Origin: Haloferax elongans ATCC BAA-1513
Lineage (GTDB): Archaea > Halobacteriota > Halobacteria > Halobacteriales > Haloferacaceae
Length of the DNA: 64,000 nucleotides
Direction: 5' to 3'
NCBI RefSeq assembly: GCF_000336755.1
Contig: NZ_AOLK01000022.1
Coordinates: forward strand, 108,277 to 172,276
Both the position numbers and the translations under genes were made by a program. Below are positions 1 to 64,000 of the stretch, in pieces. Positions within the stretch are counted from its first letter, which is position 1, and the number at the start of each line of letters is the position of its first letter. The notes under the pieces were generated by a model. The model had not been told where the DNA came from. It made no database searches and was given only the letters and a program-made list of their open reading frames with translations.

Positions 1-1
1 G

Positions 2-20
2 AGATGTGTATAAGAGACAG
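2..20 (+). other. Tn5/Nextera mosaic-end adapter remnant
   Basis: The 19 bases match the hyperactive Tn5 mosaic end used in Nextera libraries (AGATGTGTATAAGAGACAG). It sits at the very first bases of the window and has no counterpart elsewhere in it, so it is untrimmed adapter at a contig end rather than part of the genome. The following 115 bases up to the first gene look like ordinary intergenic DNA. Confidence 0.95.
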
Positions 21-150
21 GAATAGAATTTCCCCGATAAATCCGCGCCCCCGAGTATCAACACCGATAATCGTCTTGTGTGTTCGTTGGAAATATTGGA
101 TTCCGCCAATCAAGCGTCACAGATAGGTCTGTCCAGTGCTATCGTTGCCC

Positions 151-450
151 ATGGAAGCTGTCGTTCCCCTCCTCGTGGCGGGCTTTTGCATCGTGGCCCC
201 GTCACTCCTCTTCGTCGGGTTTGTCCGCCTCCTCGATAGCATGCGGGACGACGCGCTCGTCGAACGGGTCGTCGACCGACTCGACGAGGGTGTCGAGGGT
301 GAAGGGACGACAGTCGACCCGACGCTGTTCCTCCAGACTGCACAGGAAAAATCGCGCGAGCGAATGGTCGTCTGTCGAGAGTGCGGTGCGCCGAACGTGG
401 TCGGGAGCAATCGCTGTGGGATGTGCGGAACGCGGCTAAAACGAAGATAG
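151..450 (+). CDS. Small membrane protein with C-terminal zinc ribbon
   Basis: A protein of about 99 residues. One N-terminal hydrophobic segment (about residues 3-25) is followed by an acidic linker and then a CxxC-x(9)-CxxC zinc ribbon at the C terminus, so it is probably a membrane-anchored zinc-ribbon protein. The function is unknown; such ribbons in archaea often mediate protein or nucleic-acid contacts. An in-frame GTG at 136 would add five residues; ATG at 151 starts directly before the hydrophobic segment and is preferred. It converges on sucD, with only 11 nt between the two stop codons. Confidence 0.7.
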   Translation: MEAVVPLLVAGFCIVAPSLLFVGFVRLLDSMRDDALVERVVDRLDEGVEGEGTTVDPTLFLQTAQEKSRERMVVCRECGAPNVVGSNRCGMCGTRLKRR

Positions 451-461
451 GTGCGGAAGAC

Positions 462-1331
462 TTAGAGGAAGTCTTCGATGTGGTCGGCGACTTCGTTCGG
501 GGTGTCGCCGACGGGGACGCCCGCGTCGTTGAGGGCGTTAATCTTGGACTCTGCGGTGCCCGTCCCGGAACCGGAGACGATAGCGCCAGCGTGACCCATG
601 CGCTTGCCCGGCGGTGCCGTACGGCCAGCGATGAAGCCAGCGACCGGCGTGTCCATGTTCTCGGCGATGAACTTCGCGGCCTGCTCTTCGTCTTCGCCAC
701 CAATCTCACCGCACATGACGACGGCCTCGGTGTCGGGGTCGTTCTCGAACGCTTCGAGGGCGTCGATGAACGAAGTGCCGATGATTGGGTCGCCGCCGAT
801 ACCGATGGCGGTGGTCTGGCCGATACCGCGCTCGGTCAGGTTCGAGACGACCTGGTACGTGAGGGTACCGGAGCGCGAGACGAGACCGACGTTACCCTCC
901 TCGAAGATGTTGCCGGGGAGGATGCCGAGTTTGGCCTCGCCAGGCGTGATGATGCCCGGGCAGTTGGGGCCGATGAGACGCGTGTCGGTCTCCGACAGGC
1001 GCTTGTTGACCTTGGCCATGTCCTGCGTCGGGACGCCTTCCGTGATGGCGACGACGAGGTCGAGGTCCGTGTCGAGCGCCTCGAAGATAGCGTCCGCGGC
1101 GAACGCCGGTGGGACGAACACGACGGAGGCCGTGGCGTCTTCCTCTTCGACGGCCTCGGAGACGGTGTCGTAGACGGGGATGCCGTCAACGTCCTGTCCA
1201 CCCTTTCCGGGGGACGTTCCGGCAACGACGTTCGTGCCGTACTCCACCATCTGCCGGGTGTGGAACTTGCCTTCTCCACCAGTGATACCCTGTACAACTA
1301 CACGCGTGTCGTCGTCGACGAAAATGCTCAT
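462..1331 (-). CDS. sucD: Succinate-CoA ligase (ADP-forming) subunit alpha
   Basis: The alpha subunit of succinyl-CoA synthetase catalyses succinyl-CoA + ADP + Pi to succinate + ATP + CoA in the TCA cycle. The 289 residues match the family length. The N-terminal CoA-binding Rossmann part begins near residue 12 ([14 protein letters not shown]). The phosphohistidine loop GHAGAI lies near residue 246, and the nucleotide and ligase domain ends in a conserved acidic tail. The start overlaps the sucC stop by ATGA, so both subunits are made from one mRNA by coupled translation. Identification is firm from the motifs and the partner gene. Confidence 0.97.
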
Positions 1332-2473
1332 TGGGACACCTCCTTGGCGTTCTCGACAGCACGCTGGACAGCGTCTTCCAGCGTCGCTTCGACCTGCACG
1401 AGGTCGGTGTTCAGAATCTCCATGCCTTCCTTGGCGTTCGTGCCCGCGAGGCGGACGACGACCGGTTTCGGAATCTCGTCGAACTGCTCCAGCGCCTCGT
1501 TGATACCCTTGGCGACCTCGTCACCGCGGGTGATGCCGCCGAAGATGTTGAAGACGACAGAGTCGACGTTCTCGTCAGAGAAGACCATGTCCAGCGCGTT
1601 GGCGACGCGTTCTGCCTTCGCACCGCCACCGATGTCGAGGAAGTTGGCGGGTGTGCCGCCGTAGTAGTCGACGAGGTCGAGCGTCGTCATGACCAGCCCG
1701 GCACCGTTGCCGATGATGCCAGTGTTGCCCGACAGACGGACGTAGTCGAAGCCGTACTCGCCAGCCTTGGCTTCGAGTTCGTCCTCGTAGGAGTCTTCTT
1801 CCATCGCCGCGAGGTCGTCGTGGCGGAAGAGCGCGTCGTCGTCGATGTTCATCACGGCGTCCGCGGCCACCACGTCGCGGTCCGAGGTAATCATCACGGG
1901 GTTGATTTCGATGTCAGACGCGTCGTTGGCCTCGTAGAGGTCGTAGAGCGTCGAAAGGAACGAGGCGACGTCGAACGCGACGTCACGCGGGATACCAGCC
2001 TCGAAGACGACCTTGCGGGCCTGGTACGGGTGCAGACCGAACGCGGGGTCGATGTGCTCGCGTGCGATGGCGTCGGGGTTCTCTTCGGCGACTTCCTCGA
2101 TGTTGACGCCACCTTCGGTCGAGACCATCGCGACGGGCTTGCCCTCGCTGCGGTCCATCGTGATACCGACGTACAGTTCGTTCTCGAAGTCGACACCAGC
2201 CTCGACGAGAACTTTCTCGACGGTGTAACCCTTCAGGTCCATTCCGAGGATGTCCTCGGCGGCCTGACGAGCTTCGTCTTCGTCCATGGCGATTTTGATA
2301 CCGCCAGCCTTGCCACGCCCACCGACGTGTACCTGCGCCTTGATGGCAGCAGGGTAGCCGATGTCCTCGACCGCCTCCATAACCTCGTCTACCGACGATG
2401 CGAGACGGGACTCGGGCACCGGAATCCCGGCCTCGGCGAAGATATTCTTCGCCTGATATTCGTGAAGCTTCAT
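1328..2473 (-). CDS. sucC: Succinate-CoA ligase (ADP-forming) subunit beta
   Basis: The nucleotide-binding beta subunit of succinyl-CoA synthetase (381 residues, normal length). It begins with the family signature [12 protein letters not shown], followed by an ATP-grasp domain (residues about 9-230) and the C-terminal ligase domain with GNGAGLVM and [15 protein letters not shown] longer open frame reaches 2512, but its 13 extra residues are not part of the family and the ATG at 2473 starts the conserved N terminus. First gene of a sucC-sucD operon with a 4-nt overlap. Cytoplasmic TCA-cycle enzyme. Confidence 0.97.
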
Positions 2474-2553
2474 GCCATCCGTGGGAGGGGAAGGCACGCG
2501 CTTAAATCCCAATCATCTCCTCGTCGGAGGGCGGTGAAATTCGCCGACAGTGA

Positions 2554-3036
2554 TTACTCGCGAACGAAATAATACGCACCAAAGAGCCCGGATACGAGAC
2601 CGAACGCAGCGAGGACCGGACGCACCAGATAGAGTTGGATGAGCGCACCCACGTCGATGCCGCCGCCTACTTGGTCGGCGCGCAGTGAGTACACTTCACC
2701 CTCGTATCTGACCGGGTACAGACCGTAGCCGACGTCGATGTGGTCCGTCGCGTAGTGCAGGTCCGGTGCGGTCTGGTTCTCGTCGTCTACCACGTACGTG
2801 TCGTTCGACGCGGCTCTCGCCCGGTCGAAGGCACGCTGTGCTGCTGGCGAGAGGTACTCGTAGGGAACGACGTCTGACTCGCTGTACGAGAGTCCGTCGA
2901 CGGTCCCGCCGGTCGCGGGGTGAACTTCGACGGCGTAGTCGATGTCTCGGGACGTGTCCACGATGGGCATCGCCGCCGCTCCGGCGAAAAAGACGACGGC
3001 GACCGCAACAAGCGTGAGAACGCGTCGGGAGGGCAT
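2554..3036 (-). CDS. Secreted or membrane-anchored haloarchaeal hypothetical protein
   Basis: A 160-residue protein with an N-terminal hydrophobic segment (VLTLVAVAVVFFAGAAA, about residues 5-22), an acidic extracellular-type domain of about 110 residues, and a second hydrophobic segment near the C terminus (about residues 135-156). It is therefore probably anchored at both ends with the domain outside the membrane. No catalytic motif is recognised. The open frame extends far upstream to 3621, but that part is antisense to the oxidoreductase gene; ATG at 3036 gives a clean signal-like N terminus. Confidence 0.75.
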   Translation of the reverse strand: MPSRRVLTLVAVAVVFFAGAAAMPIVDTSRDIDYAVEVHPATGGTVDGLSYSESDVVPYEYLSPAAQRAFDRARAASNDTYVVDDENQTAPDLHYATDHIDVGYGLYPVRYEGEVYSLRADQVGGGIDVGALIQLYLVRPVLAAFGLVSGLFGAYYFVRE

Positions 3037-3174
3037 CAGCGGGTGATTCTCGATACGCCGGTAAGTGTTTTCGGCCAGCCGACACGCCCCAATGAACCGA
3101 CTCGCTCTCTTTTCTCCCCCACCAATCTCTCCGGTGACTCCGTTTTTATCAGGGATGGCGACGCACGCAGAGCC

Positions 3175-4140
3175 ATGCGCGCCGTTCGATTCCACACCCA
3201 CGGCGGACTCGACGTGTTGCAGGTAGACGACATCGACGTGCCCGAGCCACAGCCCGACGAGGTGCTCGTCGAAGTCGCCGCTGCCGGCGTCAACCCCGTC
3301 GATACCTACTTCCGAGACGGGTCGTACCAACCCTTCGCCATGCCGATGATTCCGGGCGTCGATGTCGCTGGCGAGGTTGCAGCCGTCGGCACCGACGTCA
3401 CCGACTTCGAAGTGGGTGACTCCGTCGTCGGCACCGGTATCGGAAAGGACCACTACGGCGGCTACGCCGAGTTCGCGGCGGTCCCGACCGACCGTCTCGC
3501 GGTCCTTCCAGACGACGCGGACCTCGTCGCGGCGGGCGGCGCGGGAGTTGCGGGGGTCACCGCGTGGCGGGCGCTCGTCGACCACGGTGGAATGCAACTC
3601 GGCGAGACAGTCCTGATTCACGGCGGCTCAGGCGGCGTCGGCCACGCGGCCGTCCAACTCGCCAACGCAGCAGGCGCACACGTCATCACCACGGCGGCCC
3701 CAGAATATCACGACCGCGTGGCAGAACTCGGCGCCGACGTGGTTCTCGACTACGGCCGCGACGACCTCGCCGAGGCAGTGAAAGACGCCGCGAAGGGTGG
3801 TGGGGTAGACCTGACGCTTGACCACCGCCTCGACGATTACCTCCAGTTCGACGCCGACGTGGCAGCCACAGGGGGACGAGTCGTCGGCATCGGCGAGAAC
3901 GACCCGCAAGTCGGGTTCGAACTGTCGTCCGCCGCTCGCGGGAAGGACCTACAAATTACGATGATGAGCATGTTCAACACGCCGGAACTCACGGCCCCGC
4001 TCCGGGAACTCGCCGGACTACTGGGCGCTGGCGACTTCGAAATCGACGTTGCGCGAACCTACGACCTCGACGAGGCTGCAGACGCACAACGAGCCGTCAT
4101 GGAAGACAGCTTCCTCGGAAAGCTGGTTATCACGCCCTGA
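3175..4140 (+). CDS. NADPH:quinone reductase-type zinc-independent alcohol dehydrogenase
   Basis: A member of the medium-chain dehydrogenase/reductase superfamily, quinone oxidoreductase (QOR) branch, 321 residues. It has a GroES-like N-terminal domain (about 1-125) and a Rossmann domain with GGSGGVGHAAVQLA near residues 145-160. The zinc-ligand cysteines of true alcohol dehydrogenases are absent, as expected for QOR enzymes that reduce quinones or enones with NADPH. The start is set at the ATG before the conserved MRAVRFHTHGG. It lies divergent from the membrane protein and 73 nt before an SDR gene; the exact substrate cannot be read from the sequence. Confidence 0.88.
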   Translation: MRAVRFHTHGGLDVLQVDDIDVPEPQPDEVLVEVAAAGVNPVDTYFRDGSYQPFAMPMIPGVDVAGEVAAVGTDVTDFEVGDSVVGTGIGKDHYGGYAEFAAVPTDRLAVLPDDADLVAAGGAGVAGVTAWRALVDHGGMQLGETVLIHGGSGGVGHAAVQLANAAGAHVITTAAPEYHDRVAELGADVVLDYGRDDLAEAVKDAAKGGGVDLTLDHRLDDYLQFDADVAATGGRVVGIGENDPQVGFELSSAARGKDLQITMMSMFNTPELTAPLRELAGLLGAGDFEIDVARTYDLDEAADAQRAVMEDSFLGKLVITP

Positions 4141-4213
4141 ATCGCCCTCCGGCTACTGCGTCGTCTCGACTGGCCACCGCATCTTATGTCGTGTGCGACC
4201 AATTGTCATTGCA

Positions 4214-4921
4214 ATGACTGTCGATTTCGATTTCGAAGGAACAGTCGCACTCGTCACCGGTGCCAGCGGGGAACTCGGCGGTGCAGTCGCCCGGGCCTTC
4301 CACGCTGCGGGCGCGTCAGTCGCGGCCGCGGACGTCGTCGAACCGGACGACGAAGACGGCTTCTTCGACTCGGATGGCGTCCGTTTCTACGAGGGTGACT
4401 TCACGGACGAAGACGAGGTTGCCCGCGTCGTCGACGCCGTCGCGTCCGACTTCGGCCGCATCGACCACCTCGCGAACATCGCGGGAACGTGGCGCGGCGG
4501 GACGCCCATCGACGAGACCGACGCCGAGACGTTCGATTTCCTCTTCGACGTGAACCTCAAGACGATGTTCCTCGCCTCGAAACACGCGATTTCGCACCTC
4601 CGTGAGACGTCAGGGACTATCGTGAGCGTCTCTGCTCGGTCGTCGCTCGAAGGGGGCAAGGGCGACGGCATCTACCGGGCGTCGAAAGCTGGCGTTCGAC
4701 TCCTGACAGAGACGATTGCGGAGGAGAACCTCGGCGACGTGCGTGCGAACGCGGTCATGCCGAGCATCATCGACACGCCGATGAACCGCGAGATGATGCC
4801 CGACGCGGATTTCGAAACGTGGGTCACGCCAGCGGAGATTGCACAGACGATTCTGTTCCTCTGTTCGGACGCCTCATCGGCAACGAGTGGGGCGGCGGTC
4901 CCGGTGTACGGCGAAGCGTGA
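4214..4921 (+). CDS. SDR family oxidoreductase
   Basis: A short-chain dehydrogenase/reductase of 235 residues. The NAD(P)-binding motif TGASGELGG is near residue 15, the NIAGTW segment stands for the family NNAG motif, the catalytic Ser lies in SVSARSS and the YxxxK pair in YRASK. The C-terminal half holds the helix and loop that bind substrate. The start is the ATG just before the first beta strand; the longer open frame overlaps the previous gene. The substrate is unknown. It follows the quinone reductase on the same strand and may be transcribed with it. Confidence 0.88.
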   Translation: MTVDFDFEGTVALVTGASGELGGAVARAFHAAGASVAAADVVEPDDEDGFFDSDGVRFYEGDFTDEDEVARVVDAVASDFGRIDHLANIAGTWRGGTPIDETDAETFDFLFDVNLKTMFLASKHAISHLRETSGTIVSVSARSSLEGGKGDGIYRASKAGVRLLTETIAEENLGDVRANAVMPSIIDTPMNREMMPDADFETWVTPAEIAQTILFLCSDASSATSGAAVPVYGEA

Positions 4922-5081
4922 GAAACAATTATTAATTTGACAACATCGGCCCTGATTAGGCGCTACTACCACCGACTTGCGAGGGGTGCGCGCGAATTTT
5001 TGCAGCGAGCGCATGACATTCACGAACACGACAAGCGTTAGAAATCAGGGGTGAATAATCGCCAAGATTCGGACGAACGTG

Positions 5082-5092
5082 CCATCATATAT
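5082..5092 (+). promoter_or_regulatory. AT-rich TATA-like element upstream of first NSS transporter
   Basis: The stretch TCATATATAAT stands out in the 264-nt gap before the transporter gene. A second weaker TATA-like stretch (TTATC, 5151-5155) lies about 32 nt before the start codon. The gap also holds an AT-rich run just after the SDR stop (4923-4941) that may serve termination. Nothing else is recognised in this gap. Confidence 0.4.
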
Positions 5093-5185
5093 AATCGTTT
5101 GGAGAAATGTGTAGGTTTTCCGCCCGATATGCGACTGCATACCGCGTCATTTATCACACCCTCGTCAGCAACACGGTGGTAGAAC

Positions 5186-6523
5186 ATGAACGAACGTGAA
5201 ACCTGGGCGACGAGAGCAGGCTTCATCCTCGCTGCAGTCGGCAGCGCAGTCGGTCTCGGGAACATCTGGCAGTTCCCGTTCAAGACTGCGCAGTTCGGCG
5301 GGGCATCCTTCCTCATCGTCTACGTTATCGCCGCACTCGGCATCGGCCTCCCGGCCATCCTCGCCGAGTTCGTCATCGGGCGGAGAAGCAACCTGAATAC
5401 CATCAGCGCCTTCGAGAAACTCGGCCACAAGAACTGGCGCTTCGTCGGTGCCCTCGGCTTGTTCACTGGCTTTTGGATTCTGTCGTACTACAGTGTCGTC
5501 GGCGGGTGGGTCCTCCGCTACATCGGCGGTAGCCTGACGGGTGCGTACTTCGGTGCGCCCGCAGAGTACTTCGGACAGGTTTCGGCCGGTATGGACGCGC
5601 TCGCGCTCCACGCCGTCTTCATGGCACTCGTGGTCGTCATCGTCGCCGCCGGTATCGAAGACGGTATCGAGAAGGCGACGAAGCTGATGGTTCCGAGCAT
5701 CATCGTCATCCTCGGTGCGCTCGCAATCTTCGCCTTCACGCTCCCCGGAGCGTCCGAGGGGTACGCGTACTTCCTCTCGCCCGACTTCGACGCGCTCTTT
5801 GCGAACTTAGGCGACATCGTTCCCTTCGCCGTCGGGCAGGCGTTCTTCTCGCTGTCGCTCGGTATGGGTGCGATGATTACCTACGCCTCTTACATCGACG
5901 GCGACCAGAGCCTGTTCGGTGACGGGATTACCATCGTCTTCCTGAACAGTTTCGTCGGCATCCTCGCCGGTCTCGTCGTCCTCCCGCTCCTGTTCGCACA
6001 GGGTATCGACCCCAACACGAGCGGTGCCGGTGCGGTGTTCATCAGCGTCGCCGGCGCGTTCGCCAACATCCCCGGCGGGCAGGCAATCGGTCTCATCTTC
6101 TTCCTCGTGGTTCTCATCGCCGCGCTCTCGTCGGCGATTAGCCTCCTCGAAGTCGTCGTTTCGTGGGCTATCGACAACTACGACGTGACGCGCCCGCAGA
6201 TGGCCGTCCTCCTCGGTGGTATCATCTTCCTGCTCGGCGTCCCCTCGGCACTCGACACGGCGTGGCTCGGCTGGTTCGACACGCTGGCGTACAAGTTCTT
6301 CCTGCCCGTGGGCGTCCTCGGTATCCTCATCTTCGTCGCGTGGGTCTACGGCGCACCAGCCCTCGACGAAGTGATGAAGGGAAGCGGCCTCGGCGACGGC
6401 GTCGGCCTGACGTGGCTCTGGCTCGCACGCACGCTCGTCATCGTGGCTGTCGTCGCCACGCTGGTGCTGGGCTTCCAGACCCTGTTCCTCGGCGAGAGTC
6501 CGGCTATCATTCCGCCCATCTGA
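5186..6523 (+). CDS. Sodium-dependent transporter, NSS/SNF family
   Basis: An integral membrane protein of 445 residues with about 11-12 hydrophobic segments, from the neurotransmitter:sodium symporter family, which imports amino acids or related solutes with Na+. The family signature is in TM1 (AAVGSAVGLGNIWQFPF, residues about 16-33); most relatives have NIWRFP, so the Arg is replaced by Gln here. LeuT-fold features are seen in TM6 and TM8 (SLSLGMGAMITYASY). A close paralogue follows 171 nt downstream, so this is a tandem pair. The transported solute is unknown. Confidence 0.93.
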   Translation: MNERETWATRAGFILAAVGSAVGLGNIWQFPFKTAQFGGASFLIVYVIAALGIGLPAILAEFVIGRRSNLNTISAFEKLGHKNWRFVGALGLFTGFWILSYYSVVGGWVLRYIGGSLTGAYFGAPAEYFGQVSAGMDALALHAVFMALVVVIVAAGIEDGIEKATKLMVPSIIVILGALAIFAFTLPGASEGYAYFLSPDFDALFANLGDIVPFAVGQAFFSLSLGMGAMITYASYIDGDQSLFGDGITIVFLNSFVGILAGLVVLPLLFAQGIDPNTSGAGAVFISVAGAFANIPGGQAIGLIFFLVVLIAALSSAISLLEVVVSWAIDNYDVTRPQMAVLLGGIIFLLGVPSALDTAWLGWFDTLAYKFFLPVGVLGILIFVAWVYGAPALDEVMKGSGLGDGVGLTWLWLARTLVIVAVVATLVLGFQTLFLGESPAIIPPI

Positions 6524-6694
6524 GGCGGCGAATCGACACATTTTTGAGCAGTTACGATTCCTCGATAGCGATGCATTTTCTCCGACAATCCGACGGAGAA
6601 TTTTGCGTTTAAGGCGGGTAAAACCGTTAAATTTCTGTGGTGACGTATCTTCGGTCCGAAAGTCATTTTAGGGATGGGCTGTCAATGAGTGTCA

Positions 6695-8113
6695 ATGGCA
6701 CGAGAAACATGGGCGACGCGGCTCGGATTCATCCTCGCCGCCGTCGGAAGCGCGGTCGGTCTCGGGAATATCTGGCGGTTCCCGTGGCAGACCGCAGAAA
6801 ACGGCGGGAGTGCATTCCTCGTCGTCTACCTCGGAATCGTCCTCCTCGTTGGCGTCCCCGGACTCCTCGGGGAGTTCGTCATCGGACGCCGCGCAAACAA
6901 ATCACCTGTCGGCGCACTTCGGGAACTCTCGGGGCAGCGCTCGTGGGGCTTCATCGGCATGTTCTCGGTCATTACCGGCATCTCGCTGTTGTCGTTCTAC
7001 AGCGTCGTCGGCGGCTGGATTATTCGCTACCTCCTCGAAAGCGGCGTCTCTCTCGTCGGCTCTGACCCCGCGTACTTCACGAACCCCGGACAGTACTTCG
7101 GCGGCGTCTCCGCCGGAGCGGATGCTGCGCTCTACCACCTGCTGTTCCTCGGACTGACCGCACTCATCGTCTTCGCTGGCATCCGCAAGGGCATCGAACT
7201 CGGCACCAAAATCATGATGCCCGCTGTGCTCGTCCTCCTCGGCGGGCTCGCTGCGTGGGCCGCGACCCAACCGAACGCGGCCGCAGGCTACGCGTTCTTC
7301 CTCCGCTTCGACCCTTCGGTTATCTCGGAGAACTTCTTCGCTATCCTCGGTCCCGCCGCCGGACAGGCACTCTTTACGCTCTCTCTCGGCGCAGGGACGA
7401 TGATTACCTACGCCTCCTACCTCGGTGAAGACCGTTCGCTCCCCTTCGACGGCAGCGCCATTGCCGTGCTCAACACGAGCGTCGGCGTCATCACCGGTCT
7501 GGTGGTCTTCCCGCTTCTGTTCTCGCAGGGTATCAACCCGACCGAGACGGGCACTGGACCCGGCGCACTCTTCGTCGGCCTCGCGGGCGCGTTCTCGCAA
7601 CTTCCCGCCGGAACGCTCATCGCCACCGCGTTCTTCGCCGTCGTGACGCTCGCGGCGCTGTCGAGTTCTATCAGCATGCTCGAAATCCCGGTCGCGTTCC
7701 TCGTCGACGAATACGACGTCTCTCGCAAGCGCGCAGTCGCTGGAATGGCGGGTCTCGTCGCGGTCACTGGAACTGTCTGCGCATTCGAACCCTCCATCTT
7801 CGGTTTCGTCGCCGGAACGCTCGTCAACATCCTCCTGACTGCCGGACTCGCCGCGTTCCTCCTGTTCGTCGGTTGGGTCATGGGACGCGACGCTATCGAG
7901 GAGTTGGCGTCGGGCGCAGGAGCGCTCGGTCGCTCTCTCAGTACGCCGTGGCTCTTTGCCGTCGGCATCGTGCTCCCACTGTTCCTCGTCTTCACGCTCC
8001 TGACGCACTTCGGCGTGGACGGAAGCATCGGCTTCTGGCGGACTGTGGGCATCGCAGTCGTCGCCAGCGCCGTCGCATTCTTCGGTCTTCGCCGACCCGA
8101 GTCGGTCGTCTGA
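6695..8113 (+). CDS. Sodium-dependent transporter, NSS/SNF family (second copy)
   Basis: A 472-residue member of the same symporter family as its upstream neighbour, with the canonical TM1 motif GLGNIWRFPW near residues 23-32 and TLSLGAGTMITYASYLG in the TM6 region. ATG at 6695 is chosen; a GTG two codons earlier (6689) is also possible. The two copies share their N-terminal peptide (RETWATRxGFILAAVGSAVGLGNIW) but differ strongly elsewhere, especially in the Arg/Gln position of TM1 and in the C-terminal third. They arose by an old tandem duplication and probably differ in substrate. A T-rich run at 8151-8159 may end transcription. Confidence 0.93.
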   Translation: MARETWATRLGFILAAVGSAVGLGNIWRFPWQTAENGGSAFLVVYLGIVLLVGVPGLLGEFVIGRRANKSPVGALRELSGQRSWGFIGMFSVITGISLLSFYSVVGGWIIRYLLESGVSLVGSDPAYFTNPGQYFGGVSAGADAALYHLLFLGLTALIVFAGIRKGIELGTKIMMPAVLVLLGGLAAWAATQPNAAAGYAFFLRFDPSVISENFFAILGPAAGQALFTLSLGAGTMITYASYLGEDRSLPFDGSAIAVLNTSVGVITGLVVFPLLFSQGINPTETGTGPGALFVGLAGAFSQLPAGTLIATAFFAVVTLAALSSSISMLEIPVAFLVDEYDVSRKRAVAGMAGLVAVTGTVCAFEPSIFGFVAGTLVNILLTAGLAAFLLFVGWVMGRDAIEELASGAGALGRSLSTPWLFAVGIVLPLFLVFTLLTHFGVDGSIGFWRTVGIAVVASAVAFFGLRRPESVV

Positions 8114-8295
8114 CGAAGCGGAGACCCACGCACTCCGACTCCATTTTTCCGTTTGTGTGGTCGCTGCCGACACCACCCCACGCAGTCTGTCGATTCGTCA
8201 CACCGGTATGTGATGATTGTTACGTGTAGATTTCGACGACTGTCGAACACCAGGTTGCCGGATTGCGGAACTCCTTTGACCCCAGGATACGCACC

Positions 8296-8305
8296 GATAT
8301 TTCAA
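8296..8305 (+). promoter_or_regulatory. TATA-like box for pccB-pccX
   Basis: GATATTTCAA is centred about 25 nt before the pccB ATG at 8325, the spacing expected for a leaderless haloarchaeal transcript. This supports 8325 over the ATG at 8331. Confidence 0.4.
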
Positions 8306-8324
8306 TGAGCGAAGGTGGTCTGGC

Positions 8325-9871
<1,547 letters not shown>

Positions 9872-9875
<4 letters not shown>

Positions 9876-10141
9876 GCGAAAACATCCAGTCGGGGCTGTC
9901 GATTCCGGACGACGCGGACCCGGAAGAGGCCGCAGCCATCGTCGCCGCCGTCGGCGCACACATCCGCGACCAAGCCGCGGCCGCAGCAGCGGCAGCCGCG
10001 AACGGCGACGAAGAGACGTGGAACGAAAAGCGCTGGCAGTACGCCGGCCGACTCGAATCGGTCACCGGATGCGGGCGTCGGGTTCCGTCGGGCGCACCCA
10101 CAGACGCGTGGGCCGCCTCGGGACGCACAGAACGCTTCTAA
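9872..10141 (+). CDS. pccX: PccX-like small subunit of acyl-CoA carboxylase
   Basis: An 89-residue acidic protein with an Ala/Glu-rich N-terminal half ([18 protein letters not shown], then a run of alanines) and a Trp-rich C-terminal segment ([13 protein letters not shown]). Its start overlaps the pccB stop by four bases. Position, length and composition match PccX, the third subunit needed for activity of the propionyl-CoA carboxylase described in Haloferax mediterranei; it also recalls the epsilon subunits of actinobacterial acyl-CoA carboxylases. Assignment rests on context and overall pattern, since the family has no catalytic motif. Confidence 0.8.
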
Positions 10142-10147
10142 TCTACT

Positions 10148-10825
10148 CTAACTGCTCTCAGTTTCTTTCTCGGCGACGAGCGCCGGGTCGTCCACGATGA
10201 CGCCATCGACGCCCCACTGGCGTAGTCTCTCGACCGTCTCGCGGTCTGGAACCGTCCACGTGTTGACGTCGAACCCGGCGTCCTGTGCTTCCCCGACGCG
10301 GGCCGCCGAGAGCAGTTCGTAGTACGGGTGAACGGCCGCGCAGTCGAGGTCCACGGCGACAGCGAGCGAGTCGGCCCAGTCGTCGGCGAAGAGGTACGCG
10401 ACTGGGAGGGCAGACGCCTCCCGAATTTCGCGGAGCGCATCGGCGTCGAACGACGAGACGAGAACCTCGTTGGGAACGTCGGCGACGATGGCTGCGAGGT
10501 CGGTGGCGAGTCCCGACTCCTTCAGTTCGACGTTGACGAACGTCGAATCCGGAAGTGCGTCGAACACCGCCGCGAGTGTCGGAATCGACTCCGACGAGTC
10601 GCCGACACGAAGTTCCTGAAGTTCTGAGAGCGTCGCGTCAGCGACTGCTCCCGACCCGTCGGTCATGCGGTCTACCGTCTCGTCGTGGAAGACCACGAGT
10701 TCTCCACTCCCACAGCGACGCACGTCGAGTTCGACGCAAGGGAGACGCGGTGTGGCAGCGCGGAATGCGGCGAGCGTGTTCTCGGGCGCGAGTACGGGAC
10801 AGCCCCGGTGAGCGAAAGCGCGCAT
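10148..10825 (-). CDS. Glycerophosphodiester phosphodiesterase
   Basis: A GDPD-family enzyme (225 residues) that hydrolyses glycerophosphodiesters to glycerol-3-phosphate and an alcohol. The TIM-barrel signature is complete: AHRGCPVLAPENTLAAF at the N terminus gives the catalytic His and the PENT metal-binding Glu. ELDVRRC supplies the next acidic ligands and VVFHDETVDRMT the second catalytic His. There is no signal peptide, so it acts in the cytoplasm. ATG at 10825 starts directly before the signature; the open frame upstream lacks family similarity. It is divergent from the ugp ABC operon, which suggests joint use of imported glycerophosphodiesters. Confidence 0.92.
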   Translation of the reverse strand: MRAFAHRGCPVLAPENTLAAFRAATPRLPCVELDVRRCGSGELVVFHDETVDRMTDGSGAVADATLSELQELRVGDSSESIPTLAAVFDALPDSTFVNVELKESGLATDLAAIVADVPNEVLVSSFDADALREIREASALPVAYLFADDWADSLAVAVDLDCAAVHPYYELLSAARVGEAQDAGFDVNTWTVPDRETVERLRQWGVDGVIVDDPALVAEKETESS

Positions 10826-10940
10826 GGAGATATGTGTGAGATACCCCGGTTGAAAGCCATTTCTCAATTGACACACTGTGGCAAACGAAAAACATGATGC
10901 CTGGATAGACAATTATTATGACACCCAAATCTATTTTCTC

Positions 10941-10953
10941 TAATTTATTATCT
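10941..10953 (+). promoter_or_regulatory. AT-rich promoter element of the ugp operon
   Basis: TAATTTATTATCT lies about 45-54 nt before the ugpB ATG in an AT-rich 169-nt gap shared with the divergent GDPD gene. It is the best TATA candidate on the plus strand and would leave a leader of about 20 nt. An inducible phosphate or glycerol control site would be expected here, but no clear operator palindrome was found. Confidence 0.4.
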
Positions 10954-10994
10954 GAAAGAAAGGCTTTTCATCGACGCTTGGTTCCCTCCGAGCG

Positions 10995-12335
10995 ATGCAC
11001 GGTCTCAACCGACGACGTTTCCTCAAAGGAGCAGGCACGGCAGGCGTTGCTGGACTCACTGGACTCTCCGGGTGTACAGGCAGTCTCGGCGGCGGCGGCA
11101 CGACGACAATCAAGTTCTGGCACGCGATGGGCGGTGACACGGCGAAGTTGCTCGACAATATGGGTTCGGACTTCGAATCCCAGACCGAGGGCATCGAACT
11201 CGACGTGGCCTCGAAAGGGAGTTACCGTGAGACGCTGAACGCGACGACCTCTGCGGTGAAAGCCGGGAACCCGCCCGCAGTCTCTCAGATTTTCGAGGTC
11301 GGGACGCAACTCGCAATCGACAGTGGTGCGTTCGTCCCCGTCGAGGAAATCATCCCGTCGGACCGCATCGACTACGACCAGTATCTCGACTCGGTGATGA
11401 ACTACTACCGCATCGACGGGACGCTCAACTCGATGCCGTTCAACTCCTCGAACCCGGTTCTCTACTACAACAAGGATGCCTTCGAGGCGGCCGGACTCGA
11501 CCCCGAGTCGCCACCGAAGACGTTCGAGGAAGTCCGTGCGGCCTCTGAAGCGCTCGTCGCGAACGCGGACGTAGAGAAAGGAATCACGTTCGCCAACCAC
11601 TCGTGGTTCGTCGAGCAGTGGTTCGCAGAGCAGGACGCGCTGCTCGTCGGAAAGCAGAACGGCCGCGCTGGGACGCCGACGAAGGCTAATCTGACGAGCG
11701 ACGCCTCGCGGAACATCTTCGAATGGTGGGCCGACATGTACGACGAGGGCTACTACCTCAACCCCGGCGTCGAAGCGTGGAGCGCAGCGGACCAGGCGTT
11801 CCTCTCGGGGAAGACCGGCATGCACATCACCTCCACCTCGGGAATCACGTCTCTGACCACCGGTGGCAAAGAAAATGGCTTCGAAGTCGGCGTCGATTAC
11901 CTGCCCGTTCCGAACGGGTCTCGAAACGGTGTGGTCATCGGTGGGGCGTCGCTGTGGGTCCCCTCGGGCCTCTCGGACGCCCAGCAGGAAGCCGCCGCCG
12001 AGTTCCTTCTGTGGCTGACCCAGCCCGAACAGCAGGTTCGCTGGCACAAGGGCACCGGCTACTTCCCAATTCACTCCGGAGCCGTCGACACCCTCGAAAA
12101 CGACGGCTGGTTCGACGAGAACCCCAACTACGTCACGGCCTTCGAGCAACTCCAAGAGACGAAAGACAGCCCCGCCACCCGTGGGGCGGTCATGGGACCG
12201 TTCCTGAAGACCCGGACCATCATCGAGGAGGGGTACGTCTCGATGATTCAGGGAACCCCGGTGGACGACGCGCTTTCGAACATGGACTCCAAGGTCGAGT
12301 CTGAACTCGAAGCGCACGCCGAGAAGACCAACTGA
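10995..12335 (+). CDS. ugpB: ABC transporter substrate-binding lipoprotein, glycerol-3-phosphate type
   Basis: The extracellular solute-binding protein of a CUT1 (family 1) ABC importer, 446 residues. The N terminus has a Tat signal RRRFLKGAG followed by a lipobox ending in LSGCTG (Cys near residue 27). It is thus exported folded and lipid-anchored, the usual haloarchaeal route. The mature part has the two-lobe sugar-binding fold with KFWHAMGG near its start. Together with the adjacent glycerophosphodiesterase it fits sn-glycerol-3-phosphate or glycerophosphodiester uptake; a sugar is the alternative. First gene of ugpB-A-E-C. Confidence 0.85.
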   Translation: MHGLNRRRFLKGAGTAGVAGLTGLSGCTGSLGGGGTTTIKFWHAMGGDTAKLLDNMGSDFESQTEGIELDVASKGSYRETLNATTSAVKAGNPPAVSQIFEVGTQLAIDSGAFVPVEEIIPSDRIDYDQYLDSVMNYYRIDGTLNSMPFNSSNPVLYYNKDAFEAAGLDPESPPKTFEEVRAASEALVANADVEKGITFANHSWFVEQWFAEQDALLVGKQNGRAGTPTKANLTSDASRNIFEWWADMYDEGYYLNPGVEAWSAADQAFLSGKTGMHITSTSGITSLTTGGKENGFEVGVDYLPVPNGSRNGVVIGGASLWVPSGLSDAQQEAAAEFLLWLTQPEQQVRWHKGTGYFPIHSGAVDTLENDGWFDENPNYVTAFEQLQETKDSPATRGAVMGPFLKTRTIIEEGYVSMIQGTPVDDALSNMDSKVESELEAHAEKTN

Positions 12336-12357
12336 ACGCCTCCACACTCGCATTTCT

Positions 12358-13251
12358 ATGGTACGAGATATTCGCGCGTTCGACGACTCACGAGCGGCGG
12401 CGGTGTTTCTGGCACCGACGCTCGCCGTGTTAGTACTGTTCCTCTACTACCCATCGTTCGAGACGTTCCGGCTCAGTCTCTACGAGACGTTGCTGTTGGG
12501 CCAGCAGACGACGTTCGTCGGCCTCGACAACTTCGTCACGCTCGCCACGTCGCCGGAGTATCACAACAGCCTGTTCGTCTCGTTCGCCTTCGCGGCCGTC
12601 GTGGTCGTCGGGTCGCTGACGATTGCGCTGTTCGTCGCCTACCAACTCTATCGCGTGGACAAGTGGCGGTCCATCTATCTGGTCGCCGCCATCTGGCCGT
12701 ATGCACTTCCACCGGCCGTCGCCGCGACGGTTCTTCTGTTCCTCTTGCACCCGAACCTCGGCGTCATCACCCACTACATCGAGATGATACCCGGCGTCGA
12801 GTTCGACTGGTTCACGAACGGGCCACTCGCCTTCGGCGTCCTCGCCGTCGTCGCCATCTGGAAGCAACTCGGCTACAACATCGTCTTCCTGCTCGCCGCG
12901 CTCCACAACGTCCCGGAGTCGCTGGCGGAGACTTCCCGCCTTGACGGCGTCGGGTCGCTGACGATGCTCCGTGAGGTGTACGTCCCCCTCATCTCGCCCA
13001 CGCTCGGTTTCCTCGTCGTCATGGACACCATCTACGCGTTCTTCGCGACGTTCCCGCTCGTAGACCTGATGACCAGTGGCGGCCCGAACGGGGCGACGAA
13101 CCTCCTCATCTTCAAACTCTACCGCGACGCGTTCGAGTTCAACAGCCTCGGTCTCGCCTCGGCGGAGTCCATCGTCCTCTTCGGTATCGTCTCGATACTG
13201 ATGTTGGCACAACTGAAACTGACGGGCGAATACGCCCACTACGGGGCCTAA
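12358..13251 (+). CDS. ugpA: ABC transporter permease, UgpA type
   Basis: A membrane permease of 297 residues with six predicted transmembrane segments, MalF/UgpA branch of CUT1 importers. The ATPase-contact EAA loop is present in the form ETSRLDGVGSLTMLREVYVPLI (about residues 190-212). It lies 22 nt after ugpB and one base before ugpE. It forms the membrane channel with UgpE and takes substrate from the lipoprotein. Confidence 0.9.
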   Translation: MVRDIRAFDDSRAAAVFLAPTLAVLVLFLYYPSFETFRLSLYETLLLGQQTTFVGLDNFVTLATSPEYHNSLFVSFAFAAVVVVGSLTIALFVAYQLYRVDKWRSIYLVAAIWPYALPPAVAATVLLFLLHPNLGVITHYIEMIPGVEFDWFTNGPLAFGVLAVVAIWKQLGYNIVFLLAALHNVPESLAETSRLDGVGSLTMLREVYVPLISPTLGFLVVMDTIYAFFATFPLVDLMTSGGPNGATNLLIFKLYRDAFEFNSLGLASAESIVLFGIVSILMLAQLKLTGEYAHYGA

Positions 13252-13252
13252 C

Positions 13253-14113
13253 ATGGCGGTCGAAGATTCCTCTATCACGTCGGAGTCGGCGACCGTCGGA
13301 CTTCCGGACACGCTGTGGGTTCACCTTTCGCTCGTCGTCTCCATCGTTCTCATGGGTGCGCCCTTGCTCCTCGCGTTGCTGATGAGCACCCAGTCGACCG
13401 CCCAGATTTACGACGTGACGAACCTCGCTCCCGGCGGGCACGCTCTCGAAAACTACCAAAGCGCCCTCTTCGAGTACGACCTCGCGCGGTACATCGTCAA
13501 CTCGTTCGTGATGTCGATTATCGTCGTCGTCGGGAAGGTGTCGCTGTCGCTGCTGGCGGCGCTGGCTATCGTCTACTACGACTTCCCGTACAAGGACGCT
13601 ATCTTCGCGTTCGTCCTCTTGACGTTGCTCCTCCCGGTTCCGGTTCGTATCGTCCCGCTTTTCGAACTCATGGCCGACCTCGGCTGGGCGAACTCGATGC
13701 TCGCTATCACCGGACCGTACATCGCCAGCGCGACGGCGGTGTTCCTGTTCCGACAGCACTTCCTGAGCATCCCCTCGTCGCTCGTGGAGACGGCCAGACT
13801 CGACGGCGTCGGTCCCATCGAATTCCTCGTGGACGTACTCGTTCCGATGTCGCGCGGCATGATTGCCGGCGTCTCGGTCATCACGTTCGTCTACGCGTGG
13901 AACCAGTATCTCTGGCCGCTCATCGTCGTCTCCGACCAGCAAAAGCAGGTCGTCCAGGTCGGAATCAGCTATCTCCAAAGTGCCAGTCAGGCAGGCCAGA
14001 CGCAGTGGGGACTCATTATGGCGGGGTCGATACTCGCGCTCAGCGTCCCGCTTGTCGTCCTCGTCGCCCTGCATCGACCGCTCCTCGAAACATTCGCGCT
14101 CCAACAGAAGTGA
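13253..14113 (+). CDS. ugpE: ABC transporter permease, UgpE type
   Basis: The second permease, 286 residues, of the MalG/UgpE branch, with six predicted membrane segments. The EAA loop reads ETARLDGVGPIEFLVDVLVPMSR (about residues 180-203). The gene starts one base after the ugpA stop, so translation is probably coupled, and it ends one base before the ATPase gene. The second subunit of the heterodimeric channel. Confidence 0.9.
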   Translation: MAVEDSSITSESATVGLPDTLWVHLSLVVSIVLMGAPLLLALLMSTQSTAQIYDVTNLAPGGHALENYQSALFEYDLARYIVNSFVMSIIVVVGKVSLSLLAALAIVYYDFPYKDAIFAFVLLTLLLPVPVRIVPLFELMADLGWANSMLAITGPYIASATAVFLFRQHFLSIPSSLVETARLDGVGPIEFLVDVLVPMSRGMIAGVSVITFVYAWNQYLWPLIVVSDQQKQVVQVGISYLQSASQAGQTQWGLIMAGSILALSVPLVVLVALHRPLLETFALQQK

Positions 14114-14114
14114 C

Positions 14115-15293
14115 ATGACTGCAATCGAACTCGACTCAGTGACGAAACGATTCGAAGACGTGACCGCCGTCGACGGCATCTCCCTCGCGGTCGAACCCGG
14201 CGAGTTCCTCGTCCTCGTCGGGCCGTCCGGCTGCGGGAAATCGACGACGCTCCGAATGATTGCCGGTCTCGAAACCGTCTCCGACGGCTCCCTCGAAATC
14301 GGCGGCGAGCGAGTCAACGGCGTCGAACCGAAGGACCGCGATGTGGCGATGGTGTTCCAGAACTACGCGCTGTTCCCGCATATGACCGCCGAGCGCAACA
14401 TGACCTTCGGCGCGGACGCCGCCCGCGACATCTCCGAGTCGGAACTCTCGAAGCGGGCGGCCGAGGGGGCCGAGATGCTCGGTATCGAAGACCTGCTGGA
14501 CCGCAAACCGGCCGCGCTCTCCGGTGGCGAGCGCCAGCGCGTCGCTATCGGCCGCGCGCTCGTCCGCGAGCCCTCGGTCTTCCTGATGGACGAGCCGCTT
14601 TCGAACCTCGACGCGAAGCTCCGCATCCAGATGCGGACGGAACTCGCCTCGCTCCATCGCCGCCTCCAGACGACGACGGTCTACGTTACCCACGACCAGA
14701 CCGAGGCGATGACACTCGGCGACCGCGTCGCCGTGATGAACGACGGCCACGCCGAGCAGGTTGCTCCGCCGCAGGAACTCTACGACCGACCCGCGACCCG
14801 GTTTGTCGCGGAGTTCATCGGCGAACCCGCGATGAACGTCTTCCCGGTCGAAGTCCGCGGCGACGCCGTCGTCCACGACACCGGTCTCGAAGTCCCCATC
14901 GCGGCGGGCGAGATGGCCCTGAAGGGCGACATCGACGCAGCAGACCTTGGCGTCCGACCCGAAGACATCGACATTGCGCCTCTCGACGACGCGTCAGCAG
15001 GCACCTGCACCGCGACTGCCGAAGTGACCGTGACAGAACCCCTCGGCGACAGCCTCCTCGTCCACTGCCAACTCGGCGACGAGACGGTGCAAGTCTCGAC
15101 GACCCCGCGGGCGGCGTTCGACCCCGGTGAACGGGTTGTCCTGACGGTCGATGCCGACCGCTCACACCTGTTCGACCGCGAGACTGGTGAGGCGGTGTAC
15201 CACGCCCCGAACACAGCAGTCGGGTCGTCCGAAGACCGGACGCAGCGCGCCGACGCAGTCGCTCCCGGAGCGGGCGGAGAAGAGATTCAGTAG
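14115..15293 (+). CDS. ugpC: ABC transporter ATP-binding protein, UgpC/MalK type
   Basis: The ATPase subunit (392 residues) that powers the importer. Walker A GPSGCGKST (about residues 36-44), Q-loop VFQNYALFPH, signature LSGGERQRVA and Walker B VFLMDEPLSNLDAKL are all intact. The C-terminal 140 residues form the TOBE/OB regulatory domain typical of MalK and UgpC. The start is the ATG one base after ugpE; the longer open frame overlaps ugpE. The tail of about 25 acidic residues is a common haloarchaeal addition. Last gene of the operon, convergent with rps17e. Confidence 0.92.
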   Translation: MTAIELDSVTKRFEDVTAVDGISLAVEPGEFLVLVGPSGCGKSTTLRMIAGLETVSDGSLEIGGERVNGVEPKDRDVAMVFQNYALFPHMTAERNMTFGADAARDISESELSKRAAEGAEMLGIEDLLDRKPAALSGGERQRVAIGRALVREPSVFLMDEPLSNLDAKLRIQMRTELASLHRRLQTTTVYVTHDQTEAMTLGDRVAVMNDGHAEQVAPPQELYDRPATRFVAEFIGEPAMNVFPVEVRGDAVVHDTGLEVPIAAGEMALKGDIDAADLGVRPEDIDIAPLDDASAGTCTATAEVTVTEPLGDSLLVHCQLGDETVQVSTTPRAAFDPGERVVLTVDADRSHLFDRETGEAVYHAPNTAVGSSEDRTQRADAVAPGAGGEEIQ

Positions 15294-15313
15294 AGAATCG
15301 TCTGTGTCGAAAA

Positions 15314-15502
15314 TTACGCGGCCTGACCGCCCTTCTTGCGGGTGATGTAGCCCGCGATGCGGTTTCGAACGCTCTTCGATTCGACGGTGGTCAGTTGGTC
15401 GACGCTGTCCTTGTTGGTCTCGAAGTCCGTGTTGAACGCCTGCGGGTAGCGCTCCAGCAGGATGTTACCCAACTGCTTGACGTATTTGGGCTTGATTGCC
15501 AT
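15314..15502 (-). CDS. rps17e: 30S ribosomal protein S17e
   Basis: A complete archaeal/eukaryotic-type ribosomal protein of the small subunit, 62 residues. The N terminus MAIKPKYVKQLGN and the core AFNTDFETNKDSVDQL and SVRNRIAGYITRKK are diagnostic. It lies 24 nt downstream of the DUF447 gene of the cofD string. It also has its own TATA-like box (15527-15533 read on the minus strand, about 28 nt upstream of the ATG), so it can be transcribed alone as a leaderless mRNA. Confidence 0.97.
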   Translation of the reverse strand: MAIKPKYVKQLGNILLERYPQAFNTDFETNKDSVDQLTTVESKSVRNRIAGYITRKKGGQAA

Positions 15503-15526
15503 GTCCGAGATTTCCCCGGACGAACA

Positions 15527-16192
15527 CTAAAACGATTCGTTCCGTCTTTCCGCGGCCAACTTGCGCCACCCGGTGTGTTCATCGATGCGTTCGAACGCCT
15601 CGCGCTCGGTCTGACCGCCGCACGCCTCGACGGTCTCTTCGAAGTACGCGAGTCGAGAGAGCAGTTCGTCGGTGTCGAACGCGGGCACGTCGAGTCGGGA
15701 GGCGGCGACCGTCGCGTCGACCACGGCTCCGAACGCCCGGTTGATGGTGAACGGGCGAGTCGCTTCGACTGCCGCCTCCGTGGGTCGAAGCTTCCATTTC
15801 TCCCAGTCGGTTCCGCCGTCGTCACCCGAATCGACCATCTCTACCTCGACTTCGGCCCACGCGTCCGCCGAGTCGAGGACGGGTGTCTCTTCCTCCCAGA
15901 TTGTCATCGCGGCGTCCACGAAGTCACGCGGGTCGGTGACGAACTGGACGACGCCGCCTTCCTGCCGGTGGAAGTTGCGACGGGTTCGGGTGTTTCCCCA
16001 CGTGGTTGCGGTGACAACGTCGTCGTTTGTGTCGGGCGCGTGAAGCCCGAGTGCCGCGAAGTTCCACAGTCCGTTCGGTCCCAGCGTCGCGACGACCGAT
16101 TCGGTGACGCCGCGAAGTTCGACCGGCCACTCGACGGTCCCGTCGGCCTCGCTGTCGTCGCCGTCGCCGCCAGCATCACCAGTGCGGGTCAC
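15527..16192 (-). CDS. DUF447 family protein (flavin-reductase-like fold)
   Basis: A 221-residue protein of the archaeal DUF447 family, whose known fold resembles the FMN-binding split barrel. Recognisable segments are TLGPNGLWNFAALGLHAP, WGNTRTRRNFHRQEGGVVQFVTDP and the C-terminal helical part. The GTG at 16192 overlaps the stop of the CitG-like gene by GTGA, so translation is coupled and the long upstream open frame is not used. Its biochemical role is unknown. The overlap with the CitG-like gene, and of that with the DUS-like and cofD genes, implies a joint function, possibly in flavin or deazaflavin chemistry. Confidence 0.85.
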   Translation of the reverse strand: MTRTGDAGGDGDDSEADGTVEWPVELRGVTESVVATLGPNGLWNFAALGLHAPDTNDDVVTATTWGNTRTRRNFHRQEGGVVQFVTDPRDFVDAAMTIWEEETPVLDSADAWAEVEVEMVDSGDDGGTDWEKWKLRPTEAAVEATRPFTINRAFGAVVDATVAASRLDVPAFDTDELLSRLAYFEETVEACGGQTEREAFERIDEHTGWRKLAAERRNESF

Positions 16193-17043
16193 AGTGGCAC
16201 CCCCCGTTCCAGCGCGACGAACGTCGCCGCACAGACAATATCGGCAGTCGTCCCGGGGTTGATTCCCTCGGCGACGAACTCCTCGGCCAGCGTCTCGGCC
16301 TCGTCGAGGTCGGAGACGGACGCCGCGCGGTCCATCACGTCGCGGGCGACATCCTCGCCGTGATTCGTCACGACGAGCGTGTCTGGCTCCTCGGTGAGAA
16401 GGTCGATAAACGCCCGCGCCACGCGGTCGGTAACTGGGCCCTCGTCGTTGAGGATGGACTCGGCCGCGCGGAACGTTCGGGCGAAGCCGCCGGTCCACTC
16501 CCGCGCGTTCGCATCTCGCTCGGCACTGAGTTCCATGATGTCGGAGAGGGTCAGTCCCTCCGCTCGGAGAGCGGATTCGGCCTCCGAGCCACGCCGAACG
16601 TCGAGGTCCGAGGCGTCTCCCGGTGGGTCGCCCACCGCGACGTCGACGTGCTCGAAGGCTCGGTAGAACGATACCGCATCGTCCACGGTCGTCGCTTCCG
16701 CGGCGCGAGTCGCCCCCTCCGGCGACAAGTCGCCTGCGACCGCGGCCTTCACGAGCGGGACGAGAAGCAGGAGACAGCCGAACTGCGTGTTGCCGCCGCC
16801 TTGTTTGCTCATCCCGGCGACTGCGGTCTCGAACGCTTCTCCGACCGGTGCACCGTCTTCGGCCAGTCGAAGCCCCGCCGCCGAGCCGACAGCCCCGGTC
16901 AGAAAGTGCTCGAAGCAGAGGCCCGAGAGGTCGCGTCGGCGGTCGACGTTCCCGGGTTTTGGCGTCCCGGCGACTTCGAGGAGGAGTGCGAGTTCGGCGT
17001 GTCGGGCAGGTTCAAATCCGCGCTCCGAAACTGGGTTCGACAT
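16189..17043 (-). CDS. Triphosphoribosyl-dephospho-CoA synthase-like (CitG/MdcB family) protein
   Basis: A 284-residue all-helical enzyme of the CitG family (COG1767). The conserved N-terminal LEVAGTPKPGNVDRRRDLSGLCFEHFL and the glycine/Asn-rich SKQGGGNTQFGCLLLL are present. Bacterial CitG joins dephospho-CoA and ATP to make the citrate lyase prosthetic group. No citrate lyase genes are in the window, so a different nucleotide or phosphoribosyl transfer is likely in archaea. ATG at 17043 overlaps the upstream stop (ATGA). The sandwich between a DUS-like barrel and DUF447 suggests a shared pathway. Confidence 0.82.
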   Translation of the reverse strand: MSNPVSERGFEPARHAELALLLEVAGTPKPGNVDRRRDLSGLCFEHFLTGAVGSAAGLRLAEDGAPVGEAFETAVAGMSKQGGGNTQFGCLLLLVPLVKAAVAGDLSPEGATRAAEATTVDDAVSFYRAFEHVDVAVGDPPGDASDLDVRRGSEAESALRAEGLTLSDIMELSAERDANAREWTGGFARTFRAAESILNDEGPVTDRVARAFIDLLTEEPDTLVVTNHGEDVARDVMDRAASVSDLDEAETLAEEFVAEGINPGTTADIVCAATFVALERGVPL

Positions 17044-17834
17044 CAGACGGTCGCCTCCTGCTCGTCGTCCGAATCCGCACGGCTGGCCTGCTCCGCGAAC
17101 CACTCGTCGGTCGCGGCGCGCACGCGCTGGAGCACTTCCGGGTTGTCACTCGGCCGCCCGACGCTCACGGCGTCGGCCCCGTAGTCGAGATACTCACGAA
17201 CCGTCTCGCGGTCGCGGACGCCGTTGTTGGCGATGACGAACAGGTCGGGTGCGGCCGCGACGACATCGGCGACGACCGCCTCGGAGTCCATCGCATCGAC
17301 GTGTATCCAGTTCGCGTCGGCGTCTGCGAGAGCCGCGGCGAGGTCCGAGAGGTCGACGCCCTCGACTTCCGTGCGAACCTTCACGCCCACTTCTGCGCCC
17401 GCTGCTCGCGCCGTTTCGACGTACTCCACGAGTCTGTCGGTGCCGCGGAGGAGCGCCTCTCCGCACCCGACTGCACAGAGTTCGTCTTGGCGGCAGTGGG
17501 CGTTGATTTCGAGGCCTGCACCGTGGTCGGCGCAGACTGACGCTGCGTCTCCAATCGGGTCGACTGTCGTCGCCCGGACGTTGACCGCGGCGAAGATATC
17601 CGGGCCGTCTGCGGCGTCCAATTCGGCCAGCTGTTCGTCGATGAACTCTGTCGGGTCGTCGGTGATGAACTCCGAGCGGTCGCGTGCGACGAGTTCTTCC
17701 GCAGCTTCCTGTGCAGCCTCGTCGATAGCGACGCCGCCGAGGAACGCCGCGCCGACGTACGGGGCGGCAGCACGCGCCCAGTCGGCGTCAGATTCGCCGC
17801 TGAGGCTCGCGACCGCGACGCGAGGGGCGAACAT
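17043..17834 (-). CDS. DUS-like TIM-barrel flavoprotein (tRNA-dihydrouridine synthase homologue)
   Basis: A 263-residue TIM-barrel protein related to dihydrouridine synthases. The catalytic-Cys region INAHCRQDELCAVGCGEALL lines up with the INxxCP...G.aLL motif of Dus enzymes, GVKVRTE with the KIR strand, and VIANNGVRDRET...GADAVSVGR with the C-terminal FMN phosphate loop. It is shorter than most Dus proteins and lacks the C-terminal tRNA-binding helical domain. It may therefore act on a small molecule rather than tRNA. ATG at 17834 shares one base with the cofD stop (TGATG); a GTG one codon earlier is an alternative. Confidence 0.78.
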   Translation of the reverse strand: MFAPRVAVASLSGESDADWARAAAPYVGAAFLGGVAIDEAAQEAAEELVARDRSEFITDDPTEFIDEQLAELDAADGPDIFAAVNVRATTVDPIGDAASVCADHGAGLEINAHCRQDELCAVGCGEALLRGTDRLVEYVETARAAGAEVGVKVRTEVEGVDLSDLAAALADADANWIHVDAMDSEAVVADVVAAAPDLFVIANNGVRDRETVREYLDYGADAVSVGRPSDNPEVLQRVRAATDEWFAEQASRADSDDEQEATV

Positions 17835-18829
17835 CACGACACCTCCGCGAGCGCGTCGGCGACCGCACGGACGACGCGAGCGGCGTCCTCTGGCCCGTCG
17901 ATTCGCGTGTCGGTTTTGACGATTGGCCTGTCGAGATCGGTCCCGTCCTCGTCGTCGAGAACGAACGCGTCCGCGAAGGGGTACGCCTCGGCGACGCCCG
18001 CTGTCGAGGGTTCGTAGCCGGTTCCTTCCATGAGGTCGGCTGCTGGTCCCGAAAAGACGGTATCCTCGACGAACGGTGAGACGGCGACGACCGGCGTCTC
18101 GGCGAGCGCGTCGGCGAAGTCGTCGAGGGCCAGCATCGGGCCGATACTCGTGACCGGGTTCGAGGGGCCGACGACCACGGGGTCCGAGAGCGCGTCGGCA
18201 ACCTCGGGTGTGATTGTCGCCTCGTCGGCACCGCGGAACTCTACGTCCTGAACCTCGGGTTCGGCGCGGTGGTGAACCCAGTACTCCTGAAAGTGCATGA
18301 CGCCCGATTCCTCGGTGTGGATGAGGCTCGCTACTGGGTCGTCGCTCATGGGCAGGAGCGACACGTCAAGGTCGAAGGCGTCCGCGAGCGTCTGTGTGAC
18401 CTCAGTCAGCGAGTTTCCTTCGTCGAGGAGCGAGGTTCGTGTGATGTGGACCGCGCGGTCGCGGTCGCCGATTTCCATGAACTCTGCGACGCCGGAGAAG
18501 CGTCGCCAACGGGCGATATCGCGGCCAGCGGTCTGGGCCTCGGGAGAGAGGTATCGCGGGCCGGATTCGAGGCCCGCCGCGTCGGCGAGGCGGTGGAGTT
18601 CGTCGTCCGTCTCGGTGGTGTCGCCCGCGATGCCCCACCAACGGTCGGTGTCGAGGACGCCGCCACCGGAAAAGAGGACGGTGTCGAGGTCGGGACAGAC
18701 GAGGTGGCCACCGAGTTCGACGTCGTCGCCGGTGTTTGCGACGACTGTCGTCTCGGCGGGGTCGAACACCTCGGCGGCCCCATCGAGGAGTTTGGGGGTG
18801 CCCGTGCCCCCGGCGAGGAACGTTACCAT
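17834..18829 (-). CDS. cofD: 2-phospho-L-lactate transferase (coenzyme F420 biosynthesis)
   Basis: CofD (331 residues) joins the activated phospholactate or phosphoenolpyruvyl guanylyl donor to 7,8-didemethyl-8-hydroxy-5-deazariboflavin, giving F420-0. The N terminus [17 protein letters not shown] is the nucleotide-binding signature. Other family blocks are [22 protein letters not shown] and [17 protein letters not shown]. It is the first gene of a tightly packed string on the minus strand. The downstream genes overlap it or each other, so they probably share its regulation and perhaps its pathway. Confidence 0.95.
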
Positions 18830-18920
18830 GCTCCGGCGTAGGGTGACCGGCGGTTTGAAAGTTCCTTCACCGGAGACGGCCGCAGTCGGGGCGTCTGTCA
18901 GCGACCGTCCGCAGTACGAC

Positions 18921-19181
18921 TCACTGGCCGCCGCGATACGCGATAGACCGGTCGAAACCCGACGGTAGCACCTGCCCCGCGACCGACTTGCGGACGAAAT
19001 AGCCGAAGAACCCGGACGTCATCATCGACCCGAGGCCGAACAGCACGAACATGATGCGGCCCGGTGTCGCGCCGGTCAGCACACTCATCCCGGCCCAGTA
19101 CACTGCAAAGAGACCAGAGATGCACGCGAACCCGAGAAGCGTGTATCCAAGGGCGTTCCCGAGTATGGACTTCAGACCCAT
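18921..19181 (-). CDS. Small membrane protein, two transmembrane segments
   Basis: An 86-residue hydrophobic protein with two clear membrane spans (about residues 10-35 and 43-62) and a basic/polar C terminus ([19 protein letters not shown]). No family is recognised. ATG at 19181 starts just before the first span; the open frame reaches 19304, but that part is polar, His/Ser-rich and unlike protein. The gene lies 91 nt upstream of cofD on the same strand and divergent from the HD hydrolase. Confidence 0.65.
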
Positions 19182-19312
19182 ATTCGGAAACCTCATCCGC
19201 AACTGAAAGGAATTGTGGTGAGGATGACACGATGAGTCGGGGTGCTTCGATCCACGGAGTGCGCTCCGAAGTGAATGGTCGGCTATTTGATGCCAGTCGC
19301 ACAACAGCCGAT

Positions 19313-20482
19313 ATGACCGCCGTCAAGGACAGCGTCCACGACTACATCTCTCTGGACCCCGTGGCCGCCGACCTCGTCGATACCCCCGAATTCCAACGTC
19401 TCCGCCATATCAAGCAACTCTCGACGGTTCGCCTCGTGTACCCCTCTGCGAGCCATACCCGATTCGAACACAGCCTCGGCGTCTATCACCTCGCCTCGCG
19501 CGCCCTCTCGCATCTCGGCATCGAAGGCGAGGAAGCCGCCCACGTCCGCGCCGCCGCGCTCCTCCACGACATCGGCCACGGCCCGTACGGCCACCAGACC
19601 GAGGACCTCATCCGCCGCCGAACCGGCCGCGACCACGACGAGATTCACGACCTGCTCGACGGCTCTGTCGTCGGTGAGACGCTCGAAACCCACGGCTTGG
19701 ACCCGATGCACGTCGCCGATATCGTCGACGGCGGCGGCGGCCTCGGCCAGCTCGTCTCGGGGGAACTCGACGTGGACCGCATGGACTACCTCGTCCGCGA
19801 CGCCCACCATACGGGCGTTCCCTACGGAACCATCGACCACGGTCGGCTCGTCCGCCAACTCCGCTACCGAGACGGGCAGCTCGTCCTCGCCGAGGGGAAC
19901 GTCCAGACCGCCGAATCGCTCCTCCTCGCTCGCGCCCTGATGAACGGGACGGTGTACCGCCATCACACGTCACGTATCGCGGGCGCGATGCTCGAACGCG
20001 CCTCCGAACGCCTCGTCGACGACGGCCTGCCAATCGAGGAGTTCGTTCGGATGGCCGACCACGACCTGCTCGTCGCACTGGGCGAACGTGTCCCCGACCT
20101 CGGGAAACGCATCGAACGTCGGACCCTCTACAAGCGAGCTATCTGGGCACCGCTCAGTGCTGTCCCCGCAGACGTGGTCGAACTCGGCCACGACGAGACC
20201 CGCGCTGCCGAGCGTGAGATTGCAGAGATTTCCGACGTCGCGCCCGAGAAGGTCATTATCGACGCGCCGCCGACGCCGCGAATCAAGGAATCGCGGAGTC
20301 GCGTCGTCGTCGACGGCGTGGTTCAGCGACTCGAATCTGCCTCCGAACTCGTCGGCGCGCTCCGGGCGACCGAGCGCGCGCAGTGGAGACTCGGCGTGTA
20401 CGCTCCCGAGGTCGCCCGCGACGAGGTGGCCGCGGCGGCGGTCGACGTGCTCGACCTCCCGATGCACGTCGTCTCGCAGTAG
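19313..20482 (+). CDS. HD superfamily phosphohydrolase (first paralogue)
   Basis: A 389-residue HD-domain metal-dependent phosphohydrolase of the COG1078 / dNTPase-like group. The first His is in HTRFEHSLGVYHLA (about residue 50), the HD pair in AALLHDIGHG (about residue 85), and the later Asp in ELDVDRMDYLVRDAHHTG (about residue 155). Related enzymes hydrolyse dNTPs or other nucleotides, but the substrate here is unknown. A TATA-like stretch (CTATTTGAT, about 19283) sits about 27 nt before ATG 19313 and decides this start over longer ones. A paralogue with long identical DNA stretches lies at 26946-28169. Confidence 0.88.
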   Translation: MTAVKDSVHDYISLDPVAADLVDTPEFQRLRHIKQLSTVRLVYPSASHTRFEHSLGVYHLASRALSHLGIEGEEAAHVRAAALLHDIGHGPYGHQTEDLIRRRTGRDHDEIHDLLDGSVVGETLETHGLDPMHVADIVDGGGGLGQLVSGELDVDRMDYLVRDAHHTGVPYGTIDHGRLVRQLRYRDGQLVLAEGNVQTAESLLLARALMNGTVYRHHTSRIAGAMLERASERLVDDGLPIEEFVRMADHDLLVALGERVPDLGKRIERRTLYKRAIWAPLSAVPADVVELGHDETRAAEREIAEISDVAPEKVIIDAPPTPRIKESRSRVVVDGVVQRLESASELVGALRATERAQWRLGVYAPEVARDEVAAAAVDVLDLPMHVVSQ

Positions 20483-20585
20483 ACCGCTCATAACCGACGC
20501 GACCGGCTACGTTCTCCGTCAATCGGTGTATAACTAATCACGTTGCGGGGGAACGTTCCGCCGCGAACCCCGTGCGAGTCCCCCA

Positions 20586-22004
20586 ATGAACATCTCCCTA
20601 TCCTCTTCGAAACTCTTCATCGCGAAGGTGTCGAACACCGTCCTGTCGTTCGCCGCCTTCGCGTACTTCGCGCGAGAACTCGGCGCGGGCGTCCTCGGGA
20701 CGTTCTTCCTGTTTCAGGCGCTCCTCGGCGTCCTCTCTATCGTCGCCGACGCCGGAATCGGCACGGCTGTCGAGCAGCGAATCGGTCGCGGCGAGCGAGT
20801 CGGAGAGGTCGTCGCGGCCGCGGCAGCAATCACCGTCGGCGGTGCTGGACTCGTCGGCCTCGGCCTGTTCGTCTTCCGCGGCGACGTGACGGCCTACGTC
20901 GGCGTCGACGCCGCACCGTTTATTCTCGCGGCGCTCGTCCTCTCCCGGGCGACGACGATTGCCGAAAGCGCCCTTCGCGGCGAACTCCGCGTCGGCGAGA
21001 CGGCCGCGCTCCAACTGGTCCAACAACTGGTGTTTATCGGACTCGCAACCGCGCTCGTCGTCGCCGGCGGCGGCGCACTCGAACTCGTGGGTGCCTACCT
21101 CGTCGGCCTCGGTGTCCGGTTCGTCTGGGCCGTCTGGAAGCTTCGCCCGTCGATTGCTCGGCCTTCTCTCGCCCGCATTCGGTCACTTCTGTCCTTCGGG
21201 AAGTACAACATCATTCCCACAATCGGCCTGCAGGTCCACAGCTGGATGGACGTGCTCATCATCGGGTTCATCCTCACGCAGGACGCCGTCGGCACCTACG
21301 AAATCGCGTGGCGCGTCGCGGGCGTCACGCTCCTTCTCACACACGCGATAGGGCCGTCTATCCTCCCGCAGACCAGCGCGTGGGCCGAGGCGAACGCCGA
21401 CCGTATCGGTCGCCTTCTCACTCGGGCGACGACGCCCGCCCTCGCGCTCATCATTCCCGCAGCAGTCGGCGCGTTTCTCATCGGCTCCGACCTTCTCGAA
21501 GCGGTCTTCGGCCCGCCGTTCGCCGGCGCGTGGCTCGTCCTCGTCGTCCTCATCGTGGGCAAAATTCCCGAAGCGATTCAGATACTCGTCGGACGGTGTC
21601 TGCTCGGCCTCGACCGCCCGGATTTGGTCGCCCGCGCGACAGTCGTCGGCATCTCGCTCAACCTCGTGTTGAACGTGGTGCTCATCCTCCAGTTCGGTCT
21701 CATCGGAGCGGCCGTGGCGACGACACTCGCGTACACTGCCGGGATGGTGATTCGGGTTGTGTACCTCTCTCGCCTCGTCACCTATCGGCTTCCCGTTGCC
21801 AACCTGCTTCGGCTCACCGCCGCGGCCGCCGTGATGGGTGTCGCCGTCGGGGGACTGCTGCAGGTCGCCCCGCCGAGCGGCCTCCTCGCCGTCCTCGCGT
21901 ACGTCGGCTTCGGAGGCGTCGTCTACGCTGTCGCCGCGCTCAGCTTCGAGTCGATTCGGTCGCTCGTGTTCGACTTCGCGCGAGCGGTCACCTCGGGAGG
22001 GTAG
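20586..22004 (+). CDS. Polysaccharide flippase, Wzx/RfbX type
   Basis: An integral membrane protein of 472 residues with about 12-14 hydrophobic segments. The N terminus (KVSNTVLSFAAFAYFARELGAGVLGTFFLFQALLGVL) is typical of oligosaccharide flippases of the MATE/MVF superfamily, which move lipid-linked glycans across the membrane. It opens a four-gene cassette with an AsnB-like, an AlkP-like and a FemAB-like gene, so its cargo is probably a cell-surface glycan. A gap of 103 nt separates it from the HD hydrolase. Confidence 0.85.
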   Translation: MNISLSSSKLFIAKVSNTVLSFAAFAYFARELGAGVLGTFFLFQALLGVLSIVADAGIGTAVEQRIGRGERVGEVVAAAAAITVGGAGLVGLGLFVFRGDVTAYVGVDAAPFILAALVLSRATTIAESALRGELRVGETAALQLVQQLVFIGLATALVVAGGGALELVGAYLVGLGVRFVWAVWKLRPSIARPSLARIRSLLSFGKYNIIPTIGLQVHSWMDVLIIGFILTQDAVGTYEIAWRVAGVTLLLTHAIGPSILPQTSAWAEANADRIGRLLTRATTPALALIIPAAVGAFLIGSDLLEAVFGPPFAGAWLVLVVLIVGKIPEAIQILVGRCLLGLDRPDLVARATVVGISLNLVLNVVLILQFGLIGAAVATTLAYTAGMVIRVVYLSRLVTYRLPVANLLRLTAAAAVMGVAVGGLLQVAPPSGLLAVLAYVGFGGVVYAVAALSFESIRSLVFDFARAVTSGG

Positions 22005-22044
22005 GCGTGAAACCGGAGATGCGGTTGCAATCCGTTATTGCCTT

Positions 22045-22073
22045 CGTAACAGTACCTCTCGAGAGACGTTACG
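22045..22073 (+). promoter_or_regulatory. Nested inverted repeat upstream of the AsnB-like gene
   Basis: A perfect 10-bp palindrome CTCTCGAGAG (22056-22065) sits inside outer arms CGTAAC (22045-22050) and GTTACG (22068-22073). A separate hairpin follows at 22085-22102 (AGTCAC, six-base loop, GTGACT). Both are in the 129-nt gap between flippase and AsnB-like genes. They could be an operator or a terminator/attenuator; the sequence alone does not decide. Confidence 0.5.
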
Positions 22074-22133
22074 ACTGTGCTAACAGTCACTGGTTCGTGA
22101 CTAACTAACCCCGTTTCTCACCTCCTGTCAGGC

Positions 22134-24128
22134 ATGGCAGGGTTATGTGGCATCGTCGGTCCGAGAGACTGTCCACTCGGACCACTCCTGACGGAACACA
22201 CGAGGACCGGAGAAACACCCCAGTCGTACGACAGCGGCGACGTTCGCGTCGGCGTTTCGACGATGACAGACGCCGACCAACCGGTTTTGGCGACGTCGAA
22301 CGTTCGTATCTGGGTTTGGGGAGACATCCACGGAATACAGACCGCAGACGGCTACGAGAGTCGGTACGCGGCTGACGACGTACCATCGACACCCGCGTAC
22401 TGCCGCGGCCTCTACGACCGCTTCGGCCTCGATTTCCTCTCGCGAGTGAACGGGACCTTTGCAGTCACACTCTACGACCGACAGCGCGAGCGGTTTCACA
22501 TCGCGACCGACCGCCTCGGGACACACCCAATCTACCTCGCCGAGACTGCAAGCGGCGCGTTCGTCTTCGGCACGGACCTGCAGGCACTTGCCGTCTACCC
22601 AAACATCGACGCTCGCTTCGACGCCGACGCACTTAGTGCGTTTTTCGCTACCGCGGCGGTTCCGGGGACGCAAACCGTCTTCGAGAACGTCACCGAACTC
22701 GAACCCGGAACGACGCTCTCGTACGACCTCGAGACGGGGGAGACGACCCGCGAGCAGTACTGGACGCTCTCGTACCGCCCGGTCGACAGACCGTTCGACC
22801 AGGTCGCAGACGAGTTCACCGAGACGGTTCAGACAGTCGTCAACGACCGCCTGAGAACCGACGAGCGGGCTGGCGTCCTCCTGAGCGGCGGCAGCGACTC
22901 GCGGCTCATCCTTGCCGCAGCAGACGACTCCTCGGTCGTCACCTACCACATGAACGACTGGATGAACCGCGAGGCTCGCGTCGCGGAGCGTACCGCAGAG
23001 ACTGCGGGCGTTCCGTTCTCGCTGCTCCAGCGAGACGACCACTACCCGGCGCGAATCCTCGACGACAACGCGGCAGTGATGAACTTCTACGGCGAGTTCA
23101 ATCAGGGCCACGTCACGGGCTTCCTCGACGACATCCACGACGAGGTGGACCTCTTGGTCACCGGACTCTACAGCGATTGGCTGTTCAAGGGCCTCTCGAT
23201 ACGACGATGGACGATTCCACTCGGCCCGCTGGGGACGTTCCAACTCCCGTGGGAAGACGCGCCAGCAGATGCCGACGAGTACGTCCAGCGCTGTTCGACT
23301 GAGTTGCCGCCGTATCTCTCGGCATCGGCTTCGAAATCGCTCGACGAGATACTTGCCGACGGTGTCGAAACGGGACAGGACGGACTCGAATACCACGGTG
23401 TCACGTACCCGTCGCTTCGCGAACTCGTCTCCTACGGCGAGTGCTACCCGATGTCCAACGACGCCGACCTCTTTTACTACGGCCTGACACAGACGAAGCG
23501 ACACTGGACGCCGTTCCTCGACAACCGACTCGTCGACCTCGCGTTGACCGTCCCCGTCAAGCACCTCATCGGCCCGAACCTCGTGAACGCCGCCGTTGCG
23601 AGACTCGACGCCGACCTCGCCGCGATTCCCCACGCGTCGACGGGCGTCCCGCTGTCGCGGCGGTATCCACTGGACTTCCTCCAGACGAAGGTAAACGCGT
23701 TCGACCACCTGTTCGTCCGCCCCGAACACGGCGAGAAGTCGTACCATGTCTCCGGCCCGTGGATGGAAGACGGCGAGTACATCAGAGACACTTCGTTCGT
23801 CCTCGACACGCTCGCCGAGAGCCGCGCAGTCATCGACGCACTTCCCTTCCTCGACTGGGAGGGCGTGGTCCGAACCTATCACGCCCACCTCGCCGGGGCG
23901 GACTACAGTCACCAGCTCTACACCCTTCTGTCGTTCGTCAGGATGCCCGCCGTGCGGCACCTCGCTGGTGTCGAGGACGGGGTCGATGCGGCAGAGATGG
24001 CCGAGACAGAAGCGACGCCGGTCGGCCAACTCCGGCCGACGTCTGCAAGTACAAACGGCGAGTTGTACGAACACGGCACAGACGACAGGCACTCGATAGC
24101 TCGCTCCGACGGAGGTGACGACCGATGA
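22134..24128 (+). CDS. Asparagine synthase-like amidotransferase
   Basis: A 664-residue two-domain protein. The N-terminal Ntn-type glutamine amidotransferase domain (about 1-200) is followed by an asparagine-synthetase ATP-pyrophosphatase domain with the PP-loop LLSGGSDSR near residue 250. The catalytic Cys normally follows the initiator Met directly, but here it is residue 5 (MAGLCGIVG) with no alternative start after it. Either a short propeptide is removed or glutaminase activity is lost. Such AsnB-like proteins in glycan clusters modify sugars or lipids rather than making asparagine. It overlaps the next gene by ATGA. Confidence 0.85.
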   Translation: MAGLCGIVGPRDCPLGPLLTEHTRTGETPQSYDSGDVRVGVSTMTDADQPVLATSNVRIWVWGDIHGIQTADGYESRYAADDVPSTPAYCRGLYDRFGLDFLSRVNGTFAVTLYDRQRERFHIATDRLGTHPIYLAETASGAFVFGTDLQALAVYPNIDARFDADALSAFFATAAVPGTQTVFENVTELEPGTTLSYDLETGETTREQYWTLSYRPVDRPFDQVADEFTETVQTVVNDRLRTDERAGVLLSGGSDSRLILAAADDSSVVTYHMNDWMNREARVAERTAETAGVPFSLLQRDDHYPARILDDNAAVMNFYGEFNQGHVTGFLDDIHDEVDLLVTGLYSDWLFKGLSIRRWTIPLGPLGTFQLPWEDAPADADEYVQRCSTELPPYLSASASKSLDEILADGVETGQDGLEYHGVTYPSLRELVSYGECYPMSNDADLFYYGLTQTKRHWTPFLDNRLVDLALTVPVKHLIGPNLVNAAVARLDADLAAIPHASTGVPLSRRYPLDFLQTKVNAFDHLFVRPEHGEKSYHVSGPWMEDGEYIRDTSFVLDTLAESRAVIDALPFLDWEGVVRTYHAHLAGADYSHQLYTLLSFVRMPAVRHLAGVEDGVDAAEMAETEATPVGQLRPTSASTNGELYEHGTDDRHSIARSDGGDDR

Positions 24129-25762
24129 ACGCCGACCGCAGAGTCCTCCTGGTCGGCCTCGACGCGGGGTGTCTGGAAGTGATGCAGCCGATGTTCGACG
24201 ACGGGCTCCTGCCGAACCTTCAGGAAATCTTCGAAAGCGGAGGGTCGGCCCCACTCGAATCACAGGTCCCCCAGTGGACGCCGAGCGCGTGGCCCTCGTT
24301 GTACACCGGCGTCAACCCTGCCAAACACGGCGTGTTCGGGTTCCTCACGTACGACGGCTACGACTGGCGCATCTCCGACGCGACGGACATCGCGGAATCG
24401 ACGCTCTGGGAACTCCTCTCGGAGCGCGGACTGCGCAGCGTCGTCGTCAACGCCCCGGTGACACACCCGCCACGCGAGTTCGACGGCGCGTTGATACCGG
24501 GCTACATCGGTCCCGAAGACCCGGCGACGCACCCACCGGGGCTCTTGGCTGACGTTCGCGAGGCAATCGGCGAGTACCGCGTCTACGGCGAAGATGAATT
24601 CAACCGGACCACGTCGGACGCAGAGCGCGTGCCAGCCTCGGTCCGTGCCGACGAGTACAAACGCCTGATTCGCTCGCGCGGCGAGGCGTTCGTTTACCTG
24701 ACAGAGCGGTTCGACCCCGACTTCGGCTTCGTCGAGTTCCAGCGGACCGACACCGCGGTCCACGACTTCCCCGGCGACCTCGACCTCTTGCGAGAGGTCT
24801 ACCGTGCCACCGACGAACAGGTCGGCCGCGCCGTCGAAGCGTTCGACCCGGATGTCGTGCTCGTCGCCAGCGACCACGGTATCGGGCCCTACGAGGACGT
24901 GGAGTTCCGCGTCAACGAGTTCCTCAGCCGAGCGGGCTACGTCGAGACGGTCCGCGACAAGGAAGGAAGCCCATCGTGGATTCCGCTCTGGAAACAAGAC
25001 CTGAAAGCGCCCGGCGAGTCCGCGTCTGAGTCCGGAAGCGACCCCTCTGTCGTGGACCGGGTACGGGACCGAACACTCACGACCGCGGCGAACACCGTCG
25101 AACGGCTCGGTTTGACCAGCGTCGTCAAGCGCCTCGTCCCGCAGCAGGCGCTCAGGGCCGCCGACGTGCCCGCCCGCGTCGATTTCGAGAACTCACGGGC
25201 CTACATGCGTACGTCGAACGAACTGGGCATCCGAATCAACCTCGCCGGCCGCGAACCGGCGGGTGTCGTCTCCCCCGACGAGTACGAGTCGCTTCGGCTG
25301 GAACTCATCGAGAAACTCTCTACCGTTCGCACCCCGGACGGAGACCCTGTATTCGACGCCGTCGTCCCGCGCGAAGCGGTGTTCGAGGGGCCGTTTATCG
25401 AAGCCGCACCAGATATCATGCTCCTCCCGCGCGACTTCGAGACGTTCCCGGAAGCCGAACTTCGTGGCGACCTGTTCGGGCCGATGTACGAACCGTGGAA
25501 TCACAAGCCGTACGGCGTCGTCGCTATCGCGGGCGACGGGTTCGACCCCACTGCATCGCTCGGGACGCCGCATCTCCTCGACATCGCTCCGACAGTCCTC
25601 TCGCTCCTCGGCCTGCCCCGAAGCGACCGGATGGAAGGGACTGTCCTCCCCGGCGTCACGCCCACGGCGGAAGCAACCTACGAACGCCCCGTCGACCGCG
25701 ACTCGGCCCGTGACGTCGGCGACGACGTCGAATCGCGGCTGCAAGGACTCGGCTATCTCTGA
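24125..25762 (+). CDS. Alkaline phosphatase superfamily protein (type I phosphodiesterase-like)
   Basis: A 545-residue hydrolase of the phosphodiesterase/nucleotide pyrophosphatase branch of the alkaline phosphatase superfamily. The first metal site is in LLVGLDAGC near residue 9, the nucleophile region is TPSAWPSLYTGVNPAKHGVFGF near residue 50, and a later metal-binding segment is VASDHGIGP near residue 245. No signal peptide is seen, so a cytoplasmic role is likely. Translation is coupled to the AsnB-like gene by a 4-nt overlap, and the next gene starts 2 nt after its stop. It may hydrolyse or transfer phospho-head groups on a glycan or lipid carrier. Confidence 0.82.
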   Translation: MNADRRVLLVGLDAGCLEVMQPMFDDGLLPNLQEIFESGGSAPLESQVPQWTPSAWPSLYTGVNPAKHGVFGFLTYDGYDWRISDATDIAESTLWELLSERGLRSVVVNAPVTHPPREFDGALIPGYIGPEDPATHPPGLLADVREAIGEYRVYGEDEFNRTTSDAERVPASVRADEYKRLIRSRGEAFVYLTERFDPDFGFVEFQRTDTAVHDFPGDLDLLREVYRATDEQVGRAVEAFDPDVVLVASDHGIGPYEDVEFRVNEFLSRAGYVETVRDKEGSPSWIPLWKQDLKAPGESASESGSDPSVVDRVRDRTLTTAANTVERLGLTSVVKRLVPQQALRAADVPARVDFENSRAYMRTSNELGIRINLAGREPAGVVSPDEYESLRLELIEKLSTVRTPDGDPVFDAVVPREAVFEGPFIEAAPDIMLLPRDFETFPEAELRGDLFGPMYEPWNHKPYGVVAIAGDGFDPTASLGTPHLLDIAPTVLSLLGLPRSDRMEGTVLPGVTPTAEATYERPVDRDSARDVGDDVESRLQGLGYL

Positions 25763-25764
25763 CC

Positions 25765-26826
25765 ATGTCGCTCGAATTCGTCGACCTGACGGACGACCCT
25801 GAGACGTGGAACCGGTACGTCGACCACGACCACGTCACTGGCGCGACCCCCTTTCACCGCGCCGAGGCGCTTCGCGTCCTCGAAGCGCACTCGAAGGGGA
25901 CGCTTCACTGCCTCGTCGGCCTTCACGGCGACGAACCGGTCGGTCTGCTTCCGGTCTTCGAGACGACCCGCTACGGGCGACCGGCGGTCGTCTCGCCCCC
26001 ACACATACTGGAGAGCTTTTCGCTCGGTCCCGTACTGAACACGGACAACACCGGAAAGCGACGGCGGCGCGAACAGACCCTCGACGAGTTCGTCTCCGGG
26101 TCGGTCCAGTGGCTCCACGACACGTTCGACCCCGATTTCGTCCACCTCCGCGGGACGACCGACCTCACCGACGTGCGGTGCTATCGTTGGGCAGATTTCG
26201 ACGCGACGCCGGACTACACCTACCACGTCGACCTGACGGCCGACGAGGAGACCATCAAATCGCGGTTCAGTCGGAACATCCGGCGCAACATCAAGGACCT
26301 CGACGACCACCGTCTCACGTTCGAACTGGGCGATCGCGACGATATCGACATGGTGCTCGACCTCGTCCGCGACCGCCACGAACAACAGGACAAGTCCTAC
26401 CGCGTCACGCCTGCGTTCGTCCGCGACCTCGCCGACGCACTGCCGGACGGAACAGTCCGAACCCACGTCGCGGTCGTCGACGGCGAGCCCGAGACGGGTA
26501 TCATCGCCATCCACGACGGCGACCGAGTGTATCGCTGGCAGGGCGCTGTCGACCCCGGCGTCGGCTTCCCGGTCGTCAGCCTCCTCGATTGGCACATCAT
26601 GCAGACCGCAAAAGCCGAGGGAGCGAGCGTCTACGACCTCGGCGGGGCGAACATGAAGCGACTCACCGGGTTCAAAGCCAAACTCGGTCCCGAACTCGCT
26701 GTGTACTACAATCTCCGGTGGCGGAGTACTCCCATGGCGCTCCGACAGATGGCTGCCGCCACCGTTGCACCCGCCGTGCCGTTTTCGCTCCCCGGCCCGC
26801 TCGGCGGGTTCCTCACGGAGCGGTGA
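25765..26826 (+). CDS. FemAB-like / GNAT-fold acyltransferase
   Basis: A 353-residue protein with the double GNAT arrangement of the FemAB/BioF2-like group. Recognisable parts are PFHRAEALRVL with GLLPVF in the first half, the basic SRNIRRNIKDLDD loop, and the C-terminal VYDLGGANMKRLTGFKAKLGPEL block. FemAB proteins add amino acids to surface polymers; family members also occur next to AsnB-like amidotransferases in bacterial exosortase/EPS loci. It is the last gene of the tightly packed cassette (2-nt gap), so a joint role in modifying a surface glycan or glycoprotein is likely. Confidence 0.8.
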   Translation: MSLEFVDLTDDPETWNRYVDHDHVTGATPFHRAEALRVLEAHSKGTLHCLVGLHGDEPVGLLPVFETTRYGRPAVVSPPHILESFSLGPVLNTDNTGKRRRREQTLDEFVSGSVQWLHDTFDPDFVHLRGTTDLTDVRCYRWADFDATPDYTYHVDLTADEETIKSRFSRNIRRNIKDLDDHRLTFELGDRDDIDMVLDLVRDRHEQQDKSYRVTPAFVRDLADALPDGTVRTHVAVVDGEPETGIIAIHDGDRVYRWQGAVDPGVGFPVVSLLDWHIMQTAKAEGASVYDLGGANMKRLTGFKAKLGPELAVYYNLRWRSTPMALRQMAAATVAPAVPFSLPGPLGGFLTER

Positions 26827-26842
26827 CTTCGCGTCACCGCCC

Positions 26843-26886
26843 TGCCGTCGATTCTACCTCGTCGCCTTGCCGTCGATTCTACCTCG
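26843..26886 (+). repeat. Two direct 19-bp repeats, 25-nt period
   Basis: TGCCGTCGATTCTACCTCG occurs at 26843-26861 and again at 26868-26886, separated by TCGCCT. The pair lies between the FemAB-like gene and the second HD hydrolase, about 60-100 nt before the latter's start and upstream of its T-rich promoter stretch (26917-26922). Same-face spacing (about 2.4 helical turns) would suit two regulator-binding sites, or the pair could be a slippage duplication. Confidence 0.8.
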
Positions 26887-26945
26887 CCGTCCGGCGATTC
26901 CCTTGCGCCCGACCCTTTTTACCCGATGACGGTCGAATCCTCACC

Positions 26946-28169
26946 ATGACGACCATCAAGGACAGCGTCCACGACCACATCGAGGTCACGGGCGTCGCCG
27001 AAGCCCTTCTCGACACGCCGGAGATGCAGCGTCTCCGCCGTATCAAGCAGTTGGGGACGGTCCAACTGGTCTACCCCTCCGCGAATCACACGCGATTCGA
27101 ACACAGCCTCGGCGTCTATCACCTCGCCTCGCGCGCCCTCTCGCATCTCGGCATCGAAGGCGATGCTGCCGCCCACGTCGAGGCCGCTGCACTCCTCCAC
27201 GACGTCGGTCACGGTCCCTACAGCCACAACGTCGAGGAAGTGACTCACCGCCACACCGGCAAGTACCACGACGACGTCGAGGAACTCGTCACGCGCGGGA
27301 CCGTCGGGTCGGTCCTCGACGACCACGGACTCGACCCCAAACGAGTCGCACGACTCGTCTCCGGGGACGCGAAGTTCGGCCAACTGGTCTCGGGGGAACT
27401 CGACGTGGACCGCATGGACTACCTCGTCCGCGACGCCCACCACACGGGCGTCCCCTACGGCACCATCGACCACGAGCGCCTGATTCGGGAACTCACCTTC
27501 GTCGACGGCGAACTCGTCCTCGCCGAGGGGAACGTCCAGACCGCCGAATCACTCCTCCTCGCTCGCGCCCTGATGAACCCGACCGTCTACGCCCACCACG
27601 TCGCCCGCATCTCGAAGGCGATGTTGCGCCGAGCGTCAGAGCAACTGCTCTCAGAACCCGACATCGACGCCCACGAACTCCGGCGGATGGACGACTACGA
27701 CCTCTTGGTCGGTCTCCGACTCAACCCCTCGACCGCCGACTTCGCCGACCGATTGGCAACCCGAGACCTGTACAAACGGGCCGTCTGGGCCGAACTCTCC
27801 GACGTTCCCGGGTCGCTTCTCGACGCCGACCACGAGACTATCGTCGGCTTCGAACGCGATATCGCCGACACTGCGGGCGTGCCTGCCGAGTCGGTCATCG
27901 TCGATATCCCGTCTCGGCCGTCGATGACAGAATCGTCCTCGCGGGTGATGGTCAACGGCGAGATTCGGCAGTTAGAACGCGAATCACCGCTCGTTCAGGC
28001 GCTTCGAACCGCCCAAGAACAGCAGTGGCGACTCGGCGTGTACGCCCCAGAGGGCGTGACCGAAACGGTGGGCCGCGCCGCCGCCGACGTTCTCGGGTTG
28101 GATGTGAGTGGGGCGCTCGTCAACGAGGTCCGAGGCGGTCTGAATACGACGCTCGACGAGTTCGAGTGA
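26946..28169 (+). CDS. HD superfamily phosphohydrolase (second paralogue)
   Basis: A 407-residue HD-domain phosphohydrolase of the same family as the protein at 19313. The metal-binding motifs are intact: HTRFEHSLG, ALLHDVGHGPYSH and ELDVDRMDYLVRDAHHTG. The paralogues share long blocks that are identical or nearly so in DNA, for example 27094-27160 against 19469-19535, far beyond what protein conservation demands. The C-terminal 150 residues are much less alike. The T-rich stretch at 26917-26922 is a likely TATA for a leaderless start at 26946. Confidence 0.88.
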   Translation: MTTIKDSVHDHIEVTGVAEALLDTPEMQRLRRIKQLGTVQLVYPSANHTRFEHSLGVYHLASRALSHLGIEGDAAAHVEAAALLHDVGHGPYSHNVEEVTHRHTGKYHDDVEELVTRGTVGSVLDDHGLDPKRVARLVSGDAKFGQLVSGELDVDRMDYLVRDAHHTGVPYGTIDHERLIRELTFVDGELVLAEGNVQTAESLLLARALMNPTVYAHHVARISKAMLRRASEQLLSEPDIDAHELRRMDDYDLLVGLRLNPSTADFADRLATRDLYKRAVWAELSDVPGSLLDADHETIVGFERDIADTAGVPAESVIVDIPSRPSMTESSSRVMVNGEIRQLERESPLVQALRTAQEQQWRLGVYAPEGVTETVGRAAADVLGLDVSGALVNEVRGGLNTTLDEFE

Positions 28170-28251
28170 GGGTGTCGCCGCCGACGGGCGGGCGGCCGCG
28201 TTCCACCTCGATGCGGGAGGTTCAAGCGGCGCGACGACCGAGTCGTGAGCG

Positions 28252-29265
28252 ATGCAACTCGAGGGGACCGTACTTCGTGGCCGGGCGTTCGAACCGGTCG
28301 AAGGCAGGGTCGTCGTCGAAGACGGAACGATAACCGCCGTCGAGGAGACGACCACCGATTCGACCGATATCATCCTTCCTGCGTTCGTCAACGCGCACAC
28401 CCATCTCGGCGACTCCATCGCGAAGGAGGCCGGTGGCGGGCTCTCGCTCGACGAACTGGTCGCACCACCGGACGGGCTGAAACACCGTCTCCTCCGGGCG
28501 GCGAGCACCGACGAGAAGGCGGCCGCGATGGCTCGCTCGCTCCGAATGATGGAACACGGCGGGACAGCGGCGTGTCTCGAATTCCGCGAAGGTGGCGTCG
28601 AAGGTGTCGACGTCATTCGCCAGGCGCTCGACGGCCGCGACATCGAAGCAGTCGTCCTCGGCCGCGAGACGGCGGATGCGATGCGAGAAGCAGACGGATT
28701 CGGTGCGTCAGGGGCACGAGACGCGGAGTTCGGGGAACTCAGAGCCGAAACCGCAGACGCCAGAAAACTGTTCGGCATTCACGCGGGCGAGCGCGACTCA
28801 CACGACATCACGCCCGCGTTGGACCTCGACCCCGACTTCCTCGTCCACATGGTCTACCCCGAACCCGAGCACCTCCAGCGAGTCGAAGACGACGAGATTC
28901 CAATCGCCGTCTGTCCGCGGTCGAACCTCGTCACGGGCGTCGGCGTCCCGCCGATTCGCGACCTCGTCGAGCGAACGACAGTCGCACTCGGCACGGACAA
29001 CGTCATGTTGAACAGTCCCTCGATGTTCCGCGAGATGGAGTTCACGTCGAAACTGGCCGACGTGCCCGCAGTCGAGATTCTTCGCATGGCGACCATCAAC
29101 GGTGCGGACATCGCCGACCTGAACTACGGTCTCGTCGAGGAGGGACGCGACGCGAAACTCCTCGTCCTCGACGGCGACTCGGACAACTTAGCCGGCGTGC
29201 AGGACGTGGTTCGCGCCGTCGTCCGCCGCGCCGGAATGGCGGACGTAAAAGACGTGTATCTCTGA
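28252..29265 (+). CDS. Amidohydrolase family protein (metal-dependent deaminase type)
   Basis: A 337-residue member of the amidohydrolase superfamily (chlorohydrolase/cytosine deaminase-like branch). The metal-binding HxH is in FVNAHTHLGD near residue 47, the third His in FGIHAGE near residue 180, another in FLVHMVYPE near residue 205, and the Asp in ALGTDNVMLN near residue 245. The flanking beta-sandwich strands (first 40 and last 40 residues) are present. Likely hydrolyses a cyclic amidine or amide of a nucleobase-like compound, though the substrate is not evident. Starts 82 nt after the HD hydrolase, possibly in one transcript. Confidence 0.85.
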   Translation: MQLEGTVLRGRAFEPVEGRVVVEDGTITAVEETTTDSTDIILPAFVNAHTHLGDSIAKEAGGGLSLDELVAPPDGLKHRLLRAASTDEKAAAMARSLRMMEHGGTAACLEFREGGVEGVDVIRQALDGRDIEAVVLGRETADAMREADGFGASGARDAEFGELRAETADARKLFGIHAGERDSHDITPALDLDPDFLVHMVYPEPEHLQRVEDDEIPIAVCPRSNLVTGVGVPPIRDLVERTTVALGTDNVMLNSPSMFREMEFTSKLADVPAVEILRMATINGADIADLNYGLVEEGRDAKLLVLDGDSDNLAGVQDVVRAVVRRAGMADVKDVYL

Positions 29266-29281
29266 GCGTCCGACGGACACG

Positions 29282-29716
29282 TTAGGGTGACTCGTCGTCT
29301 GCGGCGAGTTCCTCCGTCGCGGCGGCGTCGTTACCGCCGCGCTTGTGCGAGCGAATCGCGGACAGGAGGACCAGGCCGCCGAGCGACCGGGCGACCGTGA
29401 TAAATCGGCTGTTCCACTCGACAGTTCCCGACGACTGGTAGCCGAGCCAGCCACCGACTCCGAGATACTGCTTCGGTGCGGCAAGTGCGACAGCCCCGGC
29501 AGCACCGACGAAGTCGAGCAGTCGTTGGTACGTCTTGCCCCCGAGGAGGCTAGCGGCGAGGATGACGACACCCTCGACTCGGACAGCGGGGCCGACCCAC
29601 GACCGGCGCGTACACTCGTCTCGGTTCTCGATGGCGAGCGATTCGTACACTGCGAGCGTTTGCTTGGGAAACACTGCGAGGACGGCTCCGAGGATAGCGA
29701 ACGCGATTCGTGACAT
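29282..29716 (-). CDS. Small membrane protein, unknown family
   Basis: A 144-residue protein with an N-terminal hydrophobic segment (IAFAILGAVLAVFP) and further hydrophobic stretches around residues 45-60, 65-85 and 107-120, followed by an acidic tail (ATEELAADDESP). A multi-span membrane protein without recognised motifs; similar proteins are widespread in haloarchaea. Its stop lies 16 nt beyond the convergent amidohydrolase stop. Confidence 0.7.
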   Translation of the reverse strand: MSRIAFAILGAVLAVFPKQTLAVYESLAIENRDECTRRSWVGPAVRVEGVVILAASLLGGKTYQRLLDFVGAAGAVALAAPKQYLGVGGWLGYQSSGTVEWNSRFITVARSLGGLVLLSAIRSHKRGGNDAAATEELAADDESP

Positions 29717-29908
29717 ATGTGAACAAACGAGACCAGGGCCAATTAGTTGGGAGGTGATTCCAGTCCCATGAGAACGCTGCGGGGAGCGATGACGAGTTCG
29801 GCCGTTATTGTATCTCTATTTGACATTCACCGCAATGGAGCCGACGCCACAGCACCCATACATATTCTCGCAGTACTCCTCCCGTAGCAAAGTGTTATTA
29901 CCGAACTC

Positions 29909-29916
29909 GATAATAT
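29909..29916 (+). promoter_or_regulatory. TATA-like box of uspA
   Basis: GATAATAT lies about 24 nt before the ATG at 29936. It overlaps the more upstream in-frame ATG (29915), which would need a start inside its own promoter. This spacing selects 29936 and a leaderless mRNA. Confidence 0.5.
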
Positions 29917-29935
29917 GTTACCACGTGTCATAGAA

Positions 29936-30469
29936 ATGTACGACCGAATCATCGTCCCAATCGACGGCTCAGACGGCTCAGACCGCGTCGCAGCCCACGC
30001 CGCCGCTCTCGCATCAGTACACGGTGCAGAACTCCACGGGGTGTACGTGGTGAACGCCGGGAGCTTTGCAGGGTTGCCGATGGAGTCCTCGTGGGAGGGA
30101 CTCGACGACCTGTTGCGAGAAGACGCCGAGGCAGCGGTCGAACTCGTCGAGCGCGCTGCGAGAGCGCGGGACATCCCGGTCGAGACGCACATCCTCGAAG
30201 GGACGCCGAGTCGCGAAATCGTCGAGTTCGCCGAGCGCGGCGAGTGCGACCTTATCGTGATGGGAACGCACGGTCGCGGCGGTATCGACCGCCTGCTTCT
30301 CGGGTCGGTCGCGGAGAAAGTCGTCCGCGCGTCGAGCGTCCCCGTGTTGACTGTCAGAATCGAGGGCGGACAGGAGTCTGACCCACTGGTGGATGTCACG
30401 CCTGCTGAATCAGAGGCGGGCGCATCGGCCGATTCGGGCACCGACACCGCGGCAACCGCCGACGAGTAA
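29936..30469 (+). CDS. UspA family universal stress protein
   Basis: A 177-residue cytoplasmic protein with one USP domain (residues 1-145). The start MYDRIIVPIDGSDGS and the ATP-binding loop GTHGRGGIDRLLLGSVAEKVVRASSVPVLTV (G-2x-G-9x-G(S/T) pattern) are complete, so it probably binds ATP. The C-terminal 35 residues are an acidic, low-complexity tail. The TATA box position supports this start. It converges on birA with a single base between the stops. Confidence 0.9.
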   Translation: MYDRIIVPIDGSDGSDRVAAHAAALASVHGAELHGVYVVNAGSFAGLPMESSWEGLDDLLREDAEAAVELVERAARARDIPVETHILEGTPSREIVEFAERGECDLIVMGTHGRGGIDRLLLGSVAEKVVRASSVPVLTVRIEGGQESDPLVDVTPAESEAGASADSGTDTAATADE

Positions 30470-30470
30470 C

Positions 30471-31442
30471 CTACGTTTCTGCCACTGGACGAAGGTGTTC
30501 GCAGTCGCCGGCGTGGACTCGCGTTTCGCCGTCGTCAGTTCGGACGACCAGCGTCCCGGGGTGTTCGATGTCGATAGCTTCGCCTTCGACGACGCCATTC
30601 GCCGTGTGGACGCGCACCCGTCGCCCGAGCGTGTCTGCTCGCTCGCGCCACGCCGGAAGCACACTGTCGAGGTCAGCGCGGAGTTCGTCGAAGCGTTCGA
30701 GCACTCGCTGGACGAAGATACGGCGCTCGACCGGGCCAGCCTCTGCGGAGACGCTGGTCGCTTCCTCGGGGAGTTCTTCGGGGTCGATGTTGACGTTGAT
30801 GCCCGGTCCGATGACTAACCACGAGACGCGGTCGGCCTCGCCTTCCATCTCGGTCAGGATGCCGCAGAGTTTTCGGTAGCCACGGCCGGACGCTTGTTCG
30901 CCTGAGTCAGATAAGTCACTGCTCACAATCACGTCGTTCGGCCATTTGATACTCGCATCCACGCCCGCTTCACGCGCCGCATCACAGACGGCAACGGCCA
31001 TCGCCAAGGTGTACAGCGGGGCGAACGCGGGCGGTTCGTCGGGGCGAATGAGCACACTCATCCAGACGCCGCCGTCGGGGGCGGTCCACGCGCGCTCTTT
31101 TCGGCCCTTGCTGGCTGACTGCTCGCGGGCGACGACCACGACGTCGCTTTCGCCCTCGGTGGCGAGTTCGCGGGCGGTGTCGTTCGTCGACCCGAGGACG
31201 TTATGAAACGCCACATCGTAATCGGCTTCCAGACCGTATTCGATTGCCGGACCGCCGTACTCCGGAACTTCAGTGACGACGTAGCCGTCGCTTTCGCTCT
31301 CCACGACGAATCCCTCGTCGCGGAGCGACTCGACGTGTTTCCAGACGGCGGCGCGGGAGATGTCGAGACGGTCGGCGAGTTCGGGACCAGAGACGGGTCC
31401 GTTGGCGAGGGCGGACAAGAGGGCGCGTCGCGTGTCGCTCAT
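30471..31442 (-). CDS. birA: Biotin-[acetyl-CoA-carboxylase] ligase with HTH domain
   Basis: A biotin protein ligase of 323 residues. An N-terminal winged-helix domain (about 1-60, LADRLDISRAAVWKHVESLRDEGF) suggests BirA-type repression as well as ligation. The catalytic core has the biotin/AMP loop REQSASKGRKERAW, WMSVLIRP and IKWPNDVIV; the C-terminal SH3-like domain ends in VRTDDGETRVHAGD. It attaches biotin to the carrier domain of the protein encoded directly upstream (pccA, 66 nt away, same strand). It may also regulate that operon. Confidence 0.95.
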   Translation of the reverse strand: MSDTRRALLSALANGPVSGPELADRLDISRAAVWKHVESLRDEGFVVESESDGYVVTEVPEYGGPAIEYGLEADYDVAFHNVLGSTNDTARELATEGESDVVVVAREQSASKGRKERAWTAPDGGVWMSVLIRPDEPPAFAPLYTLAMAVAVCDAAREAGVDASIKWPNDVIVSSDLSDSGEQASGRGYRKLCGILTEMEGEADRVSWLVIGPGINVNIDPEELPEEATSVSAEAGPVERRIFVQRVLERFDELRADLDSVLPAWRERADTLGRRVRVHTANGVVEGEAIDIEHPGTLVVRTDDGETRVHAGDCEHLRPVAET

Positions 31443-31508
31443 GCAGGCGGCTACGACGGCGCGAAGAAAGAGGTTCGTGGTTCCTGTCTGGGACTCGCGG
31501 TGAGTCGT

Positions 31509-33311
31509 CTATTCGAGGACGAGAAGCACGTCGCCCATGTCGACGCTGTCGCCCTCGCCGATGAGGACCTGCGAGACGGTGCCACCGCGCTCGGCGACCA
31601 CGTCGTTTTCCATCTTCATCGCTTCGAGGACACAGACGGTGTCTCCGGGTTCGACCTCGTCGCCTTCGTCGACGTCGACAGAGAGAATCGTCCCCTGCAT
31701 CTCGGCGGTGATGGACTCGCCGTCACCCTCGATAATCTGCTGTTGGTCGCCACCGCTGTCCTCGCGGCGCTTGCGCGGGCCGGACGATTTCGAGGCGCTG
31801 CCACCGCTGACGTCGCCCAGCGGGATGGCGGGCGCGCCGCGCTCTTCGAGGCTGACCTCGAAGCGCTTGCCGTTGACCTCGACGGTGAACGTGCGCTCGG
31901 TTACGTCTTCGTCGCTGTCGTCGTTGGAGACGGCGTCGGGAGCCCAGCGTTCGACTGCCGCTTCGATACGGTCGGGGTCGAGGACGTTGTCGAGGTACTT
32001 CGTGGTGTGGCGGCCCTCGCGGAACGTCTCGTCGGTGAGCATCAGCCGGTGGAACGGGATAACCGTTCGAAGACCTTCGATTTCGAACTCGGCGAGCGCG
32101 CGCTCGGCGCGGGCGAGGACTTCCTCGCGGGTCGAGGCGGTGACGATGAGTTTCGCAATCATCGAGTCGTAGTCGCCGCCGATTTCGTCGCCCTGTCGGA
32201 CAGCGTCGTCCATGCGGACGCCGATGCCGCCCGGTGGGTCGTAGGTCGTGAGTTCGCCGGTCGCGGGCGCGAAGTCCTTCTCGGGAGCCTCCGCGTTGAT
32301 ACGGAACTCCATGGAGTGGCCTTCGATTTCCACGTCGTCCTGCGAGAAGTCGAGTTCCTCGCCGGCGGCGACGCGAATCTGCCACTTCACCACGTCGAGG
32401 CCCGTCACTTCCTCGGTGACGGTGTGTTCGACCTGAATCCGCGTGTTGACCTCCATGAAGTAGAACTCGCCGTCCTCGACGAGGAACTCGACCGTCCCGG
32501 CGTTGGTGTAGCCCGCTTCGCGGACCCCGCGACGTGCGGCTTCACCGATGCGCTCGCGCAGGTCGTCTGAGAGTGCTGGTGACGGTGCCTCCTCGATGAC
32601 CTTCTGGTGGCGGCGCTGAAGCGAACAGTCGCGCTCGCCGAGGTGACGGACGTTGCCGTGTTCGTCGGCGAGAATCTGCACCTCGATGTGGCGCGGCGCT
32701 TCGAGATACTTCTCGACGTAGACGGAGGCGTTGTCGAAGTACGCCTCACCCTCGCGCTGTGCCGTCTCGAATTGGTCGTCGACTTCTTCTTCGGTGCGGA
32801 CGACCTTCAGGCCGCGACCGCCACCGCCACCTTCGGCCTTGATGGCGACCGGGTAGCCATAGTCCTCGGCGACAGCCTTGACGTCTTCGGCGGATTCAGC
32901 GGGTTCGGTCGTTCCGGGGACGACGGGCACGTCGGCGTCCTGCATGAGCGAGCGCGCCTTCGTCTTCTCACCGAGTCGCTCCATCGCGTCGGCCGACGGG
33001 CCAATCCACTTGAACTCGGATTCTTCGACCTTGCTGGCGAACTCCGCGTTCTCCGCGAGGAACCCGTATCCGGGGTGGATAGCGTCGGCGTCGGCCTTCC
33101 GGGCGGCCTCGATAACGGACTCGTGGTCCAGATACGAATCTGCCGCGCGGGCAGGCCCGATGTTGTACGCTTCGTCCGCGTAGCGCACGTGACCACCGTG
33201 CTTGTCGGCCTCGCTGTAGACCGCGACGGTTCGGACACCCAGCTCTTCGCAGGCACGCATAACGCGTACTGCGATTTCACCTCGGTTGGCGACGAGAACC
33301 TTGCTGAACAT
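31509..33311 (-). CDS. pccA: Acyl-CoA carboxylase biotin carboxylase / biotin carrier subunit
   Basis: A 600-residue protein that carboxylates biotin with ATP and bicarbonate and carries it on its own C-terminal domain. The biotin carboxylase domain starts [20 protein letters not shown] and has the glycine-rich ATP loop [14 protein letters not shown], the EVQILAD segment and [19 protein letters not shown]. After an acidic linker the biotinyl domain has [14 protein letters not shown], with the target Lys near residue 566. ATG at 33311 is preferred over the longer frame. It is followed by birA and pairs with pccB-pccX about 22 kb away. Confidence 0.95.
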
Positions 33312-33507
33312 TTGCGGTAATCTTTCAGGGAACCACACGTTATTCTATCGGTTTCTCCAACGCACGTCGGTTCGTTCTTCGACAGACGACGATTTACCTG
33401 TTCGACCGTGAAGGAAACGCCCGAGAACGTGACGTACAAGCGGAATACCGCGAAAATCGGCCCAAATCCAAACGACCTTATGCGTGTGACACACTACGAC
33501 ACGGGTA

Positions 33508-34542
33508 ATGGCAGTACAAGTCGGAATTCTCGGTGCAACCGGTGCGGTCGGACAGCGATTCATCCAACTCCTCGACGACCACCCGACCTTCGAACTGGCG
33601 GCCGTGACCGCCAGCGAGTCGAGCGCGGGCAAGACCTACGGTGAGGCCGCTAAGTGGCGGGTCAATACTCCGATTCCGGACGACGTGGCGTCGATGGAAG
33701 TCACTCGAACCACGCCCGAGGCAGTGTCTGACGACGTCGACCTCCTGTTTTCGTCTCTTCCATCGTCTGTCGCCGCGGAGGTCGAACCTGACTTCCTCGA
33801 CGCGGGCTACGTCGTCTCGTCGAACTCCTCGAACGACCGAATGGCACCCGACGTGCCGCTTACCATCCCCGAAATCAACCCCGGCCACCTCGACCTCATC
33901 GAGGTCCAGCGCGACGAGCGCGGCTGGGACGGCGCGCTCGTGAAGAACCCGAACTGCTCGACTATCACGATGGTTCCGACGCTCGCCGCGCTCGACCAAT
34001 TCGGCCTCGACCGCGTCCACGTCACGACCCTTCAGGCCGTCTCCGGCGCGGGCTACGACGGCGTCACCTCGATGGAGATTATCGACAACGCCATCCCCCA
34101 CATCGGCGGCGAAGAAGAGAAGATGGAGACCGAATCGCGCAAGCTTCTCGGCAGCTTCGACGGCGCGGAAGTCGCGCTCCACGATGCCGAGGTCAACGCC
34201 TCCTGTAACCGGATTCCGACGCTCGACGGCCACCTCGAAAGCGTCTTCGCCGACCTCGAAGAAGACGCCTCGCCCGAGGATGTCGCGGCCGCGATGCGCG
34301 AGTACCCCGGTGTCGACCTCCCGAGCGCGCCCGAGCAACTCATTCACGTCTTCGAAGACAACTACCGTCCACAGCCTCGTCTCGACCGCGACCGCGGCGA
34401 CGGCATGCAAATCTCCGCCGGCGCGATTCAGGCGACCGAGGGCGGCGTGAAGTACAACTGTCTCGCCCACAACACGATTCGCGGCGCGGCCGGTGCATCG
34501 GTCCTCAACGGCGAACTCCTCGTCGAAGAAGGCTGGATTTAA
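33508..34542 (+). CDS. asd: Aspartate-semialdehyde dehydrogenase
   Basis: A 344-residue enzyme that reduces aspartyl phosphate to aspartate semialdehyde with NADPH, a branch-point step for lysine, threonine and methionine synthesis. The NADP-binding loop GILGATGAVGQRFIQLL is near residue 6, and the active-site Cys lies in KNPNCSTITM near residue 151. It belongs to the archaeal/fungal type of Asd. Divergent from pccA. Single gene with no visible operon partner. Confidence 0.95.
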   Translation: MAVQVGILGATGAVGQRFIQLLDDHPTFELAAVTASESSAGKTYGEAAKWRVNTPIPDDVASMEVTRTTPEAVSDDVDLLFSSLPSSVAAEVEPDFLDAGYVVSSNSSNDRMAPDVPLTIPEINPGHLDLIEVQRDERGWDGALVKNPNCSTITMVPTLAALDQFGLDRVHVTTLQAVSGAGYDGVTSMEIIDNAIPHIGGEEEKMETESRKLLGSFDGAEVALHDAEVNASCNRIPTLDGHLESVFADLEEDASPEDVAAAMREYPGVDLPSAPEQLIHVFEDNYRPQPRLDRDRGDGMQISAGAIQATEGGVKYNCLAHNTIRGAAGASVLNGELLVEEGWI

Positions 34543-34543
34543 A

Positions 34544-35116
34544 CTAAATCCAACTGTCGCGGTCGGTCTCGCGACCGGATTCGTCCGCTGTGTGCTGCCA
34601 CTCGTGAGCTAACAGCCCGTATCGGAACACGTCCACGTGGTCCCCGTCGACGAACCCCTGGTCGCGGTGGACGCCCTCCTTTTCGAACCCGACGTTCTCT
34701 AAGACGCGACACGACGCAGGATTGGTCTCGTAGGCGTTCGCGTACACTTTGTGCAGTCGGCGCTCTTCGAAGGCGTAGCCGCAAATCGCCCGCAGCGCGT
34801 CGGTTGCGTACCCGTTGCCCCACTCGTCGGGCGCGACGATGTATCCAACTTCGGACGCACCGGTGGTGATGTTCGGTGGCTTGAGACCGATGGTTCCGAC
34901 CGGCTGGCCATCGTTGCAGATGACGAAGTTGATGTCGTCGCCATCGCTCCGCGAATCGACCCACTCGCGCTCTTGGGCGTGTGTCACCGGGTCGACGGCG
35001 GCGATGCCGCGTCGAACTCGCGGGTCGTTGACGAGTTGGTGAAGAAACTCCACGTCTGACTCGTCGACAGTTCGGAGTTCGACGCGGTCGCCTTCGAGAA
35101 AGACTGCACCGGGCAT
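34544..35116 (-). CDS. GNAT family N-acetyltransferase, RimJ/RimL type
   Basis: A 190-residue acetyltransferase of the RimJ/RimL branch. It opens with LEGDRVELRTVDESDVEFL, and the acetyl-CoA loop is EVGYIVAPDEWGNGYATDALRAICGYAF (about residues 90-117). The following YANAYETNPASCRVLENVGFEKEGVHRDQG is typical for this branch. It may acetylate protein N termini or small amines. ATG at 35116 is selected because conservation begins there; the open frame reaches 35194. Its stop abuts that of the convergent asd. Confidence 0.85.
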   Translation of the reverse strand: MPGAVFLEGDRVELRTVDESDVEFLHQLVNDPRVRRGIAAVDPVTHAQEREWVDSRSDGDDINFVICNDGQPVGTIGLKPPNITTGASEVGYIVAPDEWGNGYATDALRAICGYAFEERRLHKVYANAYETNPASCRVLENVGFEKEGVHRDQGFVDGDHVDVFRYGLLAHEWQHTADESGRETDRDSWI

Positions 35117-35226
35117 GTCCGTGTTGTTGCGAGGGCAACACTTGAATCCGTCCGTCGCCGAGGGCTGACTCGCGTCGTGAGTCCAGTCAGACACTGTTTT
35201 CAGGGAGCACCCGCCGAGCTACCGGT

Positions 35227-35739
35227 ATGCAACGCCGCGGACTCGAAACGGGACTCACAGCCGGTCTGCTCTTTGCCACGCTCGGCGTCGTCGCGTGGGG
35301 GTCCGGGTCGGCGTTTATCTTCCCGAGTCTCGGGCCGTCGGCGTTCGTCCTCGCCTTTGCCGTCGGGTCTGAGCGACCACGGGGCAAGCGCGTCGTCGGG
35401 GGGCACGCTATCGGTGCGGTCGCAGGGCTCCTCGCCTACACTGTTCTCGCGTCGGGTGCGACACTCACGGCCTCACCACCGGCGTTCTCGCTCGCCGGAC
35501 TCGGACTCGTCGCCAGCGGTCTCGTGTCTGTCGTCGCCACGAGTTGGGGGATGGTCGCCACCGACACCGTTCACGCACCCGCCTGCGCGACGACGCTCAT
35601 CGTCTCGCTCGGCTTGCTCTCGACGCCGAGAGAGGTCGGAATCATCGTCGCGAGCGTCGTGCTCCTCGTTGCGGCGGACGTCGTCGTCAGAAAGGCAGCG
35701 GCGTCGTCGGTGTTCGACTCAGAACCGACCGTACAGTGA
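35227..35739 (+). CDS. HPP family integral membrane protein
   Basis: A 170-residue protein with four to five hydrophobic segments. The FIFPSLGPSAFVLAFA stretch (about residues 31-47) matches the family motif around SLGPSA, and VATDTVHAPACATTLIVSLG matches the region normally reading HPP. The His-Pro-Pro trio is HAP here. Members have been linked to nitrite transport in chloroplasts and cyanobacteria; the archaeal role is open. It overlaps the convergent membrane gene by 21 nt at the 3' end. Confidence 0.8.
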   Translation: MQRRGLETGLTAGLLFATLGVVAWGSGSAFIFPSLGPSAFVLAFAVGSERPRGKRVVGGHAIGAVAGLLAYTVLASGATLTASPPAFSLAGLGLVASGLVSVVATSWGMVATDTVHAPACATTLIVSLGLLSTPREVGIIVASVVLLVAADVVVRKAAASSVFDSEPTVQ

Positions 35740-36057
35740 GTACGCGATTGCGACCAGTCCGGCGAGTTCGGTCAGATTCGTGACGATGACGACGGCCGAC
35801 CCCGGGAGGGACGTGAACGTCGAGAGTCCGAACGAGAACACCGCCGGGACGGCGGTCAGAAGGACGATACCGATGGCGAGAAAGAGCATCGGCGAACTCT
35901 CGTTGCGGCGGTAGCCCTGGTAGGCCTTTCTCGCGATAAACAGTCCGAGCAGTGCTGAGGCGACGAAACTGGCGAAGACGAGGGCGACCTGCGTGTCCGA
36001 CCCCGTCTCGGTTACTTGAAGAGCGATCTGAAGGGCAGGGGCGTATGGTGGGCTCAT
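35719..36057 (-). CDS. Small membrane protein partnered with an HTH regulator
   Basis: A 112-residue protein with three hydrophobic segments (about 24-42, 54-75 and 83-106). It overlaps the upstream regulator gene by ATGA. Haloarchaea carry many such pairs of a winged-helix protein and a three-span membrane protein (DUF7521-like); the membrane protein may sense a signal or tether the regulator. No catalytic motif is seen. Confidence 0.75.
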   Translation of the reverse strand: MSPPYAPALQIALQVTETGSDTQVALVFASFVASALLGLFIARKAYQGYRRNESSPMLFLAIGIVLLTAVPAVFSFGLSTFTSLPGSAVVIVTNLTELAGLVAIAYSLYGRF

Positions 36058-36407
36058 CGTAGGTCCTCGTAGAGGCGGGTAAAGCGGTCAGCGGTGGACT
36101 CTGGCTCCGACTCGCGGGCAACGTCGAGGGTCATCTCCCCGTCTTCGAACGTGACCGTGAACTGGCCGACGTTCGCGCTGTAGACCGAGAAGTGGTGTCC
36201 GGACTCGGCATATTGTGTCTGTTCAGAGAGGAGGTCACACGCTTTCAGTGACTCCACGCGGCGATAGACGGTCGGCGGAGACATGTCGTAGGTCTCTGCG
36301 AGTTCGGTCGCGGACATGGGTTTCTCGCTGGTTGCGGTGAGAATGGTCCGAGCGTACTCGTCGTCGAGGAGGCTCAGTACCGTCGCGTCGTTGCAATCCT
36401 CACTCAC
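36054..36407 (-). CDS. Winged-helix HTH transcriptional regulator (ArsR-like)
   Basis: A protein of about 117 residues. The winged helix covers DDEYARTILTATSEKPMSATELAETYDMSPPTVYRRVESLKACDLL, followed by a beta-rich C-terminal part (FSVYSANVGQFTVTFEDGEMTLDV) and an acidic tail. The frame opens at ATG 36422, but a TATA box at 36431-36438 is only 9 nt from it. GTG 36407 lies about 27 nt from the box and fits a leaderless start, so it is preferred. Translationally coupled to the membrane protein gene downstream; divergent from the sensor-domain gene at 36509. Confidence 0.8.
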   Translation of the reverse strand: MSEDCNDATVLSLLDDEYARTILTATSEKPMSATELAETYDMSPPTVYRRVESLKACDLLSEQTQYAESGHHFSVYSANVGQFTVTFEDGEMTLDVARESEPESTADRFTRLYEDLR

Positions 36408-36430
36408 GTTCTTCGATGCCACGAGGAGAG

Positions 36431-36438
36431 TATATAAG
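36431..36438 (-). promoter_or_regulatory. TATA box of the HTH regulator gene
   Basis: TTATATA read on the minus strand, centred about 27 nt upstream of GTG 36407. It is one of the clearest TATA boxes in the window and moves the start 15 nt inside the longest frame. Confidence 0.6.
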
Positions 36439-36477
36439 ATAGTGCCGAGTTTCCACCCTGGAAAGTCGGAGCCAAGC

Positions 36478-36486
36478 TATTATTTT
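36478..36486 (+). promoter_or_regulatory. TATA-like box of the sensor-domain gene
   Basis: TATTATTTT, centred about 27 nt before the ATG at 36509. It forms a divergent promoter pair with the box at 36431-36438, about 46 nt apart centre to centre, so one bound regulator could control both directions. Confidence 0.55.
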
Positions 36487-36508
36487 CCCTTGGCAGATTG
36501 ACTATACG

Positions 36509-37255
36509 ATGACGCAAACGGAGTCCCGTTCGTTCGACGTTCCCGCCATGCTCACGCAGGCTGTGGGCGCGCCCTTCCACGCACAGACGTACAAGAACCT
36601 CCTGTATCTCGTGGCCGCATTCCCGCTCGGCCTCGTGTACTTCGTGACGCTCATCACGACGGGGAGCATCGGCGGCGCGGGTATCCTCTTCCTGTTTGGT
36701 GCCCCGCTCGTCGTACTGACGCTTCTTCTCGGTACCGCGTTCATGCGCATCGAGACGGAGAGCGCTCGCCGACTCCTCGGCTTCGACCTGACACACCGAA
36801 CAGGTGAAGCGACGCTTGACGACGGTCTCGTTCCGTACATCAAAGACCTCGCGACCGACTACGGCACGTATGTCAGTCTCGTCTTCACCTCTGCGAAGCT
36901 CTGGGTCGGTATCGGACTGTTCACGGCACTCACCACCTGGGTCTCCCTGACAGTCTCGTTCATCCTGCTCCCGCTGTACTACGACATGCCTGGCGTCACG
37001 TTCGGCATCACCGCCGACAACGTGCAGATCCTCCCGGCAATCCAGTTCACCCAAGACCTCTGGACGTTCACCATCGCCGAGCCGATTCATCTCGTCAACG
37101 GTGAGGTGACGTCCCTCCAAGGCGCACTTTTGGTTTCCGTCGTCGGTGTCATTCTCCTGTTCGTCGGCCTCAACCTAGTGAATGCGACGGCGTGGCTGCT
37201 CGGCTACGTGACGAAACAGGTCGCACCCCACGCGCGGGTTTTCTCCCGCGACTGA
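36509..37255 (+). CDS. Putative sensor-domain membrane protein
   Basis: A 248-residue protein resembling the PF13796-type putative sensor domain. It has two N-terminal membrane spans (about 28-50 and 55-75), a cytoplasmic stretch with the RLLGFDL...YIKDLATDYGTY core, then two more spans (about 120-150 and 208-235). In other proteins this domain precedes a histidine kinase; here it stands alone. It shares a divergent promoter region with the HTH/membrane pair, so a small signalling unit is possible. Confidence 0.75.
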   Translation: MTQTESRSFDVPAMLTQAVGAPFHAQTYKNLLYLVAAFPLGLVYFVTLITTGSIGGAGILFLFGAPLVVLTLLLGTAFMRIETESARRLLGFDLTHRTGEATLDDGLVPYIKDLATDYGTYVSLVFTSAKLWVGIGLFTALTTWVSLTVSFILLPLYYDMPGVTFGITADNVQILPAIQFTQDLWTFTIAEPIHLVNGEVTSLQGALLVSVVGVILLFVGLNLVNATAWLLGYVTKQVAPHARVFSRD

Positions 37256-37302
37256 GGTCCAGTCCTAAAGCGGCGCTCTCAGGTTGTACGCAGCAGGAGG
37301 CC

Positions 37303-37752
37303 TCAGACATCGAACGTCTCGAACGCCCGCCCCGGCGGCCGGGGTTTCGCGTTCAACTCCCATTCGAGACCGTATTTATCGGTGAACAGCCGGTGGTGTG
37401 GCGCGGTGTGTTCGACCTCCAGCCCGGCTGCCTCGGCGCGCTCGGAGATTGCCTCGAAGGAGTCGTCGTCGACGGCCAGCGCGACGTGGTCGACCCTCCC
37501 GTCTGCGAACGCCGCTGTCTCGGCTGCGACGGCGAGGGTGAAGTCGTCGCGTCCGAGAAACGACATCGTCGGGGTGATGCCCGCTTCGCGAGCCTCGTCC
37601 CAGTCCATATCCTTGGGGAGTGTTCCCGGCTTGTCTCCGCGGACTCCTTCGCGGAAGAGCACCTCCATGTCGAACAATTCCCGGTAGTACGCCTCACCGT
37701 CCGGGAGGTCGTCGACGAGGAGCACGAGATGGTGGAGTCCGTGGATGGTCAT
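37303..37752 (-). CDS. VOC family (glyoxalase/bleomycin-resistance fold) protein
   Basis: A 149-residue protein of the vicinal oxygen chelate superfamily. The N-terminal module begins TIHGLHHLVLLVDDLPDGEAYYRELFDMEVLF with the first metal-ligand His, and the second half has RVDHVALAVDDDSFEAISERAEAAG with the second-module His. The usual metal site of two His and two Glu may be complete (final Glu in KYGLEWELN). Could be a lyase, dioxygenase or thiol transferase; the substrate is unknown. ATG at 37752 starts right before the fold. Confidence 0.85.
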   Translation of the reverse strand: MTIHGLHHLVLLVDDLPDGEAYYRELFDMEVLFREGVRGDKPGTLPKDMDWDEAREAGITPTMSFLGRDDFTLAVAAETAAFADGRVDHVALAVDDDSFEAISERAEAAGLEVEHTAPHHRLFTDKYGLEWELNAKPRPPGRAFETFDV

Positions 37753-37831
37753 ACTACCTGTCGTTCCGGGGAGGTAATGAGAGTTGGTGGCGATTCCCGA
37801 CGGCAGTCTGGGGGAGAGAACTGACTCGGAC

Positions 37832-38185
37832 TCACGACTTGTACGCCTCAATCGTAATCCTTCCGTCCGCCTGGATGCCGAACCAGAAGGCACTGAGGAT
37901 TGTCGCAATCGAGAGCTGTGTCGTCAGGCCAGCCCACGCGAGGAGCGACCACGACGCGAGCGTGACAAAGTAGCCGAGCGAGTTCGTCGAGGTGGTCGCC
38001 TCGGAGTCGAAGAGTAGTATCGCACCGACGCCACTCACCCCGGCCAGTATCATCGAGGGGTGGCCACGCAGAAGCAGTGCCCCACTCGCCCCGACGAGAC
38101 TCACCACGGTACCGACCGCATCACGCGAGATGAACGAGAGGAGCGAAACACCGCTCCCCTCGGTCGATTCGCTGGCGTCATCCAT
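37832..38185 (-). CDS. Small membrane protein, unknown family
   Basis: A 117-residue protein with three to four hydrophobic segments (about 23-40, 45-60, 71-90 and 93-105) after an acidic, Ser-rich N terminus. No recognised motif. It stands alone between the VOC gene and a small hypothetical gene, all on the minus strand. Confidence 0.65.
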   Translation of the reverse strand: MDDASESTEGSGVSLLSFISRDAVGTVVSLVGASGALLLRGHPSMILAGVSGVGAILLFDSEATTSTNSLGYFVTLASWSLLAWAGLTTQLSIATILSAFWFGIQADGRITIEAYKS

Positions 38186-38277
38186 AGACGAGTGCGTTTC
38201 GGATGGCCGGATATGACAATTTGGGAATCGGACTGGTGGGGTACGGACCGCGAAAAATATCCAAACTACCGGTCGGA

Positions 38278-38583
38278 TTACTCAGTCTCGGAGATGATGA
38301 GGACCTCGATATTGCCACCGTAAGGGTCGTCGATGTGCCCGCTGGCGTCGCGGAAGAGCGCGTGCAGACTCACGTTGACCGTGTCGCCGTGAACGTCAGC
38401 GTCGGTCTGAATCTTCTCGGTCATGATGTGGTGGTCCTCGCCGTCGTAGCCGATGTCGAAGCTCTTGATGGCTGTCTCTGCGGCGATAATCCGTCCACGA
38501 ACACCGACGTCTTTCGAGGCAGTGTACTCGTGTCCTGTAACGTCCGAGAACGAGAACTGGACTGTTTCTAATTCAGTTGGCAT
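38278..38583 (-). CDS. Conserved haloarchaeal hypothetical protein
   Basis: A 101-residue acidic, soluble protein predicted to be mostly beta strand (VQFSFSDVTGHEYTASKDVGVRGRIIAAETAIKSFDIGY and a second similar half), without membrane segments or Cys motifs. The composition and codon use are normal for the genome, which supports expression. The function is unknown. Upstream of it the DNA turns AT-rich. Confidence 0.65.
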   Translation of the reverse strand: MPTELETVQFSFSDVTGHEYTASKDVGVRGRIIAAETAIKSFDIGYDGEDHHIMTEKIQTDADVHGDTVNVSLHALFRDASGHIDDPYGGNIEVLIISETE

Positions 38584-38715
38584 TGTGTAACACCGACTAG
38601 CAAATGTTTCTGAGACTACAAATACATTATTATATTCTAACTATTTGGTATCGGAATTTGTGCTGTTGGCGGTGCGTCTTGCGGTTTTGTGTTGTGGACG
38701 GTGGTCTTAGAGTTC

Positions 38716-38745
38716 GGGTGGTTTGGTTGTGGGTTTGGGGGGTGG
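38716..38745 (+). other. Possible G-quadruplex-forming G/T-rich tract
   Basis: Three runs of at least three G (one of six) lie within 30 nt, separated by T-rich spacers, in a strand strongly enriched for G and T. The six-G run could supply two tetrad strands. Nothing comparable occurs elsewhere in the window. Confidence 0.4.
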
Positions 38746-39101
38746 AGAATTGAGATACAGAGGAGGTCTGTAGCGAGGTGTTCTCGGGATTAGATTTGGG
38801 GACGAATTGGCCAATCAATTTTGCTTGGTTCTATACCAAATCAGGGTTCCACCACCACACTTTGGTATCTGACATTTTCTGAATCTGAGTCTGATATGCG
38901 GACTTCAAAACTCAACTCAGTACTATATCATGTGAATACTTCTGAGGCGTTATCTGCCCCCTCATGTTCAATTGAAAACTCCACCATTGTCTTTCGATTA
39001 GTCCGCTGTATAATTCACTTCCACTCCGCTCTGGCTACCGTTATGTGTCTCCCAGCCCACTGTATTAGTACCCTTTGGGAACACAGGGTAAATGGCTAAT
39101 T

Positions 39102-39120
39102 CAGAATCCTGACGATTCTG
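39102..39120 (+). other. Perfect 7-bp hairpin
   Basis: CAGAATC (39102-39108), loop CTGAC, GATTCTG (39114-39120). It is not followed by a T run, so it is not an ordinary terminator. It could be a protein-binding site or part of a small RNA in the AT-rich island. Confidence 0.5.
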
Positions 39121-39197
39121 CTAACTCGGGTGCAAAGTCCGAAGCCTTTCCCGTTAATCTCTCAAGGGGTATATTAGCACGTCACCAAGACGTTGCT

Positions 39198-39215
39198 GAC
39201 GCCATATGAGGCGTC
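39198..39215 (+). other. 6-bp hairpin upstream of small hydrophobic ORF
   Basis: GACGCC (39198-39203), loop ATATGA, GGCGTC (39210-39215). It ends 20 nt before the candidate start codon at 39235 and just before its Shine-Dalgarno-like AGGAGGTG, so it could gate translation. Confidence 0.45.
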
Positions 39216-39234
39216 TAAAACAAGTATCTAGGAG

Positions 39235-39357
39235 GTGAACACAATCTCCGAAAAGCGACTAATCGTAGTCGCAATCTGTGGGACAATCCTCGTCTTGGCT
39301 GGCCGGCCAGAAGGATTTGTCCTAGTCTCGATTGCGGCTACGATGACGACTGAATAG
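39235..39357 (+). CDS. Candidate small hydrophobic protein (40 residues)
   Basis: A 41-codon open frame from GTG 39235, overlapping a strong Shine-Dalgarno-like AGGAGG (39230-39235). The product has one hydrophobic segment (LIVVAICGTILVLAG, about 9-23) followed by a second hydrophobic patch (FVLVSIAA), and ends in a short polar tail. A T-run terminator (39371-39377) follows 13 nt after the stop. Unlike the other frames in this AT-rich island it has start signal, hydrophobic core and terminator together. The family is unknown and expression is unproven. An SD that overlaps its own start codon is unusual and weakens the call. Confidence 0.4.
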   Translation: MNTISEKRLIVVAICGTILVLAGRPEGFVLVSIAATMTTE

Positions 39358-39365
39358 CCTACTGA

Positions 39366-39377
39366 GCAACCTTTTTT
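39366..39377 (+). terminator. T-run terminator after the small ORF
   Basis: A run of seven T (CAACCTTTTTTT) shortly after the stop of the 40-residue frame. Archaeal polymerase terminates at such T-tracts without a hairpin. Confidence 0.5.
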
Positions 39378-39744
39378 TGCTACTTAGCGGCTTTCAGTGG
39401 ACACGGTGCGGGATGATAGGGTGTCCGACTGAAGGTATGACTGTGTGACTAATGTAACTTTCTAAAGACCAATTGCACTTTCTGAAACTAAATTTGTATA
39501 CCACTCTGGACACTCCCGGTACGACTACTTAGGATTAATCGAGACCCTGCATGCAGTAGGTCGCCAGAGACAAACCTGACCCAGAAAAGATATTTGAACG
39601 TCGGAAGACGGTCCTCCTCGCTGCGCTCGTCGGCTGCGACTTCCGGGCTCGACGCTCAGCTCCGTGCATAATCCACCCGACGCAAGGAGTTCTCGCCGGA
39701 GTCCTGACGGACTCACGGCTCGAAGGGTAGCGTCGGGAAAAGTA

Positions 39745-39815
39745 TGGGACCGCTGAGAGTCGAACTCAGGTCCTACCGACCCCATCGGCAGAGGATACCA
39801 CTACCCCACGGTCCC
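39745..39815 (-). tRNA. tRNA-Pro (anticodon GGG)
   Basis: A 71-nt tRNA gene. The acceptor stem pairs GGGACCG (5') with CGGTCCC (3'), followed by discriminator A. The anticodon stem is TGCCG/CGGTA around loop ATGGGGT, giving anticodon GGG for proline codons CCC and CCU. The T arm CTGAG-TTCGACT-CTCAG is perfect. There is no intron and no encoded CCA. A possible TATA (TTAACC on the minus strand near 39848) lies about 35 nt upstream. Its 3' end faces the AT-rich island. Confidence 0.95.
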
Positions 39816-39961
39816 AGGGTGCATTCAAAGCGATGCGTGTCTCGCGGTTAAGCCCTTCGTTTCGTCGTCGGGGAGCGAGTGTCTGTCGTGCGAATACGTC
39901 GCAGTCATCGACCCAAATCGGGGGATACGACTTTACGCTCGCGCTAACTACTGACAACACA

Positions 39962-40240
39962 ATGCCAAGTGTCCTGGATGCAATCCCGTTCGACCTCCTC
40001 TATCTGGGTACGGTAGCCCTCGTCGTCGTCGCCGTCACGGTTGGCGGCCTGCGATGGTGGTCCCTCCGACGCAACGAGGATTCGCACCCACCGGAGCGAC
40101 AGCCCGAGGAGTCCCACGGCTACCCACTGGCGTCGTGGCGATACGTCTACGACCTCGACAAGCCGGATGCGAAGCGGGCAGTCAATTCCGTCAACGAGCA
40201 AGCCGAAACGCTCGCCAAGGCAGAAAAGAAGCGCCGATAG
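39962..40240 (+). CDS. Single-span membrane protein, haloarchaeal hypothetical
   Basis: A 92-residue protein with one membrane segment near the N terminus (LLYLGTVALVVVAVTVGGLRWW, about 12-33) and a charged cytoplasmic part ending in the basic AEKKRR. The middle has SWRYVYDLDKPDAKRAVNSVNEQAETLAKAE, likely helical. ATG at 39962 lies about 28 nt after a TATA-like ACTTTACG, so a leaderless start is probable. The function is unknown. Divergent from tRNA-Pro and convergent with truB. Confidence 0.7.
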   Translation: MPSVLDAIPFDLLYLGTVALVVVAVTVGGLRWWSLRRNEDSHPPERQPEESHGYPLASWRYVYDLDKPDAKRAVNSVNEQAETLAKAEKKRR

Positions 40241-40273
40241 AAACACGACTCGGGGGCGGCCTCCGACGAGAAC

Positions 40274-41143
40274 TCAGACCAGAACGCTCTCTAAGGAGAC
40301 GACAGTTCCCGATTCCGCGTCGGCGTCGCCGGTAAGTTCGCCCAGACAGACGGCCGAGCCGTTTTCGGTGTAGCACGCTACCAAATCGCCGCGAGAGGCG
40401 TCGTCGTCGACGGCCAGCACGCCGGGGGCGTACACGGGCGCACCGTTTGCAACCTCCCGGGCGGCGTTGTCGGCGATGGTGACAGACGGGAGGTGCGTCA
40501 GGGCGCGCTCGGCGGGTGAGACGACGTCGCGAATCCACGATTCGTCGCCCTCCTCGGCGAACGCGAGCGCGTCTTTCAGGTCGTGGATATCCACGAGCGT
40601 CGTGTCGTCGAAGGGGTCGGTCGCGGTGCGGCGCAGGTGGCCCATGTGGCCGCCGGTACCGAGCGCGAGCCCGATATCGTGACACAGCTTCCGGATGTAC
40701 GTCCCCGATTCACACCGAATGCGGAGGAGCGCCTGTCGGTCGTTCACTTCGAGGAGGTCGAGGTCGTAGATTTCGCGCACGCGCAGGCGACGCGAGACGG
40801 CCGATTTGCGCGGCGGTTTCTGGTAGAGTTTGGACTCGAACTCCGCGACGGTCGATTCGATGTCGGCGGGCGCAGGGCCGTGAAGTTCCAGCACGGAGAC
40901 GTACTCTTTCGAGCCTTCGAGGAACACCTGCGCCATGCGGGTGGCGTCGCCGAGAAGAATGGGGAGACAGCCGGTGACTTTGGGGTCGAGCGTCCCCGAG
41001 TGGGCCGCTCGGTCGAGGTCGGCCATATCGCGGACCCACCCGGTCACCTGGTGGGCCGACGGCCCCGGCGGCTTGTCGAGATTGACGACGCCAAAGGAGA
41101 GGAGCGCGTCGAGACTTCGGTCTTCGGGCGGGTCGCGGAGCAT
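40274..41143 (-). CDS. truB: H/ACA RNP pseudouridine synthase Cbf5/TruB
   Basis: The archaeal Cbf5-type pseudouridine synthase (289 residues), the catalytic subunit of H/ACA RNPs and also able to make tRNA Psi55. The catalytic Asp lies in AHSGTLDPKVTG near residue 53. Further family motifs are KEYVSVLELHG, QKPPRKSAVSRRLRVREIYDLDLLE and CESGTYIRKLCHDIG. A C-terminal PUA domain (about 210-285) binds the RNA ACA end. It lies two nt after cmk and belongs to the conserved archaeal adk-DUF106-cmk-truB order. Confidence 0.95.
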   Translation of the reverse strand: MLRDPPEDRSLDALLSFGVVNLDKPPGPSAHQVTGWVRDMADLDRAAHSGTLDPKVTGCLPILLGDATRMAQVFLEGSKEYVSVLELHGPAPADIESTVAEFESKLYQKPPRKSAVSRRLRVREIYDLDLLEVNDRQALLRIRCESGTYIRKLCHDIGLALGTGGHMGHLRRTATDPFDDTTLVDIHDLKDALAFAEEGDESWIRDVVSPAERALTHLPSVTIADNAAREVANGAPVYAPGVLAVDDDASRGDLVACYTENGSAVCLGELTGDADAESGTVVSLESVLV

Positions 41144-41145
41144 GG

Positions 41146-41730
41146 TCAGAAGTCGTAGCGGACGCCTTCGACGGGATACTTGCCTTCGTCCGCTGCCGGG
41201 TCGTACGAGTCGACGACCGCGGTACAGATGGACGTCACCTCTTCGGGACCCCAGCGAGCCGTGTTGAGCGCCACGTCGTAGATAGAGAGGTCCGTGATGT
41301 CGATGTCGTAGTACTCCTCGTAGCGAAGCGCCTCGCTCTCTTCGCGGGTGACAGTCTCCTCGCGGGCGATATCTGCGTCTTTGTCCTCGCGGTCGGCGAT
41401 GCGCTCGGCGCGAACGTCGACGGGAGCGTCGAGCCAGAACCGAAGGTCGGCAGCGTCGCCAGCTAACCAGCCTGCGAGACGCGATTCGAGCAACACGTCG
41501 TCGCGTTCGAGTGCGATGTCGCGGAGGCGACGGTCCAGGTCGCGGTCGATTTGGTCGTCTTCTTCTGCGAGTTTGTTGAACTCGACCGCAGACATGTCGT
41601 GTTCGGCCGCGAGTTCGCGAAAGATGTCTCCACCGCTGATGTGTTCGAGGTCGAACGCCTCGGCGAGTGCGGCGGCGGTCGTACTCTTTCCGCTGCCCGG
41701 TGGACCGGAGACGGTCAGTAACATATCCAT
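41146..41730 (-). CDS. cmk: Cytidylate kinase, archaeal type
   Basis: A 194-residue (d)CMP kinase (CMP + ATP to CDP + ADP). It begins [24 protein letters not shown] with an intact P-loop; [24 protein letters not shown] and [15 protein letters not shown] are typical of the archaeal COG1102 branch. A second ATG two codons later (41724) is possible. Sits between DUF106 and truB. A small GCCCC/GGGGC hairpin (41771-41784) lies in the 98-nt gap before it. Confidence 0.93.
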
Positions 41731-41828
41731 GCTCGGGTGGGTCGCCTAAAAGAGGTTATCGTTGGCGACGGCCCCTGTGGGGGCTTCTCACGCCCGAGCG
41801 GAGCGGAGAGGAGAAGAAAGTGCGTCCG

Positions 41829-42746
41829 TCAGGCGGACGACGGCGTCATGTCGATGTTGAGCGCCTTGCGGATAATCTGGGTGAAGCCCATCGAACACAG
41901 GAAGTACCAGACAATCCACGCCTGCATGGGACCGAGGACGCCCGCCGTCCAATCGACGGAGCCGACGAGCGGGAGCACGATGTTCTCGGTGATGATGTGC
42001 GGCTCTGCGTTCCCGCCGACGCCGATGGCCCAGTACATCCAGAGGAACACCGGAATGGTGAGGAACATAATCCAGACCATCGGGCGGAACTGCTCTTTGA
42101 ACATCCCCATCTGGTCGCCCATGGCTTCCATCTGCTCTTCCTGGATCTTCTCCAGTGCGGCGTCGTCACCGCGTTCCTTGGCGTCCTTCTGCCGCCGTTG
42201 GATGTCCTTCATCCGCTCTTGGTACTTGCCCATCTTCTCCATGTCCATCAGGTTCGCCTGCAGGAGCGTGGAGTAGAGGCCAGTTGCGAGCGCGAGCACC
42301 ATCACGACGGCGTAGAACGGGAGCATCTCGGCCAGCGGGCCGAGCGCGAGGTCCATAGCGCCGCCGATGATGTTTCGGACTTCGGAGACCGAGTAGCCGA
42401 GGAACAGGCCGACGGTCACGACGGCCGCGCCCTTGTCGTACTTCGACCACGAGGAGTCGCCGGTGTCGATAGACGGCGTCGACGTCGACGACGAACTCGT
42501 CGAAGAATCGTCGTCTTCGAGACCGGCGCGTGCACCTTCGGGGTCCGCGAGTCGGAAACCCTCCTCGCCGTCGACGAGGATTCCCTTCTCGATGAGACGA
42601 CCCCACTGACCACTCGTGAGTTCGTCGCGGACGTCCGCCCACTCGACTTCGCCGCCGTCCGCCCGTTCGAGGACGACTTCGACGGCGGTGCGCATGTCGG
42701 CGTCTGTGCCGACGAGGTCGCGCACCTTCGATTCGATTCGTGCCAT
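41829..42746 (-). CDS. DUF106 (EMC3/TMCO1-like) membrane protein insertase family
   Basis: A 305-residue membrane protein of the archaeal DUF106 family, related to YidC/Oxa1 and to eukaryotic EMC3 and TMCO1. A cytosolic N-terminal domain with an acidic Ser-rich linker is followed by three main transmembrane segments (about residues 145-170, 232-250 and 275-295). Between the first and second span lies the basic coiled coil LMDMEKMGKYQERMKDIQRRQKDAKERGDDAALEKIQEEQMEAM, as in ribosome-binding members. Likely helps insert membrane proteins. Located between adk and cmk, as in many archaea. Confidence 0.9.
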   Translation of the reverse strand: MARIESKVRDLVGTDADMRTAVEVVLERADGGEVEWADVRDELTSGQWGRLIEKGILVDGEEGFRLADPEGARAGLEDDDSSTSSSSTSTPSIDTGDSSWSKYDKGAAVVTVGLFLGYSVSEVRNIIGGAMDLALGPLAEMLPFYAVVMVLALATGLYSTLLQANLMDMEKMGKYQERMKDIQRRQKDAKERGDDAALEKIQEEQMEAMGDQMGMFKEQFRPMVWIMFLTIPVFLWMYWAIGVGGNAEPHIITENIVLPLVGSVDWTAGVLGPMQAWIVWYFLCSMGFTQIIRKALNIDMTPSSA

Positions 42747-42860
42747 TACGGACTCGTTGGCAATCGGCCGTTATCAAGCTTTTACTCTGTGGGCGTGAGC
42801 GCGCACAAGTGAGACTCGCCGCTAGACGGACGATAGCGTCGAAAAAGACGAAATGGAGGC

Positions 42861-43487
42861 TTACGCGTCGTCGACGATGTCGGCGACGTCCTCGAAGACC
42901 TCGTCCGGCGTCTGCTCGCCGTCGACCTCGACGAGGACGCCCTCGTCGCGGTAGTGTTCGATAACGGGAGCCGTGTTCTCGTCGAAGACCGACAGGCGCT
43001 CGCGGACGGTCTCTTCGGTGTCGTCGTCGCGCTGGATGAGTTCGCCACCGCACTCGTCGCAGACGCCCGCTTCTTCGGGCTGATTGAACTTCACGTGGAA
43101 GTTGGTGCCGCACTCGGAACAGACGCGGCGGCCGGTGAGACGCTCGACGAGTTCGTCTTCGGCGACGTTCAGGTAGACGACAGCGTTGAGGTCCGTAATC
43201 TCGGTGAGGTACTCCGCCTGCGAGAGGTTTCGCGGGTACCCGTCGAGAACGTAGCCGTCGGCGTCCTCCAGAGCGGCCTTGACGATTTCGTTGACGACGG
43301 CGTCGGGGACGAGTTCTCCCTTTTCCATGAACGACCGCGGCGTCCCGTACTCCGTCTCCATGTCCTTGTTCGCGCGGAGCGCGTCACCTGTGGTGACGTG
43401 TTCGACGTCGTACTCCTCGGCGAGTCGCTTCGACTGCGTGCCCTTCCCGGCGCCGGGGGCACCGAGCAGGAGGATGCGCTTTCCCAT
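42861..43487 (-). CDS. adk: Adenylate kinase
   Basis: A 208-residue adenylate kinase of the long-LID type. The P-loop is [24 protein letters not shown] and the AMP site HVTTGDALR. The LID domain is a zinc-type four-Cys module (CSEC ... CDEC, about residues 125-145). It interconverts ATP + AMP and 2 ADP. ATG at 43487 starts immediately before the P-loop; the longer open frame upstream is not family-like. First gene of the conserved minus-strand cluster; the neighbours on the other side are divergent. Confidence 0.95.
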
Positions 43488-43694
43488 ATCGTCCACCACC
43501 CGGCGAGAGCATATAGTGTTGAAGATACGCGCCCAGTTCTGCGACGAAAGTGCTCCATGGTACCGCTTTCGTCCCCTCTCTATCGAGGGCGTCACGAAGG
43601 ACGAGACCCGAACGACACAGATACAAGAACTATTTGCTGGTTTTTCTGACGTGGAGCGACACGTTCAACGGGAACGACCACGTTGTCACGACTG

Positions 43695-43826
43695 ATGCGT
43701 GGCTTACTGTCCAACACTGGTCCCTTCGCGCGGCTGATTGGCTGGTGGCACTCGCTCGACCGTGGGTGGCAGGCGACCACACTCGGTGTCGTGCTGGTGA
43801 GCGCCCTCTCCGTTGTTGGGCCGTGA
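43695..43826 (+). CDS. Microprotein coupled to YeiH-type exporter (43 residues)
   Basis: A 43-residue frame: MRGLLSNTGPFARLIG, then the amphipathic WWHSLDRGW, then one hydrophobic segment (ATTLGVVLVSALSVVG) at the C terminus. Its stop TGA overlaps the exporter's GTG start (GTGA at 43823-43826), the same coupling used elsewhere in the window. Codon use is normal for the genome. Probably a single-span membrane microprotein that may be a subunit or regulator of the exporter. No family name is known to me. Confidence 0.7.
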   Translation: MRGLLSNTGPFARLIGWWHSLDRGWQATTLGVVLVSALSVVGP

Positions 43827-44827
43827 GTGAGGATTCTCGGGGACCGCTCGACGCTGTCCGTCGCCTCCTTCCCGGATTCGCACTTCTCGTCCTCATCGCC
43901 ACCGCTTCCGTTCTCCTCGCGGACGCTGTTCCGGGCGTGAACGCTCTCCTCCTCGGCGTCGCACTCGGTGCACTTGTCGCAAATACTGCTGGTGTCCCCG
44001 ACATCGCACAGCCGGGAATCCGAACACGGAAGCTCCTCCTCGAAACCGGAATCGTCCTCCTCGGTGCGCGAATCGCCATCGACGAACTCGTCGCGTCGGG
44101 GCCGATGCTCGTCGGCGCTGTCGTCGCGACTGTCGTCGCGAGCGTCGCGTTCGTCGAACTCATCTCACGACGCGTGTTCGGACTCGCCGACGAGATGGGG
44201 TCGCTTCTCGCAGCGGGAGCGAGTGTCTGTGGCGTCTCCGCGGCGACGACCATCGCGGGGACCATCGACGCCGACGGAGAGTCGCTGACGCACGTCGTCG
44301 CTGCCGTCCTCCTGTTCGACGCACTCACGCTCGCCATCTTTCCCGCCCTCGGTAGCCTCCTTCCGCTGTCCGGGCAGCAGTTCGGTATCTGGGCTGGTCT
44401 GAGCATGTTCAGCACCGGCCCCGTCACTGCCGCCGGATTCGCCCATTCGGATGTCGCCGGGCAGTGGGCTACCGTGACGAAACTGGCGCGCAACTCGATG
44501 CTCGGCGTCGTCGCGCTCTGGTACGCAGTGCACTACGCGGGCGGGCGCACGGACAGTCTCGCCTCGGCGGCAGAAGGCGTCCCACGGTTTCTCGTCGGAT
44601 TCGGTCTCGTCGCTGCGGCCGCGAATCTCGGCCTCTTCGACCCGGAGACACTGTCGATAATCGACTCGGCGAGTGGCGCGCTGTTCGCCCTCGCGTTCGT
44701 CGGGTTGGGACTCGGCGTTCGGGTCGATTCGATGCGCAAGACTGGCGTGGCACCTGTCGTCGTCCTCGCGGCACATCTCGTGGCAGTGAGTGTCGTCTCG
44801 TTGGGGCTGGTCCTCGCCATCTTCTGA
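43823..44827 (+). CDS. YeiH family putative sulfate exporter
   Basis: A 334-residue membrane protein of the YeiH/YadS (UPF0324) family with about ten transmembrane segments. Family hallmarks are NALLLGVALGALVANT, TRKLLLETGIVLLGARI, AAGASVCGVSAATTIAGTI and LARNSMLGVVALWYA. Members are annotated as sulfate or sulfite exporters, but substrates are poorly known. The frame stays open back to 43550, but family similarity begins near LLPGFALLVLI and the GTG at 43823 overlaps the microprotein stop; this start is strongly preferred. Confidence 0.88.
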   Translation: MSEDSRGPLDAVRRLLPGFALLVLIATASVLLADAVPGVNALLLGVALGALVANTAGVPDIAQPGIRTRKLLLETGIVLLGARIAIDELVASGPMLVGAVVATVVASVAFVELISRRVFGLADEMGSLLAAGASVCGVSAATTIAGTIDADGESLTHVVAAVLLFDALTLAIFPALGSLLPLSGQQFGIWAGLSMFSTGPVTAAGFAHSDVAGQWATVTKLARNSMLGVVALWYAVHYAGGRTDSLASAAEGVPRFLVGFGLVAAAANLGLFDPETLSIIDSASGALFALAFVGLGLGVRVDSMRKTGVAPVVVLAAHLVAVSVVSLGLVLAIF

Positions 44828-44907
44828 AGGGCAGGTACGGCGCGCTAATCGCTCTAGAATCGACACGACGCGGGCGGTTTTTGTACCGAGGGAGTAAACG
44901 ACCGCTC

Positions 44908-45306
44908 ATGACCCGATTCGAGGCCGACACGTCTCGCGAGCGCCGGAAACTCTTCGCTGACGCAGTCGTGGCGCACCGAAACCGCGGCAGCGCCTTCCTG
45001 ACTATCGAAGCGGACCGCGACCCTGACCTCGACGGTGAGGACGCTCCCGGCCCGTGGGTGCAGTTCTCCGATAAGACGTTCAACATGGACGTGACCGACG
45101 AGGAACTCGACCGGCTGAAAGACCTACTCTCGTCGTTTCCCGAGTTCCGAATCGACCAGTTAGAGAGCCCCGAAGAGGCCGAAGGAACCAACGTTCGCAT
45201 CACTGCGCGCTCGGACGCGAACCGACTCGCTGGATTCGCCGACGAGGTGTTTCAGGCGGTATACGGCCGTGCGGAAGACTATCGTGCGTGGGTCGTCGCT
45301 ATTTGA
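44908..45306 (+). CDS. Haloarchaeal conserved hypothetical protein
   Basis: A 132-residue soluble acidic protein. It opens with a basic helix (TSRERRKLFADAVVAHRNRGSAFLTI) and continues with alternating strands and helices (WVQFSDKTFNMDVTDEELDRLKDLLSSFPEF, then NVRITARSDANRLAGFADEVFQAVYG). This is reminiscent of ACT- or ferredoxin-like small-domain folds, but no family is assigned. A TATA-like TTTTTGTA (44878-44885) lies about 27 nt before this ATG, supporting a leaderless start here. Confidence 0.7.
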   Translation: MTRFEADTSRERRKLFADAVVAHRNRGSAFLTIEADRDPDLDGEDAPGPWVQFSDKTFNMDVTDEELDRLKDLLSSFPEFRIDQLESPEEAEGTNVRITARSDANRLAGFADEVFQAVYGRAEDYRAWVVAI

Positions 45307-45514
45307 CGACCGAACTAAACGAACGTGATATTTCTGCGGCGAATATCACCTATTTCCGGACATGATTTGGGAACTTCTAAACCAGTTGGCTCCCAAGAAA
45401 GCGGTATGACTTCCCGACGGTCACGTTGTGGACCGGGCCGTGCTGTCCCGGCACAACACCGCTCCGCCGGGTCGAATCGACTACTGTACACCCCGTATCA
45501 ATGTGCACGAAACC

Positions 45515-45988
45515 ATGACTGACGAGGTCGAGTCCCTGTTCTCGCGTCCGCTTCTCCCGCTTGCGAACGAGGCGGACGCCGAGGCGAGTTGTGCTGCCGC
45601 AGCCCCCCGTATCGTGGCCGAAGGCGGCCACGCGTACGTCGTCCACGTCATCGAGAAGGCTGGCGGTGCCCCCGACAAGGCCAGCGTCGAGCAGCGCGAA
45701 ACGGTCGCGGAGGACATCTTCTCGCTCGCCCGCGGCGTCGCCACCGAGGCTGGCATCGAACTCGACACCGACCTTCGGTTCGGAACCGACGTCGGCGACG
45801 CGATTCTCGATGCTGCCGAGGATATCGACGCGACAGCCATCGTGTTTACGCCCCGCGGCGGCCGGTCGTGGTGGGACCTGTTTTCCGGTGACGTTCGGGA
45901 CCGACTCGTCCGCAACAGCGACCGCCCGGTTGTCGTGTTGCCAGCACAGCGCGATGACCACTCCGAGACGATAGACGGTGAAACATGA
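45515..45988 (+). CDS. UspA-like universal stress protein
   Basis: A 157-residue USP-domain protein. The N terminus PLLPLANEADAEASCAAAAPRI replaces the usual ILVPxDGS, and the C-terminal loop TPRGGRSWWDLFSGDVRDRLVRNSDRPVVVLPA keeps only part of the G-2x-G-9x-G(S/T) ATP-binding pattern. ATP binding is therefore uncertain. Its stop overlaps the start of the permease-USP fusion (ATGA), so it is probably a regulatory partner of that transporter. ATG at 45515 is chosen by the start of similarity. Confidence 0.85.
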   Translation: MTDEVESLFSRPLLPLANEADAEASCAAAAPRIVAEGGHAYVVHVIEKAGGAPDKASVEQRETVAEDIFSLARGVATEAGIELDTDLRFGTDVGDAILDAAEDIDATAIVFTPRGGRSWWDLFSGDVRDRLVRNSDRPVVVLPAQRDDHSETIDGET

Positions 45989-48210
45989 CTGACGAAGAAC
46001 TCGCAAAAGACCTTGGCCCGCTCGCAGCGCTGACGATTGGTATCGGGACGATGATTGGTGCCGGTATCTTCGTTCTCCCCGGTGCCGCAGTCAAAGAGGC
46101 GGGGCCGCTCGCTGCCGGTGCATTCGTCCTCGGTGGCACCATTGCCATCTTCACCGCTGCCTCCGCCAGTGAACTGGGGACTGCGATGCCGAAATCCGGC
46201 GGTGCGTACTACTACATCAACCACGCACTCGGCCCACTGTTCGGGAGCGTCGCTGGCTGGGGCAACTGGATGGGCCTCGCGTTCGCGTCCGCGTTCTACA
46301 TGACTGGCTTCGGGCAGTACGTCGTCACGTTCCTTCCCGTCCCGAGCCTGTCTATCGCCGGGATAACTATCTCCGGTGTCAAAATCGTCGCACTCGCTGG
46401 CGGTGCACTGTTCGTGTTCATCAACTACGTCGGCGCGAAAGAGACCGGGAAACTACAGAACGCGATTGTTCTGATTCTCCTCGCAATCTTGGCCGTCTTC
46501 ACCGTGTTCGGCCTGCTGAACGCCGACCTCGCCAAGCTTCGACCGTTCGTCCCGCCGGACAAGGGCATCAGCCCGCTGCTTCCCGTCACGGGCCTCGTCT
46601 TCGTCTCTTACCTCGGATTCGTCCAGATTACCTCGGTCGCCGAGGAAATCAAGAACCCCGGTAAGAACCTGCCACGTGCCGTGCTCGGGAGCGTTATCAT
46701 CGTCACCGCGGTCTACGCACTCGTCCTCGTAACGGTGCTTGCCGCCGTCGACAACAGTCTCGTGGCCGGAAACGAGACCGCAGTCGTCGACGTGGCTCGG
46801 CACCTTATCGGTCCGGTTGGTGCAGGGGCGATGCTCTTCGGAGGACTCCTCGCCACGGCGTCGTCCGCGAACGCCTCCATCCTCGCGTCCTCGCGCATCA
46901 ACTTCGCGATGGGGCGCGACCAAATCGTCTCGTCGGAACTCAACGAGATTCACCCCCGATTCGGAACGCCGTACCGGTCGATTGGAATCACTGGTGGGTT
47001 CATCCTGCTTTTCATCCTCTTGGCCGACGTGGGAACGCTCGCGAACGCCGGGAGCGTGCTCCACCTGATTATCTACGGCCTGCTCAACGTCTCGCTCATC
47101 GTGATGCGCGTGTCCGACCCCGAGGATTACCAACCGGACTACCGGGTGCCGCTGTACCCGTTCACGCCAATCATTGGGGCGATTACGTCGTTCGCGCTCA
47201 TCGCCTTCTTCGCCAACACCATCGTCCTGCTTGCGGTTGGATTCGTCGTGTTCGCCATGATTTGGTACGCGGTCTACGCCCGCGGCAAGGCGACGAAGCA
47301 GGGCATCCTCGGGAAGTACATCCTCTCGCGGTCGGAGCAGATTCCCGACGCTGCCGTCTCGGCGACCACCTCGGTCCAACCTGACGGTGGCTACCGCGTC
47401 ATCGTCCCGCTGGCCAATCCCGAGAGCGAGGCCGACCTCATCAAACTCGCCGGGTCGGTCGCGAAAGCGCGGAACGGAACGCTCGTCGGTGTCCACATCG
47501 AACAAGTTCCCGACCAGACGGCACTCGAATCTGCCCGCGAAGAATTCGACTTCGCAGAGGCGGACGAACTGCTCGAGCAGGCCCGCATCGACGCCGACGA
47601 ACTCGGTGTCCCAATCGAGACACACACCATCCTCTCACACCGGTCGTTCGAAGAGGTGTTCGACGCCGCAGAGACCTACAACGCCGACCTCATGGTGATG
47701 GGCTGGGGTCCCGACAGTCACGGTGCGCCCGGCCGCGCAGAGAGTGCCATCGAAGAGATGACCCACTCGCTGTCCTACGACGTGTTGGTCCTGAAAGACC
47801 GCGGCTTCGACCCATCTCGCGTGCTCGTCCCGACCGCCGGTGGCCCGGACTCCGACCTCTCGGCGTCCGTCGCCAACGTCATGCAGGAGTTCTACGACTC
47901 TGAAGTGACGCTCCTGCACGTCGCCGACGACAAACAGGAGGGTGAAGCCTTCCTCCGCGAGTGGGCCGAAGAGCGGGGCCTCGGCGATGCCAAACTGGTC
48001 GTCGAGACCGGCGATGTCGAGCGGGCAATCGAGTCGCACGCGGCCGATTGTTCGCTCCTGTTCATCGGTGCGACCGAACGCGGCTTGCTCTCACGCCTCG
48101 TCAGAGGGGCGCTGGTGCTGAACGTCGTCGACGACGTCGAGTGTTCGGTTCTCCTCGCCGAACAATCCAGAAAGCGGAGCCTCCGCGAGCGGCTCTTTGG
48201 GTCGGACTGA
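45985..48210 (+). CDS. APC-family amino acid permease fused to two USP domains
   Basis: A 741-residue protein. Residues about 15-440 form a 12-TM amino acid-polyamine-organocation permease (LTIGIGTMIGAGIFVLPG in TM1, the consensus helix break). Two universal stress domains follow: one at about 467-600 (GGYRVIVPLANPES) and one at about 611-735 (RVLVPTAGGPDSD, then FIGATERGLLSRLV). The cytosolic USP pair probably senses nucleotide or energy state and gates the transporter. Translationally coupled to an upstream stand-alone USP. A hairpin plus T-run follows at 48248-48264. Confidence 0.92.
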   Translation: MTDEELAKDLGPLAALTIGIGTMIGAGIFVLPGAAVKEAGPLAAGAFVLGGTIAIFTAASASELGTAMPKSGGAYYYINHALGPLFGSVAGWGNWMGLAFASAFYMTGFGQYVVTFLPVPSLSIAGITISGVKIVALAGGALFVFINYVGAKETGKLQNAIVLILLAILAVFTVFGLLNADLAKLRPFVPPDKGISPLLPVTGLVFVSYLGFVQITSVAEEIKNPGKNLPRAVLGSVIIVTAVYALVLVTVLAAVDNSLVAGNETAVVDVARHLIGPVGAGAMLFGGLLATASSANASILASSRINFAMGRDQIVSSELNEIHPRFGTPYRSIGITGGFILLFILLADVGTLANAGSVLHLIIYGLLNVSLIVMRVSDPEDYQPDYRVPLYPFTPIIGAITSFALIAFFANTIVLLAVGFVVFAMIWYAVYARGKATKQGILGKYILSRSEQIPDAAVSATTSVQPDGGYRVIVPLANPESEADLIKLAGSVAKARNGTLVGVHIEQVPDQTALESAREEFDFAEADELLEQARIDADELGVPIETHTILSHRSFEEVFDAAETYNADLMVMGWGPDSHGAPGRAESAIEEMTHSLSYDVLVLKDRGFDPSRVLVPTAGGPDSDLSASVANVMQEFYDSEVTLLHVADDKQEGEAFLREWAEERGLGDAKLVVETGDVERAIESHAADCSLLFIGATERGLLSRLVRGALVLNVVDDVECSVLLAEQSRKRSLRERLFGSD

Positions 48211-48247
48211 GACGCGCACCCACTACTGCGAATCGAGTTTCTGTTTT

Positions 48248-48264
48248 CGGCGATTCGCCGTTTT
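48248..48264 (+). terminator. Hairpin plus T-run after the permease gene
   Basis: CGGCGA-T-TCGCCG (48248-48260) followed by TTTT. The T-run alone may suffice for archaeal termination; the stem may stabilise the 3' end. Confidence 0.4.
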
Positions 48265-48334
48265 CGATGCTTGTTTAACGCAGCGAATTTCCAACGCAGT
48301 TTAATTTGATATGAGTTCACCCCCACCACGGCAT

Positions 48335-48341
48335 CTATAAT
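48335..48341 (+). promoter_or_regulatory. TATA-like box of the alpha/beta hydrolase gene
   Basis: CTATAAT lies about 26 nt before the ATG at 48364, matching a leaderless transcript. Confidence 0.55.
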
Positions 48342-48363
48342 CACCCCTCTCGTACCGAACTCT

Positions 48364-49314
48364 ATGTCGAGTACATCGGGTCTGACGTTCGACACGGTGG
48401 ACGCCCCGGTCGAGGCGGAGGGGAAGTACGTCGATGTCGGCGACGTGACGCTGTATGCCGTCGAGGCAGGGCCTGAAGACGGTGACTTGGTCGTCCTTCT
48501 CCACGGTTTCCCGGAGTGTTGGTACGCGTGGAGCGAGTACCTCCGCCCGTTGACGCAGGCGGGATACCGGGTCGTCGTTCCCGACCAACGGGGCTACAAC
48601 CTGAGCGACCACCCGGCAGCCGTCGATGCCTACCACATCGACGAACTCGCGAGCGACGTCGTCGGCCTTATTCGGGCGCTCGGCAAGGAACGCGCCCACA
48701 TCGTCGGCCACGACTGGGGCGGTGCCGTCGCGTGGTGGACCGCGCTTCATCACCCAGACCGAGTCCACTCGCTCACCGCGATGAACCTCCCGCACCCAAC
48801 CGTCTTCGCACGGCATCTGCGACGTGACCCGGCACAACAGCTCAAGAGTTGGTACGTGCTGTTCTTCCAACTCCCAAAGGTTCCAGAGTTACTCGCACCA
48901 CTCGGTGACTATGCCCTCCTCGAACGGACACTTCGGGATTCGGCACTTCCGGGAACATTCACACCGACGGACCTCGAACACTACCGGAAGGCGTGGGCTG
49001 TCCCCGACGCCTACGGGTCGATGGTCAACTGGTATCGTGCTGTCGTGCGCAGTCGGCCAGAACCACGAGAGACACAGGTCGATGCGCCCACGCTCGTCGT
49101 CTGGGGGAAGCGCGACCGATTCCTTCGCCAGAAGATGGCCAGAGAGAGCCTCACGTACTGCGCCGACAGTCACCTCAGGACGTTCGACGATGCGACACAC
49201 TGGGTCCACCACGAAGAACCGGTGGCGGTCGCCCGGGCGCTGGTCGACCACTTCGACGACGCGTGGCGGACACCGAACAACACGCCCGACGAAGCCGGCC
49301 ACCGACCAATCTAA
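48364..49314 (+). CDS. Alpha/beta hydrolase, epoxide hydrolase-like
   Basis: A 316-residue alpha/beta-hydrolase. The oxyanion region HGFPECWYAW is near residue 43, the nucleophile elbow GHDWGGAVAW (Asp nucleophile) near residue 117, the acid residue in VVWGKRDRF, and the catalytic His in DATHWVHHEEP. An Asp nucleophile and the HGFP motif are typical of epoxide hydrolases and haloalkane dehalogenases. The cap domain carries the expected Tyr-rich stretch (SWYVLFFQLP). The substrate is unknown. Single gene with its own TATA box. Confidence 0.88.
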   Translation: MSSTSGLTFDTVDAPVEAEGKYVDVGDVTLYAVEAGPEDGDLVVLLHGFPECWYAWSEYLRPLTQAGYRVVVPDQRGYNLSDHPAAVDAYHIDELASDVVGLIRALGKERAHIVGHDWGGAVAWWTALHHPDRVHSLTAMNLPHPTVFARHLRRDPAQQLKSWYVLFFQLPKVPELLAPLGDYALLERTLRDSALPGTFTPTDLEHYRKAWAVPDAYGSMVNWYRAVVRSRPEPRETQVDAPTLVVWGKRDRFLRQKMARESLTYCADSHLRTFDDATHWVHHEEPVAVARALVDHFDDAWRTPNNTPDEAGHRPI

Positions 49315-49634
49315 GTCGGGCATCGTCTCGGTTCTGTGGGTGTACTGCGAAGCGGCTCACGTGTGAACGACAGCGAAATCGTCAGTCAAAAGTAGGGTCT
49401 GTTTGGGTGTTCCTCGATTCCCCTATATAGGTCCACCGAGGGAACTTAGCGAGGTTCTTGTATCACCGGCCAAGAGACAGCAATGACGCGGGAGCAGTCC
49501 GGTGGTGGGAGTTTTGTATCCCTTCGTACCGCGCCGCGTCCTTCTTCATGAGCAGGGACGGGGGACCGTCCCACTTTCCTACCACTCAGAGATGGGATGA
49601 GTACGTTCTTACTCACGCGCCGCTGAGCGCGAAT
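49315..49634. other. 320-nt intergenic region with promoter and hairpin
   Basis: No gene is seen here. It holds a TATA-like CTATATAG (49423-49430) and, nearer to the next gene, a perfect inverted repeat GGGACGG (49555-49561), loop GGGA, CCGTCCC (49566-49572). If the TATA is used, the AIR-synthase-like mRNA would have a leader of roughly 180 nt containing the hairpin, unusual in a genome with mostly leaderless genes. Confidence 0.5.
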
Positions 49635-50660
49635 ATGACCGACCTCGGAAAGGTCGACCGCGACTTCTTCACCGAGTACATCTACCCCCATCTCGGTGCC
49701 TCCCGAGACGACGTGACGCTCGGCCCGACACACGGCGTCGACTTCGGAGTGCTCGATATCGACGGCACCGCCGTCGCGCTCGCGACCGACCCACTTTCTG
49801 TCCTCCCGGAACTCGGCTTCGACCGTGCAGGTCGATTCGCACTCGACATCGTCCTGTCGGATGTCGCCGTCTCCGGTCTCGACCCATCACATCTCGCCAT
49901 CTCCTTTACGCTCCCTCCGGAGATGACAGACGACCAGTTCGCCGAACTCTGGACCGCGATGCACGACGAGGCCGACGACCTTGGTGTGAGCATCGTCACC
50001 GGCCACACGGCCCGCTATTCGGGCTGTTCGTACCCGTGGGTCGGCGGCGCGACCGCCCTCGCAGTCGGCGACCACGACAACCTGATTCGCCCCGACGGTG
50101 CCCGCCCCGGCGATGACGTGCTCGTAACCAAGGGTCCGGGCGTCGAGACTACTGGCCTCCTGACGACGCTCTTCCCGGAGGGGTTCGACGACCTCGACCC
50201 GGCGGTCCTCGCCACTGCACAGGACAGGCTAGACGAGACTGACGCCGTCCGCGACGCCATGACCGTCTCGGCCGCTGGTGGTCGCAACGTCCACGCCATG
50301 CACGACGCCACCGAAGGCGGCCTCTACGGCGCACTCAACGAGATTGCGAACAGTGCTGGCGTGCAACTGGAGATAGACACGTCGAGCATTCCATTCAGAC
50401 CCGGCGTCCGGGACGTCTGTGACTACCTCGACATCGACCCGTGGCACTCGACGACTGCCGGAACGCTCGTCATCGCCACGGACCCGGCTGTCACCGACGA
50501 TGTGCTCGCCGCACTCAGTTCGCGCGGGACACCAGTCGGTGTCGCGGGAACTGTCGTCGATGGCGATGGTGTCGTCGTCGATGGCGAGCGAGTCGAACAC
50601 CCCGACGTCGACCCGGCGTGGGACGCCTACGACCGACTGGCTGGCAGACGCGACGACTAA
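49635..50660 (+). CDS. AIR synthase-related protein (HypE/ThiL-like ATP-binding fold)
   Basis: A 341-residue protein of the PurM/HypE/ThiL superfamily. The N-terminal half contains GVDFGVLDIDGTAVALATDPLSVLPELGFDRAGRFALDIVLSDVAVSGLDPSHL, the ATP-binding half with paired Asp residues. The C-terminal half includes VHAMHDATEGGLYGALNEIANSAGV, as in HypE. No hydrogenase maturation genes are in the window, so a HypE role is doubtful; a phosphorylated or thiocarboxylated small molecule is more likely. The frame is open from 49458, but similarity begins at ATG 49635. Confidence 0.82.
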   Translation: MTDLGKVDRDFFTEYIYPHLGASRDDVTLGPTHGVDFGVLDIDGTAVALATDPLSVLPELGFDRAGRFALDIVLSDVAVSGLDPSHLAISFTLPPEMTDDQFAELWTAMHDEADDLGVSIVTGHTARYSGCSYPWVGGATALAVGDHDNLIRPDGARPGDDVLVTKGPGVETTGLLTTLFPEGFDDLDPAVLATAQDRLDETDAVRDAMTVSAAGGRNVHAMHDATEGGLYGALNEIANSAGVQLEIDTSSIPFRPGVRDVCDYLDIDPWHSTTAGTLVIATDPAVTDDVLAALSSRGTPVGVAGTVVDGDGVVVDGERVEHPDVDPAWDAYDRLAGRRDD

Positions 50661-50755
50661 CCACCGACAGGAGTCCTCGAACTATCCACCCCGAGGAGTA
50701 TGCCTTGCCGTATGGCTCGCGAACCTACTTCGCAGAAAACGCCGTAGTAGTGAGT

Positions 50756-52033
50756 ATGAGTGACGGCGACCCAATCACCATCGCAGACGCTCGTGAGATG
50801 GACGTGGCAGACCCGCTTTCGGACCTACGCGACCGCTTCTACATCCCCGATGGCGACCTCTACATGGACGGGAACTCGCTCGGCTTGCTCTCGAAGGACG
50901 CCGAAGCAACCCTCGAACACGTCGTCGACGAGTGGCGCGAACTCGCCATCCGCGGGTGGACCGACGCCGACCCCGACTGGCACAGCTACGGCGAGCGACT
51001 CGGCGCGCGTCTCGCCCCGCTCGTCGGCGCGAACCCAGAGGAAGTCGTCGTCGCGAACTCCACGACGGTCAACATCCACACGCTCGTCGGCACCTTCTAC
51101 GACCCCGACCGCGGCGAGAAAATCGTCGTCGACGACCTCGACTTCCCGACCGACCACTACGCGATTCGGGCGCAACTCCGCCAGCACGGCCGCGACCCCG
51201 ACGACGCCCTCCGAGTCGTCGAGAGCCGCGACGGCCGAACTATCGCCACCGAAGACGTGCTCGACGCCATCGACGACGACGTGGGGATGGTGTTTCTCCC
51301 CTCGGTCCTCTACCGGAGTGGCCAACTGTTCGACATCGAGGCTATCACCGAGGCGGCCCACGACGCAGGCGCGCTGGCCGGATTCGACCTCGCGCACTCG
51401 GTTGGCGCGGTCCCCCACGACCTCTCGGACATCGGCGTCGATTTCGCCGTCTGGTGTAACTACAAGTACCTCAACGCCGGTCCCGGTGCGATTGCGGGTC
51501 TCTACGTCAACGAGCGGCATTTCGGCGTGACGCCCGCGCTCGCCGGCTGGTGGGGCAACGACAAGGAGACGCAGTTCGACATGGCGCTGACCTACGACCC
51601 CGAACACTCCGCCGCCGCGTTCCAAACCGGGACGATTCCGATTCTCTCGACTGCGCCCCTCGACGGCGCACTGGATATCGTCGAAGACGCCGGTGGCGTG
51701 GCCGCGCTCCGCGAGAAGTCCCTCGCGCTCACCGACTTCCTCATCGACCTCGTCGGCGAGAAACTGCCCGACTGCGAGGTCGGCACCCCGCGCGACCCGG
51801 CGGCCCGCGGCGGCCACGTTGCGGTCGAACACCCCGAAGCGTACCGCATCAGCCTCGCGCTCAAGGAGCGCGGTGTCGTCGTGGACTTCCGCCAACCGAA
51901 CGTCATTCGCATCGCGCCGATTCCGTCCTACGTCGGCTTCGAGGACGTGTTTCAGGCGGTCGAGCACTTGCGTGAGGTGCTTGATGAAGGAGAGTACGAG
52001 GAGTTTGCAAAGCAAAGCGGCGGGGTGACGTAA
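50756..52033 (+). CDS. kynU: Kynureninase
   Basis: A 425-residue PLP-dependent hydrolase that splits kynurenine to anthranilate and alanine. Features are FYIPDGDLYMDGNSLGLL at the N terminus, the PLP-Lys motif WCNYKYLNAGPGA near residue 235, SVGAVPHDLSDIGVDFAVW before it, and RGVVVDFRQPNVIRIAPIPSYVGFEDVFQAV near the C terminus. The open frame upstream is not conserved, and ATG at 50756 fits the family. No other tryptophan-degradation gene is near, so the source of kynurenine is not clear from this window. Confidence 0.93.
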   Translation: MSDGDPITIADAREMDVADPLSDLRDRFYIPDGDLYMDGNSLGLLSKDAEATLEHVVDEWRELAIRGWTDADPDWHSYGERLGARLAPLVGANPEEVVVANSTTVNIHTLVGTFYDPDRGEKIVVDDLDFPTDHYAIRAQLRQHGRDPDDALRVVESRDGRTIATEDVLDAIDDDVGMVFLPSVLYRSGQLFDIEAITEAAHDAGALAGFDLAHSVGAVPHDLSDIGVDFAVWCNYKYLNAGPGAIAGLYVNERHFGVTPALAGWWGNDKETQFDMALTYDPEHSAAAFQTGTIPILSTAPLDGALDIVEDAGGVAALREKSLALTDFLIDLVGEKLPDCEVGTPRDPAARGGHVAVEHPEAYRISLALKERGVVVDFRQPNVIRIAPIPSYVGFEDVFQAVEHLREVLDEGEYEEFAKQSGGVT

Positions 52034-52077
52034 TTCGATGCAGTCAGAAATATAACAAGTTAGCAGAACACGTTCGT

Positions 52078-52263
52078 ATGGACCCCGAGACGCAACTCCT
52101 GTCGATACAGCGGTGGCTCATGTTCATCTCGCTCCTTCTCATCGTTCAGACCTACTACATGACCTTGAGTAACTATTCAATTTTCTCCGGTGTTTTATTA
52201 CCTCTTCTCGGCATGCTCGGTTTCTTCGTCGTCGTCTGGTTCGGGCTGACGTTCGTCCAGTAG
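52078..52263 (+). CDS. Small two-span membrane protein (61 residues)
   Basis: A 61-residue protein with two hydrophobic segments (about 13-30 and 37-58) separated by a short polar loop (MTLSNYS). A TATA-like ATATAACA (52050-52057) lies about 25 nt before its ATG, supporting a leaderless start. No family is known to me. It lies after kynU and convergent with an SDR gene. Confidence 0.65.
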   Translation: MDPETQLLSIQRWLMFISLLLIVQTYYMTLSNYSIFSGVLLPLLGMLGFFVVVWFGLTFVQ

Positions 52264-52314
52264 CTATCGTCGAGAGAAGAGGAGAGCAGCGTTCCGAGTC
52301 TTGGACTCGCCCGT

Positions 52315-53013
52315 TTACCAGTCGATAACTTCCTTATCCCGCCAGAATTTCCCCGACGGGCTGCCCGCTTCGAATCTCGCAAGCCACGTCGGTGTCTCGG
52401 CACCCTTCTCTACGGGGCGGTCGGCTTCCTCGCCGCCCATGTCGGTTCGGACCCACCCGGGACAGACCGAGTTGGCGATGAGTCCATCCTCACCGTACTG
52501 GCCGTCGAGGTAGACGGTGAGGCCGTTGAGGCCGGTTTTCGAAATTCGGTACGAGGGGAAGCCACCGGATTGGCCTTCTTCGAGCGCGCCGAGTCCGGAC
52601 GAGACGTTGACGACGCGACCCGCGTCGCTCTGAAGGAGGAGCGGAACGGCGTGCTTGCACATGAGTACCGGCCCGCGAAGGTTGACACCGAGGGTGCGGT
52701 CGATTTTGTCAGTCGGTTCGGCGACGATGTCTTCCTCATCCCCGCCGATACCGGCGTTGTTGACGAGGATGTCGAGTTTCCCCTGGTCGGCGAAGATGCC
52801 ATCGACGACGTCCTTGATGTCGCCTTCTTGGGTCACATCGAGGAGGACGCGCTCTGTCCCCTCGGGCGTCTCGTTCGTGACGCTTCGGGACCCGGCGTAG
52901 ACCGTCGCACCGAGGTCGCGGAGGTTTTCGGCGATTTGGCGGCCGAGCCCCCGATTCGCGCCCGTGACGAGGGCGACCTGTCCGTCGAGGTCGTCGTAGA
53001 TGTCGGGTTCCAT
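52315..53013 (-). CDS. SDR family oxidoreductase
   Basis: A 232-residue short-chain dehydrogenase. The cofactor motif TGANRGLGRQIA is near residue 17, NNAGIGG near residue 87, the catalytic Ser in VVNVSSGLGAL and the YxxxK pair in YRISKTGLNGL. The pattern resembles carbonyl-reductase-type SDRs. NADP(H) use is likely from the Arg after TGAN. The substrate is unknown. First gene after the JAMM protease on the same strand, 63 nt away. Confidence 0.9.
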   Translation of the reverse strand: MEPDIYDDLDGQVALVTGANRGLGRQIAENLRDLGATVYAGSRSVTNETPEGTERVLLDVTQEGDIKDVVDGIFADQGKLDILVNNAGIGGDEEDIVAEPTDKIDRTLGVNLRGPVLMCKHAVPLLLQSDAGRVVNVSSGLGALEEGQSGGFPSYRISKTGLNGLTVYLDGQYGEDGLIANSVCPGWVRTDMGGEEADRPVEKGAETPTWLARFEAGSPSGKFWRDKEVIDW

Positions 53014-53076
53014 GCGAGTCCGTGAGCACTCACCCGGGTTATTCTCACCGAAAACGACCGAACGGGAAAGCCGGAG

Positions 53077-53496
53077 TCAGTCGATGTCGATATCGAGTTC
53101 GCGGAACTCGTCGCCGGTCCACTCGTGAGCGGTGAGTCGCCCGTCAGGAGTACAGATGAGATAGACGTACCCCGGCCACGACGCCTGCTCGCGGTCGGCG
53201 GCGCTTGGGACTGGCTCTGATTCTGGGTGAGAGTGATAGAATCCGACGACTTCGTGACCCGCAGCCTCGGCCTCGTCGAAGGCGGCGACCGTCTCCGAGG
53301 GGTCGAGTTCGTAGGCGACGCGTGGCTCGTCGGCCACGTTCGAAATGGGGAGTGAGGCGGAGATGGTAGTGGTGGTTCGGTCGCCGACGAGGACGCCACA
53401 GACTTCTGCTGGAGGGTCGCTGGCGGCCCCGTCGCGTGCGTGCGAACGAATCTCGTCGCGGGCGGATGCGGCGAGCGAGAGCTTACTCGAAGTCAC
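53077..53496 (-). CDS. JAMM/MPN metalloprotease, desampylase-like
   Basis: A 139-residue JAMM-domain zinc protease. The conserved Glu is in EVCGVLVG near residue 27, the zinc ligands in HSHP near residue 87, and the S-x2-D of the motif in SAADREQASWPGY. In Haloferax volcanii the similar protein HvJAMM1 removes SAMP ubiquitin-like modifiers from proteins. GTG at 53496 begins the domain and overlaps the upstream NUDIX stop by 14 nt; the longer open frame starts inside that gene. Probably coupled to the NUDIX gene. Confidence 0.88.
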   Translation of the reverse strand: MTSSKLSLAASARDEIRSHARDGAASDPPAEVCGVLVGDRTTTTISASLPISNVADEPRVAYELDPSETVAAFDEAEAAGHEVVGFYHSHPESEPVPSAADREQASWPGYVYLICTPDGRLTAHEWTGDEFRELDIDID

Positions 53497-54052
53497 GGCG
53501 CATCGCGATTTCGAACCACGGGCAGAGACGCAGTTGACGGTACCACTTGGGGTGGTCGTTGAGGTGCTCGTAGTCCACCCAGAGCATGCCGGCAATCTCG
53601 TCTTCGTCGGGGTCGAGCGAGGTGTCTTCGAGGGTGACCTTGAGCACGGCGCAGACTTCCCATTCGAGACCGGAGTTGCCGTAGTAGCGCTTGTACTCGA
53701 ACTTGTCCGTCACGCGCAGGTCGGAGTACTGGTCGGGCGTGATACCGAGTTCCTCTTCGAGGCGCTCTTCGGTCGCTTCCTCCTGCGTCTGTCCCTCGAC
53801 GGGGTGGGAGGCGACGGTGCCGTCCCAGTGGGTGTCCCAGAGACGCTTGTTCGGCGCACGCTGGGCGAGAAGGAGTTGCCCCTCTTCGTTGAACACGAGA
53901 CACGTGAAGGCCCGGTGGCGGATGCCATCGCCCGTGTGGGCGTCGAGGCGGTTGACCGTTCCCTCGGCGTTGTCGTCGGAGTCGACGGCGATGACGTCCT
54001 GTTCGGCGTTCTTGTGGATTTCAGTCGCTTGAGAGGCCTGTGTGTCGCTCAT
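53483..54052 (-). CDS. idi: Isopentenyl-diphosphate delta-isomerase-like NUDIX hydrolase
   Basis: A 189-residue NUDIX-fold protein matching type I IPP isomerase. RHRAFTCLVFNEEGQLLLAQRAPNKRLWDTHWDGTVASHPVEGQTQEEATEERLEEELGI covers the Nudix box and the region normally TNTCCSHPL, and the C-terminal DEIAGMLWVDYEHL is also typical. The active-site Cys of bacterial Idi is not in the usual CSHP form (ASHP here), so activity as an isomerase is likely but not certain. It would interconvert IPP and DMAPP for archaeal isoprenoid lipids. ATG at 54052 is chosen. Confidence 0.8.
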   Translation of the reverse strand: MSDTQASQATEIHKNAEQDVIAVDSDDNAEGTVNRLDAHTGDGIRHRAFTCLVFNEEGQLLLAQRAPNKRLWDTHWDGTVASHPVEGQTQEEATEERLEEELGITPDQYSDLRVTDKFEYKRYYGNSGLEWEVCAVLKVTLEDTSLDPDEDEIAGMLWVDYEHLNDHPKWYRQLRLCPWFEIAMRRDFE

Positions 54053-54143
54053 GTCACGTTCGTCGAAGTCGGGGGACAACTAAGCTTCGATGCGACGCGG
54101 TGAGGTCGGCGCGTGGAGTGCGGTCCTCAGCCTAACCGTTTCC

Positions 54144-54557
54144 TCAGCCCAACCGTTCGTCGAGAATGAGGCGCGTCTTCGTACTCTTCACGTCGTCGTG
54201 CTCGCGCGCTCGCGTGATGAGTTCGTTCACGGCGCGGGTGTCGGCGGCGTCGACGACGAGGACGATATCCTCCTCACCGGAGACCTGCCAGACGAAGTCG
54301 ACGTCCTTCCAGTCGGCCATGCGCTCGGAGACGCTGTGAGTGTCGACGTCAACCGCGACGGTCACCTCTATCATCGCCTTCAGGTTTCCCGTCCGGGTCG
54401 AGATCGTGAATCGCTCGATGACGCCTTCTTCGACGAGTCGCTCGACACGGTTTCGGACCGTCCCTTCGGACGTTCCGACTTCGGCCGCAATCTCCGTGTT
54501 CGGGGTTCGTGCGTCCCGCCGGAGGATGTCGAGGATTCGCCTATCCAACTCGTCCAT
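54144..54557 (-). CDS. Lrp/AsnC family transcriptional regulator
   Basis: A 137-residue Lrp-type regulator. The N-terminal HTH (LDRRILDILRRDARTPNTEIAAEVGTSEGTVRNRVERLVEEGVI) binds DNA. The C-terminal RAM/ACT-like domain (IEVTVAVDVDTHSVSERMADWKDVDFVWQVSGEEDIVLVVDA) binds an amino acid-type effector. An upstream GTG (54572) would add five residues. It is divergent from carA, with a perfect palindrome between them, so it may autoregulate and control carA. Confidence 0.9.
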   Translation of the reverse strand: MDELDRRILDILRRDARTPNTEIAAEVGTSEGTVRNRVERLVEEGVIERFTISTRTGNLKAMIEVTVAVDVDTHSVSERMADWKDVDFVWQVSGEEDIVLVVDAADTRAVNELITRAREHDDVKSTKTRLILDERLG

Positions 54558-54588
54558 ATCTTTCCTGGCCACCCCAGCGACTTACCGA

Positions 54589-54603
54589 TTACGAATTTCG
54601 TAA
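54589..54603. promoter_or_regulatory. Perfect palindrome between lrp and carA, candidate Lrp operator
   Basis: TTACGAA-T-TTCGTAA, two 7-bp arms around one base. It lies 32-46 nt before the lrp ATG, near its promoter, and 52-66 nt before the carA ATG, just upstream of the carA TATA-like CTTATG (54623-54628). The TTCG/CGAA half-sites resemble the TCG-type cores seen in archaeal Lrp sites. Confidence 0.65.
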
Positions 54604-54654
54604 CTCGGCTTCGAAAGCAACACTTATGCACCCGTGTTCCGTTCGTTTCTCGTA

Positions 54655-55737
54655 ATGTCGGACGCCTATCTGGCCCTGGAAGACGGCCGCGTGGTCGAAG
54701 CGCGTGGTCGCGTTCCGGGACGTACACGTGGTGAACTGGTGTTCACGACTGCATACACCGGGTACGAAGAGAGCTTGACTGACCCATCCTACGAAGAACA
54801 GGTTCTCACCTTCTCGTACCCTCTCATCGGGAACTACGGCGTCCGAGCGGAGCGATTCGAATCCGACCGGGTTCACCCGCGCGCCGCTGTCGCCCGTGAG
54901 TTCACCGAAGAAGTCGTCGAGTGGCTCGCCGAGGAAGACGTCCCGGCGGTCGACCACCTCGACACGCGCGACCTCGTCACGTCGATTCGCGAGGAGGGCG
55001 CGATGAAAGTCGGTATCGCGGTCGGCGACGACGCGACGCCCGAAGCCGCAAAAGAGGAACTGGCCAAGTGCAAGGGTATGAGCGACCACACCGAAATCGG
55101 CGCACAGGTCACGACGCCCGAGCCAGTGACCTACGAGGGCGACGGCGACACCACCGTCACGCTCGTCGACTGCGGTGCCAAGCAGTCTATCGTTGACTCG
55201 CTCGTCCAGCGCGGCGCGACGGTCCACGTCCTTCCGTACGACGCGTCGCCCGAAGACGTCGACGCGCTCGACACCGACATCCTGTTCATCTCCAACGGCC
55301 CCGGCGACCCCGAAAACTACGAGCCGACCCACGAACTCGTCGATTACTTCGCAGGCGACGTTCCGATGGCGGGCATCTGTCTCGGCCAACAGATTATCGC
55401 CAGCGCGCTCGGCGGCACCACCGAGAAGATGGCGTTCGGACACCGCGGCGTGAACCAGCCCGTCCGCGACATCGAGACGGGTCGCGTCGTCATGACCACC
55501 CAGAACCACGGCTACACCGTTGCTGACCCAGGTGAACACCTCGACGTCACCCAAATCAACGTCAACGACGACACTGCAGAGGGCCTCGCGAGCGAGGAAC
55601 TGGACGTCATCACGCGCCAGTACCACCCCGAAGCCCACCCCGGCCCGAACGACACGCTCGACTTCTTCGACGACGTCCTCGCGATGACGGAGTCAGAGGG
55701 AAACGGGCGTAAGCGGCGCGTCGTCGCCTCGGACTGA
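54655..55737 (+). CDS. carA: Carbamoyl-phosphate synthase small subunit (glutaminase)
   Basis: A 360-residue subunit that hydrolyses glutamine and feeds ammonia to CarB for carbamoyl phosphate, used in arginine and pyrimidine synthesis. The N-terminal domain starts AYLALEDGRVVEARG and has YTGYEESLTDPSYEEQVL. The class I amidotransferase triad is complete: Cys242 in GICLGQQI, His and Glu in QYHPEAHPG. No carB is in this window, so the two subunits are apart in the genome. The divergent Lrp gene and the palindrome suggest amino acid-responsive control. Confidence 0.95.
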   Translation: MSDAYLALEDGRVVEARGRVPGRTRGELVFTTAYTGYEESLTDPSYEEQVLTFSYPLIGNYGVRAERFESDRVHPRAAVAREFTEEVVEWLAEEDVPAVDHLDTRDLVTSIREEGAMKVGIAVGDDATPEAAKEELAKCKGMSDHTEIGAQVTTPEPVTYEGDGDTTVTLVDCGAKQSIVDSLVQRGATVHVLPYDASPEDVDALDTDILFISNGPGDPENYEPTHELVDYFAGDVPMAGICLGQQIIASALGGTTEKMAFGHRGVNQPVRDIETGRVVMTTQNHGYTVADPGEHLDVTQINVNDDTAEGLASEELDVITRQYHPEAHPGPNDTLDFFDDVLAMTESEGNGRKRRVVASD

Positions 55738-55888
55738 CCGAACGGACGTTTTCTTTTTTCGACGTAGATAGCTCTGTGTAGCTCCCGCTTTCTCGACACT
55801 GGTCGCTGTGCATCCCTTCCGATTGTCCTCGAACGACAGACAGTCACCCCACAGAAAGGCCAAAGATGCTTGGGAGTCATTATTAGCC

Positions 55889-56911
55889 ATGGAGGAGGTG
55901 TCGTTTCTCGAACTGGCGTTCGACGAACTACCGACAGAAGTCGCGATACTCGATAGCCACGGCGACATCGTCTACACGAATCGAGCCTGGCGAACGTTCG
56001 CCAGCGCGAACGACTACGTCGGATCGCCGGACTCGCTTGGCGTCAACTATCTAGACACGTGCGACGCTGCCCGTGACGACGAGGCAGTCGCGGGCGTCGT
56101 CGCCGACGGGATTCGGGACCTCCTGCAGGGAACACAGGACCTCTTTACGGTCGAGTACCCGTGTCACTCGCCGTCTGAGTTTCGGTGGTTCACGATGCAG
56201 GCGGTGCCGTTCGACACACCCAGACACGGCCGGTTCGCCCTCATCGTCCACCAGAACATCACCGAGCGTCGCCTCATGGAGTTGCAGATAAGCGGGAAGA
56301 ATCGTCAACTCGCGATGCTCGTCGGGTTCCTCTCGGCGGAGCTTCGTGAACCGCTCTCGTCGGCGATGGAGACTGCTAGTCGGCTGGTCGCCACCGATGG
56401 TGCAGACGCCGCGGTGCTCGCCGAGGCCCTCAAGCGTATGGACAGCGTCGTCGAGCAGAGCGTCGCGCTGTCGAGCCATACCGCACGAGTCGACACGCAA
56501 CCGGTCGACTTCCGGTCGGCAATCGAAGTCGCGTGGGAGGATATCGACCCCGCCGGTGCGTCGCTTCGAATCGTCGGACGCGGGTATCTCATGGCCGACG
56601 CTCACCTCTTTGGGTTGTTCTGTAAGTTGCTTCTAAACCACAGCAGCCATCGGGGCGCGACCGCCGCGTCCCTCTCGCGAATCATCGTCGGCACGACCAG
56701 CGACGGGTTCTTCATCGACGACGACGGCCCGCAAATGTCGGCCAAAGAGCGCGCTCAATTCTCCGACGACGAACTTCTCGGTGCCGACTACGAGATGGTC
56801 GACACTGCAATCGTCTCCCGCATTGCCGACCTCCACGGGTGGGGGCTCGAAGTCACTGACTCCGAACTCGGCGGTTCGAGATACGAAATCGACGGGGTGA
56901 CGTGGACCTGA
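55889..56911 (+). CDS. PAS-domain protein with degenerate histidine-kinase core
   Basis: A 340-residue protein. An N-terminal PAS domain (about 5-125; LPTEVAILDSHGDIVYTNRAWRTFA) is followed by a kinase-like region. The H-box reads FLSAELREPLS (147-157), with Ala150 where the phospho-acceptor His of FLSHELRNPL stands. The ATPase part has an N-box Asn250 (LLLNHSSH), a partial G1 box IDDDGPQMSAKER and no clear G2. Likely unable to autophosphorylate; it may be a pseudokinase that regulates another sensor. No membrane span, so soluble. ATG at 55889 starts the PAS fold. Confidence 0.82.
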   Translation: MEEVSFLELAFDELPTEVAILDSHGDIVYTNRAWRTFASANDYVGSPDSLGVNYLDTCDAARDDEAVAGVVADGIRDLLQGTQDLFTVEYPCHSPSEFRWFTMQAVPFDTPRHGRFALIVHQNITERRLMELQISGKNRQLAMLVGFLSAELREPLSSAMETASRLVATDGADAAVLAEALKRMDSVVEQSVALSSHTARVDTQPVDFRSAIEVAWEDIDPAGASLRIVGRGYLMADAHLFGLFCKLLLNHSSHRGATAASLSRIIVGTTSDGFFIDDDGPQMSAKERAQFSDDELLGADYEMVDTAIVSRIADLHGWGLEVTDSELGGSRYEIDGVTWT

Positions 56912-56929
56912 GCGTGTCGACGGTGCGGC

Positions 56930-57847
56930 CTACGTGAGGTCCGCTTCCATCACGAACGTCGGCTCGTCTGCGAGGTCGCTTCGGGCGAGTGCAACGTCCG
57001 AGAGCCATTCGAGTGCTTCCGGGACGAGCACTCGCGTCCGGTCGGCACCGACCGCCGCGGCGTCGCGGCGAATCGCGTCCATGAGGGCACGGCAGGCGTC
57101 CGCGTCGGTCCACGCGGCGACTGCGTACTCCGCCCACGTCACTTCCGCCCCGTCTTCGGGTTCGCGAGTGTAGGTTCGAACTCGGTGGGTGAAACCCGCG
57201 ACTCGCTCGTCGGCGACGACGAAGAGACGGTCGTCGGCCGCAGCATCGTGAAGTCGCTGGCGAGTCAACTCCGAGAGCGCCCACGACTCGTCGGGGTCGA
57301 GTGCGAGCCCGGAGAGTTCGGTTCGCATCTCGCTGCCGGTCCAGAGCGCCCACGCCGCGTCCGCATCGTCGCCGACGCGGTAGTCGAACTCGCTGCTTCC
57401 GGCGTCAGCGTCCGGTTCCGGCATCGCCCACCGGAACTCCACACCGGGTTCGAACCCGACGTGACGGGCGTTCGCGAGACTGGGCATGTTCCACGAGTGA
57501 ATCATGTTCCGAGCGCGACGTGCGCCCTGCTCGCGCGCCCAGTCGAACAGCGCGTGGGTGAGCGTCGTCGCAATCCCCTGCTCGCGGTAGTCGGGGGCGA
57601 CGCGCATCCCCTGTGCCCACGCCTCGTACTCCGAGAGCATGACCATCTGGGCGATGGCGGCGATATCGTCGGAGGGCGTCTCGTCGCCCATATCGACGAG
57701 GAGGGTCGCCTGTGTGGGGTCGTCAGGGGCAATCCAGTCGTGGTAGATGTCGGGGATATAGTCCGAGCCGTCGCGGTCGGCCCACGTGTCGCGGGTGAAC
57801 GCTGCGACCGCGTCGTAATCCTCGGGTCGAGCGGGGCGTATCTCCAT
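56930..57847 (-). CDS. GNAT family N-acetyltransferase, two GNAT modules
   Basis: A 305-residue protein with two GNAT-fold halves. The first has IRPARPEDYDAVAAFTRDTW and the acetyl-CoA loop RVAPDYREQGIATTLTHALFDWAREQGARRARN (about residues 80-115). The second (about 155-300) is weaker, with VVADERVAGFTHRV and VAAWTDADACRALMDAIRRDAAAVGADRTRVLV. It follows gatD by 4 nt on the same strand, so the two are probably cotranscribed. The acetylated substrate is unknown; a link to tRNA or amino acid metabolism is only suggested by the neighbour. Confidence 0.82.
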   Translation of the reverse strand: MEIRPARPEDYDAVAAFTRDTWADRDGSDYIPDIYHDWIAPDDPTQATLLVDMGDETPSDDIAAIAQMVMLSEYEAWAQGMRVAPDYREQGIATTLTHALFDWAREQGARRARNMIHSWNMPSLANARHVGFEPGVEFRWAMPEPDADAGSSEFDYRVGDDADAAWALWTGSEMRTELSGLALDPDESWALSELTRQRLHDAAADDRLFVVADERVAGFTHRVRTYTREPEDGAEVTWAEYAVAAWTDADACRALMDAIRRDAAAVGADRTRVLVPEALEWLSDVALARSDLADEPTFVMEADLT

Positions 57848-57851
57848 CAGG

Positions 57852-59099
57852 TCACTCCCACGGCACGGAGCGCTGTGTCAACTCCCCGGCGAGGTCTCGG
57901 CCCATCGCCTCTGCGGGGTCCGAGAGGTTCGCAAGCGCCCACATGAGCTTCACTTTCGCCGTTCCCGGCAGGGTGTCTCCGGCTTCGACGACGCCCGCAT
58001 CGAGCAGGTCGCGGCCCGTGTCGTAAACCCGGTCGCAGACGCGCCCTTCGAGACACTGCGAAGTCATCGCGACGACAGTGCCGTCGTCGACGAGTTCCTC
58101 GATACGCGGGATGAAGTCGGTGTGGACGTGTCCGAGACCCGTCCCCTCGATGATGAGGCCGGACTTCTCGTCGAGGTAGTCCAGCGCGGCGATGTCCATC
58201 CCGGGCGTGAACTTCACGAGTTCGACCTCGTCGTCGAGGTCGGCGTGGAGTGCGAGGTCGGTCTCGCCTCGCGGCGTGTAGCCACGACGGAACGTGATTT
58301 CCTCGCTCTCGTAGTCGACCTCACCGAGTGGCTTCGCGCCGATGGTCTGGAAGGCGTCGCGGCGCGAGGTGTGGTTCTTGCGGACGCGCGTCCCCTCGTG
58401 GAGGGCACAGGCGTCGTCGGACTCGGAGGCGTGCATGCAAATCATGACCTCCGCTGCGTCGCCCTTCGCGGCCTCGACGGCGCAGACCGCGTTCATAACG
58501 TTGTCTGAAGATGGGCGGTCCGCCGAGCGCTGGCTTCCCGTGAACACGATGGGAACGGGCGTATCGAGCATGAACGCCAGCGCCGACGCGGAGAACTGCA
58601 TCGTGTCGGTCCCGTGCATGATGACGACGCCGTCGGCTCCGGCTTCGATTTCCTCGACGACGGCCTCCGCGAGGTCGAACCACACGTCGGTCGTCATGTT
58701 CTCAGACAGGATGTTGGCGACGACGCGGCCGCGGTAGTTCGCCCGCCCTGCGAGGTCCGGGACGGCCCGAAGCACGTCTTCGGCGTCGAACTGGGCGGTC
58801 ACCGCACCCGTGCGGTAGTCGACGGTCGAGGCGATGGTCCCGCCGGTGGAAATAAGCGAGATGGTCGGCAGGTCCTCGTCGAACTCGATTTCGGAGGTCC
58901 CGTCGCTGTCGGTCTGTGCGTCTTCGATGTCGTACACGTCGGTTTCGAGTACGTCGACGTCTGCGTCCTCGCGCGCGATGCCGATGTTGTACCCGCCGTC
59001 GAGCTTGACGACGAGGTACTCCTCCGTCGAAGAGGGCATCAGGACGCCTTCGTTCGTGACGCCCGCGCGGGTGACGCGGACGAGGTCCCCTGCGTTCAT
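57852..59099 (-). CDS. gatD: Glu-tRNA(Gln) amidotransferase subunit D
   Basis: The archaeal GatD (415 residues), an asparaginase-like subunit that frees ammonia for GatE to turn Glu-tRNA(Gln) into Gln-tRNA(Gln). An N-terminal small domain (1-75, LVRVTRAGVTNEGVLMPSS) precedes the asparaginase domain with the first catalytic Thr in STGGTIAST near residue 90 and the second site MHGTDTMQFSA near residue 170. ATG at 59099 starts the family; the open frame to 59339 runs through the hairpin repeats. gatE is not in the window. Confidence 0.95.
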   Translation of the reverse strand: MNAGDLVRVTRAGVTNEGVLMPSSTEEYLVVKLDGGYNIGIAREDADVDVLETDVYDIEDAQTDSDGTSEIEFDEDLPTISLISTGGTIASTVDYRTGAVTAQFDAEDVLRAVPDLAGRANYRGRVVANILSENMTTDVWFDLAEAVVEEIEAGADGVVIMHGTDTMQFSASALAFMLDTPVPIVFTGSQRSADRPSSDNVMNAVCAVEAAKGDAAEVMICMHASESDDACALHEGTRVRKNHTSRRDAFQTIGAKPLGEVDYESEEITFRRGYTPRGETDLALHADLDDEVELVKFTPGMDIAALDYLDEKSGLIIEGTGLGHVHTDFIPRIEELVDDGTVVAMTSQCLEGRVCDRVYDTGRDLLDAGVVEAGDTLPGTAKVKLMWALANLSDPAEAMGRDLAGELTQRSVPWE

Positions 59100-59142
59100 A
59101 TCGCGGGATACCGCGGGGTCAGACTTCAAACCCACCTTTTTA

Positions 59143-59275
59143 CCGGAGGGATGGCAGCGCCATCCCTCCGGCAAAAACCTGTCTCCGTGAGCGTGAGCGA
59201 ACGGAGGCTCGTGAGACGCAGCGCGTCTCACAGTGGACCAAAAAGAGCCGAAAAGCTCGCTTCGCTCGCTTTCGG
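59143..59275. repeat. Cluster of three inverted repeats upstream of gatD
   Basis: Three hairpin-forming sequences in 133 nt. First, a perfect 13-bp stem CCGGAGGGATGGC with loop AGC (59143-59171), flanked by T5 on one side and A5 on the other. Second, a perfect 9-bp stem GTGAGACGC with the same AGC loop (59211-59231). Third, an imperfect CCGAAAAGCTCGC...GCTCGCTTTCGG (59248-59275). The shared AGC loop suggests one type of element. It separates divergent gatD and the PLDc_N gene. Confidence 0.75.
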
Positions 59276-59373
59276 TACGGTAGCTGGAGCGATTTTCCTC
59301 AACGGCACATTCCGACGAAAGTGCATAAATGGCAACCAAAAATCATTTTGTCCCAAGGGTCGTCGGCTACAGT

Positions 59374-59577
59374 ATGCCCTCCAGCATACTCCTCCAGTCA
59401 GGCGGCGGCGCAGGTGCGGTGTTCTTCCTCTTCTTCCTCGTGACGATTGGGTTAGCCGTTTGGACGTACAGCGACGCGCGGCGGAACAGCGGTCACCCAG
59501 CGTTCCTCTGGGCCATCGTCGTCTTTCTCGCCCCAATCCTTGGAATCCTCCTGTACATCCTTCTCGGCCGGAACTGA
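59374..59577 (+). CDS. PLDc_N-type small membrane protein
   Basis: A 67-residue protein with two membrane spans (about 11-30 and 43-63) and the segment VWTYSDARRNSGHPAFLWAIVVFLAPILGILLYILLG. This matches the N-terminal two-span anchor of cardiolipin synthase/phospholipase D proteins, found here alone. Its role is unknown; it may associate with another membrane protein. ATG at 59374 is chosen because an earlier in-frame start would add a polar segment. Confidence 0.8.
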   Translation: MPSSILLQSGGGAGAVFFLFFLVTIGLAVWTYSDARRNSGHPAFLWAIVVFLAPILGILLYILLGRN

Positions 59578-59697
59578 CGGGACTGCGACCGCGACGACTC
59601 GGTGACGGTCACCGTGGCAAAGACATTGTAACGCTAGTTTCTGACGAACAGCGCACGCGGCACAAGAGCCATCAGCCTCCCGGCCGTCCTGACACAC

Positions 59698-60198
59698 ATG
59701 CAACGGTCAGACCAACGCGAGTCTGAGCGGTCCGCCGAGGACATCCTCTCGGACCTCGACCTCGGCGAGGACGAGTCGTCGTCGCCGCCGCCGACACAGT
59801 CGGGCGGCGGGAAGACAGGACGCTTCGATGGCCTGTTTTCTGCCCGGACGTTCCTGCTCGCGCTCGCGCTCTCCATCGGCGGCCTCGTCGTCGGCGGTGC
59901 CATCCCCATCGTCGGCTTCATCGGCCGCTTTGTCGGTATCGCCGCTGCCGGGTTCCTGCTCGGACTCGTCGGCTCGAAACGCCGGTACGTCGAAATCGGA
60001 CTGGCCGGTGCCATCGCTGCGGGGCTCGCGTTCGTCCTCTCGACGCTGGCTTCGGTCTTCGCGCCGTTTGCGGTGCAGTTGCTCGCAGACTATGGGCTCG
60101 CCATCGCGGGCGTGGGTGCACTCAGCGGAGGGCTCGCAGGGCTCGTCGGACACTATCTCGGGCGCGACCTGCGCGACGGGCTGACCCGCGACGTCTGA
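59698..60198 (+). CDS. Membrane protein with acidic N-terminal region
   Basis: A 166-residue protein. The first 45 residues are acidic and low in complexity (SAEDILSDLDLGEDESSSPPP). Three to four hydrophobic, glycine-rich segments follow (about 52-80, 85-95, 98-125 and 127-150). Glycine zippers such as GGLVVGGAIPIVGFIGRFVG suggest tight helix packing. Common haloarchaeal pattern, function unknown. Convergent with the ArsR-like gene; only 12 nt separate the stops. Confidence 0.7.
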   Translation: MQRSDQRESERSAEDILSDLDLGEDESSSPPPTQSGGGKTGRFDGLFSARTFLLALALSIGGLVVGGAIPIVGFIGRFVGIAAAGFLLGLVGSKRRYVEIGLAGAIAAGLAFVLSTLASVFAPFAVQLLADYGLAIAGVGALSGGLAGLVGHYLGRDLRDGLTRDV

Positions 60199-60210
60199 AA
60201 AAAGCTGTCG

Positions 60211-60882
60211 TCAGTGGTCGGCTGTCGACGACGCGATATCCCACCTGTCGCCGTCGTAGGTGACGAGGCCGTTGTCGGCGAGGTGGCGGAGTGCGGCGTC
60301 GACCGCTTCGGGGTCGGCGTTGACGTCGCGCGCGACGCTCTCTGTCGCGCTCGACCCGTTCGCCAGTGCCGCGAGAATCTCCGCGTAGAACCGGCTGTCT
60401 GCGTCGACGCCGAGGCGGTCGTTGATGCGGTCTAACACCTCTGTTTGTTTTCCTTGCACCCAGCGCTGTGCGAGCGAGAGTTCGTTGTCGAGGTCCTCTA
60501 ACTTCCCGAGTTCGCGTGCGAGTTCGGCGATGTCGTCCGTATCGCTATTGTCGAGTTCGAGTGAGACGTGTGGGCACCGCCCGGCCATGTCGAGGCTCGG
60601 ACTCGGTGGGTAGGCGCTCTTGGCACCGAAGCCGTAGCGCGAGACGTTGACCTCCAGTCGGAGGTTTCGAGAGATATGAAAGTACTTGCGGCGCTGGTCG
60701 TCGGTCCGGGACTCGATGAGCCCCGCGTCTTCCAGCTTCCGAAGGTGGTCGATGACCGCCTTCGGGCTGACGCCGAGGTACTCGCTGATCTCGGTGACGT
60801 AGCACGGTTTGTGCGAGAGCAACCGGAGGATTCGTCGCCGGTTTTCGTTCCCGAGTAAGTCGAGCAGTACCGCGGAGTCCAT
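60211..60882 (-). CDS. ArsR family transcriptional regulator with C-terminal domain
   Basis: A 223-residue protein. The N-terminal winged helix (LLDLLGNENRRRILRLLSHKPCYVTEISEYLGVSPKAVIDHLRKLEDAGLIESR) is followed by a long middle with helices and a second HTH-like C-terminal domain (ILAALANGSSATESVARDVNADPEAVDAALRHLADNGLVTYDGDRW). The middle contains a single Cys (RCPHVSLEL). A two-HTH build is common in haloarchaea. ATG at 60882 begins the first HTH; the upstream open frame is not conserved. The target genes are unknown; the DUF1405 gene upstream is a possible partner. Confidence 0.85.
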   Translation of the reverse strand: MDSAVLLDLLGNENRRRILRLLSHKPCYVTEISEYLGVSPKAVIDHLRKLEDAGLIESRTDDQRRKYFHISRNLRLEVNVSRYGFGAKSAYPPSPSLDMAGRCPHVSLELDNSDTDDIAELARELGKLEDLDNELSLAQRWVQGKQTEVLDRINDRLGVDADSRFYAEILAALANGSSATESVARDVNADPEAVDAALRHLADNGLVTYDGDRWDIASSTADH

Positions 60883-60947
60883 TATCCGACCATAGTCCGT
60901 GGGCGGGCAAAAGCCCTTCTCATAGACAATGGACCGCAGTCGTGCGA

Positions 60948-61640
60948 TTACTGTTTCTGTGGAACAGTGTTCCCGTCTGGTGTCCGGTCGAGGCGGTCGA
61001 ACGCGCGGGCGGCAAGCGCCACCGCGACAAACGACAGTGCAACGGTAATTCCAGCCAGTAAGAGGCCAGCGTCGTACTTCAGCGGCGGGTAGTAGCCGAA
61101 CCCGTAGTCGAACACGTCGTTGACGAGCGCGAGCGTGAGCGCAAAGGCGAGCGCGCCCCGCGTCGTTGCGCCGTATCGCGGGACGAGATACGCGCCGACG
61201 AGAAATCCAAGGTGGGTCAGCATGATGCCCCAGTAGTCCCAGAGCGCAGCTCCGGAGAAGCCAACATAGAGGTCTGGTCGAAGGTTGAGGGCGACGAACG
61301 TCCAGATGCCGTACTTCACGAGCCAAACGAACGCGAGCGTGTGGAGATACGCGAGTGGGCGGTTGACCGGCGCGTCCGAAACCGATCGCCCAAGGTTCGG
61401 AAGCAACGTCGCAGCCGAGAGCGTCAACAGCGCGAGCGCGGTCGGTGAGTCACCGAAAAGCGGGTAGAGAAACGTCGGAAGGTCCGAAAGCGACGGGTCA
61501 GAGTGGACGTAGAAGCTCACGCCGACGAGAAACGCCGACCCGGTGAGGACAAGAAAGACGACGAGACTGGGTCCGTTTCCGAGGTAGTACTCGACCCACT
61601 CGTCGACCCGTTCGTCGAAATCGAAGTCACGACGGCGCAT
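60948..61640 (-). CDS. DUF1405 family membrane protein
   Basis: A 230-residue membrane protein with about six hydrophobic segments and the family pattern KYGIWTFVALN...LTHLGFLVGAYLV...LALVNDVFDYGFGYYPPL. The strings of Asp/Tyr near the fourth and fifth segments (NDVFDYGFGYYPPL) are the most conserved part of the family. The function is unknown. ATG at 61640 is chosen; the longer frame overlaps the divergent gpmI region. Confidence 0.85.
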   Translation of the reverse strand: MRRRDFDFDERVDEWVEYYLGNGPSLVVFLVLTGSAFLVGVSFYVHSDPSLSDLPTFLYPLFGDSPTALALLTLSAATLLPNLGRSVSDAPVNRPLAYLHTLAFVWLVKYGIWTFVALNLRPDLYVGFSGAALWDYWGIMLTHLGFLVGAYLVPRYGATTRGALAFALTLALVNDVFDYGFGYYPPLKYDAGLLLAGITVALSFVAVALAARAFDRLDRTPDGNTVPQKQ

Positions 61641-61764
61641 CGGCAAAATCGAGGAGGCGGCAGGAGAAAAGGCCGTCGGGCTTGCTTCCAGTACCCCGCA
61701 CACACCACTGTTCGTGACTGCCGAGAGCGAAGGACAATTAGCCGGGCACACTGAATGGCCGATA

Positions 61765-63348
61765 ATGAAAGCAGCCCTCGTCATCCTCGACGGTTGGGGT
61801 CTCGGCGACCACGACCGCCGAGACGCCGTCAAGGCAGCGAACACACCAAACTTCGACCGCTATCGCGACACCGGAGCCTTCGGCACGCTCGTCACCGACG
61901 GACGTCGCGTCGGCCTCCCGGACGGGCAGATGGGCAACAGCGAAGTCGGCCACCTCAACATTGGTGCCGGTCGCGTCGTCAAACAGGCCTACACGCGCAT
62001 CGGCGACAGCATCGACGATGGCTCGTTCTTCGAGAACGACGCGCTCACGGGCGCGTTCGACTACGCCGAGGAGAACGACGGCCGCATCCACTTCATGGGG
62101 CTCGTCTCCGACGGGGGCGTCCACTCCGACCAAGAGCACCTTTACTCGCTCATCGAACTCGCTGCAGACCGCGGCATCGAGGCCGTCACCCACGCCTTCA
62201 CCGACGGCCGCGACACCAGCCCACACGGCGGCGAGGAGTATCTCTCGGCCCTCGAATCTGTCGCGGCCGAACACGGCACCGGACAGGTCGCGACCGTCAG
62301 CGGGCGCTACTACGCGATGGACCGCGACGAGAACTGGGAGCGCACCAAGCGCGCCTACGACGCCATCGTCGAGCGCGAAGCCGGGTGGACCGCAGAAACG
62401 GCCGTCAATGCGGTCACGGACTCGTACGACCGCGGCGACACCGACGAGTTCGTCGAACCGACGCTCGTCGACGACGCGCCCGCACTCGACGACGGCGACG
62501 CAGTCGTCTTCTTCAACTTCCGCGCGGACCGCGCTCGCCAACTCGTCCGAATGCTCGCCGATATCGAACCCGAGTGGGCCGTCGAGACGACGCCGCCGGA
62601 GACGCTGCTGACCACGATGACGCAGTACGACAAGACGTTCGACCTCCCCGTCGCGTTCCCACCGGAGCAGCCAGAAGACACTATCGGCGACGTGCTCTCC
62701 GAAGCCGAGATGACGCAACTGCGCCTCGCCGAATCCGAGAAGTACCCGCACGTCACCTACTTCCTCAACGGCGGCCGCGAAATCGAGTTCGACGGCGAGA
62801 TTCGGCGCATCGTCGAGAGTCCGGACGTTCCGACTTACGACCTCCAACCGGAGATGTCCGCACCCGAACTCACCGACACGGCCATCGACCTCATCGAGAC
62901 CGAAGACCCCGACCTGATGGTTCTCAACTACGCGAACCCAGACATGGTTGGCCACACAGGCGACTACGAGGCGGCTATCGAAGCGGTCGAAGCGGTGGAC
63001 GAGCAACTCGGCCGACTCGTCGAGACGGTCCGCAGCCACGGCGGTCACGCCTGTCTCACGGCCGACCACGGAAACGCAGACGACATGGGGACCGAAGACG
63101 ACCCTCACACGGCGCACACCTTCAATCCAGTCCCGTTCGTCTACTTGGTTCCCGAAGCAGTCGACGGAGAGGAGACCGAATCGCCGACCATCCCTGATGA
63201 GAAGGATGACACCGACCCAGACCGTCCGCTTTCCGGCGGCCGAACTGTCCGAAAAGACGGGTCGCTGTGTGATATCGCACCGACACTGCTCGAACTGGTC
63301 GGCCTCGACCAACCGTCCGCGATGACGGGCGAGTCGCTGCTCGACTAA
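61765..63348 (+). CDS. gpmI: 2,3-bisphosphoglycerate-independent phosphoglycerate mutase
   Basis: A 527-residue bacterial-type iPGM (the large BPG-independent enzyme) that interconverts 3- and 2-phosphoglycerate in glycolysis and gluconeogenesis. It opens ALVILDGWGLGDH with the metal Asp, and the phospho-serine nucleophile lies in GQMGNSEVGHLNIGAGRVV near residue 63. FTDGRDTSP, FFNFRADRARQL and ADHGNADDM hold further metal ligands. A Ser/Thr-rich insert near the C terminus (PTIPDEKDDTDPDRPLSGG) is acidic as expected for halophiles. ATG at 61765 is preferred; the longer frame is not conserved. Confidence 0.95.
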   Translation: MKAALVILDGWGLGDHDRRDAVKAANTPNFDRYRDTGAFGTLVTDGRRVGLPDGQMGNSEVGHLNIGAGRVVKQAYTRIGDSIDDGSFFENDALTGAFDYAEENDGRIHFMGLVSDGGVHSDQEHLYSLIELAADRGIEAVTHAFTDGRDTSPHGGEEYLSALESVAAEHGTGQVATVSGRYYAMDRDENWERTKRAYDAIVEREAGWTAETAVNAVTDSYDRGDTDEFVEPTLVDDAPALDDGDAVVFFNFRADRARQLVRMLADIEPEWAVETTPPETLLTTMTQYDKTFDLPVAFPPEQPEDTIGDVLSEAEMTQLRLAESEKYPHVTYFLNGGREIEFDGEIRRIVESPDVPTYDLQPEMSAPELTDTAIDLIETEDPDLMVLNYANPDMVGHTGDYEAAIEAVEAVDEQLGRLVETVRSHGGHACLTADHGNADDMGTEDDPHTAHTFNPVPFVYLVPEAVDGEETESPTIPDEKDDTDPDRPLSGGRTVRKDGSLCDIAPTLLELVGLDQPSAMTGESLLD

Positions 63349-63354
63349 CGCGGC

Positions 63355-63996
63355 TTATCCTCCGTCGACGCCCACTCCGCCACGGTAACGGCGGTACGCC
63401 GGTGGGACGAGAAGCGACACTCCCGCCAGCGCAGCGAGGGCAGCGAACTCGGGTTGAATCACCGCCTGCAGCGACTCGGTCGTGAGCGTCTCGACGGATG
63501 CGCCCGCGACGACGCCCGCGACAGCCCACGGGAGTTCTCCAACCGCAGTCCCGAGGACGAACGCACCGAGCGAGACGTTCGACACGCCCGCGGCCACCGA
63601 GACGACGTCCGAAGGTATCGGAAGGAGTCGGCTCGCAGTCACGCCGCGGACCGAGCCAGTCACCGCGACAGTTTGCTCGCCGACGTCTGCGAGTCTGCCC
63701 GCGCCACCGACGTGACGGGCGAACAGGAACGGTGGGATACTCGTCAAGACGATGAGTGCAAGCGCGAGCGGAATCGCCGTGGGACCGAGTCCGAACCCAG
63801 CCACGAGTGCGAGAAGCGTCGTCGGCCACGCGACAAAGGGCCTGACGAGTGCGAGTGCACTCACCGCGACGACGAGCCGAACTGGGTCGGCAGCCAGCCA
63901 CGCGACGTGGCTGAAGACCGTCTCTGGAGAGACAGCGAGCGCGCCCGCGAGGACGAACAGGAAAGCGAGTCCAGCAGCGAGGCGGGTACGAGGCAC
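63355..63996 (-). CDS. TVP38/TMEM64 (DedA-like) membrane protein, possibly incomplete
   Basis: An integral membrane protein of at least 213 residues with four to five hydrophobic segments. The core LVRPFVAWPTTLLALVAGFGLG...RLLPIPSDVVSVAAGVSNVSLGAFVLGTAVGELPWAV matches the VTT/DedA domain, whose members act as lipid scramblases or proton-linked transporters. The frame opens with GTG at 63996, four bases before the window end, so the true start may lie outside. Its stop is 6 nt from the convergent gpmI stop. Confidence 0.8.
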   Translation of the reverse strand: MPRTRLAAGLAFLFVLAGALAVSPETVFSHVAWLAADPVRLVVAVSALALVRPFVAWPTTLLALVAGFGLGPTAIPLALALIVLTSIPPFLFARHVGGAGRLADVGEQTVAVTGSVRGVTASRLLPIPSDVVSVAAGVSNVSLGAFVLGTAVGELPWAVAGVVAGASVETLTTESLQAVIQPEFAALAALAGVSLLVPPAYRRYRGGVGVDGG

Positions 63997-64000
63997 GGGG

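Follow-up and report, generated by a model that had tools for sequence, protein, structure and literature searches.

The CitG-like protein and the DUF447 flavoprotein of Haloferax elongans probably help to build a methanopterin-type C1 carrier that haloarchaea use for methionine, besides folate, and CofD, with the DUS-like protein DusL, would belong to the F420 side. Their genes belong to a minus-strand string of four (18829–15527) in the window, our term for the whole stretch of 64,000 nucleotides that was analysed. First comes cofD (17834–18829, minus strand), encoding the 2-phospho-L-lactate transferase of coenzyme F420 synthesis, which scores 380 bits against the equivalog model TIGR01819 (cut-off 257) and 149.6 bits against PF01933. 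It is followed by dusL (17043–17834, minus), for a DUS-like TIM barrel of the MJ0144 family; by citGL (16189–17043, minus), for the proposed ribosyltransferase of methanopterin-type carrier synthesis; and by the DUF447 gene (15527–16192, minus), for a protein proposed to carry out an FMN-dependent reduction in that synthesis. The successive overlaps of 1–4 bases described in an earlier note on this DNA are 1, 1 and 4 bases: cofD and dusL share one base in TGATG, with the dusL ATG starting at 17834 and the gene ending at 17043; dusL and citGL likewise share one base in TGATG; and citGL and the DUF447 gene, which starts with GTG, share GTGA. That note had read a fixed stoichiometry from the overlaps, of which a start/stop overlap is no proof.

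The arrangement is far beyond chance, because the CitG and DUF447 genes are neighbours in 20 of the 21 haloarchaea holding both and in 98 of 115 other Halobacteriota holding both, and the DUS and CitG genes adjoin in 18 of 20 among the haloarchaea and in 53 of 54 elsewhere in the Halobacteriota. The CitG–DUF447 counts also make the string old, and the cluster is not unique to this genome, a prospect that the earlier note had raised against itself.

Presence and absence of CitG and DUF447 track mptG. Among 122 near-complete haloarchaea, CitG is missing only in G008, G060 and G119; MptG, among near-complete haloarchaea, is missing only in these three and in G210, an assembly also lacking Mch; and DUF447 is missing in the same three genomes of the phylum sample. 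The mer gene, expected beforehand to be lost along with CitG and DUF447, gives zero matches in G008 and G060 and only a paralogue-level match in G119 (1e-38, where nearly every other genome gives 1e-77 or better). These losses in complete genomes represent approximately two independent events. All three genomes nevertheless keep cofD, dusL and mch, and in two of them dusL is followed directly by rpS17e. Because the losers keep cofD and dusL and drop CitG and DUF447 together with mptG and mer, the string consists of two modules, cofD with dusL and CitG with DUF447, and not of the single four-gene pathway previously suggested for it. MetE is absent from G119 and represented by one divergent copy each in G008 and G060, compared with two or more copies in the 25 non-loser genomes tested. 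Elsewhere, G152, at 81% completeness, gives no full Mer match, the Mer of G176 is only partial among the matches listed, and the f31 MAGs have MptG and CitG and lack Mch. Among the control genomes, the same four archaea have MptG, CitG and DUF447 alike; CitG occurs in just one further control, E. coli. We rejected the idea that Mch depends on the new carrier, since all three loser genomes retain Mch. MTHFR (PF02219) was likewise set aside as a clean replacement for Mer: weak matches occur in G008, G060, G157 and G168, but also in G109, G150 and G253, with none in G119, so that replacement is only suggestive.

Operon structure points in the same direction. The mptG gene stands for the committed step of methanopterin synthesis, and mer for an F420-dependent methylene-carrier reductase. 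An operon of mer, citG, DUF447 and mptG, beside a divergent metE pair, is present in two copies in G253; a plasmid of Halobellus limi carries mer-DUF447-mptG-metE-metE with npdG adjoining, an order also found, from mer to the second metE, in MAG G155; G166 has mer-DUF447-mptG; and in G018 mptG lies less than 3 kb from cofE-mer. The genes keep company with mptG and with C1 enzymes that use the carrier, as expected of genes for carrier biosynthesis. CitG was not found in the f33 MAGs that keep mer-DUF447-mptG, and may therefore be dispensable. The Mer copies of G253 and G018 score 386 and 436 bits against NF002619 (cut-off 276), short of the cut-off of the stricter model TIGR03555. Taken together, the co-loss and the operons with mptG and mer bear out the earlier proposal of cofactor biosynthesis, and a C1-carrier-like molecule, one of its several guesses, agrees with our best explanation.

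The published view differs. According to the Haloferax annotation guide, haloarchaea lack the enzymes specific to methanopterin, Mer and Mch belong with folate, Mer probably being folate-dependent, and HVO_2628 is a doubtful MptG (PMC8305020); haloarchaea are also reported to contain folate (White 1988, as cited in PMC8305020). The MptG of H. elongans itself scores 163 bits against TIGR00144, above the family cut-off of 113.5, and 176 against the strict equivalog NF040726, which demands 328. Haloarchaeal MptG shares the G-G-G--L, H-G-GSGTQ, GRG--SG-G-A and SS-GP motifs of AF_2089, a beta-ribofuranosylaminobenzene 5'-phosphate synthase, and is about 30% identical to it. On a folate-only account, MptG, CitGL and DUF447 would decorate or tune tetrahydrofolate, giving a modified folate, and Mer, as reviewers have assumed in print, would use F420H2 to reduce methylene-tetrahydrofolate. 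Mch does stay where MptG, CitG and DUF447 have been lost, so Mch at least can use another carrier. We nevertheless consider this account unlikely: the known MptG reaction commits p-aminobenzoate to a ribosyl arylamine, away from folate, and Mer vanishes with MptG, CitG and DUF447 and shares their operons, which a folate-dependent Mer would not need. If the linkage is right, the published folate assignment is wrong for Mer.

The CitG-like protein belongs to the CitG superfamily (PF01874, 205 bits against a cut-off of 27), and its KPG, N-T--G and PG--AD motifs align with those of E. coli CitG, an enzyme that attaches an alpha-ribosyl group to dephospho-CoA. Despite this family membership and these shared motifs, a canonical role in making the triphosphoribosyl-dephospho-CoA prosthetic group for an enzyme of the citrate lyase or malonate decarboxylase type is barely credible, and we rejected it: the protein reaches only 16–20 bits against the CitG and MdcB equivalog models (cut-offs 272–282), and the CitD-type acyl carrier protein that would serve as acceptor (PF06857) is absent from all 59 haloarchaea searched, the window's genome included, while E. 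coli gives a match. The lack of a CitG acceptor had been noticed earlier from the window alone. The haloarchaeal protein further differs from CitG and MdcB in belonging to a lineage found with archaeal and methylotroph C1 genes. In a CitG tree, the haloarchaea form one group (85/86), and the branches of the methylotrophs and of E. coli are long, with no settled position.

The DUF447 protein matches PF04289 (72 bits) and PF20766 (60 bits) above the Pfam cut-offs. Its AlphaFold model (pLDDT 77.5) has as its best match 2iml, a DUF447 protein from Archaeoglobus with FMN bound (Z 19.3), and the fold is shared with the solved DUF447 proteins 2iml, 2nr4, 2ptf and 3b5m at Z 11 to 19; 2nr4 and 2ptf are likewise FMN-bound, making three of the four. 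The model thus predicts an FMN split-barrel protein. Titles and molecule names of the four solved structures carry no assigned reaction, and a literature search combining DUF447, COG1767 or COG2457 with methanopterin found no relevant report among the papers searched.

Comparison with methylotrophs argues for the methanopterin-type carrier from outside the archaea. All 80 methylotroph fae loci, mostly from Methylobacterium, encode a CitG-like protein, 33 of the 80 encode DUF447 and 74 encode MptG. In Methylorubrum the order is mch, an MptN-like ATP-grasp gene, CitG and fae, with DUF447 adjoining a dihydropteroate-synthase-like gene; the tetrahydromethanopterin island has been described with the order mch-orf5-orf7-fae (PMC3615186), so the CitG-like gene, lying between orf5 and fae, is orf7 by position. 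The pathway, earlier suggested to be undescribed, is consequently not wholly so, since homologues of CitG and DUF447 lie in this known island. The methylotroph island, however, serves formaldehyde oxidation, whereas the haloarchaeal genes are instead linked to mer, npdG, cofE and metE. These loci also bear on the idea that CitGL and DUF447 alter CofD-derived F420, for example by ribosylation, to suit Mer. Mer does use F420, and cofD is a neighbour of these genes in haloarchaea and also in a single methanogenic relative, G020; but cofD outlasts the loss of CitG and DUF447, and both genes stand in the tetrahydromethanopterin island of methylotrophs, which are said to have no F420 or other archaeal donors of that kind (PMC6193120). 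A modification of F420 is therefore very improbable.

In the methanopterin-type pathway that we propose, MptG, encoded elsewhere in the genome, would work with CitGL and DUF447, converting p-aminobenzoate and PRPP to beta-ribofuranosylaminobenzene phosphate. After the pterin is joined, DUF447 would use its FMN for a reduction, most likely ring opening of the ribofuranosyl group to a deoxyribitol, and CitGL would place an alpha-ribosyl group on the ribitol, much as CitG does on dephospho-CoA. Mer would reduce the methylene carrier to the methyl form with F420H2 from NpdG, the F420 being made by the Cof enzymes, and the MetE pair would pass the methyl group to homocysteine, yielding methionine. 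What the data show directly is the linkage of the genes, their joint loss and the families to which they belong; we infer the methanopterin-like nature of the product, the sequence and chemistry of the reactions given to CitGL and DUF447, and the role in making methionine. Methanogens, for comparison, take the methyl group of methionine from methyl-H4MPT (PMC7005905). We lean towards two carriers side by side: folate for purines and thymidylate, and a methanopterin-type carrier only for an F420-driven NpdG-Mer-MetE methionine branch, a remnant of a methanogenic ancestor, with CitGL and DUF447 as two unassigned enzymes of methanopterin synthesis in organisms that make it. We know of no report of methanopterin from haloarchaea. 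For the methanogens themselves, an estimated seven proteins of the synthesis were still unknown in 2011 (PMC3087415); two candidates are now named, each with a proposed step, and tied to one pathway in archaea and methylotrophic bacteria. If the proposal is true, methanopterin synthesis could be tested in an aerobic archaeon that is amenable to genetics.

DusL, of 264 residues, matches the Dus profile PF01207 at 34 bits and only over profile positions 62–237 of 311; the C-terminal tRNA-binding part is therefore missing, in line with the first reading of the gene. Its best specific model is MJ0144/TIGR00736 (124 bits, under the cut-off of 218.7), and it scores 20 bits against the DusB model (cut-off 293). 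By these scores DusL does not class as a tRNA-dihydrouridine synthase, the full profile with its tRNA-binding domain and the equivalog cut-off both being out of reach. The AHCRQ motif is invariant in 11 relatives, and three methanogenic relatives carry TIGR03277 (152–174 bits). In haloarchaea DusL corresponds to the "methanogenesis marker 9" protein of methanogens, without the C-terminal marker domain of that protein. Many methanogen genomes have the marker 9 protein, CitG and DUF447 genes in the same order and on the same strand, but there the DUS-like protein carries TIGR03277 at its C terminus, a domain missing from the window, and cofD was not seen in front in the loci read. The single-sequence structure model of DusL was poor (pLDDT 50.9) and was left out of our reasoning. 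DusL could be the true partner of CitG and DUF447, contributing a flavin-dependent reaction to their carrier pathway and persisting in the loser genomes only by inertia; this fits the DUS–CitG adjacency noted above, but seems doubtful to us given that dusL stands intact beside cofD, with AHCRQ kept, in G008, G060 and G119, where the other genes were lost on two separate occasions. Next downstream of the string lies rpS17e (15314–15502, minus), which is not thought to belong to the carrier pathway. This small ribosomal protein was identified by direct reading of the sequence and by matches in two of the genomes lacking CitG and DUF447, and a gene annotated 30S ribosomal protein S17e occupies the same place in Natrinema thermotolerans.

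All four overlapping genes of the earlier note were found on the minus strand, and family searches concur with the names it gave them: cofD (18829-17834; a full equivalog), dusL (17834-17043), citGL (17043-16189; PF01874, CitG) and DUF447 (16192-15527), overlapping successively by 1, 1 and 4 bases. The Dus match of dusL is partial (MJ0144 family) and the tRNA-binding end is absent, as that note had described. Behind DUF447 lies rpS17e (15502-15314), in the same place as in Natrinema thermotolerans. The genome measures 3.95 Mb, and the genes and their relatives are haloarchaeal.

A function shared by all four genes did not hold up: the string is two modules, cofD-dusL and CitG-DUF447. CitG, DUF447 and MptG, the committed step of methanopterin synthesis, are absent together from three haloarchaeal genomes that are nearly complete: G008, its congener G060 and, from a different genus, G119. 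In these cofD and dusL outlast them, still side by side in 3/3. In G008 and G060, rpS17e directly follows dusL; the CitG-DUF447 pair has thus dropped out cleanly there. In Natrinema thermotolerans, dusL and CitG are separated by three genes, an insertion that divides the string into the same two modules. Position ties dusL to CitG, and survival in the loser genomes ties it to cofD. In 3/3 methanogenic relatives checked (L035:4305-5447, L036:4877-6082, L037:4759-5889), the DUS-like protein ends in a cysteine-rich "methanogenesis marker 9" domain (TIGR03277); haloarchaeal dusL is its counterpart but lacks that domain.

The CitG-DUF447 arrangement is old and conserved. DUF447, CitG and MptG occur in 140, 141 and 144 of 148 genomes of the phylum, respectively; CitG and DUF447 are same-strand neighbours in 20/21 haloarchaea and 98/115 other genomes having both, and the DUS-like gene adjoins CitG in 18/20 haloarchaea and 53/54 other genomes.

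Loss of the F420-dependent reductase Mer, predicted beforehand from an operon in G253, was borne out by zero matches in G008 and G060 and a paralogue-level match only in G119; the cyclohydrolase Mch is retained in all three. The chance that three CitG-less genomes would fall within the four MptG-less among 122 is ~1.4e-5 with genomes treated as independent, which they are not, the real count being two losses, to which come two incomplete MAGs (G157 and G168, family f35) without CitG, a credible MptG or a full Mer match. No full Mer match was listed for the exceptions G152 and G176. Three f31 MAGs (G153, G164, G173) show the reverse of the loser genomes, with MptG, CitG and Mer present and Mch absent.

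The operon in G253, mer-citG-DUF447-mptG, occurs twice, once on contig C2 and once on C8, with a divergent metE pair next to each copy, and this module may move between replicons. Of the two copies (L044 and L045), one sits on a 52 kb contig. An annotated Halobellus limi plasmid carries divergent npdG, mer, DUF447, an mptG family protein, 5-methyltetrahydropteroyltriglutamate-homocysteine methyltransferase and methionine synthase. Gene order is mer-DUF447-mptG-metE-metE in G155 and mer-DUF447-mptG in G166, and in G018 cofE-mer lies <3 kb from mptG. In the window's genome, a putative cofE-like ORF (6195-7052 of L058) directly precedes mer, and a metE pair lies on contig C21.

CitG, MptG and DUF447 recur around fae in bacteria, mostly Methylobacterium and other Alphaproteobacteria. 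Among 80 fae loci, closely related and so not 80 independent cases, a CitG-like protein occurs in 80, MptG in 74 and DUF447 in 33 within the fetched flank. Methylorubrum aminovorans has the order mch, an MptN-like ATP-grasp protein, CitG, fae, with a dihydropteroate-synthase-like protein (TIGR00284) and then DUF447 on the opposite strand. The methylotroph island has been described as mch-orf5-orf7-fae (PMC3615186), and we infer from position that the Methylorubrum CitG is orf7. A DUF447 protein from the planctomycete Rhodopirellula baltica has been solved (PDB 3b5m); Planctomycetes are among the bacteria listed with tetrahydromethanopterin genes (PMC5020050).

What citGL and DUF447 might contribute to a methanopterin-type carrier can be framed from known chemistry. 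CitG takes a ribosyl group from ATP and attaches it through an alpha linkage to a hydroxyl of dephospho-CoA, releasing adenine, and the deoxyribitol of methanopterin bears an alpha-ribosyl phosphate. citGL keeps the CitG family motifs, but its score says that it is not CitG, and, in agreement with the earlier note, no acceptor protein was found for it in 59 haloarchaea; ribosylation of the carrier is therefore our best guess, one we hold at even chances. Conversion of a ribofuranosyl ring to deoxyribitol requires reduction, and because of this DUF447, whose model fits homologues with bound FMN (from Archaeoglobus, Methanosarcina and Methanobacterium), is a tentative candidate that would perform this step. 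CitG was not found in f33 MAGs, which retain mer-DUF447-mptG; a late, dispensable decoration added by CitG would fit.

According to a review of Haloferax annotation (PMC8305020), haloarchaea rely on tetrahydrofolate and have no methanopterin-specific enzymes, HVO_2628 is probably something other than MptG, and Mer and Mch both work with folate. Our gene data accord with this view for Mch and depart from it for Mer. Haloarchaeal MptG scores above the family cut-off and below the strict equivalog. A second carrier is compatible with the folates reported in haloarchaea; Methanosarcina barkeri is described with both kinds (PMC3261824). In methanogens the methionine methyl group derives from methyl-tetrahydromethanopterin (PMC7005905), and the natural reading of the haloarchaeal genes is a route in which NpdG yields F420H2, Mer the methyl carrier and MetE methionine. 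At least two MetE-type matches occur in each of 25 non-loser haloarchaea tested, a single divergent copy in G008, G060, G157 and G168, and none in G119. A distant MTHFR-like protein, possibly a folate-type replacement of Mer, turns up where Mer is absent but also in a few genomes that have it (L150:4503-5333 in G060, L152:4314-5147 in G168, L154:4710-5558 in G253); the G060 copy scores 57 bits to TIGR00676.
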